Below, piece by piece: positions 1-64,000 of a stretch of DNA of 64,000 bases; the stretch's first letter is position 1; each line of letters begins with the position of its first letter. The translations under genes and the position numbers were made by a program. Source of the stretch: Zafaria cholistanensis (GTDB lineage Bacteria; Actinomycetota; Actinomycetes; Actinomycetales; Micrococcaceae); the NCBI RefSeq assembly GCF_008580665.1, contig NZ_BKDJ01000001.1, positions 62,001 to 126,000 on the forward strand. Direction: 5' to 3'. Below the pieces are notes generated by a model. The model worked only from the letters and a program-made list of their open reading frames with translations. It searched no databases and was not told the origin of the DNA.

Positions 1-609
1 CGAAGGCTGGGGGCGGGGGTGCTTCGCCGGGGTGCGGCCTTCCGGAGTGGTGCCCGTGGTGAACCCGGTGCTCCGTGGAGGCGCGGTGCCTTCCCAGGCC
101 GGAGCGGGAGCCGGAGCGGGAGCCGGGTTCGGGGACCCGGGGGCGGGCGCCCCGCCACGGGGCCGCTGGCGGGAAGCGACGAACCAGATGATGCCGCCGA
201 CCACCAGAAGCGTCCACAGGGTGCCGGGCCACCAGCCGCCGTTCCAGTGCCCGAACGGGGTGGGGAAGTCGGCCAGGCCCAGGAGGAAGGCAGCCAGTGC
301 ACCGGTCATGCCTGCGGTCCAGCGCCCGCGCCCTGCCTCCTGGAGGTGGATGCGGCCGTCCGGCTCCGGCAGCAGGGCCCAGGCAAGCCCGTACAGCAGC
401 AGCCCGGAGCCGGTGAAGACGGCCAGGACAACGACGAGGCCGCGGGCCAGCAGCGGGTCGATCCCGAAGCGCTGGCCCAGCCCTGCGGCCACGCCGCCGA
501 TCCAGCGTTCCTGGCTGCGCTGCACGCCCAGGCCGCGGATCCAGCGGAAGAAGCCATGTTCAACAGGTGGGGGTTCAACAGGTGGGGGTTCCACAGGTGC
601 GGTGTTCAT
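1..609 (-). CDS. PspC domain membrane protein (C-terminus beyond window)
   Basis: The reading frame starts with ATG at 607-609 and stays open to base 1, so 203 codons are visible and the end is missing. Residues 5-17 are a proline-rich repeat (PVEPPPVEPPPVE) encoded by near-identical 15-bp units at about 569-598. A PspC domain follows at about residues 19-85, with the signatures ERWIGGVAAGLGQRFGID and LLLYGLAWALLPEPDGR. Two further hydrophobic stretches (about 90-140) suggest a membrane protein, and the visible tail is rich in Pro and Ala. It is transcribed away from a PspC-containing sensor kinase about 125 bp off, an arrangement that suggests a shared envelope-stress response. The role is inferred. 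Confidence 0.75.
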   Translation of the reverse strand, partial: MNTAPVEPPPVEPPPVEHGFFRWIRGLGVQRSQERWIGGVAAGLGQRFGIDPLLARGLVVVLAVFTGSGLLLYGLAWALLPEPDGRIHLQEAGRGRWTAGMTGALAAFLLGLADFPTPFGHWNGGWWPGTLWTLLVVGGIIWFVASRQRPRGGAPAPGSPNPAPAPAPAPAWEGTAPPRSTGFTTGTTPEGRTPAKHPRPQPS

Positions 610-733
610 ATGTCCCATCGTTCCCGGCGGCGGGTCCCCCCACCATCGGGGGATCCCCTGAGGCGTCCCTGATCCTTCACCCGGCAACCCGGAAATAGGG
701 CCCCTGCCTGCCCGGACGTGCTTGGATGGAACC

Positions 734-2029
734 ATGACCGAACCCGCCGCCGGTCCCCGGCCGCCCCTGCTGCGCGGGACCCCGCGCGTGCTGGCCGGGG
801 TCTGCGCGGGCCTGGCCGTGCACCTGGGCCTGCCCGTGAAGGTGGTGCGCGGGGCGATGGTGGTTTCGGCGCTGCTGGGCGGGGCTGGAGTCCTGCTGTA
901 CCTGTGGCTGTGGCTGCTGGTTCCCAGCGTCGAGGACGCCGCCCGCGAGGCCGACCGCGAGGCGGCGGGCCGGGCCGGACTGCGGCTCGGGCCGCAGGCG
1001 CGTATAGAGGCAAACGGGCCGCAGGCGCGTTTAGGGGCTAGCATGCCGCCGGCGCGTTTCGGGGCAGGCACCTTGGGGAGCAAGGAGATCCTCGTCGGGG
1101 CCGCACTGCTGCTGCTGGCCGGGCTGCTCGCGGCGCAGGCGGCCGGAGTGGACGTGGCCTGGCATATCCTCTGGCCCGTGCTGGCCGTGCTGGCCGGAGC
1201 CGTGATCGCCTGGCTCCAGCTGGACGCCGTCAGCCGCGAAGGGCTCAGGCGCCGCGCGGGGGCCACGGGCGCCGCCGGCGTGGTTCGGCTGGCCGCGGGG
1301 CTGGGCCTCGTGGTGGCCGGGCTGGTGGTTCTGGTCTCCGGGGCCGTTCCCTGGGAGGACCTGTGGGCCGGGCTGGCCGTGGCGCTCGCCGTGCTGGCCG
1401 GGGTGTCCCTGGTGGCGCTGCCTTTTGCCGTGCGCACCTGGCGCGGCTTCGTGTCCGAACGCTCCGCCCGGATCCGCGCCGCCGAGCGCGCGGAGATCGC
1501 CGCCCACCTGCACGACTCGGTACTGCAGACACTGGCCCTGATCCAGAAGCGCGCCGGAGACGAGGTCCAGGTGGTGCGGCTGGCCCGTGCCCAGGAACGG
1601 GAACTGCGCCAGTGGCTCTACACGGACGGGGCCGCCCCGGAGGGGGAAATCTGCGAGGCCATCCGGGCCGCGGCGGCGGAGCTGGAGGACAGCCGGGGAG
1701 CCGTCATCGACGTCGTGGCGGTCGGGTCCCTGACCGGGCTGCCCGGTTACGACGCGTTGCTGCAGGCTGCCCGGGAAGCAATGCTCAACGCCGTCAAGCA
1801 CGCCGGCGGCACGGTCTCGGTGTACGTCGAGGCGGGCCCTGCGGGCGTGGACGTCTTCATCCGCGACCGCGGCCCCGGATTCGACCCGGACACCGTTGCC
1901 GAGGACCGGCTGGGGGTGCGGGAATCCATTGTCGGGCGCATGCGCCGCCACGGGGGCACCGCCACCATCCGCAGCGGCGACGGCACCGAAATCAGGCTGC
2001 ACATGCCCATGGAAGGGGACACCCCGTGA
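734..2029 (+). CDS. PspC-domain sensor histidine kinase
   Basis: Membrane sensor kinase of 431 residues. A PspC domain fills about residues 10-68 (RVLAGVCAGLAVHLGLPV). Several transmembrane segments lie at about 115-235. A HisKA_3-type dimerisation motif AHLHDSVLQTL carries the probable phospho-acceptor His260, and the HATPase_c domain follows with an N-box (EAMLNAVKHAGG) and a G-box (DRGPGFDP). I chose the ATG at 734; a TTG at 722 is in frame but less likely. The linker contains three copies of a short repeat (GPQARIEA, GPQARLGA, PPARFGA) from about 988 to 1070. The stop overlaps the regulator start by 4 bp, so the pair is translationally coupled. Confidence 0.88.
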   Translation: MTEPAAGPRPPLLRGTPRVLAGVCAGLAVHLGLPVKVVRGAMVVSALLGGAGVLLYLWLWLLVPSVEDAAREADREAAGRAGLRLGPQARIEANGPQARLGASMPPARFGAGTLGSKEILVGAALLLLAGLLAAQAAGVDVAWHILWPVLAVLAGAVIAWLQLDAVSREGLRRRAGATGAAGVVRLAAGLGLVVAGLVVLVSGAVPWEDLWAGLAVALAVLAGVSLVALPFAVRTWRGFVSERSARIRAAERAEIAAHLHDSVLQTLALIQKRAGDEVQVVRLARAQERELRQWLYTDGAAPEGEICEAIRAAAAELEDSRGAVIDVVAVGSLTGLPGYDALLQAAREAMLNAVKHAGGTVSVYVEAGPAGVDVFIRDRGPGFDPDTVAEDRLGVRESIVGRMRRHGGTATIRSGDGTEIRLHMPMEGDTP

Positions 2030-2673
2030 ACGAACCCATCGACGTTGTGGTGGTCGACGACCACGCTATCTTCCGGTCCGGACTGAAAGCCGACCTGGAT
2101 GCGCGGGTCCGGGTGGTCGGCGAGGCAGCCACCGTGGAGGAGGCGGTGGGAGCCGTGCACGAGCTGCGTCCCGCCGTCGTGCTCCTGGACGTCCACCTGC
2201 CGGGGGGCCGGGGCGGGGGAGGCGCGGAGGTGATCACCCGGTGTGGCGGGCTGCTGGGGCAGGTCAGGTTCCTGGCCCTGAGTGTTTCCGACGCCGCCGA
2301 GGACGTGGTGTCCGTGATCCGTGCCGGGGCGCGCGGCTACGTGACCAAATCCGTTTCCGGGCAGGAGATCTCCGATGCGGTCCAGCGCGTGGCCGGCGGG
2401 GACGCGGTGTTTTCGCCCCGGCTGGCCGGGTTCGTGCTGGATGCCTTCGGCACGCAGGCGGTGAGCACGGACGACGAGCTTGACCTGCTTTCGGCGCGGG
2501 AACTGGAGGTCATGCGGCTGATCGCGCGCGGGTACACCTACCGCGAGGTCGCCAAGGACCTGTTCATTTCGGTGAAGACCGTGGAGACCCACGTGTCCTC
2601 GGTGCTGCGCAAGCTGCAGCTGTCCAACCGCCATGAACTCACCCGCTGGGCCGTGGACCGGCGCATTCTCTAG
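2026..2673 (+). CDS. NarL/LuxR-family response regulator
   Basis: DNA-binding response regulator of 215 residues, partner of the overlapping kinase. The start is GTG at 2026, inside the kinase stop (GTGA overlap). The receiver domain has the acidic pair D11-D12, the probable phosphorylation site D55 in VVLLDVHLP and the conserved Lys in GYVTKSV. The C-terminal LuxR-type helix-turn-helix has LSARELEVMRLIARG and VSVKTVETHVSS-like features. By analogy with similar actinobacterial pairs it may control the divergent pspC gene. No operator was identified. Confidence 0.9.
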   Translation: MNEPIDVVVVDDHAIFRSGLKADLDARVRVVGEAATVEEAVGAVHELRPAVVLLDVHLPGGRGGGGAEVITRCGGLLGQVRFLALSVSDAAEDVVSVIRAGARGYVTKSVSGQEISDAVQRVAGGDAVFSPRLAGFVLDAFGTQAVSTDDELDLLSARELEVMRLIARGYTYREVAKDLFISVKTVETHVSSVLRKLQLSNRHELTRWAVDRRIL

Positions 2674-2718
2674 CCCAGCGTGGGGCCGGGCCGTGGCCGG
2701 TTCTGCTGCGGGCACGCA

Positions 2719-2744
2719 AAAGGGGCCCCGGCCGGGGCCCCTTT
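2719..2744. terminator. Bidirectional terminator hairpin
   Basis: Perfect 26-bp palindrome AAAGGGGCCCC-GGCC-GGGGCCCCTTT-like, between the convergent response regulator (stop 2673) and aminotransferase (stop 2753). The A-run and T-run on either side suit termination in both directions. Confidence 0.8.
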
Positions 2745-2752
2745 CGGGCGGA

Positions 2753-3943
2753 CTACTTGAGCAGGTCCTGGATGCGGCCCACGCCCTCGGCGAGGTCGTC
2801 GTCCCCCAGGGCGTAGGACAGGCGGATGAACCCGGAGGGGCCGAATGCCTCGCCCGGAACGACGGCGACCTCCGCCTTGTCCAGGATCAGCGCCGCCAGG
2901 TCGGCGGACGTCTCCGGACGGGCACCGGCAATCTCCCGGCCCAGCAGCCCGCGCACGTCGGCGTAGGCATAGAAGGCGCCCTCCGGGGTGGGGCAGTAGA
3001 TGCCGTCGACGGCGTTGAGCGCCTCGACCATGGCCCGGCGGCGGCGGTCGAAGGCCTTTTTCATCTCGTGCACCGCGTCCAGCGGGCCCGAAACGGCGGC
3101 GAGCGCGGCCATCTGGGACACGTTGGCGACGTTGGAGGTCGCGTGCGACTGCAGGTTGGTGGCGGCCTTGATGACATCGGCCGGTCCCGCCATCCACCCC
3201 ACGCGCCAGCCGGTCATGGCGTAGGTCTTGGCGACGCCGTTGAGGATGACGACCCTGTCGCCCAGCTCCGGCACCGCCGTGGCGATGGAGGTGAACTGCG
3301 CGGTGTCGTAGGTGAGGTGCTCGTAGATCTCGTCAGTGACGACCCAAAGCCCCTTGGAGGCGGCCCACTGGCCGATCTCCCTGACCTGCTCCGGGGAGTA
3401 GACGGCGCCGGTGGGATTGGAGGGGGAGACGAAGAGCAGGACCTTGGTCCGGTCCGTCAGTGCGGCGTCGAGCTGGTCCACGGTGACCTTGTAGCCCTGC
3501 TCCGGTCCGGCAAAGACGTCGACCGGCACGCCGCCGGCCAGCCGGATGGCCTCCGGGTAGGTGGTCCAGAACGGGGACGGAACCAGGACCTCGTCGCCCG
3601 GATCCAGCAGGGTGGCGAAGGTGTTGTACACGGCCTGCTTGCCGCCGTTGGTCACCAGGACCTGGGCCGCGTCGATCGCGTAGCCCGAATCGCGCAGGGT
3701 CTTTGCGGCGATCGCGTCCTTCAGTTCGGGAAGCCCCGCCGCGGGGGAGTAGCGGTGGAAGCGCGGGTCGCGGGCGGCGGCGACGGCGGCCTCGACGATG
3801 TAGTCAGGGGTGGGGAAGTCCGGCTCGCCCGCTCCGAAGCCGATCACGGGGCGGCCCGCAGCCTTGAGGGCCTTCGCCTTGGCGTCGACGGCGAGGGTGG
3901 CGGATTCGGCAATGGAACCGATACGGCGGGAGATGCGTGACAT
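2753..3943 (-). CDS. Class I/II pyridoxal-phosphate aminotransferase (aspartate aminotransferase type)
   Basis: Fold-type I PLP aminotransferase of 396 residues, the usual length for the AspC/PatA-like group. The visible signatures are SPSNPTG (Asn176, substrate and PLP contact), TDEIYE (Asp204, PLP ring nitrogen), and [14 protein letters not shown], where Lys239 is the Schiff-base lysine. The N-terminus [12 protein letters not shown] is typical of subgroup I-gamma aspartate/prephenate aminotransferases. The ATG at 3941-3943 has an AGGAAG ribosome binding site. It probably transfers amino groups between aspartate (or aromatic amino acids) and 2-oxoglutarate. Exact substrate cannot be read from sequence. 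It sits just before tRNA-Trp, secE and nusG on the opposite strand. Confidence 0.9.
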
Positions 3944-4059
3944 GGCGCTTCCTGGGGTAAAGGGGGCTGGGCGGTTCCCAGCTTAGTCACGGCCCGGCGG
4001 CACGGTCATCTTGTGTCGCGGCCCCCAAAGACCCCTTCGACACGCCCTGCGCCAGCCGG

Positions 4060-4090
4060 TTCGACTTACGGCCCCAATGTGCAGTAGAGT
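4060..4090 (+). promoter_or_regulatory. Putative promoter for tRNA-Trp
   Basis: TTCGAC at 4060-4065 and TAGAGT at 4085-4090, spaced by 19 bp. The -35 matches the hexamer in front of rpoB and the -10 fits TANNNT. The spacing is slightly long, so this is a motif match only. Confidence 0.4.
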
Positions 4091-4165
4091 GTTTCCTCGG
4101 TGCTGGAAAGCGCCGCGGATGGAACGCGCTCATTGGGTGTGGGATGTCCACGGGCCCTGGCCCGA

Positions 4166-4238
4166 AGGGTAGTGGCGCAATTGGTAGCGCAGCGGTCTCC
4201 AAAACCGCAGGTTGCAGGTTCGAGTCCTGTCTGCCCTG
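4166..4238 (+). tRNA. tRNA-Trp (CCA anticodon)
   Basis: A 73-nt cloverleaf. The acceptor stem AGGGTAG (4166-4172) pairs with CTGCCCT (4231-4237, one G-T pair) and has a G discriminator. The D-arm is GCGC..GCGC, and the anticodon stem GCGGT/ACCGC holds the loop CTCCAAA with anticodon CCA at 4199-4201. The T-arm contains GGTTCGAGTCC. No CCA tail is encoded. Location just before secE is common in actinobacteria. Confidence 0.96.
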
Positions 4239-4280
4239 CGCAGTGGCAGCCCCTAGGGGCGGCTCGGCGAAATCCACGTC

Positions 4281-4317
4281 ACGGTGTGCCGTAGCCCTTG
4301 TGGCTGCGGCACACCGT
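4281..4317 (+). terminator. Terminator between tRNA-Trp and secE
   Basis: Sixteen-base-pair stem (4281-4296 with 4302-4317, loop CTTGT) followed by GTTGTTTC. It could end the tRNA transcript or act as a partial read-through terminator before secE. Confidence 0.65.
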
Positions 4318-4354
4318 GTTGTTTCAGTACGGTTTAAACGTGAAACGAGGGACA

Positions 4355-4621
4355 GTGACCGAAACGGCCGCAGGTAGCTCCCAAGGGGCACCCCACCACA
4401 AGAAGCAGGCCAAGACCGGTTTCTTTGCGGGCATCGCGCTGTTCTTTCGGCAGATGATTGCCGAGCTGCGCAAGGTCGTCACCCCGACCCGCAGCGAACT
4501 GGTCAACTACACGCTCGTGGTGCTCGGCTTCGTGGCCCTGGTCATGCTCATCGTCAGCGGCCTCGACTACGTGTTCGGCAACGGATCGATCCTGATCTTC
4601 ACGAACCCGACCGAGCAGTAG
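4355..4621 (+). CDS. secE: Preprotein translocase subunit SecE
   Basis: Small membrane subunit of the SecYEG protein-export channel, about 88 residues. The conserved cytoplasmic amphipathic part [19 protein letters not shown] comes before a single transmembrane helix (about residues 55-75, [19 protein letters not shown]). I prefer the GTG at 4355 because of the GAGG upstream; a GTG at 4340 would add five residues. The spacer to nusG is short, and the secE-nusG-rplK-rplA order is the standard bacterial one. SecY is encoded separately at 35881. Confidence 0.93.
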
Positions 4622-4679
4622 ACCGTCGGGCGTCCGCGCCACAGTTCTGGTGAACCAGTCAAAGAAAGCAGGAACCGCA

Positions 4680-5480
4680 GTGTCCGAGCAGGAACTCGAA
4701 CCGCACGCCAACGACGAGATCGTTGAGCTGGCCGCCGAGGTCGACGCCGAAGAGGCGCCGGCCGATTCCGTCGTTTCCGAGGACTCCGCCTCCGAGGATT
4801 CCGCCGACGTCGAGGACGCAGCCGGGCCCGCCGCCCCCGGGGCTGAGGCCGAAGCCGAAGCCGAGCCCGCCGTCGACCCGGTCGCCGAGTTCAAGGCCAA
4901 GCTTCGCCGCCAGCCGGGCGACTGGTACGTCATCCACTCCTACGCCGGCTACGAGAACCGCGTGAAGGTGAACCTGGAGACCCGTATCCAGACCTTGGGC
5001 ATGGAGGATTTCATCTACGAGATCCAGGTCCCCATGGAAGAGGTCGTGGAGATCAAGAACACCACCCGCAAGATCGTCCGCCGCGTGCGCATCCCCGGCT
5101 ACGTGCTGGTCCGCATGGAGCTGACCGACGCCTCGTGGGGCGCCGTGCGCCACACTCCGGGCGTCACCGGCTTCGTCGGCAATGCCCACGACCCGGTGCC
5201 GCTGAGCCTGGACGAGGTCTTCTCCATGCTGGAGCACACCGTCATCGCCGAGGCCACCGCCGCCGAGACCGGCAAGCCGGTACGCATTCCGGTCACCGAG
5301 GTCAACATCGACTTCGAGGTCGGCGAATCCGTGATCGTCAATGACGGCCCGTTCGAGACCCTCCCGGCGACCATCTCCGAGATCAAGCCGGAGTCTTCCC
5401 AGCTGGTGGTCCTCGTCTCCATCTTCGAGCGCGAGACCCCGGTGACGCTGTCCTTCAGCCAGGTCACCAAGATCCAGTAA
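4680..5480 (+). CDS. nusG: Transcription termination/antitermination factor NusG
   Basis: RNA polymerase-associated elongation factor of 266 residues, starting from the GTG at 4680 behind AGCAGGAA (a GTG at 4650 is also in frame). Residues 1-75 are a strongly acidic, low-complexity extension rich in Glu, Ala and Asp. The NGN domain begins at [16 protein letters not shown] (about 80) and runs to about 190. The KOW domain is at [17 protein letters not shown]. The E. coli protein is about 180 residues, so the extension is the main difference; similar tails are common in actinobacteria. Confidence 0.95.
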
Positions 5481-5526
5481 CCCAGTCTTCGTCCCGCCCG
5501 GCCGCTTTACCGGGAGGCGACGATCC

Positions 5527-5547
5527 GGCCGCCGCGCCACGGCGGCC
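5527..5547 (+). other. Intercistronic hairpin nusG-rplK
   Basis: Perfect stem GGCCGCCG / CGGCGGCC with loop CGCCA between nusG and rplK. There is no T-run, so it is more likely an RNA processing or stability element than a full terminator. Confidence 0.45.
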
Positions 5548-5603
5548 AACCCCCCGGGCACGCTCCTGTGCATCGGGGAAACGTATGAGTAGAAGGACCC
5601 GAA

Positions 5604-6035
5604 ATGGCCCCCAAGAAGAAGGTCACCGGCCTCATCAAGCTGCAGATCCAGGCAGGCGCCGCCAACCCGGCCCCGCCGATCGGTCCGGCGCTTGGTCAGC
5701 ACGGCGTCAACATCATGGAGTTCTGCAAGGCGTACAACGCCGCGACGGAAGCCCAGCGCGGCAACGTCATCCCGGTGGAGATCACGGTCTACGAGGACCG
5801 CTCCTTCACCTTCGTCACGAAGACCCCGCCGGCCGCCGAGCTGATCAAGAAGGCCGCGGGCGTCCAGAAGGGCTCCGCCACCCCCCACACCACCAAGGTC
5901 GCCAAGCTGACCCAGGCCCAGGTCGAGGAAATCGCCCAGACCAAGCTTGAGGACCTGAACGCCAACGACATCGCCGCCGCCGCGAAGATCATCGCCGGCA
6001 CCGCCCGCTCCATGGGCATCACCGTCGAGGGCTAG
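5604..6035 (+). CDS. rplK: 50S ribosomal protein L11
   Basis: Binds 23S rRNA at the GTPase-associated centre and is needed for factor binding and the stringent response. At 143 residues it matches the family length. The N-terminal domain has the proline-rich hinge [16 protein letters not shown], the site associated with thiopeptide binding. The C-terminal RNA-binding domain includes [15 protein letters not shown] and ends [15 protein letters not shown] at 5604 follows GAAGGACCC. It is cotranscribed with rplA downstream. Confidence 0.97.
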
Positions 6036-6177
6036 TCCCCACCGCCTTTCCAGGCACCCCACCCCGTAAAAACAAAGAACGACGGCGGGACGCACCGCAC
6101 GCGGGCACCGCGCCGTCGCAGTGGCAGGGTCCAGCGCGACCCACTCGAGACCACGACTGCATAAGGAGAAAACGCAG

Positions 6178-6885
6178 ATGGCAAAGCGCAGCAAAGCATA
6201 CGAGGCAGCTGTAGCCAAGATCGATGGCGACAAGCTGTACGCCCCGTTCGAGGCAATCGAACTGGCCAAGGAGACCAACCCCTCCAAGATCGACGCCACC
6301 GTCGAGGTCGCCTTCCGCCTGGGCGTCGACCCGCGCAAGGCTGACCAGATGGTCCGCGGCACGGTGAACCTGCCCAACGGCACGGGCAAGACCGCCCGCG
6401 TCCTGGTGTTCGCCAACGGTGACAAGGCTGAGGCCGCGATCGCCGCCGGCGCCGACTTCGTGGGCTCCGACGACCTGATCGAGAAGATCTCCGGCGGCTG
6501 GACCGACTTCGACGCCGCCGTCGCCACCCCGGACCTGATGGGCAAGGTCGGCCGCCTGGGCAAGATCCTCGGCCCGCGCAACCTGATGCCGAACCCCAAG
6601 GTCGGCACCGTGACCATGGATGTCGCCAAGGCTGTCAACGACATCAAGGGCGGCAAGATCGACTTCCGTGTCGACAAGCACTCCAACCTGCACTTCATCA
6701 TCGGCAAGACCTCGTTCGACGCCACCAAGCTGGCCGAGAACTACGCCGCCGCGCTGGAAGAGGTGCTGCGCCTGAAGCCGTCCGCTTCCAAGGGCCGCTA
6801 CATCCAGAAGGCCACCCTGGCCACGACCTTCGGCCCCGGCATTCCGCTGGACCCGAACGTCACCAAGGTCGTCATCGAGGCCTAG
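6178..6885 (+). CDS. rplA: 50S ribosomal protein L1
   Basis: Two-domain protein of the 50S L1 stalk, which helps release deacylated tRNA; in many bacteria it also represses its own L11-L1 operon by binding the mRNA. It has 235 residues from ATG 6178 behind AAGGAGAAA. The family signature is seen in [19 protein letters not shown], with [16 protein letters not shown] after it. A strong hairpin 15 bp downstream ends the secE-rplA unit. Confidence 0.97.
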
Positions 6886-6899
6886 TCCCCGGGACTGGA

Positions 6900-6931
6900 G
6901 GGCCCGTCCGGCATTCGCCGGACGGGCCCTT
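6900..6931 (+). terminator. Terminator after rplA
   Basis: Perfect 13-bp stem (6900-6912 with 6917-6929), loop ATTC, then CTTT. It closes the L11-L1 transcription unit. Confidence 0.82.
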
Positions 6932-7057
6932 TGCCGTTCTGGCAAAAATTTTTCCGGTTCCGTCACGCCGGAGGAGGAATGGGCTGGAGATCAGGCCCCG
7001 TAACCTGCTAAGCTTTAGCTGTTGGCGCTTCCGCAGGCCAGCAGGCGCGCAGCGCCA

Positions 7058-7183
7058 CCATGCCGGTCTGGTTCCCCCAAGCCCTCCGGCATGGAATAGC
7101 CACGGTGCGTTCCCCCAAGCCGTACCGTGGTACCCCGGATCGGGCCGTTCCCCGCCGTCCCCCAAGTGGCGGGGAACGGCCCG
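7058..7183 (+). ncRNA. Three tandem hairpins with CCCCCAAG loops (6C-RNA-like)
   Basis: Three consecutive stem-loops each present the same loop. Hairpin A has CCATGCCGG (7058-7066) with CCGGCATGG (7086-7094) and TTCCCCCAAG in its loop. Hairpin B has CCACGGTGCG (7100-7109) with CGTACCGTGG (7121-7130) and loop TTCCCCCAAGC. Hairpin C has a perfect 16-bp stem (7141-7156 with 7168-7183) and loop GTCCCCCAAGT. Repeated C-rich loops on separate hairpins are the hallmark of the actinobacterial 6C RNA family. There is no coding potential here. A possible promoter is CTGGAG (6984) with TAAGCT (7009), weakly supported. Family membership is inferred from shape only. Confidence 0.6.
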
Positions 7184-7190
7184 TATCTGT

Positions 7191-7220
7191 ATCAGGTCTG
7201 TATCAATCAGGTCTGTATCA
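7191..7220. repeat. 15-bp tandem duplication
   Basis: ATCAGGTCTGTATCA occurs twice, head to tail and identical (7191-7205, 7206-7220), preceded by a partial copy (TCTGTATCA at 7186). It lies just behind the third C-loop hairpin. No function is evident. Confidence 0.85.
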
Positions 7221-7443
7221 GGGGCCCGCATCCGCACCGGTAACCACCGTGATCACCCTCCGGATGCCTGTCTTGGATGTTTTCCGGGGATGTTTGCTTG
7301 AGATGCTTGCGCGGCCCGCCGCGCTTTTTCTGTCTCCAGGGTGAGTTTGTTTCCGCCACGCGTTTCGTATCCCCTGCCCGGCCTTGGCCGCGGTCCCGGC
7401 ACCGGCGCCGGCCCCGCCTGCCCGCGGTGGTGCGGGCGCCGAT

Positions 7444-7472
7444 TTGGCCCGGGCCCGGTGCCGGGGTATGGT
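7444..7472 (+). promoter_or_regulatory. Putative rplJ-rplL promoter
   Basis: TTGGCC (7444-7449), 17-bp spacer, TATGGT (7467-7472). Transcription from about 7480 would produce the structured L10 leader that follows. Confidence 0.5.
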
Positions 7473-7478
7473 TAAGTC

Positions 7479-7641
7479 ACCAAAGACCGTCGGTCGATGA
7501 TTCTCCTTGTGCCTGCACTTGGTGGATAATCCGAAAGTTCCTCGCATGAGGACGGCCAGCGCAGGTGAACGAACTTATCCTCCCGAACCGTTTTCCGGTT
7601 CGGTCGAGGGCAAAGCCCCGTGCATCTGCGCGGGGCGTTTT
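7479..7641 (+). ncRNA. Ribosomal protein L10 leader
   Basis: This untranslated stretch upstream of rplJ has the layout of the L10 leader: AAGACCGTCGGTCG near the start, the middle segment GTGCCTGCACTTGGTGG, paired elements CTCGCATGAG and GCGCAGGTGAACG, and then a terminator. Such leaders are bound by the L10-L7/L12 complex, which represses rplJL. The assignment rests on position and general resemblance, not on a covariance-model search. Confidence 0.6.
7615..7641 (+). terminator. Intrinsic terminator/attenuator in the rplJ leader
   Basis: Nine-base-pair stem GCCCCGTGC / GCGCGGGGC (one G-T pair), loop ATCT, followed by GTTTTT. A terminator 66 bp before the rplJ start implies attenuation, so that a fraction of transcripts stops before L10. 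Confidence 0.78.
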
Positions 7642-7706
7642 TCATGTGGCCCCAGGGCCGGGGAACCGGGATGACCGGCACCGAACAATTCCCCGGAAGG
7701 AGGGTT

Positions 7707-8276
7707 ATGGCAACGCCGAGCAAGGTTTCCGCTGTCGCTGAAATCACCGCCGACTTCAAGGAGTCGTCCGCCGCTGTCCTGACCGAATACCGTGGGCTTT
7801 CCGTTGCACAGCTCAAGGAACTGCGCCGCTCGCTTGGTCTCGAGACCAAGTACGCGGTCGTGAAGAACACCCTGACTGGTATTGCAGCCAAGGAAGCGGG
7901 CATCGACGCGTTCGATGGCCAGCTTGCCGGCCCGACCGCCATCGCCTTCATCAAGGGTGACGCGGTTGCAGCTGCCAAGAGCCTCACGGATTTCGCTAAG
8001 GCCAACAAGGAACTCATCATCAAGACCGGCTACTTCGAGGGCAAGTCCCTTGACGCAGCCGGGGTTGCCGAACTGGCTGCCCTCGAGTCCCGCGAGTTCC
8101 AGCTGGCCCGCGTGGCTGGCGTCCTGAAGGCCCCGGCTGCCGCCGCGGCCCGCACCATCGACGCGCTGCGCCTGAAGCTCGAGGAGAACGGTGGCGCTGC
8201 CCCGGTTTCCGCCGAGGCCCCGGCCGCAGAGGCCGAGGAAGCTCCGGCTGCCGAAGCCGCCACCGAAGAAGCCTAG
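7707..8276 (+). CDS. rplJ: 50S ribosomal protein L10
   Basis: Anchors the L7/L12 dimers to the 50S stalk. It has 189 residues from ATG 7707, behind a strong ribosome binding site GGAAGGAGG. The N-terminal rRNA-binding part contains [19 protein letters not shown] and [15 protein letters not shown]. The C-terminal helix that holds L7/L12 is followed by an Ala/Glu-rich tail of about 25 residues. Expression is probably controlled by the leader directly upstream. Confidence 0.97.
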
Positions 8277-8341
8277 AGCTCCTTCACCCCACCCCCTTCT
8301 TGCGGCGCCCCGGCGCCGCCTCACCGAAAGGACGCCACACC

Positions 8342-8719
8342 ATGGCGAAGCTCACCACTGAAGAGCTGCTTGAAGCTTTCAAGGAAATGACCATCATCGA
8401 GCTCTCCGAGTTCGTCAAGACCTTCGAGGAGACCTTCGAGGTCACCGCCGCTGCCGTCGCCGTTGCAGGCCCGGCTGGCGGTGCCGGCGAAGCCGCTGTC
8501 GAAGAGAAGACCGACTTCGACGTCGTGCTCGAGGCTGCCGGCGACAAGAAGATCGCCGTCATCAAGGAAGTTCGCGCCCTGACCTCCCTGGGTCTGAAGG
8601 AAGCCAAGGACCTGGTTGACAGCGCTCCGAAGGCCGTCCTGGAAGGCGCCAACAAGGAGACCGCCGAGAAGGCCAAGGAAGTCCTCGAGGCTGCCGGCGC
8701 CACGGTTACCCTCAAGTAG
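8342..8719 (+). CDS. rplL: 50S ribosomal protein L7/L12
   Basis: Multi-copy acidic stalk protein that recruits translation GTPases. It has 125 residues from ATG 8342 after GAAAGGACG. The N-terminal dimerisation domain ([20 protein letters not shown]), an Ala/Gly-rich hinge and the factor-binding C-terminal domain ([20 protein letters not shown]) are all present. A strong terminator follows immediately, and rpoB is not adjacent here. Confidence 0.97.
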
Positions 8720-8737
8720 GCTTTCCGCCTCTTCGAC

Positions 8738-8773
8738 AAAGGCCCCGTCCACCGCTTGGTGGGCGGGGCCTTT
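8738..8773 (+). terminator. Terminator after rplL
   Basis: Perfect 16-bp stem AAAGGCCCCGTCCACC (8738-8753) with 8758-8773, loop GCTT, ending in TTT. It closes the rplJL operon. Confidence 0.85.
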
Positions 8774-8924
8774 GCGTTGCCCGCCGAAGCGTGGACGGGA
8801 TGCTGCCGGGACGTTCCGGCTGGAGCACCGGATTTGCCGCGGGACCGGGACATGCGGTGCAATTGAAGATAACGAACCCGTAACGCCATGGGTCTGGGGG
8901 CAGGAGTGTCCCGGAGGGAGCCGC

Positions 8925-10175
8925 ATGATTACGACCACCGCGCCGGGCCAGCCCGCCACCAGCCAGCCCGCCACCAGCGTGGCCGTGGCCCCCGCTGCGG
9001 CTCCCGCCGCGGCCCGGCCGCCGCGCCTGGCCCTGCTGGACGGCCTGCGCCTGGTGGCCGCCGTCGCCGTCGTCCTGTTCCACTGGACCGCCTGGCACCA
9101 CGGACACTGGGGGAGCGGGACCGCCCGGGAGGCCTGGCCGGTGCTGTCGCGGCTGAGCGTGTTCGGCAACATGGGCGTACAGCTGTTCTTCATCATCAGC
9201 GGCTTCGTCATCCTGCTCTCCAGCTACGGCAAGACGCCGGCCCGGTTCATCGGATCACGCATCGGCCGGCTCTATCCTGCCTACTGGGCGGCGGTGCTGC
9301 TGACCGGGGCGCTGGTGCTGTTCTTCTGGCCGGAGACGGGGGTCAGCCTCAGCCTCGCCGACTGGGCCATGAACCTGACCATGTTCCAGCAGGGCTTCGG
9401 GGTCCCGCACGTGGACGGGGTGTACTGGACGCTTTGGGCCGAGATGCGCTTCTACGGCTGGATCCTCGCGCTGATGCTGCTGGGCTGGCTCACCCCGGGC
9501 CCCCTGGTGGCCTTCGCCGCCCTGTGGCCCACCCTGGGCCTGTTCGAGCCGCAGATCACGGCGGCGCTCGGGGGCAACTGGGCCGAGCAGGTCCTCATCC
9601 CCGAGCATTCCCCGCTCTTCGCCGGCGGCATGGCGCTGTTCCTGATCTACCGCTTTGGGCACACCCCGCTGCGCTGGGCCGTGCTGCTCTACAACGTGGT
9701 CCTGGCCGCGCACCACACCGGCGTCACCGGAGCCCGGGAGGCCCTTGAACTGGTGGGGTACCAGGTGCCCGAGCAGGCGTACTGGGGCATCGTGGCCGGC
9801 CTCTTCGCCCTCGTGGCCGCACTGTCCCTGACCCCCCTTCGGTCCGTCAGCCTGCCGGGCATGGCCCTGGCCGGGGCGCTGACCTACCCCGTTTACCTGC
9901 TTCATGAGATCTGGGGCTGGTGGATCATTTCGGTGCTGAGCCCGGCCCTCCCGCGCCCGGTGGTGCTCGCGGTGGCACTGGCGGTGGTCTTCGCCGCCGC
10001 GTATCTGGTGAACCGGTACCTGGAACGGCGTTTCGGCCCCGCGCTCGGCCGGTGGGCCGGCCGCGGGGTGGAGGCGGCGGGGCGCCTGGCCGGCAGCGCG
10101 GTACGCAGTCTCGGGCGCAGTGCTGGGCGCAGTGCCGGGCGGGGGTTGGAACGGGTCGGGCCGGACCCGAAGTGA
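8925..10175 (+). CDS. Acyltransferase family 3 (OafA/YrhL-type) membrane protein
   Basis: Multi-pass membrane O-acyltransferase of 416 residues, from ATG 8925 behind GGAGGGAG. The N-terminal 34 residues are a Pro/Ala-rich cytoplasmic stretch. The family motif RLALLDGLRLVAAVAVVLFH includes the conserved Asp39, Arg42 and probable catalytic His53. Further motifs are GVQLFFIISGFVI and SRIGRLYPAYW, with about ten predicted transmembrane helices. Family members acetylate cell-surface polysaccharides, peptidoglycan or lipids. The C-terminal 60 residues are Arg/Gly-rich and unusual. The substrate is unknown. The gene stands alone between rplL and a convergent thiolase. Confidence 0.85.
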   Translation: MITTTAPGQPATSQPATSVAVAPAAAPAAARPPRLALLDGLRLVAAVAVVLFHWTAWHHGHWGSGTAREAWPVLSRLSVFGNMGVQLFFIISGFVILLSSYGKTPARFIGSRIGRLYPAYWAAVLLTGALVLFFWPETGVSLSLADWAMNLTMFQQGFGVPHVDGVYWTLWAEMRFYGWILALMLLGWLTPGPLVAFAALWPTLGLFEPQITAALGGNWAEQVLIPEHSPLFAGGMALFLIYRFGHTPLRWAVLLYNVVLAAHHTGVTGAREALELVGYQVPEQAYWGIVAGLFALVAALSLTPLRSVSLPGMALAGALTYPVYLLHEIWGWWIISVLSPALPRPVVLAVALAVVFAAAYLVNRYLERRFGPALGRWAGRGVEAAGRLAGSAVRSLGRSAGRSAGRGLERVGPDPK

Positions 10176-10192
10176 CGCCCCGCGGAACCGGG

Positions 10193-10251
10193 CCTGTTCG
10201 CTGACCCAGCCTGTTCGCTGACCCTGCCTGTTCGCGAAATTGGTTCGCGAA
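10193..10251. repeat. 17-bp tandem repeats plus paired TTCGCGAA palindromes
   Basis: CCTGTTCGCTGACCCAG and a one-mismatch copy lie head to tail (10193-10226) with a third partial copy. TTCGCGAA follows at 10231-10238 and 10244-10251; the two can pair as an 8-bp hairpin. They fill the 84-bp gap between convergent genes, so a bidirectional terminator role is possible. Confidence 0.8.
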
Positions 10252-10259
10252 ATGGGGCC

Positions 10260-11447
10260 TTATTCGCGGAAAAGGAGCAGGGCTTCGCCCTGGCCGCCGC
10301 CGCCGCACAGGCTGACGGCGGCCCTACCGCTGCCGCGCCGGTCCAGTTCCAGCGCCGCGTGCAGGGCCAGCCGCGCGCCGGAGGCGCCAATCGGATGCCC
10401 CAGCGCGATAGCGCCGCCATGGATGTTGGTCCGCTCCAGCGGGTAGCCCAGATCCTTCAGCGACTGCACGGCCACTGCGCCGAACGCCTCGTTGATCTCC
10501 ACGAAATCCAGCTCCCCGACGGACCAGCCGGCCCTGTCCAGGGCGGCCTCGATGGCGCGGGAGGGCTGCGAGTGCAGGGACGTGTCGGGGCCGGCCACCT
10601 GGCCCGCCACGCCAACCGTGGCCAGGATGCGCAGCCCCCGGGCCTCCGCGTAGCTGCGCGAGGTGAGCACCAGCGCCGCGGCTCCGTCGGAAATCGGGGA
10701 GGAGTTCCCGGCCGTGATGGTCCCCTCGGCCGCGAAGGCCGGCCGCAGCCCGGCCAGGGTGTCCGCAGTCGTGCCCGGCCGGACGCCCTCGTCCGCGGTG
10801 ACGGTGGAAGTCCCCCGGCGGTGCGGCACCTCTACCGGGACGATCTCGGCATCGAACACCCCCGCCCGCTGGGCCGCCGCGGCGCGCTGGTGGGACGCCG
10901 CGGCCACCTCGTCCTGCGCCTGCCGGCCGATGCCCAGGGCGGCATTGCGCGCCTCCGTGGAGGAACCCATGGAGAGCCCGTCGAACGCGTCGGTGAGTCC
11001 GTCGCGGGCCAGCGAATCACGCGCCGGAATATCCCCGTAGGTCCACCCCTGACGGGACCCCGGAAGCAGGTGCGGAGCCAGGCTCATGGACTCCTGGCCG
11101 CCGGCGACCACCACCTGCGCCTCCCCCAGGCGGATCTGGCGGGCGGCGTCGGTGACCGCGGCCAGCCCGGACAGGCACACCTTGTTCACCGTCACCGTGG
11201 GCACGTTCCATCCAATGCCCGCCGCGATGGCAGCCTGGCGGGCGGGGTTCTGCCCGCAGCCGGCCTGCACCACGTGGCCCATCACCACGGCATCGACATC
11301 CGCAGCGGGCACCCCCGCCCGCGTGAGGGCGCCGGCGATCGCGGTTCCGCCCAAGGTGGCGGCGGGAAGCGGGGCCAAAGCCCCGTTCAGGCGGCCGAAC
11401 GGGGTGCGGGCCCCGCCGACGATCACAGCATCACGGGAAGAAGGCAC
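10260..11447 (-). CDS. Acetyl-CoA C-acetyltransferase (thiolase)
   Basis: Thiolase of 395 residues that joins or cleaves acetyl-CoA and acyl-CoA units (acetoacetyl-CoA or fatty-acid/ketone metabolism). The complete catalytic set is visible: nucleophile Cys91 in VNKVCLSGLAAV, His351 in IALGHPIGASGARL and Cys381 in SLCGGGGQGEA. EINEAFGAVA is the further family signature. The start is GTG at 11447 behind CCAGGAG. It is transcribed away from rpoB; the AT-rich repeat island at 11532-11574 is its likely control region. Confidence 0.93.
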   Translation of the reverse strand: MPSSRDAVIVGGARTPFGRLNGALAPLPAATLGGTAIAGALTRAGVPAADVDAVVMGHVVQAGCGQNPARQAAIAAGIGWNVPTVTVNKVCLSGLAAVTDAARQIRLGEAQVVVAGGQESMSLAPHLLPGSRQGWTYGDIPARDSLARDGLTDAFDGLSMGSSTEARNAALGIGRQAQDEVAAASHQRAAAAQRAGVFDAEIVPVEVPHRRGTSTVTADEGVRPGTTADTLAGLRPAFAAEGTITAGNSSPISDGAAALVLTSRSYAEARGLRILATVGVAGQVAGPDTSLHSQPSRAIEAALDRAGWSVGELDFVEINEAFGAVAVQSLKDLGYPLERTNIHGGAIALGHPIGASGARLALHAALELDRRGSGRAAVSLCGGGGQGEALLLFRE

Positions 11448-11953
11448 TGGGTCACTCCTGGGACGGATGAACGGCTGCTGCCAGTCTAGACGTGGCCCCG
11501 CTCACAGGGTGAGCCCCAGCGGAGAGCATCCTTTTTTACAAAAAATGCACACATCATTTACAGTTTTTTACAAAGAATCTTGCAATTCTACGGCCAGAAT
11601 CACTTCCGGACGGTCCTCCGCCGTGGCTAAAGTGGCGGCAACGGCCCCGCCGGGGGGATGGGGCCGGTTCCACACCGCTACACCAGTCCGCAGCAGCACG
11701 GGCATCGGGGAGTCGTTGGGGGGTCCCGAAGCCGGACGCGGCGCGGAGGCCGCCATGGCGGCGGACCGGCAGGGCGCCGGCAGCGCGAAGGGGGATTCGC
11801 CGCAGCGCCGGGCCCGGCAAGCGGGGGACGGCGGCGCGGGGCTGCGTGCCGGTGCGGTTCGCGACTGCTGGGGGCAGCCGCGGGCGCGGCGGAGGCGGCC
11901 CCGCCCGGCCGGCCCGGAAGAGGCGGAGAAATTCCTGTCTTGCCGGAAGGGTA
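11448..11953. other. Non-coding interval between thiolase and the rpoB promoter
   Basis: No believable gene was found in this stretch of about 500 bp. It holds an AT-rich island (11520-11590) unlike its GC-rich surroundings, with two copies of TTTTTTACAAA, and further right a strongly GC-rich part (about 11700-11930) whose open frames look like composition artefacts. Confidence 0.6.
11532..11574. repeat. Paired TTTTTTACAAA repeats, operator-like
   Basis: The 11-bp sequence TTTTTTACAAA occurs at 11532-11542 and 11564-11574, exactly 32 bp apart (about three helical turns), with CATTTACAG between. It lies 85-127 bp upstream of the thiolase start on the opposite strand. Even spacing suggests a regulator binding one DNA face; the regulator is unknown. 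Confidence 0.5.
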
Positions 11954-11983
11954 TTCGACATGGTAGGAGCCAAGGTGTAGGAT
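11954..11983 (+). promoter_or_regulatory. Putative rpoBC promoter
   Basis: TTCGAC (11954-11959), 18-bp spacer, TAGGAT (11978-11983), giving a 5' leader of about 120 nt before rpoB. Both hexamers resemble vegetative actinobacterial promoter elements. Confidence 0.6.
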
Positions 11984-12113
11984 AGAGCTTTGCGTCTTCC
12001 CTCTTAACCTTCGGCCTTCATATAGCGGTGGGCTTGCTCCAATGGTTGCATTCCGGCACTTGCCGGGCGGGGGATGGGCGCCGGAAACCTGACGGTCTGT
12101 GGAAGGATCCATC

Positions 12114-15620
<3,507 letters not shown>

Positions 15621-15630
15621 CCACCGGCAG

Positions 15631-15662
15631 GCGGGCGCCCGGCATTGCTGCCGGGCACCCGC
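15631..15662 (+). other. Hairpin between rpoB and rpoC
   Basis: Fourteen-base-pair stem with one mismatch (15631-15644 with 15649-15662), loop TTGC. TTTTT is found 11 nt downstream. It could be a weak attenuator or an RNase processing site between the two subunit genes. Confidence 0.5.
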
Positions 15663-15749
15663 CGCCGTACCGGTTTTTCCCGATCCACCGGCGGTTTAGG
15701 ACCGCCGACGAACAAGACTTCAGAGAACAAAGAGAGAGACAGGGACCAC

Positions 15750-19640
<3,891 letters not shown>

Positions 19641-19652
19641 ACCGGAAGGCGA

Positions 19653-19682
19653 ACGTCCCGCCGGATGCGACCGGCGGGACGT
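19653..19682 (+). terminator. First terminator after rpoC
   Basis: Perfect 12-bp stem ACGTCCCGCCGG (19653-19664) with 19671-19682, loop ATGCGA, 13 bp after the rpoC stop. No T-run follows, so it works together with the next hairpin if at all. Confidence 0.65.
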
Positions 19683-19688
19683 CCCAGC

Positions 19689-19726
19689 GCGAGGCGGCCG
19701 GCACCGAAGGGTGCCGGCCGCCTCGC
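19689..19726 (+). terminator. Second terminator after rpoC
   Basis: Perfect 17-bp stem (19689-19705 with 19710-19726), loop GAAG, six bases after the first hairpin. Tandem hairpins suggest firm separation of rpoBC from the rpsL operon. Confidence 0.75.
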
Positions 19727-19874
19727 GGCGTTTGGCGCACCCTTCAGTCCTGCCCGCCTCCACGCGCTCCTGCGCGAGCAGTGTTGCCGCCCGGGCTGCG
19801 CGGGCCCTGCGGACAGTGCGGGCGTGCGGCGGGGACGGGGGAGACCCGCGTCATTAAGCCCGACGGCGGCGTGA

Positions 19875-19880
19875 TAGACT
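19875..19880 (+). promoter_or_regulatory. Putative -10 element of the rpsL (str) operon
   Basis: TGATAGACT gives a -10 of TAGACT. No good -35 was seen (CATTAA is at about the right distance). The same hexamer precedes tuf and secY. A 5' leader of about 185 nt would follow. Confidence 0.5.
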
Positions 19881-19897
19881 AAATGCAATTGTTTTAT

Positions 19898-19957
19898 GTG
19901 TGGCAAATGGACACGGTCCGGGTTGCGGGGAACTTGCGCAACAGATGCCACACTTTT
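19898..19957 (+). promoter_or_regulatory. Structured rpsL leader (nested hairpin, T-run)
   Basis: Outer arms GTGTGGCA (19898-19905) and TGCCACAC (19946-19953) enclose an inner stem GTTGCG/CGCAAC (19922-19927, 19937-19942). TTTT follows directly at 19954-19957. The shape is that of an attenuator or autoregulatory protein-binding site in the 5' leader of the str operon. No known family was recognised. Confidence 0.5.
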
Positions 19958-20071
19958 GCACGCCTACGGTCGAATCCGCGGAGGGTGCGATGAAACGACC
20001 AAAAGCGCAGCGCCGCTCGCCAGCACGTGGGCCGGGGGCGCGGCAGAACCAAGAAACCGGAGGACACGAAA

Positions 20072-20446
20072 GTGCCTACTATTCAGCAGCTGGTCCGTAA
20101 GGGCCGCTCGCCGAAGGTCAACAAGACCAAGGCTCCCGCCCTCAAGGGCAACCCGATGCGTCGTGGCGTGTGCACCCGCGTGTACACCACGACCCCGAAG
20201 AAGCCGAACTCCGCGCTCCGCAAGGTCGCCCGCGTCCGCCTCGCCGGCGGCATCGAGGTTACCGCGTACATCCCGGGCGTTGGCCACAACCTGCAGGAGC
20301 ACTCCATCGTGCTCGTCCGCGGCGGCCGTGTGAAGGACCTTCCGGGTGTCCGTTACAAGATCGTCCGTGGCGCCCTTGATACCCAGGGTGTGAAGAACCG
20401 CCAGCAGGCCCGCTCCCGCTACGGCGCCAAGAAGGAGAAGAAGTAA
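20072..20446 (+). CDS. rpsL: 30S ribosomal protein S12
   Basis: Decoding-centre protein of 124 residues, starting from GTG 20072 behind CCGGAGGA. Lys43 ([13 protein letters not shown]) and Lys88 ([12 protein letters not shown]) are both lysine, the streptomycin-sensitive state. It heads the rpsL-rpsG-fusA operon. The stop overlaps the rpsG start (TAATG). Confidence 0.97.
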
Positions 20447-20916
20447 TGCCTCGTAAGGGTCCGGCGCCCAAGCGCCCCCTCGTTTCCGATCCGGTCTACG
20501 GGTCCCCGATGGTCACGCAGCTGATCAACAAGGTCCTGCTGGACGGCAAGAAGTCCACCGCTGAGCGCATCGTTTACGGCGCGCTTGAGGGTGCCCAGGC
20601 CAAGAACGGTGCCGACCCGGTCGTCACCCTGAAGAAGGCCATGGACAACATCCGTCCGGCCCTCGAGGTCCGCTCCCGCCGCGTCGGCGGCGCCACCTAC
20701 CAGGTGCCGGTCGAGGTCAAGCCGGGTCGCGCCACCGCGCTGGCCCTGCGCTGGCTGGTCGGCTACTCCAAGGCCCGCCGCGAGAAGACGATGATCGAGC
20801 GTCTCATGAACGAGATCCTGGACGCCTCGAACGGTCTGGGTGCCGCTGTGAAGCGCCGCGAAGACACGCACAAGATGGCCGAGTCCAACAAGGCCTTCGC
20901 CCACTACCGCTGGTAA
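20446..20916 (+). CDS. rpsG: 30S ribosomal protein S7
   Basis: Primary 16S rRNA-binding protein that nucleates the 30S head and contacts the E-site tRNA; 156 residues, the family length. Typical blocks are [37 protein letters not shown] and the C-terminal AFAHYRW. ATG at 20446 overlaps the rpsL stop by one base, so translation is coupled. In other bacteria S7 represses the str operon. Confidence 0.97.
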
Positions 20917-20932
20917 TAGGCACTTAAGGCGC

Positions 20933-20971
20933 GACGGCGGTTGCGGCACCTCGGGTGCCGCCTCCGCCGTC
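20933..20971 (+). other. Two-part hairpin between rpsG and fusA
   Basis: Outer stem GACGGCGG (20933-20940) with CCGCCGTC (20964-20971), inner stem GCGGCACC/GGTGCCGC with loop TCG. No T-run follows. It is probably an mRNA stability or partial termination element that sets the S7 to EF-G ratio. Confidence 0.5.
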
Positions 20972-21003
20972 GTCCCGGCAACCACAGATTTTAGGGAGAC
21001 ACC

Positions 21004-23118
21004 GTGGCACAGGACGTGCTTACCGACCTCAGCAAGGTCCGCAACATCGGCATCATGGCGCACATCGATGCCGGCAAGACCACCACTACGGAGCGCATCC
21101 TGTTCTACACGGGTGTGAGCCACAAGATCGGCGAGACGCACGACGGCGCTTCGACGACCGACTGGATGGAGCAGGAGAAGGAGCGCGGCATCACCATCAC
21201 GTCCGCGGCCGTCACCTGCTTCTGGAACAAGAACCAGATCAACATCATCGACACCCCGGGCCACGTTGACTTCACCGTCGAGGTGGAGCGCTCCCTGCGC
21301 GTGCTCGATGGCGCCGTTGCCGTCTTCGACGGCAAGGAGGGCGTCGAGCCGCAGTCCGAGACCGTGTGGCGCCAGGCCGACAAGTACAACGTGCCGCGCA
21401 TCTGCTTCGTCAACAAGATGGACAAGCTCGGCGCCGACTTCTACTTCACCGTCGACACCATCATCAAGCGTCTGGGCGCCAAGCCGCTGGTCATGCAGCT
21501 GCCGATCGGTTCCGAGAGCGAATTCACCGGCGTCGTGGACCTGCTCACCATGAAGGCCTTCGTGTGGCCGGGCGACGCCAAGGGCGACGTCACCATGGGT
21601 GCGGCCTACGAGACCCAGGACATCCCGGCCGACCTTCAGGAGAAGGCCGAGGAGTACCGCGCCAAGCTGGTCGAGGACGTCGCCGAGGGCTCCGAGGAGC
21701 TCATGGAGAAGTACCTCGAGGGCGAAGAGATCTCCATCGACGAGCTGAAGGCCGGCATCCGCAAGATGGTCGTCAACTCGGAGATCTACCCGGTCTTCTG
21801 TGGTTCCGCCTTCAAGAACCGCGGCGTGCAGCCGATGCTCGACGCCGTCATCGACTTCCTGCCGTCTCCGGTCGACGTTCCCCCGATGATCGGTCACGAC
21901 CCGAAGAACGAAGAGATCGAGCTCACCCGCAAGCCGGCCATCGACGAGCCGTTCTCCGCGCTGGCGTTCAAGATCGCTGCCCACCCGTTCTTCGGCCAGC
22001 TGAACTTCATCCGCGTGTACTCCGGCAAGGCCACCCCGGGCACCCAGGTGCTCAACTCCACCAAGGGCAAGAAGGAGCGTCTGGGCAAGCTGTTCCAGAT
22101 GCACGCCAACAAGGAGATGCCCGTCGATGAGGTCGTCGCCGGCCACATCTACGCCGTCATCGGCCTGAAGGACACCACCACGGGCGACACCCTGTGCGAC
22201 ATCGAGAACCCGATCGTCCTCGAGTCCATGTCCTTCCCCGCCCCGGTGATCTTCGTGGCCATCGAGCCGAAGACCAAGGGTGACCAGGAGAAGCTCTCCA
22301 CGGCCATCCAGAAGCTCTCCGCCGAGGACCCGACCTTCACCGTCTCCCTCAACGAGGACACCGGCCAGACCGAGATCGGCGGCATGGGCGAGCTCCACCT
22401 GGACATCCTGGTGGACCGCATGCGCCGCGAGTTCAAGGTCGAGGCCAACGTGGGCAAGCCGCAGGTCGCCTACCGCGAGACCATCAAGAAGAAGGTCGAG
22501 AAGGTCGACTTCACCCACAAGAAGCAGACCGGTGGTTCCGGCCAGTTCGCAAAGGTCCAGGTGAGCTTCGAGCCGCTGGAGACCACGGACGGCACCTTCT
22601 ACGAGTTCGAGAACGCCGTCACCGGTGGCCGCATCCCGCGCGAGTACATCCCCTCGGTCGACGCGGGCATCCAGGACGCCATGCAGTTCGGCATCCTGGC
22701 CGGCTACCCGATGGTCGGCGTCAAGGCGATCCTGACCGACGGCGCCTACCACGACGTCGACTCCTCGGAAATGGCGTTCAAGATCGCCGGTTCCCAGGTG
22801 TTCAAGGAAGGCGCGCGCCGCGCCAACCCGATCATCCTCGAGCCGCTCATGGCCGTCGAGGTCCGCACCCCGGAAGAGTACATGGGCGACGTCATCGGCG
22901 ACCTGAACTCCCGCCGTGGCCAGATCCAGTCCATGGAAGACGCCGCCGGCGTCAAGGTGGTCAGCGCCCTGGTCCCGCTGTCCGAGATGTTTGGATACAT
23001 CGGCGACCTGCGGTCCAAGACCCAGGGCCGCGCGGTGTACTCGATGACCTTCGACAGCTACGCCGAGGTCCCGAAGGCCGTTGCCGACGAGATCATCCAG
23101 AAGTCCCGCGGCGAGTAA
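21004..23118 (+). CDS. fusA: Elongation factor G
   Basis: Translocation GTPase of 704 residues from GTG 21004 behind TTAGGGAG. The P-loop AHIDAGKTT is at residues 19-27, DTPGHVDF begins at Asp83 and NKMD is at 137-140. Domain III-V motifs such as [18 protein letters not shown] and [14 protein letters not shown] are complete. This is the standard ribosome-bound EF-G of the str operon, not a tetracycline-protection paralogue. Confidence 0.97.
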
Positions 23119-23174
23119 TCGCCCGGGGTCGAAAGACCGGCCGTGACTTCGGGAAACCGGGGAAACGCCACAGC

Positions 23175-23211
23175 GTGGGGCTGGCCTTCGGGCAGCCGGG
23201 GCCGGCCCCAC
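23175..23211 (+). terminator. Hairpin between fusA and tuf
   Basis: Twelve-base-pair stem with one T-G pair (23175-23186 with 23200-23211). It precedes a separate tuf promoter, consistent with termination or attenuation after fusA. Confidence 0.5.
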
Positions 23212-23257
23212 GGTGCGGGAACCGCACGCTCCTGACGGAGCGGATGGGCCACCGCAA

Positions 23258-23288
23258 TTTCAAGAAATCAAGAAGCCCACAGTAGACT
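23258..23288 (+). promoter_or_regulatory. Putative tuf promoter
   Basis: TAGACT at 23283-23288 is the same -10 as at rpsL and secY, with a weak -35 TTTCAA at 23258. A dedicated promoter would allow the high EF-Tu level that cells need. Confidence 0.5.
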
Positions 23289-23356
23289 TGCATGAGTTTC
23301 CCCCGCGAACAGCGTGGGTGGAGGTAAGTCTTCTGAATACGTTCTAGGAGGAACCT

Positions 23357-24547
23357 GTGGCGAAGGCAAAGTTCGAGCGGACTAAGCCGCACGTCAACAT
23401 CGGCACCATCGGTCACGTTGACCACGGTAAGACCACGTTGACCGCTGCCATTTCCAAGGTGCTTGCTGACAAGTACCCCGATCTCAACGAGCAGCGTGAC
23501 TTCGCGCAGATCGACTCCGCTCCGGAGGAGCGCCAGCGCGGTATCACCATCAACATCTCCCACATTGAGTACCAGACGGAGAAGCGCCACTACGCGCACG
23601 TTGATGCCCCGGGTCACGCCGACTACATCAAGAACATGATCACTGGTGCCGCCCAGATGGACGGTGCCATCCTCGTGGTCGCCGCCACTGACGGCCCGAT
23701 GGCCCAGACCCGCGAGCACGTTCTGCTCGCCCGCCAGGTCGGCGTGCCGTACCTGCTGGTCGCGCTGAACAAGGCCGACATGGTTGAGGACGAGGAACTC
23801 CTCGACCTCGTCGAGATGGAAGTTCGCGAGCTGCTGTCCTCCCAGGGCTTCGACGGCGACAACGCTCCGGTCGTGCGCGTTTCGGGCCTGAAGGCTCTGG
23901 AAGGCGACCCGAAGTGGGTCAAGTCCGTCGAGGAACTGATGGAAGCTGTCGACGAGAACGTGCCGGACCCGGTGCGTGACCGCGACAAGCCGTTCCTGAT
24001 GCCGATCGAGGACGTTTTCACGATCACCGGTCGTGGCACCGTCGTCACCGGCCGCGCCGAGCGTGGCACCCTGCCGATCAACTCCGAGGTCGAGATCGTC
24101 GGCATCCGCCCGGTCCAGAAGACCACGGTCACCGGCATCGAGATGTTCCACAAGCAGCTCGACGAGGCCTGGGCCGGCGAGAACTGTGGTCTGCTGCTTC
24201 GCGGTATCAAGCGCGAAGACGTGGAGCGTGGCCAGGTTGTCGTCAAGCCGGGTTCCATCACCCCGCACACCGACTTCGAGGCCAACGTCTACATCCTCTC
24301 CAAGGACGAAGGCGGCCGCCACAACCCGTTCTACTCGAACTACCGCCCGCAGTTCTACTTCCGCACCACGGACGTGACCGGCGTTATCACCCTGCCGGAA
24401 GGCACCGAAATGGTTATGCCGGGTGACAACACCGAGATGACCGTTGCGCTGATCCAGCCGATCGCAATGGAAGAGGGCCTCGGCTTCGCCATCCGTGAGG
24501 GTGGCCGCACCGTTGGCTCGGGCCGCGTTACCAAGATCATCAAGTAG
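23357..24547 (+). CDS. tuf: Elongation factor Tu
   Basis: GTPase that delivers aminoacyl-tRNA to the ribosome; 396 residues from GTG 23357 behind [16 protein letters not shown] (19-26), DAPGHADY (from Asp83) and NKAD (138-141) are the GTP-binding motifs. Domains II and III are complete, ending VTKIIK. The single copy in this window is followed by a strong terminator. Confidence 0.98.
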
Positions 24548-24622
24548 TTTCTGCTTGGATCTATGGCCCGATGATCCGGACCTGATGGCATACGCCTGAT
24601 GGTCCGGGCCTGACGACCGAAC

Positions 24623-24659
24623 AGAAGGGCCCCGCTGCTTTGGCAGCGGGGCCCTTCTG
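24623..24659 (+). terminator. Terminator after tuf
   Basis: Perfect 16-bp stem AGAAGGGCCCCGCTGC (24623-24638) with 24643-24658, loop TTTG. Confidence 0.85.
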
Positions 24660-24821
24660 TTATGCCCGCGAACTGTCATGCCCGTTTACTGGTGTGCCTG
24701 CCTACCGGCAGGCCCGGGTATCGGCCGGCCTGTGGGCTGGAGTTTCCGCGGGTTGCCGCGTCCCCTCGTGGCGCCGGGCGTGCTGGCCGGGTCGCGGGAC
24801 CGTGGGGGATAGGCTCTGCGC

Positions 24822-25478
24822 ATGGGATGGATGCGGCGGGTGAACCGTAACGGCGGGGGGCCAAAAAGCGGGCGGCGGAGCCGGTCCGCGCGGACAGCCG
24901 CGCTGGCTGCCGGCCTTCTCCTGGCCGGCGGAGCCGCCTGGCTTGCCCTGGACAGCGGATCGCTCGGGCCGCTGGCGGACCTGCCGGGGGACAAGGGAAC
25001 GGCAACCGCGGCTGCCGGTTTGGTCCCGCGTCCCCGGGACGCGGTCCCCCTGCGCGTCCGCTCGGTGCACGACGGCGATACGCTCCGGCTGCGTCCGGCC
25101 CGGGCGGCCGGGAAGGGGGACCCCGGATGGCTTGCGGATCTGGAGGCCGGGCGCGTGCGGCTGATTGGAGTGGACGCTCCCGAGGTGGGAAAGCGGGCTG
25201 AGTGCCACGGCGCCGAAGCCACCGCGGCGCTGCGTGCCCTGGCTCCGGCCGGATCCACGGTGTGGGGGGCCGCCGACGCCGAGGAGTACGACCGGTACGG
25301 GCGGGTGCTGCTGTATCTGTGGAACGGCGACGGGCGGTTCATCCAGGCGGAGCTGGCCGCGGCCGGCGCGGTGGAGGCCCTGGCGGTGGGTCGGAACACC
25401 ACACACTTCGCGCTTTTGGAGGCCCTGGAGCAGCAGGCCCGGGACGCCGGCAGGGGACAGTGGTCCGCCTGCCGCTGA
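24822..25478 (+). CDS. Membrane-anchored thermonuclease-family nuclease
   Basis: Staphylococcal-nuclease-fold protein of 218 residues. A hydrophobic signal or anchor segment (residues 25-43, AALAAGLLLAGGAAWLAL) suggests export or outward anchoring. The SNase domain (about 76-218) keeps the calcium-site region VHDGDTLRL (Asp84, Asp86), Arg113 and Glu121 in VRLIGVDAPEVG, and Arg161 in EYDRYGRVLLYL, matching the catalytic Arg-Glu-Arg set of the family. It probably degrades extracellular DNA or RNA. It interrupts the usual tuf to rpsJ adjacency and has no partner gene. Confidence 0.85.
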   Translation: MGWMRRVNRNGGGPKSGRRSRSARTAALAAGLLLAGGAAWLALDSGSLGPLADLPGDKGTATAAAGLVPRPRDAVPLRVRSVHDGDTLRLRPARAAGKGDPGWLADLEAGRVRLIGVDAPEVGKRAECHGAEATAALRALAPAGSTVWGAADAEEYDRYGRVLLYLWNGDGRFIQAELAAAGAVEALAVGRNTTHFALLEALEQQARDAGRGQWSACR

Positions 25479-25934
25479 GGCAATGAATCCCTGGCCGGGG
25501 GGCCGGCGCCGGCCCGGGCAGGCACCGCCCGTCCCCTGCCCGGCCCCCAATTGGCAATCGGGGCGGAATTCTGCCACACTGGACAAGTTGTTCACGCGCA
25601 TTTCCATGCACCGTGCCTGCCGATCGGGGAACCGATAGCGGGGCAGGGGGCACTGTTTCGACAGGGATTGCGTCCCGCCCGGGATAATGCCCGGGGCAGG
25701 GGCGGATACGACTGAAACGCGGAAATGACCAAAACAGCCTCTTCCCCCAAGCAAACAGTGCGGGTTGCGCTTCGAAAGAATCGCGACACGCCCGACCGCG
25801 GGGGTCGGAGCCTCGGCGGGGTGAGGAACCCGGAATCGTCCGGATTCAGTCCGTTGGAAGGCGTGCCGCTCCGCAAGGAGCCGTAAGGGCACAGCAACTG
25901 TACAGAGAGTGCTATCAGAAAGAGGCATTACGCC
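25479..25934 (+). promoter_or_regulatory. Leader region of the S10 operon (non-coding)
   Basis: There is no gene in these 456 bases. A weak promoter candidate is TTCGAC (25657) with GATAAT (25683) at a 20-bp spacing. Close to rpsJ, GTGCC-GCTCC-GCAA-GGAGC..GGCAC (25863-25891) forms a small stem-loop that may take part in ribosomal-protein feedback. CCCCCAAG occurs at about 25746 but not in a hairpin loop. Confidence 0.45.
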
Positions 25935-26243
25935 ATGGCGGGACAGAAAATCCGCATCCGGCTGAAGTCGTATGACCACGAGGTCATTGACGTTTCTGCC
26001 CGGAAGATCGTTGAGACGGTCACGCGCGCAGGCGCAACCGTGGTTGGCCCCGTGCCGCTGCCGACGGAGAAGAACGTGTACTGCGTCATCCGCTCGCCCC
26101 ACAAGTACAAGGACTCTCGTGAGCACTTCGAAATGCGTACTCACAAGCGTCTGATCGACATCATCGACCCGACCCCGAAGGCCGTCGACTCGCTCATGCG
26201 TCTCGACCTGCCGGCGGACGTCAACATCGAAATCAAGCTCTAG
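25935..26243 (+). CDS. rpsJ: 30S ribosomal protein S10
   Basis: First gene of the S10 operon; 102 residues, the family length. S10 is part of the 30S head and, as NusE, binds NusB in antitermination. The N-terminus [19 protein letters not shown] and the block [20 protein letters not shown] are diagnostic. ATG at 25935 is behind AAAGAGG. rplC starts 18 bp downstream. Confidence 0.98.
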
Positions 26244-26261
26244 GGGAGGTGCTGAGAAACT

Positions 26262-26912
26262 ATGACCGCAACCCGTAATATCAAGGGCCTGCTGGGCACG
26301 AAGCTCGGCATGACCCAGGTGTGGGACGAGAACAACAAGCTCATCCCGGTCACCGTCGTGCAGGCCGACTCCAACGTCGTGACCCAGCTCCGCAATGCGG
26401 ACCGCGATGGCTACACCGCCGTGCAGATCGGCTACGGCCAGATCGACCCGCGCAAGGTCACCAAGCCGCTGGCCGGCCACTTCGAGGCCGCCGGGGTCAC
26501 CCCGCGCCGCCACGTCGTGGAGCTGCGCACCGCCGACGCCGGTTCTTACGAGCTGGGCCAGGAGCTCTCCGTTGAGCTTTTCGAGGCCGGCCAGAAGATC
26601 GACGTCGTGGGCAAGTCCAAGGGTAAGGGCTTCGCCGGTGTCATGAAGCGCCACGGCTTCCACGGTGTCGGCGCCTCCCACGGTGCCCACAAGAACCACC
26701 GTAAGCCGGGTTCCATCGGTGGCGCGTCCACCCCGGGCCGCGTCTTCAAGGGCCTGCGCATGGCTGGCCGCATGGGCGCCGTGCGCCACACCACGCAGAA
26801 CCTCACGGTTCACGCGGTGGACGCCGAGAAGAACCTCCTGCTGATCAAGGGTGCCGTTCCGGGCGCCCGCGGCCAGGTCGTCCTCGTACGCTCTGCCGTG
26901 AAGGGAGCATAA
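26262..26912 (+). CDS. rplC: 50S ribosomal protein L3
   Basis: Early-assembly 23S rRNA-binding protein near the peptidyl-transferase centre; 216 residues. The start is ATG 26262 behind [25 protein letters not shown] and [12 protein letters not shown] are the family blocks. The extended loop [19 protein letters not shown] reaches toward the active site. rplD follows after 4 bp. Confidence 0.97.
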
Positions 26913-26916
26913 GTAA

Positions 26917-27522
26917 ATGGCTAACTCTGCACTGAAGGTCGAGCTTCCCGCCGCGATCTTCGACGTCCAGACCAACGTCCCGCTGCTGCACCAGGTTGTC
27001 GTGGCCCAGCTGGCCGCCGCCCGCCAGGGTACGCACAAGACCAAGACCCGCGCCGAGGTTTCCGGCGCCGGCCGCAAGCCGTTCAAGCAGAAGGGCACGG
27101 GCCGCGCCCGCCAGGGTTCCATCCGTGCTCCGCACATGACCGGTGGTGGCGTTGTCCACGGCCCGCAGCCGCGCGACTACAGCCAGCGGACCCCCAAGAA
27201 GATGAAGGCCGCCGCCCTGCGCGGAGCCCTCTCCGACCGTGCCCGCAACGGCCGCATCCACGTGGTCGAGTCCCTGGTTGCCGGCACCACGCCGTCCACC
27301 AAGGAGGCGCTGGCCACCCTGCGCGCTCTGTCCGAGCGCAAGAACCTGCTCGTTGTCATCGATCGTGCCAACGACGTTGCCGCGCTGTCCGTGCGCAACC
27401 TCGCTGAAGTTCACGTCCTCTACGTTGACCAGCTGAACACCTACGATGTTCTGGTCTCCGATGATGTCGTGTTCACCAAGGCCGCCTTCGATGCCCTGGT
27501 CAACAAGGAGGCCGCCAAGTGA
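26917..27522 (+). CDS. rplD: 50S ribosomal protein L4
   Basis: Lines the nascent-peptide exit tunnel; 201 residues. The tunnel loop [19 protein letters not shown] is intact, with no macrolide-type change that I can recognise. In E. coli L4 represses the S10 operon; whether this holds here is not shown. It overlaps rplW by 4 bp (GTGA). Confidence 0.96.
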
Positions 27523-27824
27523 GCGCCGCCCTGTCCAAGTCTCCGCACGACGTCGTTATTGCGCCGGTCGTTTCGGAAAAGAGCTACGGCCTGATCGACG
27601 AAGGCAAGTACACCTTCCTGGTCGACCCGCGCTCGAACAAGACCGAGATCAAGCTGGCGGTGGAGAAGATTTTCTCCGTCCAGGTTGCCTCCGTCAACAC
27701 CATCAACCGTGCCGGTAAGCGCAAGCGCACTCGCTTCGGGTGGGGTGCACGCAAGAACACCAAGCGTGCCATCATCACCCTGAAGGAAGGCACCATCGAC
27801 ATCTTCGGCGGTCCGCTTTCCTAA
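27519..27824 (+). CDS. rplW: 50S ribosomal protein L23
   Basis: Exit-tunnel rim protein that docks trigger factor and SRP; 101 residues from GTG 27519, overlapping the rplD stop. Characteristic are [18 protein letters not shown] and the basic loop [20 protein letters not shown]. The rplD-rplW coupling is the usual one. Confidence 0.96.
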
Positions 27825-27854
27825 GCGGAGACCACTTTAACGAGGAATTGAATT

Positions 27855-28694
27855 ATGGGAATCCGTAAGTACAAGCCGACTACCCCGGGCCTTCGCGGCT
27901 CGAGCGTGGCCGACTTCGCAGAAATCACGCGGTCGACGCCGGAAAAGTCGCTGCTCCGCCCGCTCACCAAGACCGGCGGACGCAACAACTCCGGTAAGAT
28001 CACCACCCGCCACAAGGGTGGTGGCCACAAGCGCCAGTACCGTCTGATCGACTTCCGTCGCCACGACAAGGACGGCGTGCCGGCGAAGGTCGCTCACATC
28101 GAGTACGACCCGAACCGCACCGCGCGCATCGCGCTGCTCCACTACGTGGACGGCACCAAGCGCTACATCATCGCGCCGAACAAGCTGAAGCAGGGCGACC
28201 AGATCGAAGCCGGTCCGGACGCTGACATCAAGCCGGGCAACAACCTGCCGCTGCGCAACATCCCCGTGGGTACCGTGATCCACGCCGTGGAGCTGCGTCC
28301 GGGCGGCGGGGCCAAGATGGCCCGCTCCGCAGGCGCCTCCGTGCAGCTGGTTGCCCGTGAGGGCCGCTTCGCCCAGCTGCGCCTGCCCTCCGGCGAAATC
28401 CGCAACGTTGACGTGCGCTGCCGCGCCACGATCGGCGAGGTCGGCAACGCCGAGCAGTCGAACATCAACTGGGGCAAGGCCGGCCGCATGCGCTGGAAGG
28501 GCGTTCGCCCGACCGTCCGTGGTGTCGCCATGAACCCGGTCGACCACCCGCACGGTGGTGGCGAGGGCAAGACCTCCGGTGGTCGCCACCCGGTCAACCC
28601 GAACGGCAAGCCGGAAGGGCGCACCCGTCGCCCGAACAAGGAAAGCGACAAGCTTATTGTGCGTCGCCGTCGTACCGGCAAGAACAAGCGATAG
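27855..28694 (+). CDS. rplB: 50S ribosomal protein L2
   Basis: One of the most conserved 50S proteins, needed for subunit association and peptidyl transfer; 279 residues. [17 protein letters not shown] opens the protein, and the catalytically important C-terminal block [18 protein letters not shown] is complete. The Lys/Arg-rich tail [10 protein letters not shown]-like sequence is normal. ATG 27855 follows ACGAGGAATTG. Confidence 0.97.
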
Positions 28695-28706
28695 GAGCCT
28701 GGAAAC

Positions 28707-28988
28707 ATGCCACGCAGCCTGAAGAAAGGCCCCTTCGTCGATCAGCACCTCTTCGTAAAGGTCGCTGCTGAGAACGAAAAGGGCACCAAGAACGTCATCA
28801 AGACGTGGTCCCGCCGTTCGATGATCGTCCCGGACATGCTCGGGCACACGATCGCCGTTCACGACGGACGCAAGCACATTCCGGTGTTTGTCACCGAGTC
28901 GATGGTCGGGCACAAGCTCGGCGAATTCGCCCCGACGCGGACTTTCCGCAGCCACGTGAAGGACGACAAGAAGGGCAAGCGCCGCTAA
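28707..28988 (+). CDS. rpsS: 30S ribosomal protein S19
   Basis: 30S head protein that pairs with S13 and touches the A-site tRNA region; 93 residues. [16 protein letters not shown] and [18 protein letters not shown] are diagnostic. It starts 12 bp after rplB, behind AGGAGCC. Confidence 0.97.
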
Positions 28989-29043
28989 CCCGCAAGGGTA
29001 GCGAGTGCTTAGCACTTCTTCGATAGACGAGAGAAGGAAAGCA

Positions 29044-29409
29044 ATGGAAGCCAAGGCAATTGCGCGCCATATCCGCGTAACGCCTATGAAGGCCCGGCGC
29101 GTCGTCAACCTTGTTCGTGGCAAGCAGGCGAATGAGGCTCTGGCGATTCTGAAGTTCGCCCCGCAGGCAGCTTCGGAGCCGGTGTTCAAGGTTGTTGCGT
29201 CGGCCGTCGCCAACGCACGTGTCGCCGCGGACCGCGAAGGCGTCGCGTTCAAGGAGGACGAGCTGTTCATCAGCGAGGCCTTTGTTGACGAGGGTCCGAC
29301 CATGAAGCGGTTCCAGCCGCGTGCCCAGGGCCGCGCGTTCCGCATCAACAAGCGCACCAGCCACATCACTGTGGTCGTTGCAACCCCGGAGAAGGGTGGG
29401 GAAAAGTAA
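29044..29409 (+). CDS. rplV: 50S ribosomal protein L22
   Basis: Lines the exit tunnel opposite L4; 121 residues from ATG 29044 behind GAGAAGGAAA (an upstream GTG at 29005 is unlikely). Signature blocks are [28 protein letters not shown] and the hairpin tip [18 protein letters not shown]. rpsC starts directly after the stop codon. Confidence 0.97.
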
Positions 29410-30228
29410 ATGGGTCAGAAGGTTAATCCGAACGGTTTCCGTCTCGGCATCACCACCGACCACGTCTCGCACTGGTTTGCCGACAGCAACAAGCCGGGTC
29501 AGCGCTACAAGGACTTCGTTCGCGAGGACGTCAAGATCCGCGAGCTGATGACCGTGGGCATGGAGCGCGCCGGTATCGCCAAGGTCGAGATCGAGCGCAC
29601 CCGCGACCGCGTCCGCGTGGACATCCACACGGCGCGTCCGGGCATCGTCATCGGCCGCCGCGGCGCCGAGGCCGACCGCATCCGCGGCGAGCTGGAGAAG
29701 CTCACCGGCAAGCAGGTTCAGCTGAACATCCTCGAGGTCAAGAACCCCGAGATCGAGGCCCAGCTGGTTGCCCAGGGCATCGCCGAGCAGCTCTCTTCCC
29801 GCGTTGCGTTCCGCCGCGCGATGAAGAAGGCCATGCAGTCCGCAATGCGCGCCGGCGCCAAGGGCATCCGTGTCCAGTGCTCCGGCCGTCTGGGCGGCGC
29901 CGAAATGTCCCGCAAGGAGTTCTACCGCGAAGGCCGTGTGCCCCTGCACACCCTCCGCGCGAACATCGACTACGGCAAGTTCGAGGCCAAGACCACCTTT
30001 GGCCGTATCGGCGTGAAGGTGTGGATCTACAAGGGCGATGTGACCGCCAAGGAGCTCGCGGCCCAGGCCGCAGCCGCTCCGGCCCGCGGTCGCGGCGAGC
30101 GCCCGGGTCGCCCCGGCGGCCAGGGTGGCGACCGCCGTCGTCGCAACGACCGCAACGCCGCTCCGGCCTCCGAGGCAGCGCAGGCTGCCGAGGCTCCGGC
30201 CGCGGCCGCAGAAGGAGGACAGGCTTAA
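29410..30228 (+). CDS. rpsC: 30S ribosomal protein S3
   Basis: mRNA-entry-site protein with helicase activity; 272 residues, longer than the roughly 233 of E. coli. [18 protein letters not shown] opens the chain, the type-2 KH domain carries VIGRRGAE, and the C-terminal S3 domain includes [20 protein letters not shown]. The last 55 residues are an Arg/Gly-rich then Ala/Glu-rich extension of low complexity. rplP begins at the next base. Confidence 0.97.
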
Positions 30229-30645
30229 ATGCTTATCCCACGCCGAGTCAAGTTCCGTAAGCAGCACCACCCGAAGCGTTCGGGCAATGCTACCGGCGGA
30301 ACCGAGGTTACCTTTGGCGAGTACGGCATCCAGGCCCTGACCCCGGCCTACGTGACGAACCGTCAGATCGAAGCCGCGCGTATCGCGATGACCCGCCACA
30401 TCAAGCGTGGCGGTAAGGTCTGGATCAACATTTATCCGGACCGCCCGCTGACCAAGAAGCCCGCCGAAACCCGTATGGGTTCCGGTAAGGGTTCGCCGGA
30501 ATGGTGGGTCGCAAACGTCAAGCCGGGACGGGTTCTGTTTGAACTCTCCGGCGTCAATGAAGAGGTAGCTCGCGAGGCCCTGCGCCTGGCAATCCACAAG
30601 CTGCCGCTGAAGGCACGCATTGTGCGTCGTGAGGCAGGTGAATAG
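30229..30645 (+). CDS. rplP: 50S ribosomal protein L16
   Basis: Organises the A-site side of the peptidyl-transferase centre; 138 residues. [19 protein letters not shown] and [19 protein letters not shown] are the diagnostic blocks. It starts immediately after the rpsC stop and ends 2 bp before rpmC, so the three are translated as one coupled unit. Confidence 0.97.
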
Positions 30646-30647
30646 GA

Positions 30648-30899
30648 ATGGCAATCGGATCTAAGGATCTCGCAACCGAGGCCCTTGACGGCTTCGACAA
30701 CGGCCGTCTGGTCGAGGAGCTGAAGAAGGCCAAGGAGGAACTCTTCAACCTCCGTTTCCAGTCCGCCACCGGCCAGCTGGAATCGCACGGTCGCCTGAAG
30801 TCTGTCAAGCGCGACATCGCCCGCATCTACACGGTGCTGCGCGAACGCGAGCTGGGCATCCGCCAGGAAGTTGTTGTCCCGGCGGAGGACGCCAAGTAA
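30648..30899 (+). CDS. rpmC: 50S ribosomal protein L29
   Basis: Small helical exit-tunnel-rim protein of 83 residues. The core [20 protein letters not shown] and [20 protein letters not shown] is complete; the N-terminus is about ten residues longer than in E. coli. The stop overlaps the rpsQ start (TAATG). Confidence 0.95.
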
Positions 30900-31189
30900 T
30901 GAGCGAGAAGGAAAACGCAGTGGCTGAAGCAGCAGAAGCGCGCGGTTACCGCAAGACCCTCCGCGGGTACGTGGTTTCCGACAAGATGCAGAAGACCATC
31001 GTCGTGGACGTGGAGGATCGCGTGAAGCACTCCCTCTACGGCAAGGTCATGCGCCGCAACAAGAAGGTCAAGGCCCACGACGAGCAGAACGTCGCCGGCA
31101 TCGGCGACCTGGTGCTCATCGCCGAGACCCGTCCCTTGTCCAAGGACAAGAACTGGCGCCTGGTGGAGATCATCGAAAAGGCCAAGTAA
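30899..31189 (+). CDS. rpsQ: 30S ribosomal protein S17
   Basis: 16S rRNA-binding OB-fold protein of 96 residues. [20 protein letters not shown] and [20 protein letters not shown] are diagnostic. ATG 30899 overlaps the rpmC stop; a GTG 21 bp further in would drop seven residues. It is the last gene of the S10 unit because two hairpins follow. Confidence 0.96.
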
Positions 31190-31223
31190 GGCCTGCTTGA
31201 TGCGCTCCTGAGGGGTGCAGGCC

Positions 31224-31245
31224 GCGGCCGGCTCGCGCCGGCCGC
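31224..31245 (+). terminator. First hairpin after rpsQ
   Basis: Stem GCGGCCGGC/GCCGGCCGC with loop TCGC, followed by an A-run. It lies just upstream of a stronger terminator. Confidence 0.55.
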
Positions 31246-31258
31246 GCAAAAAAACCGG

Positions 31259-31312
31259 GGCCGGGACCCGAAATCATGCGTTCACCGCACGATTTCGGGT
31301 CCCGGCCTTTTT
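31259..31312 (+). terminator. Strong terminator between the S10 and spc operons
   Basis: Long stem GGCCGGGACCCGAAATC pairing with GATTTCGGGTCCCGGCC, an extra inner TGCG/CGCA stem, and TTTTT at 31308-31312. It divides rpsJ-rpsQ from rplN-rplO. Confidence 0.88.
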
Positions 31313-31578
31313 GGCGTAATATTGAATATCTGTGCGCCCTGCATGTGAAGACTATCCACCTTTGCATCCAGGGCAAGCGTGCGGATGGGGGCGGCGAATC
31401 GTCCCCGCACAGCGCACGGCACGGCTCTCCGGCTAACGCCTCGGCCCTGCCTCCCCAGCAGTTCCGGCCCTTTTGGGCCCGGCTGTTTGGAGGTGGGGGT
31501 AAGCGACAGTTGGGGATGGACCATAAATCCGTTCCGCAAGGCTCCTTGGGAGAACCGGCGAGACGACAGGAGCAAATA
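31313..31578 (+). promoter_or_regulatory. Leader of the spc operon
   Basis: A non-coding stretch between the terminator and rplN. It begins AT-rich (TAATATTGAATATC). TTGAAT at 31322 is the best -35 candidate, but no convincing -10 was found (AAGACT at 31348 is weak). A separate promoter is implied by the terminator upstream. Confidence 0.45.
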
Positions 31579-31947
31579 GTGATTCAGCAGGAGTCGCGAC
31601 TCAAGGTGGCCGACAACACCGGTGCTAAGGAGATCCTTACCATCCGTGTTCTCGGCGGTTCCGGACGTCGCTACGCAGGCATCGGCGACGTCATCGTCGC
31701 CACCGTCAAGGACGCAATCCCTGGCGGCAACGTAAAGAAGGGTGACGTCGTCAAGGCTGTCATCGTTCGTACCAAGAAGGAGCGCCGCCGTGCGGACGGC
31801 TCCTACATCAAGTTCGACGAGAACGCGGCCGTCATCCTCAAGAACGATGGCGAACCCCGCGGTACTCGTATCTTCGGCCCGGTGGGGCGTGAGCTTCGTG
31901 ACAAGAAGTTCATGAAGATCGTTTCCCTGGCTCCGGAGGTGCTGTAA
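31579..31947 (+). CDS. rplN: 50S ribosomal protein L14
   Basis: Inter-subunit bridge protein of 122 residues, first gene of the spc operon. GTG 31579 after CAGGAGCAAATA gives the standard N-terminus [38 protein letters not shown] and [14 protein letters not shown] are family blocks. rplX follows after 2 bp. Confidence 0.97.
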
Positions 31948-31949
31948 GC

Positions 31950-32312
31950 ATGGGTGCAAAGATCAAGAAGGGCGATCTCGTCCAGGTCATCACGGGCGCC
32001 AAGGCTGAGCGCGGCGGCGACCGCGGCAAGCAGGGCAAGGTCCTGAAGGTGTTCCCGGAGACCAACCGCGTGCTCGTTGAGGGCATCAACCGCGTCACCA
32101 AGCACACCAAGGCCGGCCAGACCGAGCGCGGTACCACCACCGGTGGCATCGAGGTCGTTGAGGCCCCGATGCACGTTTCCAACGTCGCGATCGTGGACCC
32201 GGAGACCAAGAAGCCGACCCGCGTTGGTTTCCGCGAGGAAACCGTCGAGAAGGATGGCGTGAAGAAGACCGTGCGCGTGCGCTACGCCAAGGCTTCCGGA
32301 AAGGCACTCTAA
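31950..32312 (+). CDS. rplX: 50S ribosomal protein L24
   Basis: 50S assembly initiator with a KOW motif, 120 residues. [20 protein letters not shown] and [16 protein letters not shown] show the KOW domain. The stop overlaps the rplE start (TAATG). Confidence 0.96.
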
Positions 32313-32884
32313 TGACTGAAGCAGCTGTGAAGACCCAGCCGCGCCTGAAGGCCAAGTACGCCTCCGAGATCCGCGCGACCCTGCAGTCCGAGTTCAACTA
32401 CGCCAACGTCATGCAGGTTCCCGGCCTGGTGAAGGTCGTCGTGAACATGGGTGTCGGCGAGGCCGCCAAGGACTCCAAGCTGATCGAGGGCGCCGTGCGC
32501 GACCTCACCGCGATCACCGGCCAGAAGCCGATGGTCACCAAGGCCCGCAAGTCCATCGCCCAGTTCAAGCTGCGCGAAGGCATGCCGATCGGTGCGCACG
32601 CCACGCTGCGCGGCGACCGCATGTGGGAATTCGTGGACCGCCTGGTCACCCTGGCCCTGCCCCGTATCCGCGACTTCCGCGGCCTGAACGGCAAGCAGTT
32701 CGACGGAAACGGCAACTACACCTTCGGCCTCACGGAGCAGTCCATGTTCCACGAGATCGACCAGGACGCGATCGACCGCGTCCGCGGCATGGACATCACC
32801 GTGGTGACCACCGCCAAGACCGACGCGGAAGGCCGCGCGCTGCTCAAGGCGCTGGGCTTCCCGTTCAAGACCGAAGACAACTAG
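32312..32884 (+). CDS. rplE: 50S ribosomal protein L5
   Basis: 5S rRNA-binding protein of the central protuberance; 190 residues. [37 protein letters not shown] and [17 protein letters not shown] are typical. The next gene is rpsH after 62 bp, with no rpsN (S14) gene in between, unlike the arrangement in E. coli or Bacillus. Confidence 0.97.
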
Positions 32885-32946
32885 TTCAACTACGTCGCAG
32901 GTCCGTCCCAGGACGGAAACCGTGACGAGGAAGGGCAGAAGCCCAA

Positions 32947-33345
32947 ATGACCATGACAGATCCTGTCGCAGACATGCTGACTCGTCTGCGCAACGCCAAC
33001 TCGGCCTACCACGACACCGTTTCGATGCCGTCGTCCAAGCTGAAGGTGCGCCTTGCGGAGATCCTGAAGCGCGAAGGTTACATCGGTGACTTCGTCGAGG
33101 AAGCTGCCGAGGTCGGCAAGAAGCTGACCATCAGCCTGAAGTTCGGCCCCAGCCGCGAGCGTTCGATCGCCGGCATCCGCCGTATCTCCAAGCCGGGCCT
33201 GCGCGTTTACGCGAAGTCCACCAACCTGCCGCACGTCCTCGGGGGCCTCGGCATTGCCATCCTGTCCACCTCCTCCGGTCTGCTCACCGACCGCCAGGCC
33301 GCAAAGAAGGGCGTAGGTGGGGAAGTCCTCGCCTACGTCTGGTAA
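32947..33345 (+). CDS. rpsH: 30S ribosomal protein S8
   Basis: 16S rRNA-binding protein central to 30S platform assembly; 132 residues. [20 protein letters not shown] and the C-terminal [19 protein letters not shown] are diagnostic. In E. coli S8 represses the spc operon by binding mRNA near rplE; whether the 62-bp gap here holds such a site was not determined. Confidence 0.97.
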
Positions 33346-33365
33346 CGGGAAGGGAGTAAAAGAAC

Positions 33366-33902
33366 ATGTCTCGTATTGGACGTCTCCCCATCACCGTTCC
33401 CGCCGGCGTTGAGGTCAACATCGACGGTGCCACCGTCTCCGTGAAGGGCCCGAAGGGCGAGCTGAACCACGTTGTGGCCAGCCCGATCTCCGTGTCCCTC
33501 GAGGAGGGCACCCTCTCCGTGACCCGCCCGACGGACGACCGCGTCGCCCGCTCGCTGCACGGCCTGACCCGCACCCTGATCGACAACATGATCACCGGTG
33601 TGACCCAGGGCTACAGCAAGGGCCTGGAAATCCACGGCACCGGCTACCGCGTGCAGGCCAAGGGTGCGGACCTCGAGTTCGCCCTGGGCTACTCGCACCC
33701 GGTCAACGTCACCGCTCCGGAAGGCATCACCTTCTCGGTCGAGGGCGCCAACAAGCTGACCGTTTCCGGCATCAGCAAGCAGCAGGTTGGCGAAGTTGCC
33801 GCCAACATCCGCAAGCTCCGCAAGCCTGACCCGTACAAGGGCAAGGGCGTTCGCTACGCGGGCGAAGTTATCCGCCGCAAGGTCGGAAAGGCTGGTAAGT
33901 AA
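33366..33902 (+). CDS. rplF: 50S ribosomal protein L6
   Basis: 50S protein close to the sarcin-ricin loop, 178 residues built from two related halves. [17 protein letters not shown] and the C-terminal signature [20 protein letters not shown] are intact. rplR follows after 2 bp. Confidence 0.97.
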
Positions 33903-33904
33903 TC

Positions 33905-34276
33905 ATGGCTCTCGGAATCAAGGGTAAGAGCAAGAGCGCCTCTCGCGGGCGCCGCCACCTGCGTGTCCGTAAGCGCATCGTTGGCACCGAGGCGCGTCCG
34001 CGCCTGGTCGTCAACCGCTCCGCTCGCCACATGTTTGTCCAGGTTGTCGATGACAGCAAGGGCATCACCGTGGCCTACGCCTCCACGCTCGAGGCCGACC
34101 TGCGCGCGTTCGAGGGTGACAAGACCGCCAAGGCCAAGCGCGTTGGCGAGCTCGTTGCCGAGCGCGCCAAGGCTGCCGGCGTCGAAGCCGTTGTCTTCGA
34201 CCGCGGCGGCAACAAGTACCACGGCCGTGTGGCCGCGGTTGCCGATGGCGCTCGTGAAGGTGGGCTGGCACTGTGA
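33905..34276 (+). CDS. rplR: 50S ribosomal protein L18
   Basis: Binds 5S rRNA together with L5; 123 residues. [20 protein letters not shown] and [21 protein letters not shown] are diagnostic. It overlaps the rpsE start by 4 bp (GTGA). Confidence 0.97.
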
Positions 34277-34992
34277 GCGAAGCTACTAACGAGAAGGAAA
34301 CTCAGGTGTCTGAAGCAACTGAGGCAGTGGAGACCGCTGCTCCCGCCGCCGACAACGCTGGCGGACGTCGCGGCGAAGGCCGTGGCGACGGCCGTGGCCG
34401 TGGCGAGGGCCGTGGCCGTGGCGAGGGCCGTGGCCGTGGCCGCGACTCCAAGGACAGCCGCAACGAGGACAAGGACAAGTTCCTTGAGCGCGTTGTGAAC
34501 ATCAACCGCGTGGCTAAGGTCGTCAAGGGCGGCCGCCGCTTCAGCTTCACCGCACTTGTTGTGGTGGGCGACGGCAACGGCCTCGTCGGCGTGGGCTACG
34601 GCAAGGCCAAGGAAGTTCCGGCCGCCATTGCCAAGGGCGTCGAGGAAGCGAAGAAGTCCTTCTTCCGCGTTCCGCGCGTCGGCTCCACCATCCCGCACGT
34701 CGTGCAGGGCGAGGCCGCTGCCGGCGTCGTGCTGCTGCGTCCGGCCGCTCCGGGTACCGGCGTTATCGCCGGTGGTCCGGTCCGCGCCGTGCTCGAGTGC
34801 GCCGGTATCCACGATGTCCTCTCCAAGTCCATGGGCACCTCGAACCAGATCAACATCGTCCACGGCACCGTGGCTGCGCTGAAGATGCTGGAAGAGCCGG
34901 CGGCCGTCGCGGCCCGCCGTGGCCTGCCGATGGATGAGGTTGTGCCGGCCCAGATGCTGCGCACCATCAACAACGCGAAGGCAGGTGCGTAG
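34273..34992 (+). CDS. rpsE: 30S ribosomal protein S5 with RG-repeat N-terminus
   Basis: Accuracy protein at the mRNA entry channel; 239 residues against about 167 in E. coli. The extra 65 N-terminal residues include an Arg/Gly repeat (RGRGEG units) encoded by three near-identical 18-bp copies at 34390-34443. The S5 core starts near [20 protein letters not shown], and [20 protein letters not shown] is conserved. GTG 34273 overlaps rplR. The extension is probably disordered and RNA-binding; this is inferred. Confidence 0.96.
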
Positions 34993-34995
34993 CAA

Positions 34996-35202
34996 GTGGC
35001 CAAGAACCTGGTCCCCAGCGACGCGAAGCTGGCAATTACCCTGATCAAGTCCACCATTGGTGGCAAGCAGAACCAGCGCGACACCGTGCGATCGCTCGGT
35101 CTGAAGCGGATCGGCCACACTGTGGTCCGTACCGCCGACGCCGTGACCGTGGGCATGCTCAACACGGTTCCGCACCTCGTGAAGGTTGAGGAGGCGAAGT
35201 AA
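34996..35202 (+). CDS. rpmD: 50S ribosomal protein L30
   Basis: Small 50S protein of 68 residues from GTG 34996. [20 protein letters not shown] and [12 protein letters not shown] are family blocks. It sits tightly between rpsE and rplO. Confidence 0.96.
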
Positions 35203-35204
35203 TC

Positions 35205-35663
35205 ATGGCTGAGAACAAGGAAACCGCTCTCAAGGTCCACCACCTGCGTCCGGCCGAGGGCGCCAAGACCGCAAAGACCCGTGTGGGTCGCGGTGAAGGC
35301 TCCAAGGGCAAGACCGCCGGTCGCGGCACCAAGGGCACCAAGGCCCGCTACCAGGTCAAGGCTGGCTTTGCCGGCGGCCAGCTGCCGCTGCACATGCGCC
35401 TGCCGAAGCTGCGCGGCTTCAAGAACCCGTTCCGCGTCGAGTTCCAGGTCGTGAACCTGGACAAGCTCTCGGAGCTGTTCCCCGAAGGTGGCGAAGTCAC
35501 CGTCGAGGGCCTGGTCGCGAAGGGCGCTGTTCGCAAGAACCAGCCCGTCAAGGTCCTGGGCACCGGCGACATCACCGTCAAGGTGGACGTGAAGGCCAAC
35601 GCCTTCTCCGCGTCCGCCGCCGAGAAGATCGCCGCCGCCGGCGGCAGCGTGACCGAGCTCTAA
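35205..35663 (+). CDS. rplO: 50S ribosomal protein L15
   Basis: Late-assembly 50S protein of 152 residues. [30 protein letters not shown] and [18 protein letters not shown] are diagnostic. It closes the spc ribosomal-protein run; a hairpin follows, and secY has its own promoter. Confidence 0.97.
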
Positions 35664-35687
35664 GCTTGCGTTGATCTTGTTGGTCCC

Positions 35688-35731
35688 GAAGGGCCGCCGG
35701 ATCCGGTGAAAACCGGACCCGGCGGCCCTTC
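35688..35731 (+). terminator. Terminator between rplO and secY
   Basis: Stem GAAGGGCCGCCGG pairing with CCGGCGGCCCTTC, with an inner TCCGGT/ACCGGA stem and GAAA loop. It ends the spc unit. Confidence 0.78.
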
Positions 35732-35823
35732 GGCGTTTAACCCCCGGGGGACGGCCCCGGGCCGGCGCCGCGCCATCCAGCCTTTTGTGTGCGTTTGTTT
35801 ACGGGCGAACCTCCCGATACCGG

Positions 35824-35829
35824 TAGACT
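35824..35829 (+). promoter_or_regulatory. Putative -10 of the secY-adk promoter
   Basis: CCGGTAGACT contains TAGACT, identical to the rpsL and tuf -10 elements. The -35 is unclear (TTTACG at 35798 would have a 20-bp spacer). Confidence 0.45.
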
Positions 35830-35880
35830 CAGGACGTCAATCCCGGACAGCGGTCCGGCAACAATCTTTCAGGAGGACGC

Positions 35881-37185
35881 TTGTTCAGCGCCATTGCCCG
35901 GGTTTTCCGGACGCCTGACCTCCGGCGCAAGCTGCTGTTCACGCTGGCCATCATCGCTATCTACCGGGTGGGCGTGTTCATCCCGGCCCCCGGCGTGGAT
36001 TACAGCAATGTCCAGCAGTGCCTTGCGGCCGGCACCACGAGCGGCGGGTTGTACCAGTTCGTCAACCTCTTCAGCGGCGGCGCCCTGCTCCAGGTCTCGA
36101 TCTTCGCCATGGGCATCATGCCCTACATCACCGCCTCCATCATCGTGCAGCTGCTGCGCGTGGTGATCCCGCGCTTCGAGGAGCTGCACAAGGAAGGCCA
36201 AGCCGGGCAGGCGACGCTGACCCAGTACACGCGCTACCTGACGATTGCGCTGGGGCTGCTGCAGGCCACGACGCTGGTGTCCCTGGCCCGCTCCGGCGCA
36301 CTCTTCGCCGGATGCACCCTGCCGGTGGTTCCGGACGATTCGCTGCTGGTGGTGCTGCTGATGGTCATCACGCTGACCGCCGGCACCGGCCTGATCATGT
36401 GGATGGGCGAGCTGGTGACCGAGAAGGGCGTCGGCAACGGCATGTCCCTGCTGATCTTCGTCTCCATCGCCTCGGGCTTCCCGGCCTCGATGGGCCAGAT
36501 CATTTCCACCCAGGGCTGGTGGGTCTTTGCCGGGGTGATGCTGATCGGCATCGTCGTGGTGGCCCTGGTGGTCTTCGTGGAGCAGTCCCAGCGCCGCATC
36601 CCCGTCCAGTACGCCAAGCGCATGGTGGGCCGCCGCACCGTCGGCGGCACCTCGACCTACATTCCGCTGAAGGTCAACATGGCCGGCGTCATCCCCGTCA
36701 TCTTCGCCTCCTCGATGCTTGCCCTGCCGGCGATGCTGGTGCAGTTCAACATCCGCCCCGACGGAACGCTTCCGGACTGGGCCCTGTGGGTGCAGACGCA
36801 CCTGTCCGGCACCTCGCCGCTGTACATGGCCATCTACGCGCTGATGATCCTCTTCTTCACGTACTTCTACGTCGCCATCACCTTCAACCCCACCGAGGTG
36901 GCGGACAACATGAAGAACTACGGCGGCTTCATCCCGGGCATCCGCGCCGGGCGCCCGACGGCCGAGTACCTCCAGTACGTACTCGCGCGCATCACTCTCC
37001 CCGGAGCCATTTACCTGGCTTTCGTGGCTCTGATCCCGCTGATCGCCTTCGTGCAGATCGGCGCCGACCAGAATTTCCCCTTTGGCGGCACCTCGATCCT
37101 CATCATGGTTGGCGTGGGTCTTGAAACCGTCAAGCAAATCAATGCCCAAATGCAGCAGCGACACTACGAAGGACTCTTGCGATGA
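35881..37185 (+). CDS. secY: Preprotein translocase subunit SecY
   Basis: Channel-forming subunit of the Sec translocon in the cytoplasmic membrane; 434 residues with about ten transmembrane helices. TTG 35881 has a strong AGGAGGACGC ribosome binding site. RVGVFIPAPGVDY, GIMPYITASIIVQLL and GGTSILIMVGVGLETVKQI are conserved. The stop overlaps the adk start (ATGA). It works with SecE encoded at 4355. Confidence 0.97.
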   Translation: MFSAIARVFRTPDLRRKLLFTLAIIAIYRVGVFIPAPGVDYSNVQQCLAAGTTSGGLYQFVNLFSGGALLQVSIFAMGIMPYITASIIVQLLRVVIPRFEELHKEGQAGQATLTQYTRYLTIALGLLQATTLVSLARSGALFAGCTLPVVPDDSLLVVLLMVITLTAGTGLIMWMGELVTEKGVGNGMSLLIFVSIASGFPASMGQIISTQGWWVFAGVMLIGIVVVALVVFVEQSQRRIPVQYAKRMVGRRTVGGTSTYIPLKVNMAGVIPVIFASSMLALPAMLVQFNIRPDGTLPDWALWVQTHLSGTSPLYMAIYALMILFFTYFYVAITFNPTEVADNMKNYGGFIPGIRAGRPTAEYLQYVLARITLPGAIYLAFVALIPLIAFVQIGADQNFPFGGTSILIMVGVGLETVKQINAQMQQRHYEGLLR

Positions 37186-37748
37186 CCCGTCTCCTGATCA
37201 TTGGCCCGCCCGGTTCCGGGAAAGGCACGCAGGCCGCCCGCATCTCCGAGCGGCTTGGCGTCGTGGCCATCTCCACCGGGGACATCTTCCGCGCCAACGT
37301 CAAGGAGCAGACGCCGCTGGGCGTCGAGGCGAAGAAGTACATCGACAACGGCGACTTCGTACCCGACTCGGTAACCAACAACATGGTCCGCGACCGCCTG
37401 GCCCAGCCGGACGTGTCCGAGGGCTTCCTGCTTGACGGCTACCCGCGCACCTCCGCCCAGGTCGACGAGTTGGACTCCATCCTGGCCGGGAACGGTCAGG
37501 CCCTGGATGCGGTGCTGCAGCTGACCGCCGACGACGACGAGCTGGTGGCCCGCCTGCTCAAGCGCGCCGAGATCGAAGGCCGCGCCGACGACACCGAGGA
37601 CGTCATCCGCCACCGCCTGGCCCTCTACCACGAGCAGACCCAGATCGTGGTGGACCGCTACCTGGACCGCGGGATTGTCCGCAAGGTGGACGGCATCGGC
37701 CCCATCGACGAGGTCACCGACCGCGTCCTGGACGCCCTCAAGGCCTAG
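37182..37748 (+). CDS. adk: Adenylate kinase
   Basis: Interconverts ATP+AMP and 2 ADP; 188 residues. GPPGSGKGT (8-16) is the P-loop, and FLLDGYPRTSAQ is the AMP-binding signature. The LID region is short and lacks the zinc-binding cysteines, which is normal in actinobacteria. It overlaps secY by 4 bp, and a hairpin separates it from map. Confidence 0.97.
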   Translation: MTRLLIIGPPGSGKGTQAARISERLGVVAISTGDIFRANVKEQTPLGVEAKKYIDNGDFVPDSVTNNMVRDRLAQPDVSEGFLLDGYPRTSAQVDELDSILAGNGQALDAVLQLTADDDELVARLLKRAEIEGRADDTEDVIRHRLALYHEQTQIVVDRYLDRGIVRKVDGIGPIDEVTDRVLDALKA

Positions 37749-37777
37749 CGCCCCGCCCGTGCTGCCGCGTGCGGCAC

Positions 37778-37813
37778 CGGAAGCCCCCGCCCCCTGCCGG
37801 GCGGGGGCTTCCG
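37778..37813 (+). terminator. Hairpin between adk and map
   Basis: Perfect 13-bp stem CGGAAGCCCCCGC (37778-37790) with 37801-37813. There is no T-run. It is a terminator or partial attenuator ahead of map. Confidence 0.6.
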
Positions 37814-37860
37814 CCGTCGTGCGGGATAATTGGAACCAGACCAACCGGGAGGAAAGCACC

Positions 37861-38691
37861 ATGGCGTTCGGCCAGCCGAAGATCGAGTACAAGACCAACA
37901 GCCAGATCCTGAAGATGCGGGAGGCCGGGCTGGTCCTGGCCGAGGCGCTGGACGAGGCGGTGGCCGCGGCTACGGTCGGCACCACGACGGCGGAGGTGGA
38001 CGCCGTGTTCGCGGCCGTCCTGGAGCGCCGCGGTGCCACCAGCAACTTCAAGGGCTACCACGGCTTCCCCGCCACCATCTGCGCGTCCGTCAACCACGAG
38101 GTGGTCCACGGCTTCCCGTCCGGCTACGTGCTGCAGGACGGGGATGTGCTCAAGATCGACGGCGGCGCGATCGTGGACGGCTGGCACTCCGACTCGGCCC
38201 GCACGGTCATCGTGGGCCAGGCCGACCCGGAGGACCAGCGGCTGAGCGACGTCACCGAGGAGGCCATGTGGCGCGGTATCGCGGCGCTGGCGAACGCGCG
38301 CTTCGTGGGGCAGATTGGAGAGGCGATCGACGACTTCGTCTCCGCCGTTCCGGGCAAGCCGCTGGGCATCCTGGAGGACTACGTCGGCCACGGCATCGGC
38401 TCCGAGATGCACCAGGCCCCCGACGTGCTCAACTACCGCTCCGGCCACCGCGGCGCGCGCGTGAAGCCGGGCCTGTGCCTGGCCATCGAACCGATGCTGG
38501 TACGGGGAAACATCGAGACCCGGGTGCTGGAGGACGACTGGACCGTGGTGACTACGGACGGTTCGCGCGCGTCCCAGTGGGAGCACACCGTGGCTGTGCA
38601 CCTGGGCGGGATCTGGGTGCTCTCCGCGCACGACGGCGGCGTGGCCGGGCTGGCGCCGTTCGGCGTCGTGCCGTCCCCCATCCAGCCGTAG
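37861..38691 (+). CDS. map: Methionine aminopeptidase, type I
   Basis: Removes the initiator methionine from new proteins; 276 residues from ATG 37861 behind GGGAGGAAAG. The five metal ligands are all present: Asp100 (KIDGGAIVDG), Asp111 (WHSDSART), His177 (GHGIGSEMHQ), Glu210 (LAIEPML) and Glu241 (WEHTVAV). Normally infA follows, but here a nuclease gene unit starts 14 bp after the map stop. Confidence 0.96.
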   Translation: MAFGQPKIEYKTNSQILKMREAGLVLAEALDEAVAAATVGTTTAEVDAVFAAVLERRGATSNFKGYHGFPATICASVNHEVVHGFPSGYVLQDGDVLKIDGGAIVDGWHSDSARTVIVGQADPEDQRLSDVTEEAMWRGIAALANARFVGQIGEAIDDFVSAVPGKPLGILEDYVGHGIGSEMHQAPDVLNYRSGHRGARVKPGLCLAIEPMLVRGNIETRVLEDDWTVVTTDGSRASQWEHTVAVHLGGIWVLSAHDGGVAGLAPFGVVPSPIQP

Positions 38692-38719
38692 CCGCCGGAA
38701 GTGTCCCGGAGGCGGGCCA

Positions 38720-38778
38720 ACGCTGTCCCCGGATTGGACGCTCAGGGATGACCTAAGCGTTCAATCCGGGGACAGCGT
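38720..38778. repeat. Palindrome at the 3' end of the DUF559 gene
   Basis: Arms 38720-38742 and 38756-38778 (23 nt) pair at 22 positions plus one G-T. The 13-nt loop contains the stop codon of the DUF559 gene, so the right arm codes for its last residues. It lies between convergent map and the nuclease gene and may also act as terminator. Confidence 0.9.
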
Positions 38779-39700
38779 CTCCTTGCGCCTCCACGATGGC
38801 CTCGCGAATCAACTGGCACGCGCGGGTGAAGGAGGTGCGCAGGTCCTCCCGCCCAAGCTTGAAGTAGCGCCAGCGCGCCCTGTCGAAGTAACCGTCCCGC
38901 CGGTTGTCGCTGGCCTGCTGGGCGGGCGTGCGGTGATGCTCGCCGTCGTACTGGATGGCGATGCGGTACCTGCGATAGCCGAGGTCGGCCTCGGGAGAGT
39001 TCCTGTCGGCCGGGTTCAGCCTGACCTGCAGTTCGGGCTCAGGAAGGCCGCTTCGGACCAGGGCCAGCCGGAGCATCGTTTCGGGGGGTGAGTCCGAACC
39101 CACCCTGACATCCTTGAGGGCGGCGCGCGCTCGCGCAGTGCCGGGCACGTTGGGATGGGCGGTGAGCAGTTCGGCCATCTGTCCGGGCGTCGACCACCGC
39201 TCGAACTGCAGTTCGCGACCCCACCGGGGGAGCCGCACCAGCTGGTCACCCAAAACCACGAGGGCGTCGTGCTCGAGCGTGCCGGCGAGGTCGAGCCACG
39301 TCCGGGCAGGGGTGGATACGGGGATGCCCTGCAGGGTGGAGACTTCGCCGTCCAGCACCAGCGGGCGGTGGCATACCAGGCCGGACAGCTTGACCTGGGG
39401 TTGTTTTCGGGCCCGGCTGATATGAAGGTCACCGGGACGCCGGAAGCGCGGCGGAAGCCAAAACTCGTGGAGGAGTGCGGCCGTCAGGTGCGAGGCCCAA
39501 ATGCCGGGATAGAGCCCAACGAGGCACTCGAGCACTGCGCGCAGGTCGGGTTCCCCCGGCCCGTGAAAGAACACCGGCCCGACGACGCGCCGAACATCGG
39601 AAGCGTCCAGCCGGCGACGCGTCACCCCCAGGCTCCGCGCCCGGGCCAGGGTGAAAGGCCGGTGGCGGAGTTGCTGGGGGAGTGGGGACGGCGTGCGCAT
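38753..39700 (-). CDS. DUF559/PD-(D/E)XK endonuclease-like protein with AbiEi-type N-terminus
   Basis: Protein of 315 residues from ATG at 39698-39700 (a longer in-frame start at 39868 would run through the upstream palindrome and is rejected). The N-terminal part (about 15-48, FTLARARSLGVTRRRLDASD) resembles the winged-helix domain of AbiEi-type antitoxins. The C-terminal part has a nuclease-like core: PEADLGYRRYRIAIQYDGEH (Glu237, Asp239, Asp252, Glu254) followed by HRTPAQQASDNRRDGYFDR, as in DUF559 and Vsr-like proteins. Function is unknown; DNA cleavage is inferred. No toxin partner is adjacent. Confidence 0.75.
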   Translation of the reverse strand: MRTPSPLPQQLRHRPFTLARARSLGVTRRRLDASDVRRVVGPVFFHGPGEPDLRAVLECLVGLYPGIWASHLTAALLHEFWLPPRFRRPGDLHISRARKQPQVKLSGLVCHRPLVLDGEVSTLQGIPVSTPARTWLDLAGTLEHDALVVLGDQLVRLPRWGRELQFERWSTPGQMAELLTAHPNVPGTARARAALKDVRVGSDSPPETMLRLALVRSGLPEPELQVRLNPADRNSPEADLGYRRYRIAIQYDGEHHRTPAQQASDNRRDGYFDRARWRYFKLGREDLRTSFTRACQLIREAIVEAQGDAVPGLNA

Positions 39701-39777
39701 GGCACATTGATAGCCGACTTTGGCCGCCGCCGCGGACGTTTTCCACAGCCTCCGGCTCCTGCCGGGCATGCACAGGA

Positions 39778-39836
39778 ACGCTGTCCCCCGATTCGACGCT
39801 TCGGTCCCGTCATTGCGTCGAATCGGGGGACAGCGT
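39778..39836. repeat. Palindrome upstream of the DUF559 gene
   Basis: Perfect 22-nt arms (39778-39799 and 39815-39836) with a 15-nt loop. The arms share ACGCTGTCCCC.GATT.GACGC with the palindrome at 38720-38778. It lies between divergent genes, so a terminator role is unlikely here. Confidence 0.92.
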
Positions 39837-39851
39837 CGCCTCCGGGGCCGA

Positions 39852-39881
39852 TTGGCGGAATCGGGCAAAGCCCGGTAGGCT
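39852..39881 (+). promoter_or_regulatory. Putative infA promoter
   Basis: TTGGCG (39852-39857), 18-bp spacer, TAGGCT (39876-39881). It begins six bases after the end of the candidate inserted unit. The leader is about 130 nt long and contains CTTGGGGG at 39948-39955. Confidence 0.5.
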
Positions 39882-40019
39882 TATGCGTTGGTTGTCTCTA
39901 TGCCTGTGCCCAAAACGCCAACGGGGTTCCCCGCGGGGTGTTGCGGGCTTGGGGGCAGGGGAGAACCGGAAACAAAAACCGTCGGGACGTCCGTCCTGGC
40001 ACAAACGTTAGCGGAGGAT

Positions 40020-40241
40020 ATGGCCAAGAAAGAGGGTGTCATCGAGGTAGAAGGCACCGTGTCGGAGGCACTGCCCAACGCGATGTTCCGCGTTGAGCTT
40101 CCGAACGGGCACGTTGTGCTTGCAACTATCTCGGGAAAGATGCGTCAGCACTACATTCGGATCCTCCCCGAGGACCGCGTAGTGGTGGAACTCAGCCCGT
40201 ACGACCTTAACCGCGGCCGTATCGTCTACCGCTACAAGTAA
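40020..40241 (+). CDS. infA: Translation initiation factor IF-1
   Basis: OB-fold initiation factor of 73 residues that sits in the 30S A site. [20 protein letters not shown] and [20 protein letters not shown] are diagnostic. ATG 40020 follows GCGGAGGAT. rpmJ comes next. Confidence 0.97.
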
Positions 40242-40325
40242 AGACTTCCGCTCCCCGCGCACGCGCAGGGAGCGAAGGTAGTTACGTCAGCTCAATCAAA
40301 CACAGCAACCGCAAAGGAGAAAACC

Positions 40326-40439
40326 GTGAAGGTTAACCCTAGCGTGAAGCCGATCTGCGATAAGTGCAAGGTGATCCGCCGTAACGGTCGGGTCATGGTG
40401 ATCTGCGAAAACCCACGCCACAAGCAGCGCCAGGGCTAA
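40326..40439 (+). CDS. rpmJ: 50S ribosomal protein L36
   Basis: Very small 50S protein of 37 residues, from GTG 40326 behind [28 protein letters not shown] and [13 protein letters not shown] show the zinc-binding set Cys, Cys, Cys, His of the C+ form. It is placed between infA and rpsM, as usual. Confidence 0.95.
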
Positions 40440-40594
40440 TTTCCCGCACGGGAAGTAAGACCTAGCGCGTAGTTATCAACACAGGCAGCTCAGCGTCCAC
40501 TACGCGGGACGCACACCCCCGGCACGGAGGCCGGGGACCCGGAAACGGGGACGGGCTGCTTCAGACCTCCGCAAAACGAAAGTAGACAACCAAT

Positions 40595-40969
40595 ATGGCT
40601 CGTCTCGCTGGCGTAGACATCCCGCGCGAAAAGCGCGTGATCATCGCGCTTACCTACATCTACGGCGTGGGCAAGACCCGTGCAGAGCAGACCATCGCCG
40701 AGACCGGGATCAACCCCGACACCCGTGTCAAGGACCTCACCGACGCTGAGCTGGTTCAGCTGCGTGACTACATCGAGGGCAACTTCAAGGTCGAAGGCGA
40801 CCTTCGCCGCGAAGTTGCTGCCGACATCCGCCGCAAGGTCGAGATCGGCTCCTACGAGGGCATCCGCCACCGCAAGGGCCTGCCGGTCCGCGGTCAGCGC
40901 ACCAAGACCAACGCTCGTACCCGCAAGGGCCCGAAGCGCACCGTCGCCGGTAAGAAGAAGGCCCGCTAA
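40595..40969 (+). CDS. rpsM: 30S ribosomal protein S13
   Basis: 30S head protein contacting P-site tRNA and forming bridge B1; 124 residues. [34 protein letters not shown] and [19 protein letters not shown] are diagnostic. First in the rpsM-rpsK-rpoA-rplQ run. Confidence 0.97.
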
Positions 40970-41014
40970 ATCTAGCGGCCCCCTAAGCCTAAATTTTCTC
41001 GTAGGAGTAAAAAT

Positions 41015-41416
41015 ATGCCCCCGAAGACTCGTGGAGCGGTCCGCAAGCCGCGTCGCAAGGACAAGAAGAACATCGCGCTTGGTCAGGCGCACATCAAGAG
41101 CACCTTTAACAACACCATCGTGTCCATCACGGACCCGACCGGTGCGGTCATCTCCTGGGCTTCCGCCGGTGAGGTTGGCTTCAAGGGCTCCCGCAAGTCC
41201 ACCCCGTACGCCGCGCAGATGGCCGCTGAGGCCGCTGCAAAGCGCGCGCAGGAGCACGGCCTGAAGAAGGTCGACGTGTTCGTGAAGGGTCCGGGCTCCG
41301 GTCGCGAGACCGCCATTCGCTCGCTGCAGGCCGCTGGCCTCGAGGTCGGGTCCATCCAGGACGTGTCCCCGAGCGCGCACAACGGCTGCCGCCCGTCGAA
41401 GCGTCGCCGCGTCTAG
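41015..41416 (+). CDS. rpsK: 30S ribosomal protein S11
   Basis: 30S platform protein near the E-site mRNA; 133 residues. [20 protein letters not shown] and [16 protein letters not shown] are diagnostic. ATG 41015 follows GTAGGAGTAAAA. No rpsD (S4) gene follows before rpoA, as is usual in Micrococcales where rpsD lies elsewhere. Confidence 0.97.
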
Positions 41417-41434
41417 CTGACCGCGCAAGGTGCG

Positions 41435-41468
41435 TGCCGCCGTCGTCCTTCCGGGGACGACGGCGGCA
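41435..41468 (+). other. Hairpin between rpsK and rpoA
   Basis: Perfect 14-bp stem TGCCGCCGTCGTCC (41435-41448) with 41455-41468, loop TTCCGG. No T-run. It is probably an mRNA processing or partial termination element in the alpha operon. Confidence 0.5.
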
Positions 41469-41578
41469 TGCGCCGCCCGCGGTCCGCTGGACCACCTGAC
41501 GTTCGCCGGCAGGCAGACGCCGTTTCCACCCCCATGTGTTGCGTCATATAGCGGACGCTCGCTGAAAGGAAATCTTAA

Positions 41579-42589
41579 GTGCTTATCGCACAGCGACCCA
41601 CCCTGACCGAAGAAGTCGTCGCCGACAACCGCTCCCGGTTCATCATCGAACCGCTGGAGCCGGGCTTCGGCTACACCCTTGGCAACTCGCTCCGCCGCAC
41701 CCTGCTGTCCTCCATTCCGGGGGCAGCGGTGACCAGCGTGCGGATCGATGGCGTGCTGCATGAATTCACCACGGTTTCGGGTGTGAAGGAAGACGTCACC
41801 GAACTGATCCTGAACATCAAGAACCTGGCGGTGTCTTCCGAGCACGACGAGCCCGTCGTCGCCTACCTGCGCAAGCAGGGCCCCGGCGTCGTCACGGCCG
41901 CGGACATCACCCCGCCCGCCGGCGTTGAGTTCCACAACCCGGACCTGCACATCGCGACGCTGAACGCGAAGGGCAAGTTCGACATGGAACTGACCATCGA
42001 GCGCGGCCGCGGGTACGTTTCGGCTTCGCAGAACAAGAGCGCGGACCAGGAGATCGGCCGTATTCCGGTTGACTCCATCTACTCTCCGGTTCTGAAGGTG
42101 ACCTTCCGCGTGGAGGCCACCCGCGTCGAGCAGCGCACCGACTTCGACAAGCTGATCGTCGACGTCGAGACCAAGGACTCGATCGCGCCGCGCGACGCCG
42201 TTGCGTCCGCCGGCACGACCCTGGTCGAGCTGTTCGGTCTGGCCCGCGAGCTGAACACGGCCGCTGAAGGCATCGAGATCGGCCCGTCCCCGACGGACGC
42301 CGCCCTTGCCGCCGACATGGCCCTGCCGATCGAGGACCTGGAACTGACCGTCCGCTCCTACAACTGCCTCAAGCGTGAGGGCATCCACACCGTGGGTGAG
42401 CTCGTTGCCCGCTCCGAGGCCGACCTGATGGACATCCGCAACTTCGGTGCCAAGTCCATCGACGAGGTCAAGGCGAAGCTGATCGAACTGGGTCTGTCCC
42501 TGAAGGATTCCCCTCCAGGGTTTGACCTTGCCGCGCGCGCTGCCGCCATCGAAGAGGACGACGCCGCTTACGGTGACGAAGAGGCCTAA
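41579..42589 (+). CDS. rpoA: DNA-directed RNA polymerase subunit alpha
   Basis: Assembly platform of RNA polymerase and contact for activators; 336 residues from GTG 41579 behind GAAAGGAAA. The N-terminal domain has [20 protein letters not shown]. The C-terminal domain (about 250-320) has [16 protein letters not shown] and [16 protein letters not shown], which bind UP elements. The acidic tail is normal. Confidence 0.97.
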
Positions 42590-42674
42590 GGGCCGATTCA
42601 AGGACTAAAACTTTGCCCACGGACCCGCTCCCTTGCGGGGCGGTCCGGAGGGCACCATTTGAGGAGAAAAACCA

Positions 42675-43214
42675 ATGCCTACCCCCACCAAGGGTCCGCG
42701 CCTCGGAGGCAGCCCTGCCCACCAGCGCCTGATGCTGGCCAACCTGTCGGCCCAGCTGTTCGAGCACAAGCGGATCACCACCACGGAGACCAAGGCCAAG
42801 CGCCTTCGCCCGTTCGCCGAGCGCCTGATCACCTTCGCCAAGCGCGGTGACCTCGCGTCCCGCCGCCGCGTGCAGTCCGTGATCGCCTCGCGTTCCCGCA
42901 CCAACAAGGGCATCGTCCACGAGCTGTTCGAGAACATCGCCCCGGCGATGGCCGAGCGCGACGGCGGCTACACCCGCATCACCAAGATCGGCAACCGCAA
43001 GGGCGACAACGCCCCCATGGCCGTCATCGAACTGGTGCTGGAGCCCGTCTCCCCGAAGCAGGCCGTTGTGAAGGAAGCCGAGCAGGCTGCCTCCAAGGCC
43101 GCCCCGGCCGAGGAGCCGGCGGTCGAGGAGACCGAGGCGACCGAGACCGCCGAGGTCGAGGCCACCGAGGTTGAGGCCGCCGAGGCCGAGACCGAGAAGA
43201 AGGACCAGGCCTAG
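42675..43214 (+). CDS. rplQ: 50S ribosomal protein L17
   Basis: 50S protein at the tunnel exit; 179 residues against about 127 in E. coli. The core [20 protein letters not shown] and [20 protein letters not shown] is standard. The last 55 residues are a Glu/Ala-rich acidic extension (many EATE and EAAEAE steps). A strong terminator follows. Confidence 0.97.
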
Positions 43215-43241
43215 GCCTCAGCCCTTCCGGCATCGCATACA

Positions 43242-43275
43242 GGAAGGCCCGCCGCTCACGCGGCGGGCCTTCCTG
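43242..43275 (+). terminator. Terminator after rplQ
   Basis: Perfect 15-bp stem AGGAAGGCCCGCCGC (43242-43256) with 43261-43275, loop TCAC, then a short T-containing tail. Confidence 0.85.
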
Positions 43276-43298
43276 CCTTAAGCCTTCCTGTTTCATAG

Positions 43299-43354
43299 GA
43301 CGGGACGGGACGGGATGGGACGGGACGGGACGGGACGGGACGGGACGGGACGGA
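43299..43354. repeat. GGGAC pentanucleotide microsatellite
   Basis: About eleven tandem GGGAC units with a single variant (GGGAT). It lies between the rplQ terminator and the VOC gene, about 110 bp upstream of that gene's start. Simple repeats of this length can change copy number by slippage. Confidence 0.92.
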
Positions 43355-43464
43355 ACTGGACGCGACGCTGGGGCCCGGGCGCGGGTACTCCCGGGCCCGG
43401 GGTACCCGCGGACGCGGCCGGGGCCTATGGTGGAGCACAACGCAAGGCCCGTCAGGAGTGCCCC

Positions 43465-43953
43465 ATGGAAACGCCCAAGGACAAGACCGCCCCCTGCCTG
43501 TGGTTCGCAACCGAGGCGGAGGAGGCCGCGCGGTTCTACGTCGGCCTGATCCCGAACTCGCGGATCGTGGAAACCTCGTACTACATCGAGGGCCAGCACC
43601 TGCCCGCCGGAACGGTGCTCACGGTGGAGTTCGAACTCGCCGGGCGCCGCTACACGGCCCTGAACGGTGGGCCCGGGTTCACGTTCAGCGAGGCCGTGTC
43701 CATCCAGCTCTACTGCGAGGACCAGGCGGAAATCGACCGCTACTGGGAGGCCCTGACGGCCGACGGCGGGCAGGAGAGCCAGTGCGGGTGGCTCAAGGAC
43801 CGGTACGGACTCTCCTGGCAGGTGGTCCCGCGGCAGATCAGCGCGTTTTTCACCGATTCGGATCCCGCCGCGGTAAAGCGCGCCTGGGACGCCCTGATGC
43901 CCATGCGCAAGCTGGACCTCGCGGCCCTGCAGGCGGCCTTCGACGGCAGGTGA
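43465..43953 (+). CDS. VOC-family protein (PhnB/3-demethylubiquinone methyltransferase-like)
   Basis: Vicinal-oxygen-chelate fold protein of 162 residues, from ATG 43465 behind TCAGGAG. TAPCLWFATEAEEAARFYVG opens the fold, and LNGGPGFTFSEAVSIQLYCE and GLSWQVVP are typical of the PhnB-like group. These proteins are often annotated as methyltransferases by old naming, but enzymatic activity is not established. No partner gene is adjacent. A pentanucleotide repeat lies upstream. Confidence 0.82.
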   Translation: METPKDKTAPCLWFATEAEEAARFYVGLIPNSRIVETSYYIEGQHLPAGTVLTVEFELAGRRYTALNGGPGFTFSEAVSIQLYCEDQAEIDRYWEALTADGGQESQCGWLKDRYGLSWQVVPRQISAFFTDSDPAAVKRAWDALMPMRKLDLAALQAAFDGR

Positions 43954-44086
43954 GCCCGGGGCAGGCTCCGGACCGGACACCCGGGTACCTGAGATTGCCG
44001 GCTGCCTGACATTGCCGGTGCCTGGCATTGCCGGTGTCCGACCGCGCTGCGCCCGGCCGGACACGCCGGCGCCTAAACTGGATGCC

Positions 44087-45013
44087 ATGCTTGATTCCCT
44101 GCCTGATGTCAATCCCCTGGGTGCAGCCGTGTCCGACGCCGGGGCCTCCGAACCCGCGACGGTGCGGGTCCGGATGGAGTTGGCGTACGACGGTGCGGCG
44201 TTTAACGGGTGGGCCACCCAGCCCGGGCTGCCCACCGTCCAGGGGGCGCTGGAGGCGGCCCTGGCGCTGCTGGTGCGCCGGCCCGTGCGGACCGTGGTGG
44301 CCGGACGGACCGACGCCGGCGTCCACGCCCGCGGACAGGTGGTGCACTTTGACCTGACGCCGGGGGAGTGGGAGGCACTGCCGCGCGGCCAGGCGATCGA
44401 ACCGGCCCGGGCGCTGGTGCGCCGGGTCCGGGGAGTGCTCTCCCGGCTGGAGGGCGCGGTGTTCGTGCATTCGGCGGCACTGGCGGCACCGGGGTTCGAC
44501 GCGCGTTTTTCCGCCTTGTGGCGCCGGTATTCCTACCGGATCGCCGACGGGCCCGAACGGTGGGACCCGCTGACCCGTGCCACGACGCTGTGGCACGGGC
44601 AGTCCCTGGATGCGGACCTCATGAACGCGGAGGCGGCCACGGTGGCCGGGCGCCATGACTTCCACTCCTTCTGCAAGCCCCGCGAGGGGGCGACGACGAT
44701 CCGCACCCTGGAGGAGTTCCGCTTTGCCCGCGGGGAGGACGGGGTCCTGGTGGCCCACCTGCGGGCGGATGCGTTCTGCCACAACATGGTCCGGGCCCTG
44801 GTCGGGGCCGCCCTGATGGTTGGCGACGGCCGGGAGCCGCGGGGGTGGCTGGCCGGGAGGCTGGTGGAGAAGGTCCGCGACTCGAAGACCCGGTTGGCCG
44901 CCCCGCACCCGCTGGTGCTGGAGGAGGTGGCCTACCCGGGGACCGCGGAGCTGGCGGCCCGGGCCGAACAGACCCGGGCACGGCGCGCGGCGCACGACGT
45001 CGACGCGCGTTGA
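44087..45013 (+). CDS. truA: tRNA pseudouridine(38-40) synthase TruA
   Basis: Converts uridine to pseudouridine in the tRNA anticodon arm; 308 residues from ATG 44087 (an in-frame GTG at 44012 is less likely). The catalytic Asp76 is in VVAGRTDAGVHARGQVVHF. YDGAAFNGWATQPGLPTVQG and DFHSFCK are further signatures. The gene commonly follows rplQ. It ends 18 bp from the convergent tadC end, with no hairpin between. Confidence 0.94.
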   Translation: MLDSLPDVNPLGAAVSDAGASEPATVRVRMELAYDGAAFNGWATQPGLPTVQGALEAALALLVRRPVRTVVAGRTDAGVHARGQVVHFDLTPGEWEALPRGQAIEPARALVRRVRGVLSRLEGAVFVHSAALAAPGFDARFSALWRRYSYRIADGPERWDPLTRATTLWHGQSLDADLMNAEAATVAGRHDFHSFCKPREGATTIRTLEEFRFARGEDGVLVAHLRADAFCHNMVRALVGAALMVGDGREPRGWLAGRLVEKVRDSKTRLAAPHPLVLEEVAYPGTAELAARAEQTRARRAAHDVDAR

Positions 45014-45031
45014 CGCCGCAGGTTCCGCCGG

Positions 45032-45922
45032 TCAGCCAAACATGCCGCTCTTCATCATGTTGATCGCGGCCGGGCCCATGATCACGATGAACAGCGTGGG
45101 GAAGATGAAGAACAGCAGCGGGAAGAGGATCTTCACGGGAAGCTGCATGGCCTTCTCTTCGGCGCGCTGGCGCCGCTTGATGCGCATCTGCCCGGCCTGG
45201 GTCCGGAGCACCCGGGTGATGCCGATGCCGTAGCGGTCCGCCTGGACCACGGCCCGGATGAAGGCCTTGAGGTCCTGCACGGAGGAGCGGTCGGCCATTG
45301 CCTGGTACGCCTCGCCGCGGGACCGTCCCACCTGGATCTCCTGCAGCGTCCTGCCCATCTCCTCGGCCATGGGTCCCGAACTTCCGGCCGCCACGCGGGC
45401 CATGGCCGCCTCGAACCCCAAGCCGGCCTCCACCGATATCAGCAGCTGGTCGAGCATGTTGGGCAACTCCAACTGGATGGCTTCCTGGCGCTTGATGCCC
45501 ACGTTGTAGACCAGCAGGTCCGGCAGGAAATATCCGAAGGACGTCAGCAACAGGAACAGCAGGAAGGACGTGGAGTCGATCCCCTTGGCCATGAGCAGCA
45601 GCCCCGGTGCGGCCCCCGCCACGGCCAGTACCGGCTTGAGAATCAGGACACGGTCCAGCGGCCACGCGGCCGGGCGTCCGGCCATGGCCAGCAGCCGGTC
45701 CAACTTGGCCGCGTAGGTTCCCGGGGTGATCCGCCGGGCAATGGCGGCGAACTCCGCCTCCGCGAGGACCTGGTGCTCTGTGCTCTCTGCACCGATGCGG
45801 GAGAGGTTGCGCCGGATCAGCACAAACTGGTTCCGGTCCACCGCCACCAGTCCCCACGTGAGGAAGGCCAGCGGCAGCACCAGCAGGGCGATCCCCAGCC
45901 AGCCCATGATTCCGATTCCCAT
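45032..45922 (-). CDS. tadC: Tad/Flp pilus membrane protein TadC (T2SF domain)
   Basis: Inner-membrane platform protein of the Tad pilus machine; 296 residues. The T2SF/GspF domain is at about 150-285, with LPNMLDQLLISVEAGLGFEA. Two hydrophobic segments at the N-terminus and two at the C-terminus (PLLFFIFPTLFIVIMGPAAI) are transmembrane. Last gene of the operon flp to tadC; the order tadB then tadC tells it from TadB. Confidence 0.88.
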   Translation of the reverse strand: MGIGIMGWLGIALLVLPLAFLTWGLVAVDRNQFVLIRRNLSRIGAESTEHQVLAEAEFAAIARRITPGTYAAKLDRLLAMAGRPAAWPLDRVLILKPVLAVAGAAPGLLLMAKGIDSTSFLLFLLLTSFGYFLPDLLVYNVGIKRQEAIQLELPNMLDQLLISVEAGLGFEAAMARVAAGSSGPMAEEMGRTLQEIQVGRSRGEAYQAMADRSSVQDLKAFIRAVVQADRYGIGITRVLRTQAGQMRIKRRQRAEEKAMQLPVKILFPLLFFIFPTLFIVIMGPAAINMMKSGMFG

Positions 45923-45931
45923 GGTTCCCCC

Positions 45932-46897
45932 CTAGAACTTGATCTTGATCATGCGGCTCATCCAGAAGGAGCCGATGACGAGCATGATGCCGCCGACGGC
46001 GAGCATCCCGAACCCCAGCGGGTGGGAGAACAGGGTGCTGAGGTAGCCGGGGTTCATGACGAACAGGACGCCACTGATGCCAAAGGGCAGCGCGATCAGG
46101 ATGTAGGCGGAGATCTTGCCTTCCGCGGACAGCGCCCGCACCTGGCCCTTGATCTGGGCGCGTTCGCGGATGGTGCCGCCCACCTGGTCCAGCACCTCGG
46201 CCAGGTCGCCGCCGACCTCGCGGTTGATCTGGATCGCTTCCCCGATCCAGGAGAAGTCCTCCGAGTCCATGCGGCGCGCGGTGTCGATCAGGGTCGCCTC
46301 GGGATTGCGCCCCATGCGGATCTCGTTGACCACCCGGGCCAGCTCCTCGCCCATGGGCGCATCGAATTCCTGGGCGGCGGAGTCAAGGGCGCGCATGACG
46401 GAGTGCCCTGCGCGGAGGCTGCCCGTGAGCGTCATGATCAGGTCCGGCAGCTGGTTGTCGAACTGGGTCCGCCGCCGCTCCCGCAGCAAAACCAGCACTC
46501 CCCACCCCGCAAACGGCACCAGCAGGGCCAGCAACACGCCAAGCCCCGGTCCGGCCAGCGCGGTGCCGAGGAGTCCGGCGACCACGGCCCCGGCGGCCAG
46601 CAGCACCATGAACTCCGCGGGGGAGAGCTTGAGCCCGGCCCCCCGCAGCGCCTCCTGGCGGAACAGGCCGCGTCCGGTGGTCCCAATGGTGCGTTCGGCA
46701 GCCCCCACGGCGGCCCCGCTGAAGCGGGCGAGCAGGGATGCCGGCCGGGCGGCGCTGGTGAACGTGGACGTACTGACCAGCCAGCTGCGCCGCTCGCGGT
46801 CGATCTCCGCGCTGGCCGGCCGGTAGACCGTGAACAGCAGGACTATTGCTGCGGCGAGGCACGCGGTGATCCCGCCAACGATGGGCACCAGTTCCAT
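45932..46897 (-). CDS. tadB: Tad/Flp pilus membrane protein TadB (T2SF domain)
   Basis: Second platform protein of the Tad system, 321 residues. QLPDLIMTLTGSLRAGHSVM marks the T2SF domain (about 155-285). Transmembrane segments are visible near residues 5-20, 95-140 and at the C-terminus. It lies between cpaF (2 bp upstream) and tadC (9 bp downstream), so the cluster is tightly linked. It probably forms the membrane core that the CpaF ATPase drives. Confidence 0.88.
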   Translation of the reverse strand: MELVPIVGGITACLAAAIVLLFTVYRPASAEIDRERRSWLVSTSTFTSAARPASLLARFSGAAVGAAERTIGTTGRGLFRQEALRGAGLKLSPAEFMVLLAAGAVVAGLLGTALAGPGLGVLLALLVPFAGWGVLVLLRERRRTQFDNQLPDLIMTLTGSLRAGHSVMRALDSAAQEFDAPMGEELARVVNEIRMGRNPEATLIDTARRMDSEDFSWIGEAIQINREVGGDLAEVLDQVGGTIRERAQIKGQVRALSAEGKISAYILIALPFGISGVLFVMNPGYLSTLFSHPLGFGMLAVGGIMLVIGSFWMSRMIKIKF

Positions 46898-46899
46898 GG

Positions 46900-48588
46900 C
46901 TACCGCCTGCCTGTCGCCGCGGGGGTCCGGGGGTTCCCAAATACGCCCGGCGGCAGGACGATGCCCATGTCCTGGAAGCGGTCCAGGAACCGGGGGCGGA
47001 CGCCGGTCGCCTGCGGCCGGCCGAGGAACCGGCCGTTGGGATCGATCCCCGCCGAATAGTCGAAGAGGAATGCGTCCTGCAGGGTGACGATGTCCCCTTC
47101 CATGCCCTGGACCTCCGTGATGTGGGTGACGCGGCGGGTTCCGTCGCGCAGGCGGGTGAGCTGGACGATCAGGTCAACGGCCGAGGCGATCTGTTCGCGG
47201 ACCGCCCGCAGCGGAAGGTCCATGCCGGCCATCAGCACCAGCGTCTCGAGGCGGGCGATCGCGTCGCGCGGTGTGTTGGCGTGGACGGTGGAAATGGAGC
47301 CGTCGTGTCCGGTGTTCATGGCCTGCAGCATGTCCAGGGTCTCGCCGCCCCGGACCTCCCCGACCACGATCCGGTCCGGGCGCATGCGCAGCGAGTTGCG
47401 CACCAGCTCCCGAATAGTCACGGCGCCCTTGCCCTCGATGTTTGCCGGGCGGCTCTCCAGCCGCACCACGTGCTCCTGCTGGAGTTGGAGCTCCACGGCA
47501 TCCTCGATCGTGATGATGCGCTCGTCGCTGGGAATGAACCCGGAGAGCACGTTCAGCAGGGTCGTCTTGCCCGTGCCGGTGCCGCCGGCAACGATGATGT
47601 TCAGGCGGGCCTTGACGCAGGCGTCGAGCAGGTGCGCCATGTCCGGGCTCAGGGTGCCGAAGTCGATCAGGTTGCGCACGGTGTAGGGGCTCTTGCTGAA
47701 TTTGCGGATGGTCAGCGTGGCCCCGCTGACAGCCAGCGGCGGGATGATCGCGTTGACGCGGCTGCCGTCCTCGAGCCGGGCATCCACCAGCGGGGACGAT
47801 TCGTCGATGCGCCGGCCTACCCGGGAGACGATGCGTTCGATTACCCGGCGCAGCTGCTCCTCCGAGCTGAAGGTCGCTTCGGAGAGGGTCAGCTGGCCGC
47901 CGCGCTCCACATAGATCCGGTCTGCCCCGTTCACCATGATCTCGGTGATGTCTTCATCGTCCAGCAGGCGCTGGATCGGCCCCAGCCCCAGGACCTCGTC
48001 GGCGATTTCGCGGATCAGCCGCCGCCGCTCCTCGGGGGAGAGCGGCACCTGCTCCTGGTCGATCACCTCGCTGAGTTCGTCGCGGGCGAGCTGGCGCACC
48101 GCCTCCTCGGTCAGGGAGGTGTCCGTAAGGCGCGAACCGAGCCTGCCATACAGCGCCTCGCCGGCCCGGGCCTTGAGCCCGCCGAGGGCATCCACCTTCT
48201 CCTGGGGCGGCACCGGCTGGCTTGCCGCTCCGCGGGAGGCGAGCTTGGCGGCCAAACCGCGCAGCTCCTGGGGGGCGGCCGGGGCCGGACCGCCCGCTTC
48301 CCCGGCATCCCAGGAGGAACCCGGAACTGCGGCGGGCGCGGCCTCCACCCCGGCGGGAACAGGCTGGACCGGGAACGCGGACTGCGCGAAAACAGGCTGG
48401 ACCGGGAACGCGGGCTGGAACGGAAGCGCGGCCGCCTCCGGAACCGCCGGTTCCGGAACTATCGGTTCCGGAACTGCCAGCTCCGGAACTGCAGGGCCCG
48501 GCGCGCCGGCGCGTGGGCCTCCGGTAGCCAGGCCCTCGCGGGCCTCGCGTTCCTCGCGTAACTGGTTCAGGCGTTCGGCCAGGTTCAC
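46900..48588 (-). CDS. cpaF: Tad/Flp pilus assembly ATPase CpaF/TadA
   Basis: Secretion-type hexameric ATPase powering pilus assembly; 562 residues. Walker A GGTGTGKT is at 335-342, and the Asp-box and Walker B region includes [18 protein letters not shown]. The N-terminal 30-105 is a Pro/Val/Glu/Gln-rich repeat ([13 protein letters not shown]) not needed for the ATPase fold and unusual for the family. The start is GTG at 48588, overlapping the cpaE stop (GTGA). Confidence 0.93.
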
Positions 48589-49778
48589 TTGACAACCTCC
48601 CGTCGGTGGAGCTTGCGCTCGGTCTTCATGCTGGGGTCGAACCGCCTGGCCAGCTTGTCCAGGCTGCGCCAGGCACCTTCCCGCATCGGCTCGGTCAGCA
48701 GGGGCACGCCCTTGTTGGTGCTCAGCGGCACCGCACGGGAGTGCGGAACCACGGTGTCCACCGGAATTCCGATCGAGGTTTCCACGTCCTGGACGGACAG
48801 GCCGGTGCGCCGGTCCGCGAAGTTGAGCACCACGTGCCGGCCCTGCGGGATCAGCTGCAGTTCCTTGAGCACGCTGAGCCCGGAGTTCAGGCCGCGGATG
48901 CTGGGCACGTCCATGCCAATCACCCAGACCGCGTCGGTGGCCTGTTCCAGCACGGCCAGCAGGTGCTCGCCGAGGCCCGGCGCGGTGTCCAGCACCACGT
49001 ACTGGAACTCGGCGGCCAGCTGGTTGATCAGCACGGCTACCTGTTCGGCGGTGATCAGGTCAGCGTCCGCCGGATTCTTGGGTCCGCACAGCGCGTAGAC
49101 CCCGGTCTCGTCAACGGTGAGGAAGGCCTTGAGCACCATGGAGTCCTGGGCTGCTGCCCCGAACACAGCATCCGTGATGGTGTGCTCCGGATTCACGTTC
49201 AGGGCGCTGGCGACGTCCCCGAACTGCAGGTCCAGGTCGACGATCACCACGCCCATCGGGGCCGTCCTGCCCAATCCCACGGCCAGGTTGGTGGCGACGG
49301 TGGTTTTGCCCACCCCGCCCTTGGGCGACATGACCGCAATGACGCGGCCCTGGCTCCGGTCCCCGGAACTGCCGTCTCCGCCCTGGCGGCGGCGGGACTC
49401 CGTGGCAAGGCAGGCGCGTTCCAGGAGCAGGCGCAGCTCGGCCGGATCCGCAGCCGGATCCGCGATGTCGCGGATGCCGGCGCGCATCGCGGCAACCAGT
49501 TCCTCCGGCGCCGGGGTGCCGGCGAGGACCACCGAAAGGTCCGAATGCTGCAGGTCCAGTTCCAGGGCCAGGCGGAAGGCGGCCTGGCGGTCGACATCCG
49601 GACCGAAGAGCACGACGTCGGTCGGCTCGCCGATGCTGCGCGTGAGCAGGTCCCGCGGGGTGAGGTTGACGGCCTCGGCGGGAATGCGGTGGATGGTGCC
49701 GGGCATCGCGTCGTTCACTGCGGCGCGCAGGCGGCGTTCGAAGTCCGGGGCGTCGGTCAGGAGAAGGAAACGGCTCAC
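48585..49778 (-). CDS. cpaE: Tad/Flp pilus assembly ATPase CpaE/TadZ
   Basis: MinD-like ATPase thought to position the pilus machine; 397 residues from GTG 49778, which overlaps the cpaB stop. A receiver-like domain without a clear phospho-acceptor occupies about 1-125. The deviant Walker A KGGVGKTT is at 153-160, followed by VIVDLDLQFGDVASALN. It overlaps cpaF by 4 bp. An earlier in-frame start would run deep into cpaB and is rejected. Confidence 0.88.
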   Translation of the reverse strand: MSRFLLLTDAPDFERRLRAAVNDAMPGTIHRIPAEAVNLTPRDLLTRSIGEPTDVVLFGPDVDRQAAFRLALELDLQHSDLSVVLAGTPAPEELVAAMRAGIRDIADPAADPAELRLLLERACLATESRRRQGGDGSSGDRSQGRVIAVMSPKGGVGKTTVATNLAVGLGRTAPMGVVIVDLDLQFGDVASALNVNPEHTITDAVFGAAAQDSMVLKAFLTVDETGVYALCGPKNPADADLITAEQVAVLINQLAAEFQYVVLDTAPGLGEHLLAVLEQATDAVWVIGMDVPSIRGLNSGLSVLKELQLIPQGRHVVLNFADRRTGLSVQDVETSIGIPVDTVVPHSRAVPLSTNKGVPLLTEPMREGAWRSLDKLARRFDPSMKTERKLHRREVVK

Positions 49779-50518
49779 TTCAGTACCTCGTTCACGTCGA
49801 TGACCGAGCGGTTGCCCGGGTTGGTGTCGTCGTTCTGCTTGGACAGCCACAGTTCGCCGTAGATCTGCGTGTGGACGATCTTGGTGGCCTGGACCGAATC
49901 GACGCCCAGGGTGACGTAGGCCGAACCCGAGGGCAGGGCGGTGGTGCCTTCCGGGGTGGCAGTCTGCTCGCTGGGGGCGATCTGGATCGCGGTGACCAGG
50001 ACCCCGTCGTAGAGGTGCTTGGAGAGTTTGACCTCCTCCGCGTCCTCGGAGCCCTTTTCCTTGACGCTGAAGTTGGTGAAGACGCCCACCTTGTCCCCGG
50101 CCTTGAGGTTGCCGCCGGCCACGCGCTCAGGTTCCAGGAGGATGGTCACCTCCTGCAGGCCGGCCGGCACCTGGACCGCTCCGGGGGTGAGCAGGGCGGA
50201 TTCAGCGACCAGCTTGGCGTCTAGAAGCTGCTCGCCCGCGAGGATCTCCGAGGCCACGACCTTGTCCGTGATATCCGCCAGGGAGCTGAGCGCCCCCGGT
50301 GCGATGGCGGCCCCGGGGATCGACCGGGTCTCCAGCGAGGAGGCCAGCTCCTCCACCGGGGTACCGGCCGGGATGTCCCTGGATGCGACCAGGACCGTGA
50401 CCGGCTCCAGGTCCTTCTGGGCGCGCGCGTCAGCGGCGCTGACGTAGTTGAAAAGCAGGACGGCGCCGACGATGGCCAAGACCAGCGCTGCTGTGCCCCC
50501 AAGCAGCCGTGTTTTCAT
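49775..50518 (-). CDS. cpaB: Flp pilus assembly protein CpaB (SAF domain)
   Basis: Membrane-anchored periplasmic-side protein of 247 residues. A transmembrane anchor is at 6-27 (LGGTAALVLAIVGAVLLFNY), and the SAF domain runs from about 40 to 105 (VTVLVASRDIPAGTPVEELA). RcpC/CpaB proteins are needed for pilus assembly; there is no secretin partner here, as expected in a Gram-positive. The ATG at 50518 lies behind two hairpins separating it from tadG. Confidence 0.88.
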   Translation of the reverse strand: MKTRLLGGTAALVLAIVGAVLLFNYVSAADARAQKDLEPVTVLVASRDIPAGTPVEELASSLETRSIPGAAIAPGALSSLADITDKVVASEILAGEQLLDAKLVAESALLTPGAVQVPAGLQEVTILLEPERVAGGNLKAGDKVGVFTNFSVKEKGSEDAEEVKLSKHLYDGVLVTAIQIAPSEQTATPEGTTALPSGSAYVTLGVDSVQATKIVHTQIYGELWLSKQNDDTNPGNRSVIDVNEVLK

Positions 50519-50556
50519 CTGTTTCCCCCAGAGTTGAGCCGTGATTCATTGCCTTG

Positions 50557-50640
50557 TTGTGGCACACCAGGCCTTGCCGGCCTGGTGCGCCACAACGAAT
50601 GTGGTTGCGGGGGCACGCCCCCAAGATGCGCCCCCGCAAC
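50557..50640 (-). other. Two stable hairpins between the tadG-like gene and cpaB
   Basis: Hairpin 1 (50557-50595) has arms with GTGGC..CACCAGGCC and one mismatch. Hairpin 2 (50604-50614 with 50630-50640) has the perfect stem GTTGCGGGGGC/GCCCCCGCAAC, and its loop contains CCCCCAAG on the plus strand. Together they look like a mid-operon processing or partial termination region. Confidence 0.6.
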
Positions 50641-50643
50641 GGG

Positions 50644-51735
50644 TCACCTGCTTAAGGTGACGATGTTGGCCCCGGTCGTGGACGGGGCACTGCCTGTGGT
50701 GGCCGCAAAGGCCTCGTCATCCGTAAAGACGTACCGGACGAAGCGTCCGACGAAGCCCATGTCGCTCTGCTCGCGGCGACTGTACCGGAAGGTCTCTGCA
50801 GCATCGGTGGTCATATAGCTGGGGCCTCCCCCGGCGGTGAAGTACCACCCGCGGATCTCGAAGGCGGCGTGAGCCCAGATCCTGTAGTTCTTCTTGTCCG
50901 TGGCGTCGAAGACCGGCAGCAGGGCCACCACCCGTCCGCCCGATTCGAGGGTGGCCTTCCACTCCGCCATCCGGGCGCTGCAGTTGGTTTCCCAGGCATT
51001 GCCTCCCTTGGCGACGATCCAGGTGCCGGCGGTGGTGTCGACGTTGCAGGAGCCGGTCGGGTTGGGCGGCAGCCATCCGAAGCCGCCCGGAATTTCCAGG
51101 CCGGAACCCGTGTCGTGGCATTTATCCTCCCGGACCGGGTCCTTCACACCGTGGCTCATGATGAACTGCAGGGTCCCGTCGGTGGTGGGCGAGGCATCCA
51201 TCTCGCAGCGGGAGAAGGCCAGCGGGAACTTCGAGATCACCCGCTTCGGCGCCCCCCAAGAGGCGCTGGCAGTGGCGCTGACCGGGACTCCGTCCGCGTA
51301 GGCCGGGTCCAGGACCTGGGCAAAGAAGACGGAGAGCCTGCCAAACGCCGGTCCACTGCTTTCGGCGGCCCGGGTGACGGTGGTGACCCTGCCGGCCGCC
51401 AGGTCCAGTGTCACGGGCGGGACTTGGGTGAGGCCGTCGTTGGCGCTGGCGTTGGCCAGGACCTGGGCCTTGTTCTGGTAATCGGTGCAACCGGGATCGG
51501 TGGGGCTCTTGGCGCACGCGTTGGCGATGGAGAGCGCCGCGGTGTCCGCCCCATTCTGCAGCTGTGCCTTTTCCCAGTAGATCCGCCCCACATCGACGGA
51601 AATGGCGGCGAAGCCCAGGAGCATCGTCATCATGACGGCGACGATGACCGCCGTCGCGCCCCGTTCCGGGTGGTGCCCGGTGGAACGGCCCCGTGCGTGG
51701 CCGGCCCGGGGCCGGCGCGTGACTAGCCGCCGCAT
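50644..51735 (-). CDS. TadG-like Flp pilus protein
   Basis: Predicted exported protein of 363 residues. The hydrophobic N-terminal segment (about 30-55) begins at RGATAVIVAVMMTMLLGFAA, followed by DVGRIYWEKAQLQNGADTAA, the signature of the TadG/Tad_C putative pilus family. The rest is a Cys-containing extracellular domain with low similarity to characterised proteins. The gene overlaps tadE by 13 bp. Exact role is unknown; minor pilin or pilus-associated protein is inferred. Confidence 0.8.
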   Translation of the reverse strand: MRRLVTRRPRAGHARGRSTGHHPERGATAVIVAVMMTMLLGFAAISVDVGRIYWEKAQLQNGADTAALSIANACAKSPTDPGCTDYQNKAQVLANASANDGLTQVPPVTLDLAAGRVTTVTRAAESSGPAFGRLSVFFAQVLDPAYADGVPVSATASASWGAPKRVISKFPLAFSRCEMDASPTTDGTLQFIMSHGVKDPVREDKCHDTGSGLEIPGGFGWLPPNPTGSCNVDTTAGTWIVAKGGNAWETNCSARMAEWKATLESGGRVVALLPVFDATDKKNYRIWAHAAFEIRGWYFTAGGGPSYMTTDAAETFRYSRREQSDMGFVGRFVRYVFTDDEAFAATTGSAPSTTGANIVTLSR

Positions 51736-52136
51736 CGCATGGCCGCCTTGCCGCTAAGCGTGATGGCCGGTCCCAGGAAGTCGAACCAGCCGGTCAGTGA
51801 CGCGTAACTGCGCTGCGTCGTGACCGTCACCAGCGCGCCCGGAGTGCAGGTGGCGGACGCGGTCGCGGAGAGCCCGGTGGCCATCGGCGCGGCCGCCTGT
51901 GCCGTCTGCGTGAGTTGGGTGGCGGAGTAGGTGCTGCTCCCTGAGTGGATCGCGTAGTAGCGGGCGCCTTCACGTGCGGCCTGGCTCAGCGAGATTTGCT
52001 GGTTGAAGGCATACCCGAATTCGATGATGCCGAAAACCAGCGTGACCAGGATCGGCAGAAGTAGTGCCATTTCCACGGCGGAGGCACCGCGTTCCCCCAA
52101 GAAACGCGCGTATCCGCCGAGTTTGCCGTGCCGCAT
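51723..52136 (-). CDS. tadE: TadE-family pilus protein
   Basis: Pseudopilin-like protein of 137 residues. ERGASAVEMALLLPILVTLV is the conserved TadE segment, with the EF.YAFN and AAREGARY motifs after it. I chose the ATG at 52136 because a GGGG stretch lies upstream; an in-frame start at 52163 lacks one. It probably needs cleavage by a prepilin peptidase, which is not encoded in this window. Confidence 0.85.
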   Translation of the reverse strand: MRHGKLGGYARFLGERGASAVEMALLLPILVTLVFGIIEFGYAFNQQISLSQAAREGARYYAIHSGSSTYSATQLTQTAQAAAPMATGLSATASATCTPGALVTVTTQRSYASLTGWFDFLGPAITLSGKAAMRCGG

Positions 52137-52174
52137 GAGAGCCCCCCAGCTACCCGTCGACATGTGGAGTGGTG

Positions 52175-52213
52175 GGTAGTGGGGGCGGCACGAACGGCGC
52201 CGCCCCCACTACC
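52175..52213 (-). terminator. Hairpin directly after flp
   Basis: Perfect 15-bp stem (52175-52189 with 52199-52213) with a 9-nt loop, 13 bp beyond the flp stop. It has no strong T-run, so partial termination or 3'-end protection of the short pilin mRNA is the likely role. Confidence 0.65.
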
Positions 52214-52226
52214 TTGGACCGCGACC

Positions 52227-52424
52227 TTACGGAAGCTGGCTGTTGACGGTGGTGAAGGCGTCCCTCAGGTTGCCGCCGATGAGGCCCACGACGGTGATGA
52301 TCACGGCGGCGATCAGCGCGACCATGATGCCGTACTCGACGGCGGTGGCGCCCTTCTCCTCGCGCTTTAGCTTGGCGCCGAGGACGTGCATGGTGGTCAT
52401 GATGTGTGCGGCGATGATGTTCAT
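52227..52424 (-). CDS. flp: Flp/Fap-type pilin
   Basis: Major pilin candidate of 65 residues, from ATG 52424 with GGGG upstream on its strand. The leader MNIIAAHIMTTMHVLGAKLK ends before EEKGATAVEYGIMVALIAAV, where the conserved Gly-Ala-Thr-Ala-Val-Glu-Tyr motif marks cleavage and the polymerising helix. First gene of the Tad operon. An upstream in-frame ATG (52469) would add 15 residues that do not fit the family. Confidence 0.92.
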   Translation of the reverse strand: MNIIAAHIMTTMHVLGAKLKREEKGATAVEYGIMVALIAAVIITVVGLIGGNLRDAFTTVNSQLP

Positions 52425-53341
52425 GGAAATACCCCAAATCTTTCTCAAATGGCTGTGGCCCGGTGCCACAGCCAGCCTTGGTGCTGAGGAGAGGTTTGAG
52501 GGTGCCCTGGATTCAATTATCTAGCTTGTCTTGCCCCCAGTAGATGCCTTGCCGTTTCCGGCTGCCCCTTCGTGGCCCCCCGACCACTGACATCTGGGGG
52601 AAACTCTAAGCAGGGAAATTCGACTTGCCTAGTCCCGTTCCAATGAATTTTTCTGCCGGCCTGGCCTCAGGGATCCGCAGGTGGGAGGCGGGTTTTGTGA
52701 AAAAAACCGCGCCAATTCAAGCTTCAACGAATGCCTTCATTTTACAGTGAAATTTTGTAAAGCGGATTCCGTAGCGCTGCTAACCATCCTCGAAGGCGCC
52801 GGTAATAGGGCAGCCCGATTTGGCCGCGCTCCCCGCGCGTGGTAGGCGTCAGGCGGCGCGGTGGACGCCCCGCATCCCTCCGGTTCGGACATGTGAGGCC
52901 GCTGCCCGGGTGGCCATGCCTGGGGGTGGGGCGTACCGATGTCGACGGATTCGGTGGCTCAAAGGTATTCGTTCAACCGGTTTCGTAGTTGACTTTTCAA
53001 CATATGCGTTTGCATTGCCCGCAAGCCCCGTTATTCCAGCGATCGCGGCCTGATGGAATCCGAAGGAGAAATGGCACCAATGGACGCAAATTATTCTTGC
53101 CAAACTCCCAAAAGTTCCCCCATCGCGGCGGGGAAAGTCCCCTGGCGGGGGTGTCCGCCACCTGTTTGGGTGCCTTGAGCTGGAGGGGCCGGGTGGTCCG
53201 GGTACGCAGGCTGCCCCAGCTAAAGGAGTAGGCGAAGGGGGCGGCGAAGCTCCGGAAGGCCCCCGATGGGGTAGCCCGGCGGTCGGCCTCCGCGGAATCG
53301 GTGGCCGGTCCGAGTGGGGGTGGGGGCGGTTGCGGGTGCTT
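52425..53341. other. Long non-coding interval between flp and rplM
   Basis: More than 900 bp without a convincing gene. 52500-52800 is relatively AT-rich and holds a dyad TTTACA-N9-TGTAAA at 52741-52761, candidate control DNA for the Tad operon. A weak minus-strand -10 (TAGATAAT near 52520) lies about 90 bp before flp. The small open frames at 52820-53230 lack family features and ribosome binding sites. Confidence 0.55.
52741..52761. promoter_or_regulatory. Operator-like dyad TTTACA-N9-TGTAAA
   Basis: A 21-bp perfect inverted repeat in an AT-rich pocket upstream of the Tad operon. The half-site TTTACA also occurs in the paired repeats before the thiolase gene. Binding protein unknown. Confidence 0.4.
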
Positions 53342-53371
53342 TTGGAGCCCGGTGCCTTAATCCGCTAAAGT
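53342..53371 (+). promoter_or_regulatory. Putative rplM-rpsI promoter
   Basis: TTGGAG (53342-53347), 18-bp spacer, TAAAGT (53366-53371). It yields a leader of about 225 nt, with a small stem GGTCC/GGACC at 53422-53438, before rplM. Confidence 0.55.
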
Positions 53372-53604
53372 GGGTGGTTGTTGTGCATGTCCTTTGCCTG
53401 ACACAACCTTCTCCGCGTGCGGGTCCAGTTGCAGGACCTCTGGTCTGTGGGGATTGCAGGCACCTCTGGGCGGCCGGTTAGATCAGCCCTCACCTGACGA
53501 ACTGGTACAGCGCATCGATAACACGGCGCCCTTCCGGGAGTGGATCTCACCGCTGCCCCCGGCGGAAGCGCTTGACCAGTAACCAATAAACGAAGGCAAT
53601 TACC

Positions 53605-54048
53605 GTGCGTACGTACTCTCCGAAGCCTGAGGACGCCGACCGTCAGTGGCTGATCATTGACGCCACCGACGTCGTTCTGGGCCGCCTCGCCAGCCAGACC
53701 GCAACCCTGCTGCGCGGCAAGCACAAGCCGACTTTCGCCCCCCACATGGACCAGGGCGATTTCGTCATCATCATCAACGCCGAGAAGGTGGCCCTCACCG
53801 GCGCCAAGCTCCTGCAGAAGCGCGCCTACCGCCACTCCGGTTACCCGGGCGGCCTCAAGTCCGTGAACTACGCGGAACTCCTTGAGAAGAACCCGGTCCT
53901 GGCTGTCGAGAAGGCCGTCAAGGGCATGCTTCCCAAGAACTCCATCGCTGCCAAGCAGCTGGCCAAGCTCAAGGTCTACCGCGGTGCCGAGCACCCGCAC
54001 GCTGCGCAGCAGCCGAAGACCTTCGAGATCACCCAGGTCGCGCAGTAG
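53605..54048 (+). CDS. rplM: 50S ribosomal protein L13
   Basis: Early 50S assembly protein of 147 residues from GTG 53605. [40 protein letters not shown] and [16 protein letters not shown] are diagnostic. It is followed by rpsI after 38 bp; the pair is conserved in bacteria. Confidence 0.97.
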
Positions 54049-54086
54049 CGCTGGGCCCCGAGAAAAAAGACTTTTAGGAGATTATC

Positions 54087-54587
54087 GTGGCTCAGAACAC
54101 TGAAGAGCTGAATGAATTCGAGGGTGCGGCTCCGGCCGCCTACACCTCCGAGTCCGCACCGGCCGGCGAGACCGTCGTCAAGGAGCGCCCGGCCCTGACC
54201 GTCGCCGGTTCCGCCGTCGGCCGCCGCAAGGAAGCCGTCGCCCGCGTCCGCGTTGTTCCGGGTTCCGGCAACTGGACCGTCAACGGCCGCACGCTGGAGG
54301 ACTACTTCCCGAACAAGCTGCACCAGCAGGAAGTCAACGAGCCGTTCAAGCTCCTTGAGCTCGACGGCGCGTACGACGTCATCGCCCGCATCCAGGGTGG
54401 TGGCCCCTCCGGCCAGGCCGGCGCGCTGCGCCTGGGCGTTGCCCGTTCCCTGAACGAAATCGACCGCGAGAACAACCGCCCGGCGCTGAAGAAGGCCGGC
54501 TTCCTGACTCGCGACGCCCGCGTCATCGAGCGCAAGAAGGCCGGTCTCAAGAAGGCCCGTAAGGCTCCGCAGTACTCCAAGCGCTAA
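54087..54587 (+). CDS. rpsI: 30S ribosomal protein S9
   Basis: 30S head protein whose C-terminal Arg tail reaches the P-site tRNA; 166 residues from GTG 54087 behind TTAGGAG. The first 40 residues are an acidic, Ala-rich extension. [20 protein letters not shown] and the ending [11 protein letters not shown] are conserved. Two terminators follow. Confidence 0.97.
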
Positions 54588-54596
54588 AACCGCTTG

Positions 54597-54630
54597 CCCG
54601 GAGGGATTCGCTGGCGCGATTCCCTCCGGG
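54597..54630 (+). terminator. First terminator after rpsI
   Basis: Stem CCCGGAGGGA (54597-54606) with TCCCTCCGGG (54621-54630), nine bases after the rpsI stop. Confidence 0.65.
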
Positions 54631-54680
54631 ATCGCGGCGGTTTGCCGCGCCTGGTTGTCCATGCGCCCAAACCGCCTTAC

Positions 54681-54714
54681 CGAAGGCCCCGCAGCGAAAG
54701 TTGCGGGGCCTTCG
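54681..54714 (+). terminator. Second terminator after rpsI
   Basis: Thirteen-base-pair stem CGAAGGCCCCGCA / TGCGGGGCCTTCG with an 8-nt loop. It backs up the first hairpin. Confidence 0.75.
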
Positions 54715-54794
54715 GGCGTTCCCGGCCCAAACCCGCGCTTCCGGAACAGGTTCCCGGGGAATCCCGGTGGGCCGGCTTTCCCTATGCTGTCCGC

Positions 54795-55583
54795 ATGGAG
54801 ATCATCGTCCTGCCCGACGCCGACGCGGCCGGCCGCCACGCCGCCGGAATCATTGCCCGGACCATCGCCGCCCGGCCCCGACCGGTGGTTGGCGTCGCCA
54901 CGGGCTCCAGCCCGCTGGCCACCTACCGCGAGCTGGCCGCCCTGGTTGCCCGGGGCCTGGACGTCTCCCGCACCACCGCGTTCGCCCTGGACGAGTACGT
55001 GGGCTTGGGGCCGGAACATCCCCAGAGCTACCACGCGGTCGTCGACCGGGAGGTCACCCGGCGCCTCGGACTGGACCCCGGGCGAGTCCACGTTCCGGAC
55101 GGTTCCGCCAGGGACCTTGAGGCCGCCTGTGCCGCCTACGAGCAGGCCATCACCGCCGCCGGGGGAGTGGACATCCAACTGCTCGGGGTCGGGGCCAACG
55201 GCCATATCGGCTTCAACGAGCCCGGTTCCTCGCTGGGAAGCGCCACGCGCGTGAAAACCCTGGCACCGGGCACCCGCCGCGACAACGCGCGCTTCTTCGG
55301 CGGTGATCCGGAGGCGGTGCCCGTCCACTGCCTGACCCAGGGCATCGGCACCATCCTGCGCGCCCGGCGCCTGGTGCTGGTGGCCACCGGTGCCGCCAAG
55401 GCGCAGGCCGTGGCCACCCTGGCCGAGGGGCCGCTGGGAGCCTACTGCCCTGCCACCGCCCTGCAGCTGCACCCGGAGGCAACCGTCGTGGTCGACGAGG
55501 AGGCGGCGGCGCAACTGGCGCTGCGCGAGTACTACGACTTCGCCCGCGACCACGCCCGGGACCTGCCCGCCCCACCTGCCTGA
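54795..55583 (+). CDS. nagB: Glucosamine-6-phosphate deaminase
   Basis: Converts glucosamine-6-phosphate to fructose-6-phosphate and ammonia, linking amino-sugar use to glycolysis; 262 residues from ATG 54795. GVATGSSPLATYREL binds phosphate, FALDEYVGL has the catalytic Asp66, and GVGANGHIGFNEPGSS carries His137 and Glu142 (Asn135 as in the Bacillus type). It sits near glmM, which acts in the opposing biosynthetic direction. Confidence 0.93.
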   Translation: MEIIVLPDADAAGRHAAGIIARTIAARPRPVVGVATGSSPLATYRELAALVARGLDVSRTTAFALDEYVGLGPEHPQSYHAVVDREVTRRLGLDPGRVHVPDGSARDLEAACAAYEQAITAAGGVDIQLLGVGANGHIGFNEPGSSLGSATRVKTLAPGTRRDNARFFGGDPEAVPVHCLTQGIGTILRARRLVLVATGAAKAQAVATLAEGPLGAYCPATALQLHPEATVVVDEEAAAQLALREYYDFARDHARDLPAPPA

Positions 55584-55679
55584 GCAGCGCACCCGGACGG
55601 CCGGCAGGCCACTGGTTGGACCCCCCGTCCTGGGCGTACAGTTCGAGGAGGCCCCAGGTTCGAGGAGAGGGGACCCGAG

Positions 55680-56783
55680 ATGCCCGACGAAACCGACGGG
55701 GTGCTGGACAAGGCCACAGTGGAGGCCCCCGAGCACCTGGAGCCGCCCGCGGGGGAACGCCGTTCCGTGTCCGTGGACTATGTCGGCGAGGTGGATGAGC
55801 TCCAGGAGCTCGAGCAGCGGGCGCACCGCGCCATCCCGGTCGCGGACCCCGACGCCTGGCGCCACGACTACCCCTACGAGACCAAGCTGACCAACCGCGC
55901 GTACGAGCGGCAGAAGCGGGCGCTGCAGATCGAACTGCTCAAGGCGCAACTGTGGGTGAAGGAAACCGGCCAGAAGGTCCTCATCATCTTCGAGGGCCGC
56001 GACGCCGCCGGCAAGGGCGGGGCAATCAAGCGGTTCATGGAGCACCTGAACCCGCGCGGTGCCCGGATCGTGGCGCTGGAGAAGCCCACCGACATCGAGC
56101 GCACCCAGTGGTACTTCCAGCGCTACATCCAGCACCTGCCCAGCGGCGGGGAGATCGTGATGTTCGACCGTTCCTGGTACAACCGCGCCGGCGTGGAACG
56201 CGTGATGGGCTACTGCGACGCGCGGCAGCTGCTGGAGTTCATGCGAGAGGCGCCGGAGCTGGAGCGGATGCTGGTCAATTCCGGGATGACGCTGGTCAAG
56301 TTCTGGTTCTCGGTGGGCCGGCGCGAGCAGCTGGCCCGCTTCGCCAACCGCGAGACGGATCCCGTGCGGCAGTGGAAGCTGTCCCCCACGGACCTGGCCT
56401 CGCTGGACAAGTGGGACGAATACACCCAGGCCAAGGAGGCGATGTTTTTCTACACCGACACGGCCGACGCGCCCTGGACAGTGGTGAAGTCCAACGACAA
56501 AAAGCGCGCCCGGCTGGAGGCCATGCGCCACGTGCTGAACCTCCTGGACTACCCGGACAAGAACCGGCGGGTGGTCCACCCGCCGGATCCGCTGATCGTT
56601 GGCCCCGCCTCCCGGGTGTTCGAGGAGGGGGAGCGGGGCGGAACCGACTTCCCGGTGCTGGCCCCGGGCCGGCCCGGCCACGGGGAGAACCGCGAATCCA
56701 CCCGTGACACCGGGCGGGCGGGCGGCGGCTTCCCGGAGGCAGCTTCCCGCCAGAAGGAAACGCCGCAGGCGCAGCCGGGCTGA
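55680..56783 (+). CDS. ppk2: Polyphosphate kinase 2 (PPK2 family)
   Basis: Phosphorylates nucleoside diphosphates or monophosphates with polyphosphate; 367 residues from ATG 55680 behind GAGGAGAGGGG. Walker A FEGRDAAGKGGAIK (about 105-118) and Walker B region VMFDRSWYNRAGVERVMG (Asp163, Arg164) are intact. A single PPK2 domain with an N-terminal acidic stretch and a low-complexity tail of about 50 residues is seen. Whether it prefers ADP or GDP cannot be read. Confidence 0.92.
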   Translation: MPDETDGVLDKATVEAPEHLEPPAGERRSVSVDYVGEVDELQELEQRAHRAIPVADPDAWRHDYPYETKLTNRAYERQKRALQIELLKAQLWVKETGQKVLIIFEGRDAAGKGGAIKRFMEHLNPRGARIVALEKPTDIERTQWYFQRYIQHLPSGGEIVMFDRSWYNRAGVERVMGYCDARQLLEFMREAPELERMLVNSGMTLVKFWFSVGRREQLARFANRETDPVRQWKLSPTDLASLDKWDEYTQAKEAMFFYTDTADAPWTVVKSNDKKRARLEAMRHVLNLLDYPDKNRRVVHPPDPLIVGPASRVFEEGERGGTDFPVLAPGRPGHGENRESTRDTGRAGGGFPEAASRQKETPQAQPG

Positions 56784-57136
56784 AGCGGCCCGCCGCAACC
56801 GGTGCCGCAGCCGGCGCCGGAGCCGGGCGCCAGGGGGCCTGCTTCCTGAAACCACCAGGTTTGGCCCCAAAATCTGTGACCTCCGACAGGCGACCCCGCC
56901 GCTCCGGCGGGCACCCGGGGACGGCGGTGCCTGTCCCCGGTTCTGCCGCGAGGCACGCCGGCCTGCGCCCAAAGCCCCACGCCGCAGGGGGGTTCGTTCT
57001 CACCGCCCCCGCCCCGTGACAGGTTCGGACGGGCCGGCTCCGGAAGGCCTCCACGTGGTCCCCGTCGACGGTTTTCAGGAGGTGGACGCACCGGGCCTGC
57101 ACGTTTGGTCCCGGTGGGCTCCTATGATGGATGGTG
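56784..57136. other. Non-coding interval between ppk2 and glmM
   Basis: No gene and no clear promoter. GGCGCC-N7-GGCGCC at 56813-56831 can form a small hairpin that may end ppk2 transcription. Nothing else was recognised. Confidence 0.45.
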
Positions 57137-58498
57137 ATGGCACGACTATTTGGCACGGATGGCGTCCGTGGAAAAGCGAACGAACTGCTCACGCCCGAGC
57201 TGACGCTGCGGCTTGCCCAAGCGGCCGCCGTCGTGCTGGGCCACCGGGTTTCCGAGGGCCGGCGGCCCGTGGCCGTGGTGGCCAGGGATCCGCGCATCAG
57301 CGGGGACTTCATTTCCGCCGCCATCGAGGCGGGCCTCGCCTCGGCGGGCGTGGACGTGTACGACGCCGGCACGCTGCCGACGCCGGCGGCCGCGTTCCTG
57401 GTGGCCGACCTCGGCGCGGACTTCGGCGTGATGATTTCCGCCTCCCACAACCCGGCCCCGGACAACGGGATCAAGTTCCTGGCCCGCGGCGGGCACAAGC
57501 TCGACGACGCGCTCGAGGACGCCATCGTGGCACAGATGGCGTTCGAGCCGCCGCGCCCGCTGGGCGGGGAGGTGGGCCGCGTCCGCCGTTTCGCCGACGC
57601 CGAAGACCGCTACCTCGTCCATTTGCTGCAGAGCCTGCCGAACCGCCTGGACGGGCTCAAGGTGGTCCTCGACTGCGCCCACGGCGCGGCCAGCGGCTGT
57701 TCCCCGCAGGTCTTCGCCACCGCGGGCGCGCAGATCGTGGTAATCGGCGCCGACCCGGACGGCCTCAACATCAACGACGGCTACGGCTCCACCCATTTGG
57801 GCAACCTGCAGGAGGCCGTGCTGGCGCACGGCGCCGACCTGGGGATCGCGCACGACGGCGACGCCGACCGCTGCCTGGCGGTGGACCACACCGGCGCCGT
57901 GGTGGACGGGGACCAGATCATGGCGATCATGGCCACCGCCCTCAAGGAGCAGGGGCGGCTCAAGGACGACACCCTGGTAGCCACCGTGATGAGCAACCTG
58001 GGCCTGAAGCTGGCCATGCGCGAGGCCGGCATCACCATCAAGGAAACCGGCGTCGGGGACCGCTACGTCCTGGAGGGCATGCGCGAGGGCGACTTCAGCC
58101 TCGGCGGGGAACAGTCCGGACACGTCATCTTCGCCGACTTCGCCACCACCGGAGACGGCGTGCTCACCGGCCTGCAGGTCGCCGCCCGCGTGGCCGGCAC
58201 GGGACGTTCCCTGCGCGACCTGGCCGCGGCGATGACCGTGCTGCCACAGATCCTCATCAACGTGCGCGGAGTGGACAAGGCCGCCGTGGCACAGAACGAC
58301 GCCGTGGCCCAGGCCGTGCGCGAGGCCGAGGCCGAACTGGGGGAGAGCGGGCGCGTGCTGCTGCGCCCCTCCGGCACCGAACCGGTGGTGCGGGTCATGG
58401 TGGAGGCGGCCGACCAGGCCACCGCCACCGGCGTCGCTGAACGCCTTGCCGCCGTCGTGCAGGCCGAGCTCGCCCTGGAAGCGAACGCCGTCAACTAG
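57137..58498 (+). CDS. glmM: Phosphoglucosamine mutase
   Basis: Converts glucosamine-6-phosphate to glucosamine-1-phosphate for peptidoglycan precursors; 453 residues from ATG 57137, giving the standard [12 protein letters not shown] (57131 and 57134 are in-frame alternatives). The phosphoserine loop [15 protein letters not shown] places Ser103, and [13 protein letters not shown] binds magnesium. [15 protein letters not shown] is the C-terminal phosphate loop. rpsI-glmM proximity is usual in actinobacteria; nagB and ppk2 lie between here. Confidence 0.96.
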
Positions 58499-58533
58499 CC
58501 CGGCCAGTTAGGCCGGTCAGTCAGCCCGGGCAG

Positions 58534-58914
58534 CTAGCCTGCCAGCGCGCCCAGCCGGTGGCGCAGCGGCCAGTCGCCGCTGGCCAGCACCGGCTGGCTG
58601 CCCTGCCCCGTGCGGGGGTTCAGGACCAGCGGCGCCAGGAGGTTCACCGTGGGCCCGCCCTGCGACGGGTTCACGACCACCAGCAGCTGCAGCCCTTCCG
58701 TGTCCGGGGCGGAGACGGCGGAAAGCTGGGGGCCGGAGAGCTGGGGGGCGTAGCCGGGAACCAGATCCGCGGACAGGGCGAACAGGCGCAGCCCGGGGTC
58801 CGCCGCCGCGCGCAGGGTATGCAGGCCCGGGGCCCCATCCACCTCGTCGAGGTCGTAGGCGGTGTGCCGGCCCAGGCCGGCCAGGGGTTCGCTGAAATCG
58901 ATGCGCAGGGTCAT
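58534..58914 (-). CDS. fliW: Flagellar assembly factor FliW
   Basis: Small protein of 126 residues that binds flagellin and, in many bacteria, frees CsrA repression of flagellin mRNA. IDFSEPLAGLGRHTAYDLDE and LLVVVNPSQGGPTVNLLAPL are the family blocks. The start overlaps the flgL stop by 4 bp. No csrA gene is adjacent or elsewhere in the window. Confidence 0.85.
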   Translation of the reverse strand: MTLRIDFSEPLAGLGRHTAYDLDEVDGAPGLHTLRAAADPGLRLFALSADLVPGYAPQLSGPQLSAVSAPDTEGLQLLVVVNPSQGGPTVNLLAPLVLNPRTGQGSQPVLASGDWPLRHRLGALAG

Positions 58915-59795
58915 GAGAGGTAGTCCATCAGGCTGGTGTTGAGCACTTTCGACGTGGCGGACAGGGCCGCCTGGTAGGAGAGCTGCCGGGAGGAGAGGTT
59001 CAGCGCCGCCTCGGCGAGTTCGATGTCCTCGGCGGCGGAGCGCGTGGATTCCAGCAGCGCGGTGGATTCGCCCAGCGCGTCGGCGGCCCGCCCGACTGCG
59101 GCATAGCGGGCCCCGACGTCGGCCTGGCCCAGCAAAAGGGTCTGGCGCCGGGCGTCGAGCTCGGCCAGGCGCCCACCCACCGGAGCGCCGCTGCGGATCT
59201 CCGCGGCGAGGCCGTCGAGCAGGGTGAACAGCGAGCCGGCCCCGGAGCCGAACAGGGCGGCGCCGTCGGCATCGACGCGCACGCTCTGCCCTTCGCCCAC
59301 CCGGCGCAGCACCGCGCCGGGCGCGGGGGCGGCCACGGGAGGTTCCCCGGCGAAGGCCTGCGCGGCTGCCGAGGTGCCGGCGAACACGTTGCGTCCCAGC
59401 AGGGTGGTGTTGGCGACCCCGAGCAGGTCCTGCCGGAGCGAACCGATCTCTTGGGCGATCGCGTCCCGCGACTCCTGGCTGTGGACGCCGGTGTTGGCCG
59501 CCTGCAGGGTCAGGTCGCGGACCCGCAGCAGCAGGTCGGTGGCGCTGCTGAGCGAGGAGTCGAGGGTGCCGAGCCAGAGCTGCGCGTCGTTGATGTTGCG
59601 CCCGTACTGCTCGGCGGCCCGTTGGCCGGAGCGCGCGGCCATGGCCGTGCCGGTCGCCGCCGGGTCGTCCGAGGGCTTGGCGACCCGCCGCTGCGAGGTG
59701 GCCTGTTCCAGGGCGGAGGTGTAGCGGGCCTGGGAGGTCTGCAGGCGCTGCTGTGCACCGGCGATGGAGCTTTGGTGGGTGACACGCTGGAACAT
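58911..59795 (-). CDS. flgL: Flagellar hook-filament junction protein FlgL
   Basis: Distal junction protein of 294 residues. VTHQSSIAGAQQRLQTSQAR and SQRRVAKPSDDPAATGTAMA are the N-terminal flagellin-like (D0) region, and AEDIELAEAALNLSSRQLSY with KVLNTSLMDYLS is the C-terminal one. It follows flgK by 2 bp and overlaps fliW. Confidence 0.92.
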   Translation of the reverse strand: MFQRVTHQSSIAGAQQRLQTSQARYTSALEQATSQRRVAKPSDDPAATGTAMAARSGQRAAEQYGRNINDAQLWLGTLDSSLSSATDLLLRVRDLTLQAANTGVHSQESRDAIAQEIGSLRQDLLGVANTTLLGRNVFAGTSAAAQAFAGEPPVAAPAPGAVLRRVGEGQSVRVDADGAALFGSGAGSLFTLLDGLAAEIRSGAPVGGRLAELDARRQTLLLGQADVGARYAAVGRAADALGESTALLESTRSAAEDIELAEAALNLSSRQLSYQAALSATSKVLNTSLMDYLS

Positions 59796-59797
59796 GG

Positions 59798-61174
59798 CTA
59801 CCTTCCGACGGTTCCGGTGCGGTTGATGAGCACGTCGAGGACCTCGTCGACGGCCGTGATCACGCGCGCGGCGGCCTGGTAGGACCGCTGGTAGGCAAGC
59901 AGCGCCACGTTTTCCTCATCGACGCTGACCGCGGAGCCGCCCAGTTGGGAGGCCTTGGCGCGGTCCTGGATGGCGGCGGCGGTGTCCGCGGCGGTGGCGG
60001 CGGTGGCGGCCAGGGAGCCGGTGGCCACCACGGCCGACCGCCACAGCGCGTCCGGCCCGCTCGTGGAACCGCCCAGCAGGGAGATCGCATCGGCCACGGA
60101 GGCGTCGTACGCCCCGGCTCCGGGGGCGCCGGTCGCGACGCCTTGGGGGCCCGTGGGCACCACCGCCAGGGTGGCACCGGGCGAACCGGGCCCGATGGCG
60201 AAAAAGTCCAGGCCGGAGGTCCCCACCGTCGTGCTGCCGGAGGCATGGATGGCGTTGGTCTGCGTGGCCAGGGCGGAAGCGACGGCGTCGTAGGCGCCAA
60301 GGGTCTGCGCGAAGGCCCCGGAGGCCGGATCAAGCACGGAGCGCAGCCCGGCGAGCTCGCCGGAACCGAGTTCGGCGGCGGTTCCTGGCCGGTGGGCCCA
60401 TTCGACCTGGGGCGTGCGGTCCGCCAGGACGGAAACCGCCAGCGGGCGGACCGTGCCGGCCTCGACGAGGGGGATCCCTCCGATGCTGGCGGTGGCGGTG
60501 CCGTCAGCGGCGAGGCGGACCTTCGCGCCCGTGAGGGCGGAGAGCTGTTCCAGCGCGGCGTCGCGCTGGTCCATGAGCCCGGCCGCGTTGGTTCCCGAGG
60601 CGGTGGCGGCCTGGATGGAGATATTCAGGTCGGCGACGCGGGAGGCCACCGAATTGGCCTGTTCGACGGCGCTGGAGGTCCGCGCGGCGGCTGCGTCGCG
60701 CGCGGCGGACACCGAGGCGTAGCCGGAGCGGATCGTGGAGGCCAGCGGTCCGGCGGCGCTGAGTACCAGCGAGGCCCGGCCCGCGTCGCCGGGATCGTTG
60801 GAGAGGTCCTGCCAGGCGGCCCAAAAGTCCGCAAGCCCGGCCTGCAGGCCCAACTCGCCCGGCTCGCCGAGGATCGCCTCGATCTCCGTGTAGGCCTCCG
60901 CGCGCACGCCGGTGAAGGCGGCGTCGGCACCGCTGGTGCGCACCAGCGCATCCGCCTGGGCATCGGCCAGGCGGCTGATGCCGGTGACGGCGGGGCCGCC
61001 GGAGGCCGGGGTGGCCGCGGATATCCCGGCTGCCGGGGCGGCGGCCGTGGCGACGCGCTGGCGCGTATAGCCGGCGGTATCGATGTTGGCGAGGTTGTTC
61101 GCGGCGGTGTCGATGCCGGCACGGGCCGCGCCCAGTGCGGCCAAACCGGTGCCGAGGGTGCCGAAGGTGCTCAT
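59798..61174 (-). CDS. flgK: Flagellar hook-associated protein FlgK
   Basis: Hook-proximal junction protein of 458 residues. FGTLGTGLAALGAARAGIDT and ANNLANIDTAGYTRQRV are the conserved N-terminal rod/hook region; the C-terminus has EENVALLAYQRSYQAAARVI. The length is shorter than in E. coli (about 547), mainly in the middle domain. flgN lies just upstream. Confidence 0.93.
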   Translation of the reverse strand: MSTFGTLGTGLAALGAARAGIDTAANNLANIDTAGYTRQRVATAAAPAAGISAATPASGGPAVTGISRLADAQADALVRTSGADAAFTGVRAEAYTEIEAILGEPGELGLQAGLADFWAAWQDLSNDPGDAGRASLVLSAAGPLASTIRSGYASVSAARDAAAARTSSAVEQANSVASRVADLNISIQAATASGTNAAGLMDQRDAALEQLSALTGAKVRLAADGTATASIGGIPLVEAGTVRPLAVSVLADRTPQVEWAHRPGTAAELGSGELAGLRSVLDPASGAFAQTLGAYDAVASALATQTNAIHASGSTTVGTSGLDFFAIGPGSPGATLAVVPTGPQGVATGAPGAGAYDASVADAISLLGGSTSGPDALWRSAVVATGSLAATAATAADTAAAIQDRAKASQLGGSAVSVDEENVALLAYQRSYQAAARVITAVDEVLDVLINRTGTVGR

Positions 61175-61189
61175 GGGTGGTTCGCCATC

Positions 61190-61672
61190 CTAGAGGGTGC
61201 GGTCGAGGGTGGGGACGGTGCCGCCCATGGGCTGGAGGCCGGTGGCGTCGTATCCGGCGGCGGTGGAATCGCTGGCGGCCGCGGATTCCTGCACCGAGCG
61301 GATGAGGCTGCGCAGGAACTGCTCATTGGCGTCGCGGAGCGTGCGGATGGCTTCGGTCTGGGCGGTAATGGCCTCCAGATGGCCGGAGAGGATTTCGGTC
61401 CAGGGCCCCACCGGGGCGGCGGCGGCCAGCTGGCGCAGGGTGGGACGGTCGGTGAGGGCCCATTCGTCGCCCAGCGCGGTCATCAGCACGTCGCAGGCCA
61501 TGACCTCGTCCCGGAGCCGCTCCGAAACCCGCTCGACCTCGCGGGTGGCGAAAGTGATCCAGCGGTTTTTTCCGGCCGTGAGCAGCATCTGCTCGACTTC
61601 GAGCTTGTAGCGGAGGATCTCCAGGAGTTCGCGCTGCCGCCACAACGCCGCAGACAGTTCGTGGGCCCCCAT
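61190..61672 (-). CDS. flgN: Flagellar export chaperone FlgN-like
   Basis: Helical protein of 160 residues with a FlgN-type pattern (ELLEILRYKLEVEQMLLTAG and FATREVERVSERLRDEVMAC). FlgN proteins carry FlgK and FlgL to the export gate, and its place directly before flgK fits. First gene of the minus-strand operon controlled by the promoter at 61738-61764. Confidence 0.8.
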   Translation of the reverse strand: MGAHELSAALWRQRELLEILRYKLEVEQMLLTAGKNRWITFATREVERVSERLRDEVMACDVLMTALGDEWALTDRPTLRQLAAAAPVGPWTEILSGHLEAITAQTEAIRTLRDANEQFLRSLIRSVQESAAASDSTAAGYDATGLQPMGGTVPTLDRTL

Positions 61673-61737
61673 ATTGCTCCCTTGCTCGATGCATGACTGG
61701 CCCCGGAAGATCCGTGCTTGTCGGCGCCACCATTACA

Positions 61738-61764
61738 CGATCGGCAAATAGCGGGGGTTCGTTA
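61738..61764 (-). promoter_or_regulatory. Sigma-28-type promoter for flgN-flgK-flgL-fliW
   Basis: On the minus strand TAAC, 15-bp spacer, GCCGATCG, close to the FliA consensus TAAA-N15-GCCGATAA. It lies 66 bp before the flgN start and is nearly identical in core to the flagellin promoter. Confidence 0.72.
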
Positions 61765-61913
61765 GCGGCGGGGTGTTACGCTTCTGGCTTGTTGAGCATG
61801 TTTGCAAACTCTGTTGACGATTTACGGGTCGCCACAGATGTCGGTAGGCGCGTTGCGGCGGCATGAGGGCTTGGAGCCCCGCACTTGCAGCCTCACAGGG
61901 GGGACGTTCAAAA

Positions 61914-62750
61914 GTGGATCGTGCTACACGGGACCAGTTGGTGCTGGACCATTTACCGCTGGTCGGATACCTGGTGTCCGACCTCTGTATGCGCGTGACC
62001 AATGCCGACCGCGAGGAGATGGCGGCCGTGGGTGCCCTGGCCCTGGTGGCCGCGGCAGGCTCGTACGACCCGCAGCGCGGGGTGCCTTTCGGCGCGTTCG
62101 TGCGGATCAGGATCAACGGGGCCTTCGCGGACGAGATGCGTTCGGTGGACTGGGCCACCCGCGGCACCCGTCGCAGGATCCGCGAAACCCGCCAGGTCCG
62201 GGACTCCCTGGCCCAGGCGCTCTGCCGCGAACCCTCCACCGATGAGCTGGCCGCCGCCCTGGGTGTCTCCCGCAGCGAGGTCGAGGCCACCCTGCAGGAT
62301 GCCTCCCGCCGGGTGAGCCCGCTGGACGAGCTGACCGCGCAGATGATCGCGGACCAAAGCGAGGGCCCCGAGGACGCCCTCTTTGCCCGGGAGCGCGCCG
62401 AGACGCTGCGCCACGCGGTCGAGGCGCTGCCGGAGCGCATGCGCCGTATTGTCCGGGACCTTTACTTCGGGGACAAAACGGTCAAGGACCTGGCCGCCGA
62501 GCTTGGCTGCACGCACTCGGCCGTGTCGCAGCAGCGCTCCGAGGCCCTGCGGCTGCTGCGCGACGCGGTGGAGCCCCGCGTCACCGGCCTCCCAACTGTC
62601 CCGGGGACCCGGCACTCCCGCGTTGCCGCCGACCGGTACCAGCGCTACATGGCGGATTTTGAGCAGGCAGCGGCCCGCCCCGTCGCCGCCGGACTCGAGG
62701 GCGGGCTGCGCGACGGCCAGCCCCGCCCCGCCGCCCGGACCTACGCCTAG
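61914..62750 (+). CDS. FliA-type (sigma-28) RNA polymerase sigma factor
   Basis: Sigma-70-family protein of 278 residues from GTG 61914 (an ATG at 61863 would give 295). Region 2 is in DHLPLVGYLVSDL to YDPQRGVPFGAFVRIRINGA and region 4 in ALPERMRRIVRDLYFGDKTV and GCTHSAVSQQRSEALRLLRD. The short sigma lacks region 1, as in FliA/WhiG. Its place between two sigma-28-type promoters fits control of flagellar genes. The last 45 residues are unusual. Confidence 0.85.
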   Translation: MDRATRDQLVLDHLPLVGYLVSDLCMRVTNADREEMAAVGALALVAAAGSYDPQRGVPFGAFVRIRINGAFADEMRSVDWATRGTRRRIRETRQVRDSLAQALCREPSTDELAAALGVSRSEVEATLQDASRRVSPLDELTAQMIADQSEGPEDALFARERAETLRHAVEALPERMRRIVRDLYFGDKTVKDLAAELGCTHSAVSQQRSEALRLLRDAVEPRVTGLPTVPGTRHSRVAADRYQRYMADFEQAAARPVAAGLEGGLRDGQPRPAARTYA

Positions 62751-62826
62751 CCGGCAACCGGGACAGGCGCGGTTACGGGGCCCGGCAGGCCCCGGAAGAT
62801 TCCCGAAGAAATTCCCGGTCAGGGGC

Positions 62827-62853
62827 TAACGCTCCTGACGGGGCGGCCGATAG
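62827..62853 (+). promoter_or_regulatory. Sigma-28-type promoter for flagellin
   Basis: TAAC (62827-62830), 15-bp spacer, GCCGATAG (62846-62853), about 60 bp before the flagellin start. A dyad GTCAGG-N10-CCTGAC (62818-62839) overlaps the -35. Confidence 0.78.
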
Positions 62854-62915
62854 CCGCAGATGGAACCCATGGACGGGGACCATTAACTGCCTGAATCTCA
62901 CGGAGGAGAACAACC

Positions 62916-64000
62916 ATGGGCATGACCGTCAACACCAACATGGCCGCGAACAGCGCCTACCGCAACCTCAGCAACACCCAGAACACCCTGAGCAAGTCCA
63001 TGGAGAAGCTCTCCAGCGGCCTGCGCATCAACCGTGCCGCGGATGACGCCGCGGGCCTTGTCACCGCCGAGGGCCTGCGCTCGCAGGTCGGCGGCCTGCA
63101 GGTGGCCCAGCGCAACGCGCAGGACGGCATCTCCGTCATCCAGACCGCCGAAGGCGGCCTGACGGAGTCCCACTCCATCCTGCAGCGCCTGCGCGACCTG
63201 GCCGTCCAGGCCGGCAGCGATTCGAACAACCCCGAGTCCCGTGCCGCCATCGCCAAGGAGGCCACCGCGCTGGTCTCCGAGTTGGACCGCATCGGCAACT
63301 CCACCAACTTCAACGGCACCAAGCTGCTGGACGGCTCCGCCAACCTCAGCTTCCAGATCGGCGCCGACGGCGAAACCTCCAGTCGCATCGGCGTCAACCT
63401 CAAATCGGCCAACCTCTCCGGAGTCGCGGACGCGCTGAACGTCGGCACGAAAGGTGCGCAGATCGGGGTAGCCGATGCGACGTTGGTCGCCGGTGCAATG
63501 AATTTCTCCATCACCGCCGCTGACGGCAGTACCAGCACCATCACGACTGCGAGCCTGGGCGCTGCCGGTGACTTCGCCACGGTCCAGGACGTTGCCGATG
63601 CCCTGAACGCGGACACCACATTCCGCGGCGCCCTGTCCGCCACGGTGGACGCCAATGACAACCTGGTGGTCACTAGCAGGACGGGTGGCACCGTGTTCGG
63701 CGGCAGCACCGCCAACACCCACGGTGCCGCGAATGCCAACGTTGGCACTAGCGCCCTCGCCGCGGGTGGCCTTGATTTCTTCAGCGCCGGGGGGGCCGCT
63801 AACGCGATCAAGTCAATCGACACCCAGATCTCCGGCATTTCCTCCGCCCGCGCGGACTTGGGTGCAACCCAGAACCGCATGGAGTCGGCCCTCACCACGC
63901 TGAGCGTCTCGCAGGAGAACCTCTCCGCCGCCGAGTCCCGCATCCGCGACACGGATATGGCCGCCGAAATGGTCAAGTACTCCGCCGCCAACATCATGTC
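62916..64000 (+). CDS. fliC: Flagellin (3' end beyond window)
   Basis: Filament protein; 361 codons are visible from ATG 62916 behind CGGAGGAGAA. GMTVNTNMAANSAYRNLSNT and LSSGLRINRAADDAAGL are the N-terminal D0/D1 helices. A variable middle part (about 150-290) is rich in Ala, Thr and Gly. The C-terminal D1 begins at ARADLGATQNRMESALTTLS, with SRIRDTDMAAEMVKYSAANI at the edge; only the last few dozen residues should be missing. Confidence 0.95.
   Translation, partial: MGMTVNTNMAANSAYRNLSNTQNTLSKSMEKLSSGLRINRAADDAAGLVTAEGLRSQVGGLQVAQRNAQDGISVIQTAEGGLTESHSILQRLRDLAVQAGSDSNNPESRAAIAKEATALVSELDRIGNSTNFNGTKLLDGSANLSFQIGADGETSSRIGVNLKSANLSGVADALNVGTKGAQIGVADATLVAGAMNFSITAADGSTSTITTASLGAAGDFATVQDVADALNADTTFRGALSATVDANDNLVVTSRTGGTVFGGSTANTHGAANANVGTSALAAGGLDFFSAGGAANAIKSIDTQISGISSARADLGATQNRMESALTTLSVSQENLSAAESRIRDTDMAAEMVKYSAANIM

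Follow-up and report, generated by a model that had tools for sequence, protein, structure and literature searches.

Genes and palindromes at the map–infA locus

The window (the whole 64-kb stretch of DNA analysed) carries, between map and infA, a single minus-strand gene for a probable nuclease, flanked by two palindromes that have the arm ACGCTGTCCCC.GATT.GACGC in common. The features of the locus are as follows.

37861–38691, plus strand: map, left neighbour (reading frame; name from the preliminary description)
38705–38714: outer CCCGGAGGCG, one half of a 10-bp inverted repeat around the unit (sequence)
38720–38778: left palindrome, at the 3′ end of the gene; 27-bp arms, 93% paired, 5-nt loop
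38753–39700, minus strand: nuclease gene, 315 amino acids (reading frame); TAG stop at 38753–38755, within the left palindrome
39706–39712, minus strand: TATCAAT, possible −10 element directly before the start codon (judged by eye)
39739–39747, minus strand: DnaA-box-like TGTGGAAAA, at −47 from the start codon
39778–39836: right palindrome, upstream of the gene (about −78 to −136 from the start); 22-bp arms, 100% paired, 15-nt loop
39837–39846: outer CGCCTCCGGG, other half of the 10-bp inverted repeat (sequence)
40020–40241, plus strand: infA, right neighbour (reading frame; name from the preliminary description)

The preliminary description had singled out the two palindromes with their common arm, and they are indeed the strongest hairpins in the window, ranking 1 and 2 among 17 that score at least 13; three first-order Markov controls yielded 1, 0 and 0 hairpins at this threshold. 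One lies upstream of the gene and the other at its stop codon, which it contains as previously stated, between the convergent map and nuclease genes. The upstream palindrome (39778–39836) is a candidate operator and unit end. With up to three mismatches allowed, the arm occurs at these four places only in the window genome, which encodes no paralogue of the nuclease at E 0.01. Known RNA families gave nothing at gathering score across positions 37600–40700, and two weak microRNA matches coincide with the left palindrome.

The distance between map and infA is 1328 bp in the window genome and would be 211 bp if the unit were removed. We found infA in 39 genomes, including this one, and obtained 30 loci, 29 of them from relatives. 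Map is collinear and within reach in 18 of these 29, and in 17 of the 18 the gap is an ordinary 111–261 bp (205 bp in G017, whose map is 86% identical); in the other 11, no collinear map was found in the stretch compared. The nuclease has no tblastn match at E 1e-3 in any of the 29 infA loci. The prevalence of short, empty junctions makes the unit look inserted, as the preliminary description had proposed for this compact junction. On these comparisons the unit was gained in the window lineage or lost elsewhere, gain being the simpler reading; no target-site duplication was seen by eye at map–infA.

Two relatives have other sequence at this place. In the 18th collinear relative (G009, L185), map and infA are separated by 1309 bp of different sequence, which neither matches the nuclease in tblastn nor contains a hairpin of score 15. 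Upstream of infA in G006 (L184) lies a distant AbiEi/DUF559-like frame of about 305 amino acids (likeness judged by eye), also with no hairpin of score 15: a second gene of the general type at this junction.

Structure and conservation of the protein

The predicted structure of the window protein (pLDDT 88) comprises an AbiEi-like half (about residues 3–199 of 315) and a Vsr/EDxHD-like nuclease domain (about residues 202–307). The AbiEi antitoxin 6y8q matches residues 3–199 of the model with Z 12.1 and an r.m.s.d. of 6.5 over 177 residues, and Rv2827c matches with Z 8.3. Residues 204–307 are most similar to I-Bth0305I (3r3p; Z 11.1, r.m.s.d. 2.6 over 96 residues), followed by NGO0050 (Z 10.6) and Vsr (Z 9.4), with TnsA as a weak match (Z 6.9). 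Foldseek E-values were weak for this model, the best being 0.02. As modelled, the protein is an AbiEi-like half fused to a predicted nuclease resembling Vsr and I-Bth0305I, which bears out the earlier view of an AbiEi-like N terminus joined to a nuclease core.

Profile searches agree on the N-terminal half: the PADLOC AbiEi profile matches the window protein (E 2.1e-6) and all 12 family members tested. A Pfam scan of these 12 at E 0.01 returned DUF559 (10/12), MTES_1575 (8/12) and DUF2726 only, the first two as weak matches, whereas the sole Pfam match of the window protein itself, to MTES_1575 (E 0.0065), is below the curated gathering score; the earlier label ‘DUF559-type’ fits the family better than the window copy, to which it applies weakly. 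None of the 12 matched PHROGs, and NCBIfam gave no match for the window protein and a weak one, PRK09767.1, in 2 of the 12.

Eight residues (S204, E207, R211, D239, Y251, G253, H256 and R268) are invariant in all 96 aligned members, and position 252 is D in 71 and E in 25. A five-residue core that we had guessed (207, 239, 252, 254 and 255) is intact in only 17 of 96, since positions 254 and 255 vary. The resemblance to the EDxHD enzyme I-Bth0305I and to Vsr consists in the C-terminal fold and the invariant E207, D239 and H256; in contrast to those enzymes, the nuclease here is encoded by a free-standing gene, has another DNA-binding half and comes with its own repeats. In 11 close pairs dN/dS is 0.07–0.21, which indicates that the protein is kept.

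According to PMC7319586, AbiEi and Rv2827c each bind their own promoter at 23-bp inverted repeats separated by 3 or 13 bp, and the upstream palindromes of the present family are similar in size and place to the operators described there. On this analogy we infer that the N-terminal AbiEi-like half reads the arms. Most of the promoters have a further element in common: 73 of 96 family genes, compared with 0 of 1874 control start codons, are preceded by TGTGGA[TAC]AA at −50 to −43. We take this motif to resemble a DnaA box, and the likeness suggests that expression may be coupled to replication.

Paired repeats across the family

Twelve relatives from named genomes sit at other loci, most with a locus-specific repeat on both sides. 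Of 197 family genomes, 134 encode at least one relative of the nuclease, and single genomes encode as many as nine. A survey of 102 loci, in a sample that favours the best matches, gave 104 parsed entries, which include the window copy, three duplicate loci and two stop-broken genes counted as two pieces each (L039 and L051). A flank repeat common to both sides at a score of at least 16 is found in 72 of these 104 genes or pieces, compared with 1 of 400 control frames; at a score of at least 14 the counts are 82 of 104 and 11 of 400. The controls were 400 of 572 reading frames from the same loci, each begun at its first M or V, no more than an approximation to the true start. Later tests used the 96 entries left after removal of duplicates and of those shorter than 270 amino acids. 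The preliminary description had proposed to seek other DUF559 genes bounded by the same arms; genes bounded by repeats are numerous in the family, with arms that differ among clades. Its idea of a small inserted one-gene module holds in that the palindromes go with the gene; it has to be modified in that the unit belongs to a large family, many members of which stay at one locus.

The 22 remaining genes or pieces have no common flank repeat at score 14, among them L112, L127, L128 and L132, four of the five other members of the window protein’s clade. Its nearest sampled relatives are 47–49% identical, and some of their units are without common arms. Across the phylum, nuclease matches occur in 41 of 246 genomes; in other families, orders and classes, a repeat score of at least 18 was reached by 10 of 27 genes (28 loci), compared with none of 278 mismatched pairs at 16 or above. 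Six plasmid or phage records contain matches, and the three relatives examined from these all have paired repeats. One, L320 (MT837503.1, an unverified phage scaffold from faeces), is 30% identical and has paired flank repeats; its record, 6.7 kb long and labelled bacteriophage, may be misassigned bacterial DNA.

The repeats differ in sequence among clades and come in two layouts. Paired palindromes are about 57–64 bp long, with 20–25-bp arms around a short loop. In helically phased arrays the repeats point inwards from both sides of the unit and recur every 32 bp (CTCTCTCAC type) or roughly every 21 bp (GGGGTCA type, in which some members deviate from 21). These spacings are close to whole turns of the double helix, and arrays differ between close pairs by about one to three whole units. 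Given that related units differ in layout, the working unit is likely to be the arm itself, read by the protein as double-stranded DNA, with hairpin formation not required. Solo 32-bp arrays also occur away from the nuclease (L027, 5235–5320; L028, 5239–6001; L029, 4237–4965). Each begins with the hairpin GACGCTCCCCCACC..GGTGAGAGAGCGTC, in which one arm is identical to the array unit, and those in L028 and L029 border gene gain or loss.

The preliminary description had suggested a search for the window palindromes together. Sought at up to two mismatches in 395 family genomes, the arm matched in 17 genomes besides its own (4 with the reversed control), always singly and never paired as in the window, the two matches in G124 being on different contigs. 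Some of these matches may exceed chance.

Repeat type goes with nuclease type

Arms are similar (score of at least 12) in 15 of 215 non-syntenic pairs whose nucleases are at least 50% identical, compared with 4 of 2574 below that identity; these pairs are not independent, and rho is 0.17. Three repeat types, grouped by us and covering 22 of 96 rows, when held against each other, each require one change on the nuclease tree. The GGGGTCA type (9 rows, including two with the variant GGAGTCA) forms a clade, as do the GGGGTCACTT palindromes (4 rows), and the 9 CTCTCTCAC rows fall within one wider clade, mixed with rows of other repeats. The sequences indicate that repeat type and nuclease type go together. 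Similar units also exist at unrelated loci, as in L044 and L047: their nucleases are 77% identical and their arms match with a score of 25, and there is no similarity in the 1.2-kb flanks compared.

Dispersed copies of the repeats

Dispersed cognate repeats, of which the window genome has none at up to three mismatches, are seen in several relatives. The pattern CTCTCTCAC-N23-CTCTCTCAC is present in 6 of 197 genomes, with no match for the reversed control: G062, G136 and G151 contain 50, 108 and 18 matches, and three other genomes 1–3. In G062, G136 and G151 the units are flanked on either side by the CTCTCTCAC repeat, each copy in G151 having one mismatch. Of 18 genomes tested for GGGGTCA-N14-GGGGTCA, 7 contain it, with 12 to 232 matches, and each of these has a unit flanked by GGGGTCA; with the reversed control there were 3, 5 and 1 matches in G134, G149 and G185. 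The highest count, 232, is that of G006, in about 4.0 Mb. Four genomes of the GGGGTCA genus (G196, G161, G185 and G149) are without dispersed 21-bp arrays, and units were parsed in the first three of them. That of G196 carries GGGGTCA on its upstream side alone, spaced at 32 bp, and those of G161 and G185 are without it. Among the genomes tested, CTCTCTCAC and GGGGTCA arrays reach double figures only where there is a matching unit.

The third type behaves differently. The palindrome arm CGCGGGGTCACTTANGGCCC, at up to two mismatches, was found in 8 of 16 genomes, with one reversed-control match each in four. Twenty sites fetched from G163 and G151 are 63-bp palindromes with sharp ends; their arms are near-identical within each genome and differ between the two, and their loops are of one length and unrelated sequence. 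A close cognate nuclease is present in G163 (its own) and G136 (73%), with G019 and G090 at 64%. One palindrome arm is present in G151 (41 matches), G009 (22), G186 (18) and G085 (16), in which a nuclease more than 56% identical to the cognate is absent. These four genomes, with palindromes and no close cognate gene, speak against a strict link between gene and repeat. Abundance largely follows the cognate gene for two repeat types, G196 being an exception, and fails to do so for the third. The preliminary description held that palindromes scattered without the gene would count against a module; cognate repeats are so found in relatives, and we read them instead as pointing to a system resembling the REP/RAYT pair.

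Probable gain, loss and inversion

At one orthologous gap compared by eye in 20 other genomes, 8 have the palindrome type just described, 3 a different type and 9 none; the different type resembles the repeat of an Arthrobacter plasmid unit (CCCAACTAG.TCGCATTT). Solo palindromes at 82–85% identity were too diverged for insertion footprints, and we hence compared 200 kb of G019 (C3:600001–800000) and G046 (C1:3154001–3354000), which are 92% identical over aligned parts. Among 30 palindrome entries picked by eye from both genomes, seven are without anchors and three have more than 1 kb between the anchors in the other genome; the remaining entries represent 12 orthologous palindromes present in both. 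The interior is reverse-complemented in 3 of these 12 (by eye). In the three large differences, a gene and palindromes in one genome correspond to one palindrome in the other, although in one of the three the right-hand palindrome alone is clear. Palindromes border variable gene content in this pair. The genes between or beside the palindromes in L278–L297 appear by eye to be ordinary ones (3-hydroxyacyl-CoA dehydrogenase-like, SDR-like and oxidoreductase-like).

The clearest case of such a difference concerns a unit itself: G019 and G090 have palindrome–nuclease–palindrome where G046 has one palindrome, the body of which is like the left copy and the right edge of which continues like the right copy (by eye). 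The neighbour gene of this unit type also flanks it in another genus (L100 compared with L062 and L063), which makes loss of the unit in G046 likelier than its gain. No defensible target-site duplication was found in G019, G090 and G046 or in the 92% pair, and the flanks in most comparisons are too diverged. In 29 of the 184 pairs with syntenic flanks the unit is inverted. Judged by eye, these pairs may trace to four or five events, and re-insertion in the opposite direction may be an alternative to inversion in place. The other 155 syntenic pairs are in the same orientation, many units thus staying at one locus, which suggests that movement is rare.

Comparison with known systems

According to PMC2817692 and PMC3116915, the RAYT gene is flanked by two repeat copies, and the repeats go with the gene, are dispersed between genes and are genome-specific. 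The window gene and most family genes likewise lie between two repeat copies whose type goes with the gene, and in several relatives the repeats are dispersed between genes and genome-specific. In contrast to REP/RAYT, the enzyme combines an AbiEi-like half with a Vsr/EDxHD-like nuclease and is not a Y1 (HUH) tyrosine transposase; the repeats are either palindromes of about 57–64 bp, whose loops in the type examined are constant in length and unrelated in sequence, or tandem arrays in helical phase; and the promoter has a DnaA-box-like site. The AbiE type IV toxin–antitoxin systems (AbiEi; Rv2827c) resemble the N-terminal half by profile and structure and resemble the unit in operator geometry, that of 23-bp inverted repeats with a short gap (PMC7319586). 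Unlike AbiE, the gene has map and infA as neighbours and no AbiEii nucleotidyltransferase toxin gene, a nuclease domain being fused instead, and its repeats also lie at the 3′ end of the gene and, in relatives, at dispersed sites.

The only gene of the unit encodes the AbiEi–nuclease fusion, and no DDE, HUH or serine/tyrosine recombinase of an insertion sequence was found in it; nor does a DNA methyltransferase of a restriction–modification system adjoin it, the neighbouring frames being map and infA. The ends of Tn7 contain several binding sites at both ends in inverted orientation. The unit resembles Tn7 in its multi-site inverted ends and in the weak match to TnsA, and differs in having one gene only and no adjoining DDE transposase. 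In the open-licence literature we found no work linking DUF559 or AbiEi–nuclease fusions to flanking or dispersed repeats, a description outside it being possible, and the titles and first lines of the abstracts of papers naming DUF559 suggest no association with repeats.

A REP-like reading and its rivals

The arms at both ends, a protein with parts expected to bind and to cut DNA, the dispersed repeats, the reduction of a unit to one palindrome and the inversions are together best explained by a self-contained repeat-plus-nuclease unit that would work like a REP/RAYT pair with an unrelated enzyme; we judge the odds of this to be about even. The AbiEi-like half would bind the arms in the way that AbiEi antitoxins bind 23-bp inverted repeats, and this binding would both repress the nuclease gene and bring the nuclease to every copy of the repeat. 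The nuclease would then cut or nick the DNA at the arms or close to them, probably as they become exposed or extruded during replication, the DnaA-box-like promoter site tying expression to replication, and repair of the breaks would copy, flip or delete the repeats and whatever lies between two of them. Spreading or rearrangement of the repeats by the nuclease is an inference. The simplest case is that of the window, with one unit at map–infA and no dispersed copies. A bolder version, which we put forward tentatively and at somewhat less than even odds, is that a REP-type system evolved a second time, independently, in this family. Its Vsr-like nuclease, guided by the AbiEi-like half and produced in time with replication by way of the DnaA box, would recognize its own arms and, by cutting them, spread, flip and delete palindromes throughout actinobacterial chromosomes, along with the genes that lie between them; arm sequence and protein specificity would change in concert.

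The main rival has the binding step in common with this reading and differs on whether the enzyme acts on the repeats. The protein would be a self-regulated nuclease with a housekeeping or defence role, its arms serving as operators of the AbiEi type and as terminators, and the dispersed repeats, not spread by the nuclease, would serve the host as terminators or binding sites (forming a regulon or marking the chromosome). AbiEi proteins repress their own promoters through 23-bp inverted repeats (PMC7319586), and the window palindromes lie upstream of the gene and at its stop, where it converges with map. Repeats spaced 21 or 32 bp apart are well placed for proteins bound to a single face of the helix, the arms are conserved and the fixed-length loops are not (20 sites), and many units stay at one locus. 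Such a nuclease would, however, leave unexplained the close relatives in which a unit in one corresponds to a single palindrome in the other, the different palindrome types at one site, and the near-perfect arms of about 25 bp in tens of genome-specific copies, and we consider it rather unlikely. Alternatively, the palindromes and arrays might be made and kept by something else, such as replication slippage, template switching or another element, with the nuclease gene a passenger like other genes. Ordinary genes lie between or beside palindromes at three sites where the other genome has a single palindrome, and palindromes occur without the cognate nuclease. Template switching or cruciform repair can yield loop inversions and matched arm changes without this nuclease, and known replication errors would explain the loop inversions observed. 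A passenger would not account for a link to this gene family far above controls (72/104 compared with 1/400), for the agreement of repeat type with nuclease type, or for CTCTCTCAC and GGGGTCA arrays that, among the genomes tested, reach double figures only in those with a matching unit; we consider it improbable. That the catalytic domain is closest to the homing endonuclease I-Bth0305I, and that occupied and unoccupied sites exist (map–infA; G019 and G090 compared with G046), would fit a selfish gene of the homing type, whose nuclease cuts the unit-less allele and is copied in by repair. The repeats occur at both unit ends and elsewhere, so the unit would not destroy its supposed site, and the best unoccupied allele, that of G046, looks by eye like a deletion product, with the body of the left palindrome and the right flank. 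Homing is the least probable of these explanations, with little chance of being correct.

If the REP-like reading holds, a large set of genes annotated as ‘DUF559’ or ‘AbiEi domain’ would gain a likely function. The enzyme linked to RAYT-type REP repeats is a tyrosine transposase; were an unrelated nuclease to have a similar role, the origin of short actinobacterial palindromes would become testable. The many natural pairs of protein and arm make protein–DNA specificity directly testable, as does the locus that is occupied in two species and has one palindrome in a third for gene loss driven by palindromes.

Further features around the unit

The preliminary description had also noted CCCGGAGGCG inverted at both edges of the unit. 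The 10-bp repeat is present in the window, CGCCTCCGGG being its other half, and is not general in the family. Outer inverted repeats average 5.42 across units and 5.51 in mismatched flanks, and reach 8 or more in 4 of 31 palindromic units and 64 of 930 mismatched combinations; an outer inverted repeat as a general feature of the unit was rejected, the values being close to those of the mismatched-flank controls. We regard the pair CCCGGAGGCG/CGCCTCCGGG as a local feature, perhaps a split terminator stem and perhaps due to chance. Beyond infA, positions 40522–40627 of the window match the Alpha operon ribosome binding site weakly (E 0.031, below gathering score), and the gene at 40595, downstream of this match, is presumably rpsM (13th-type ribosomal protein).
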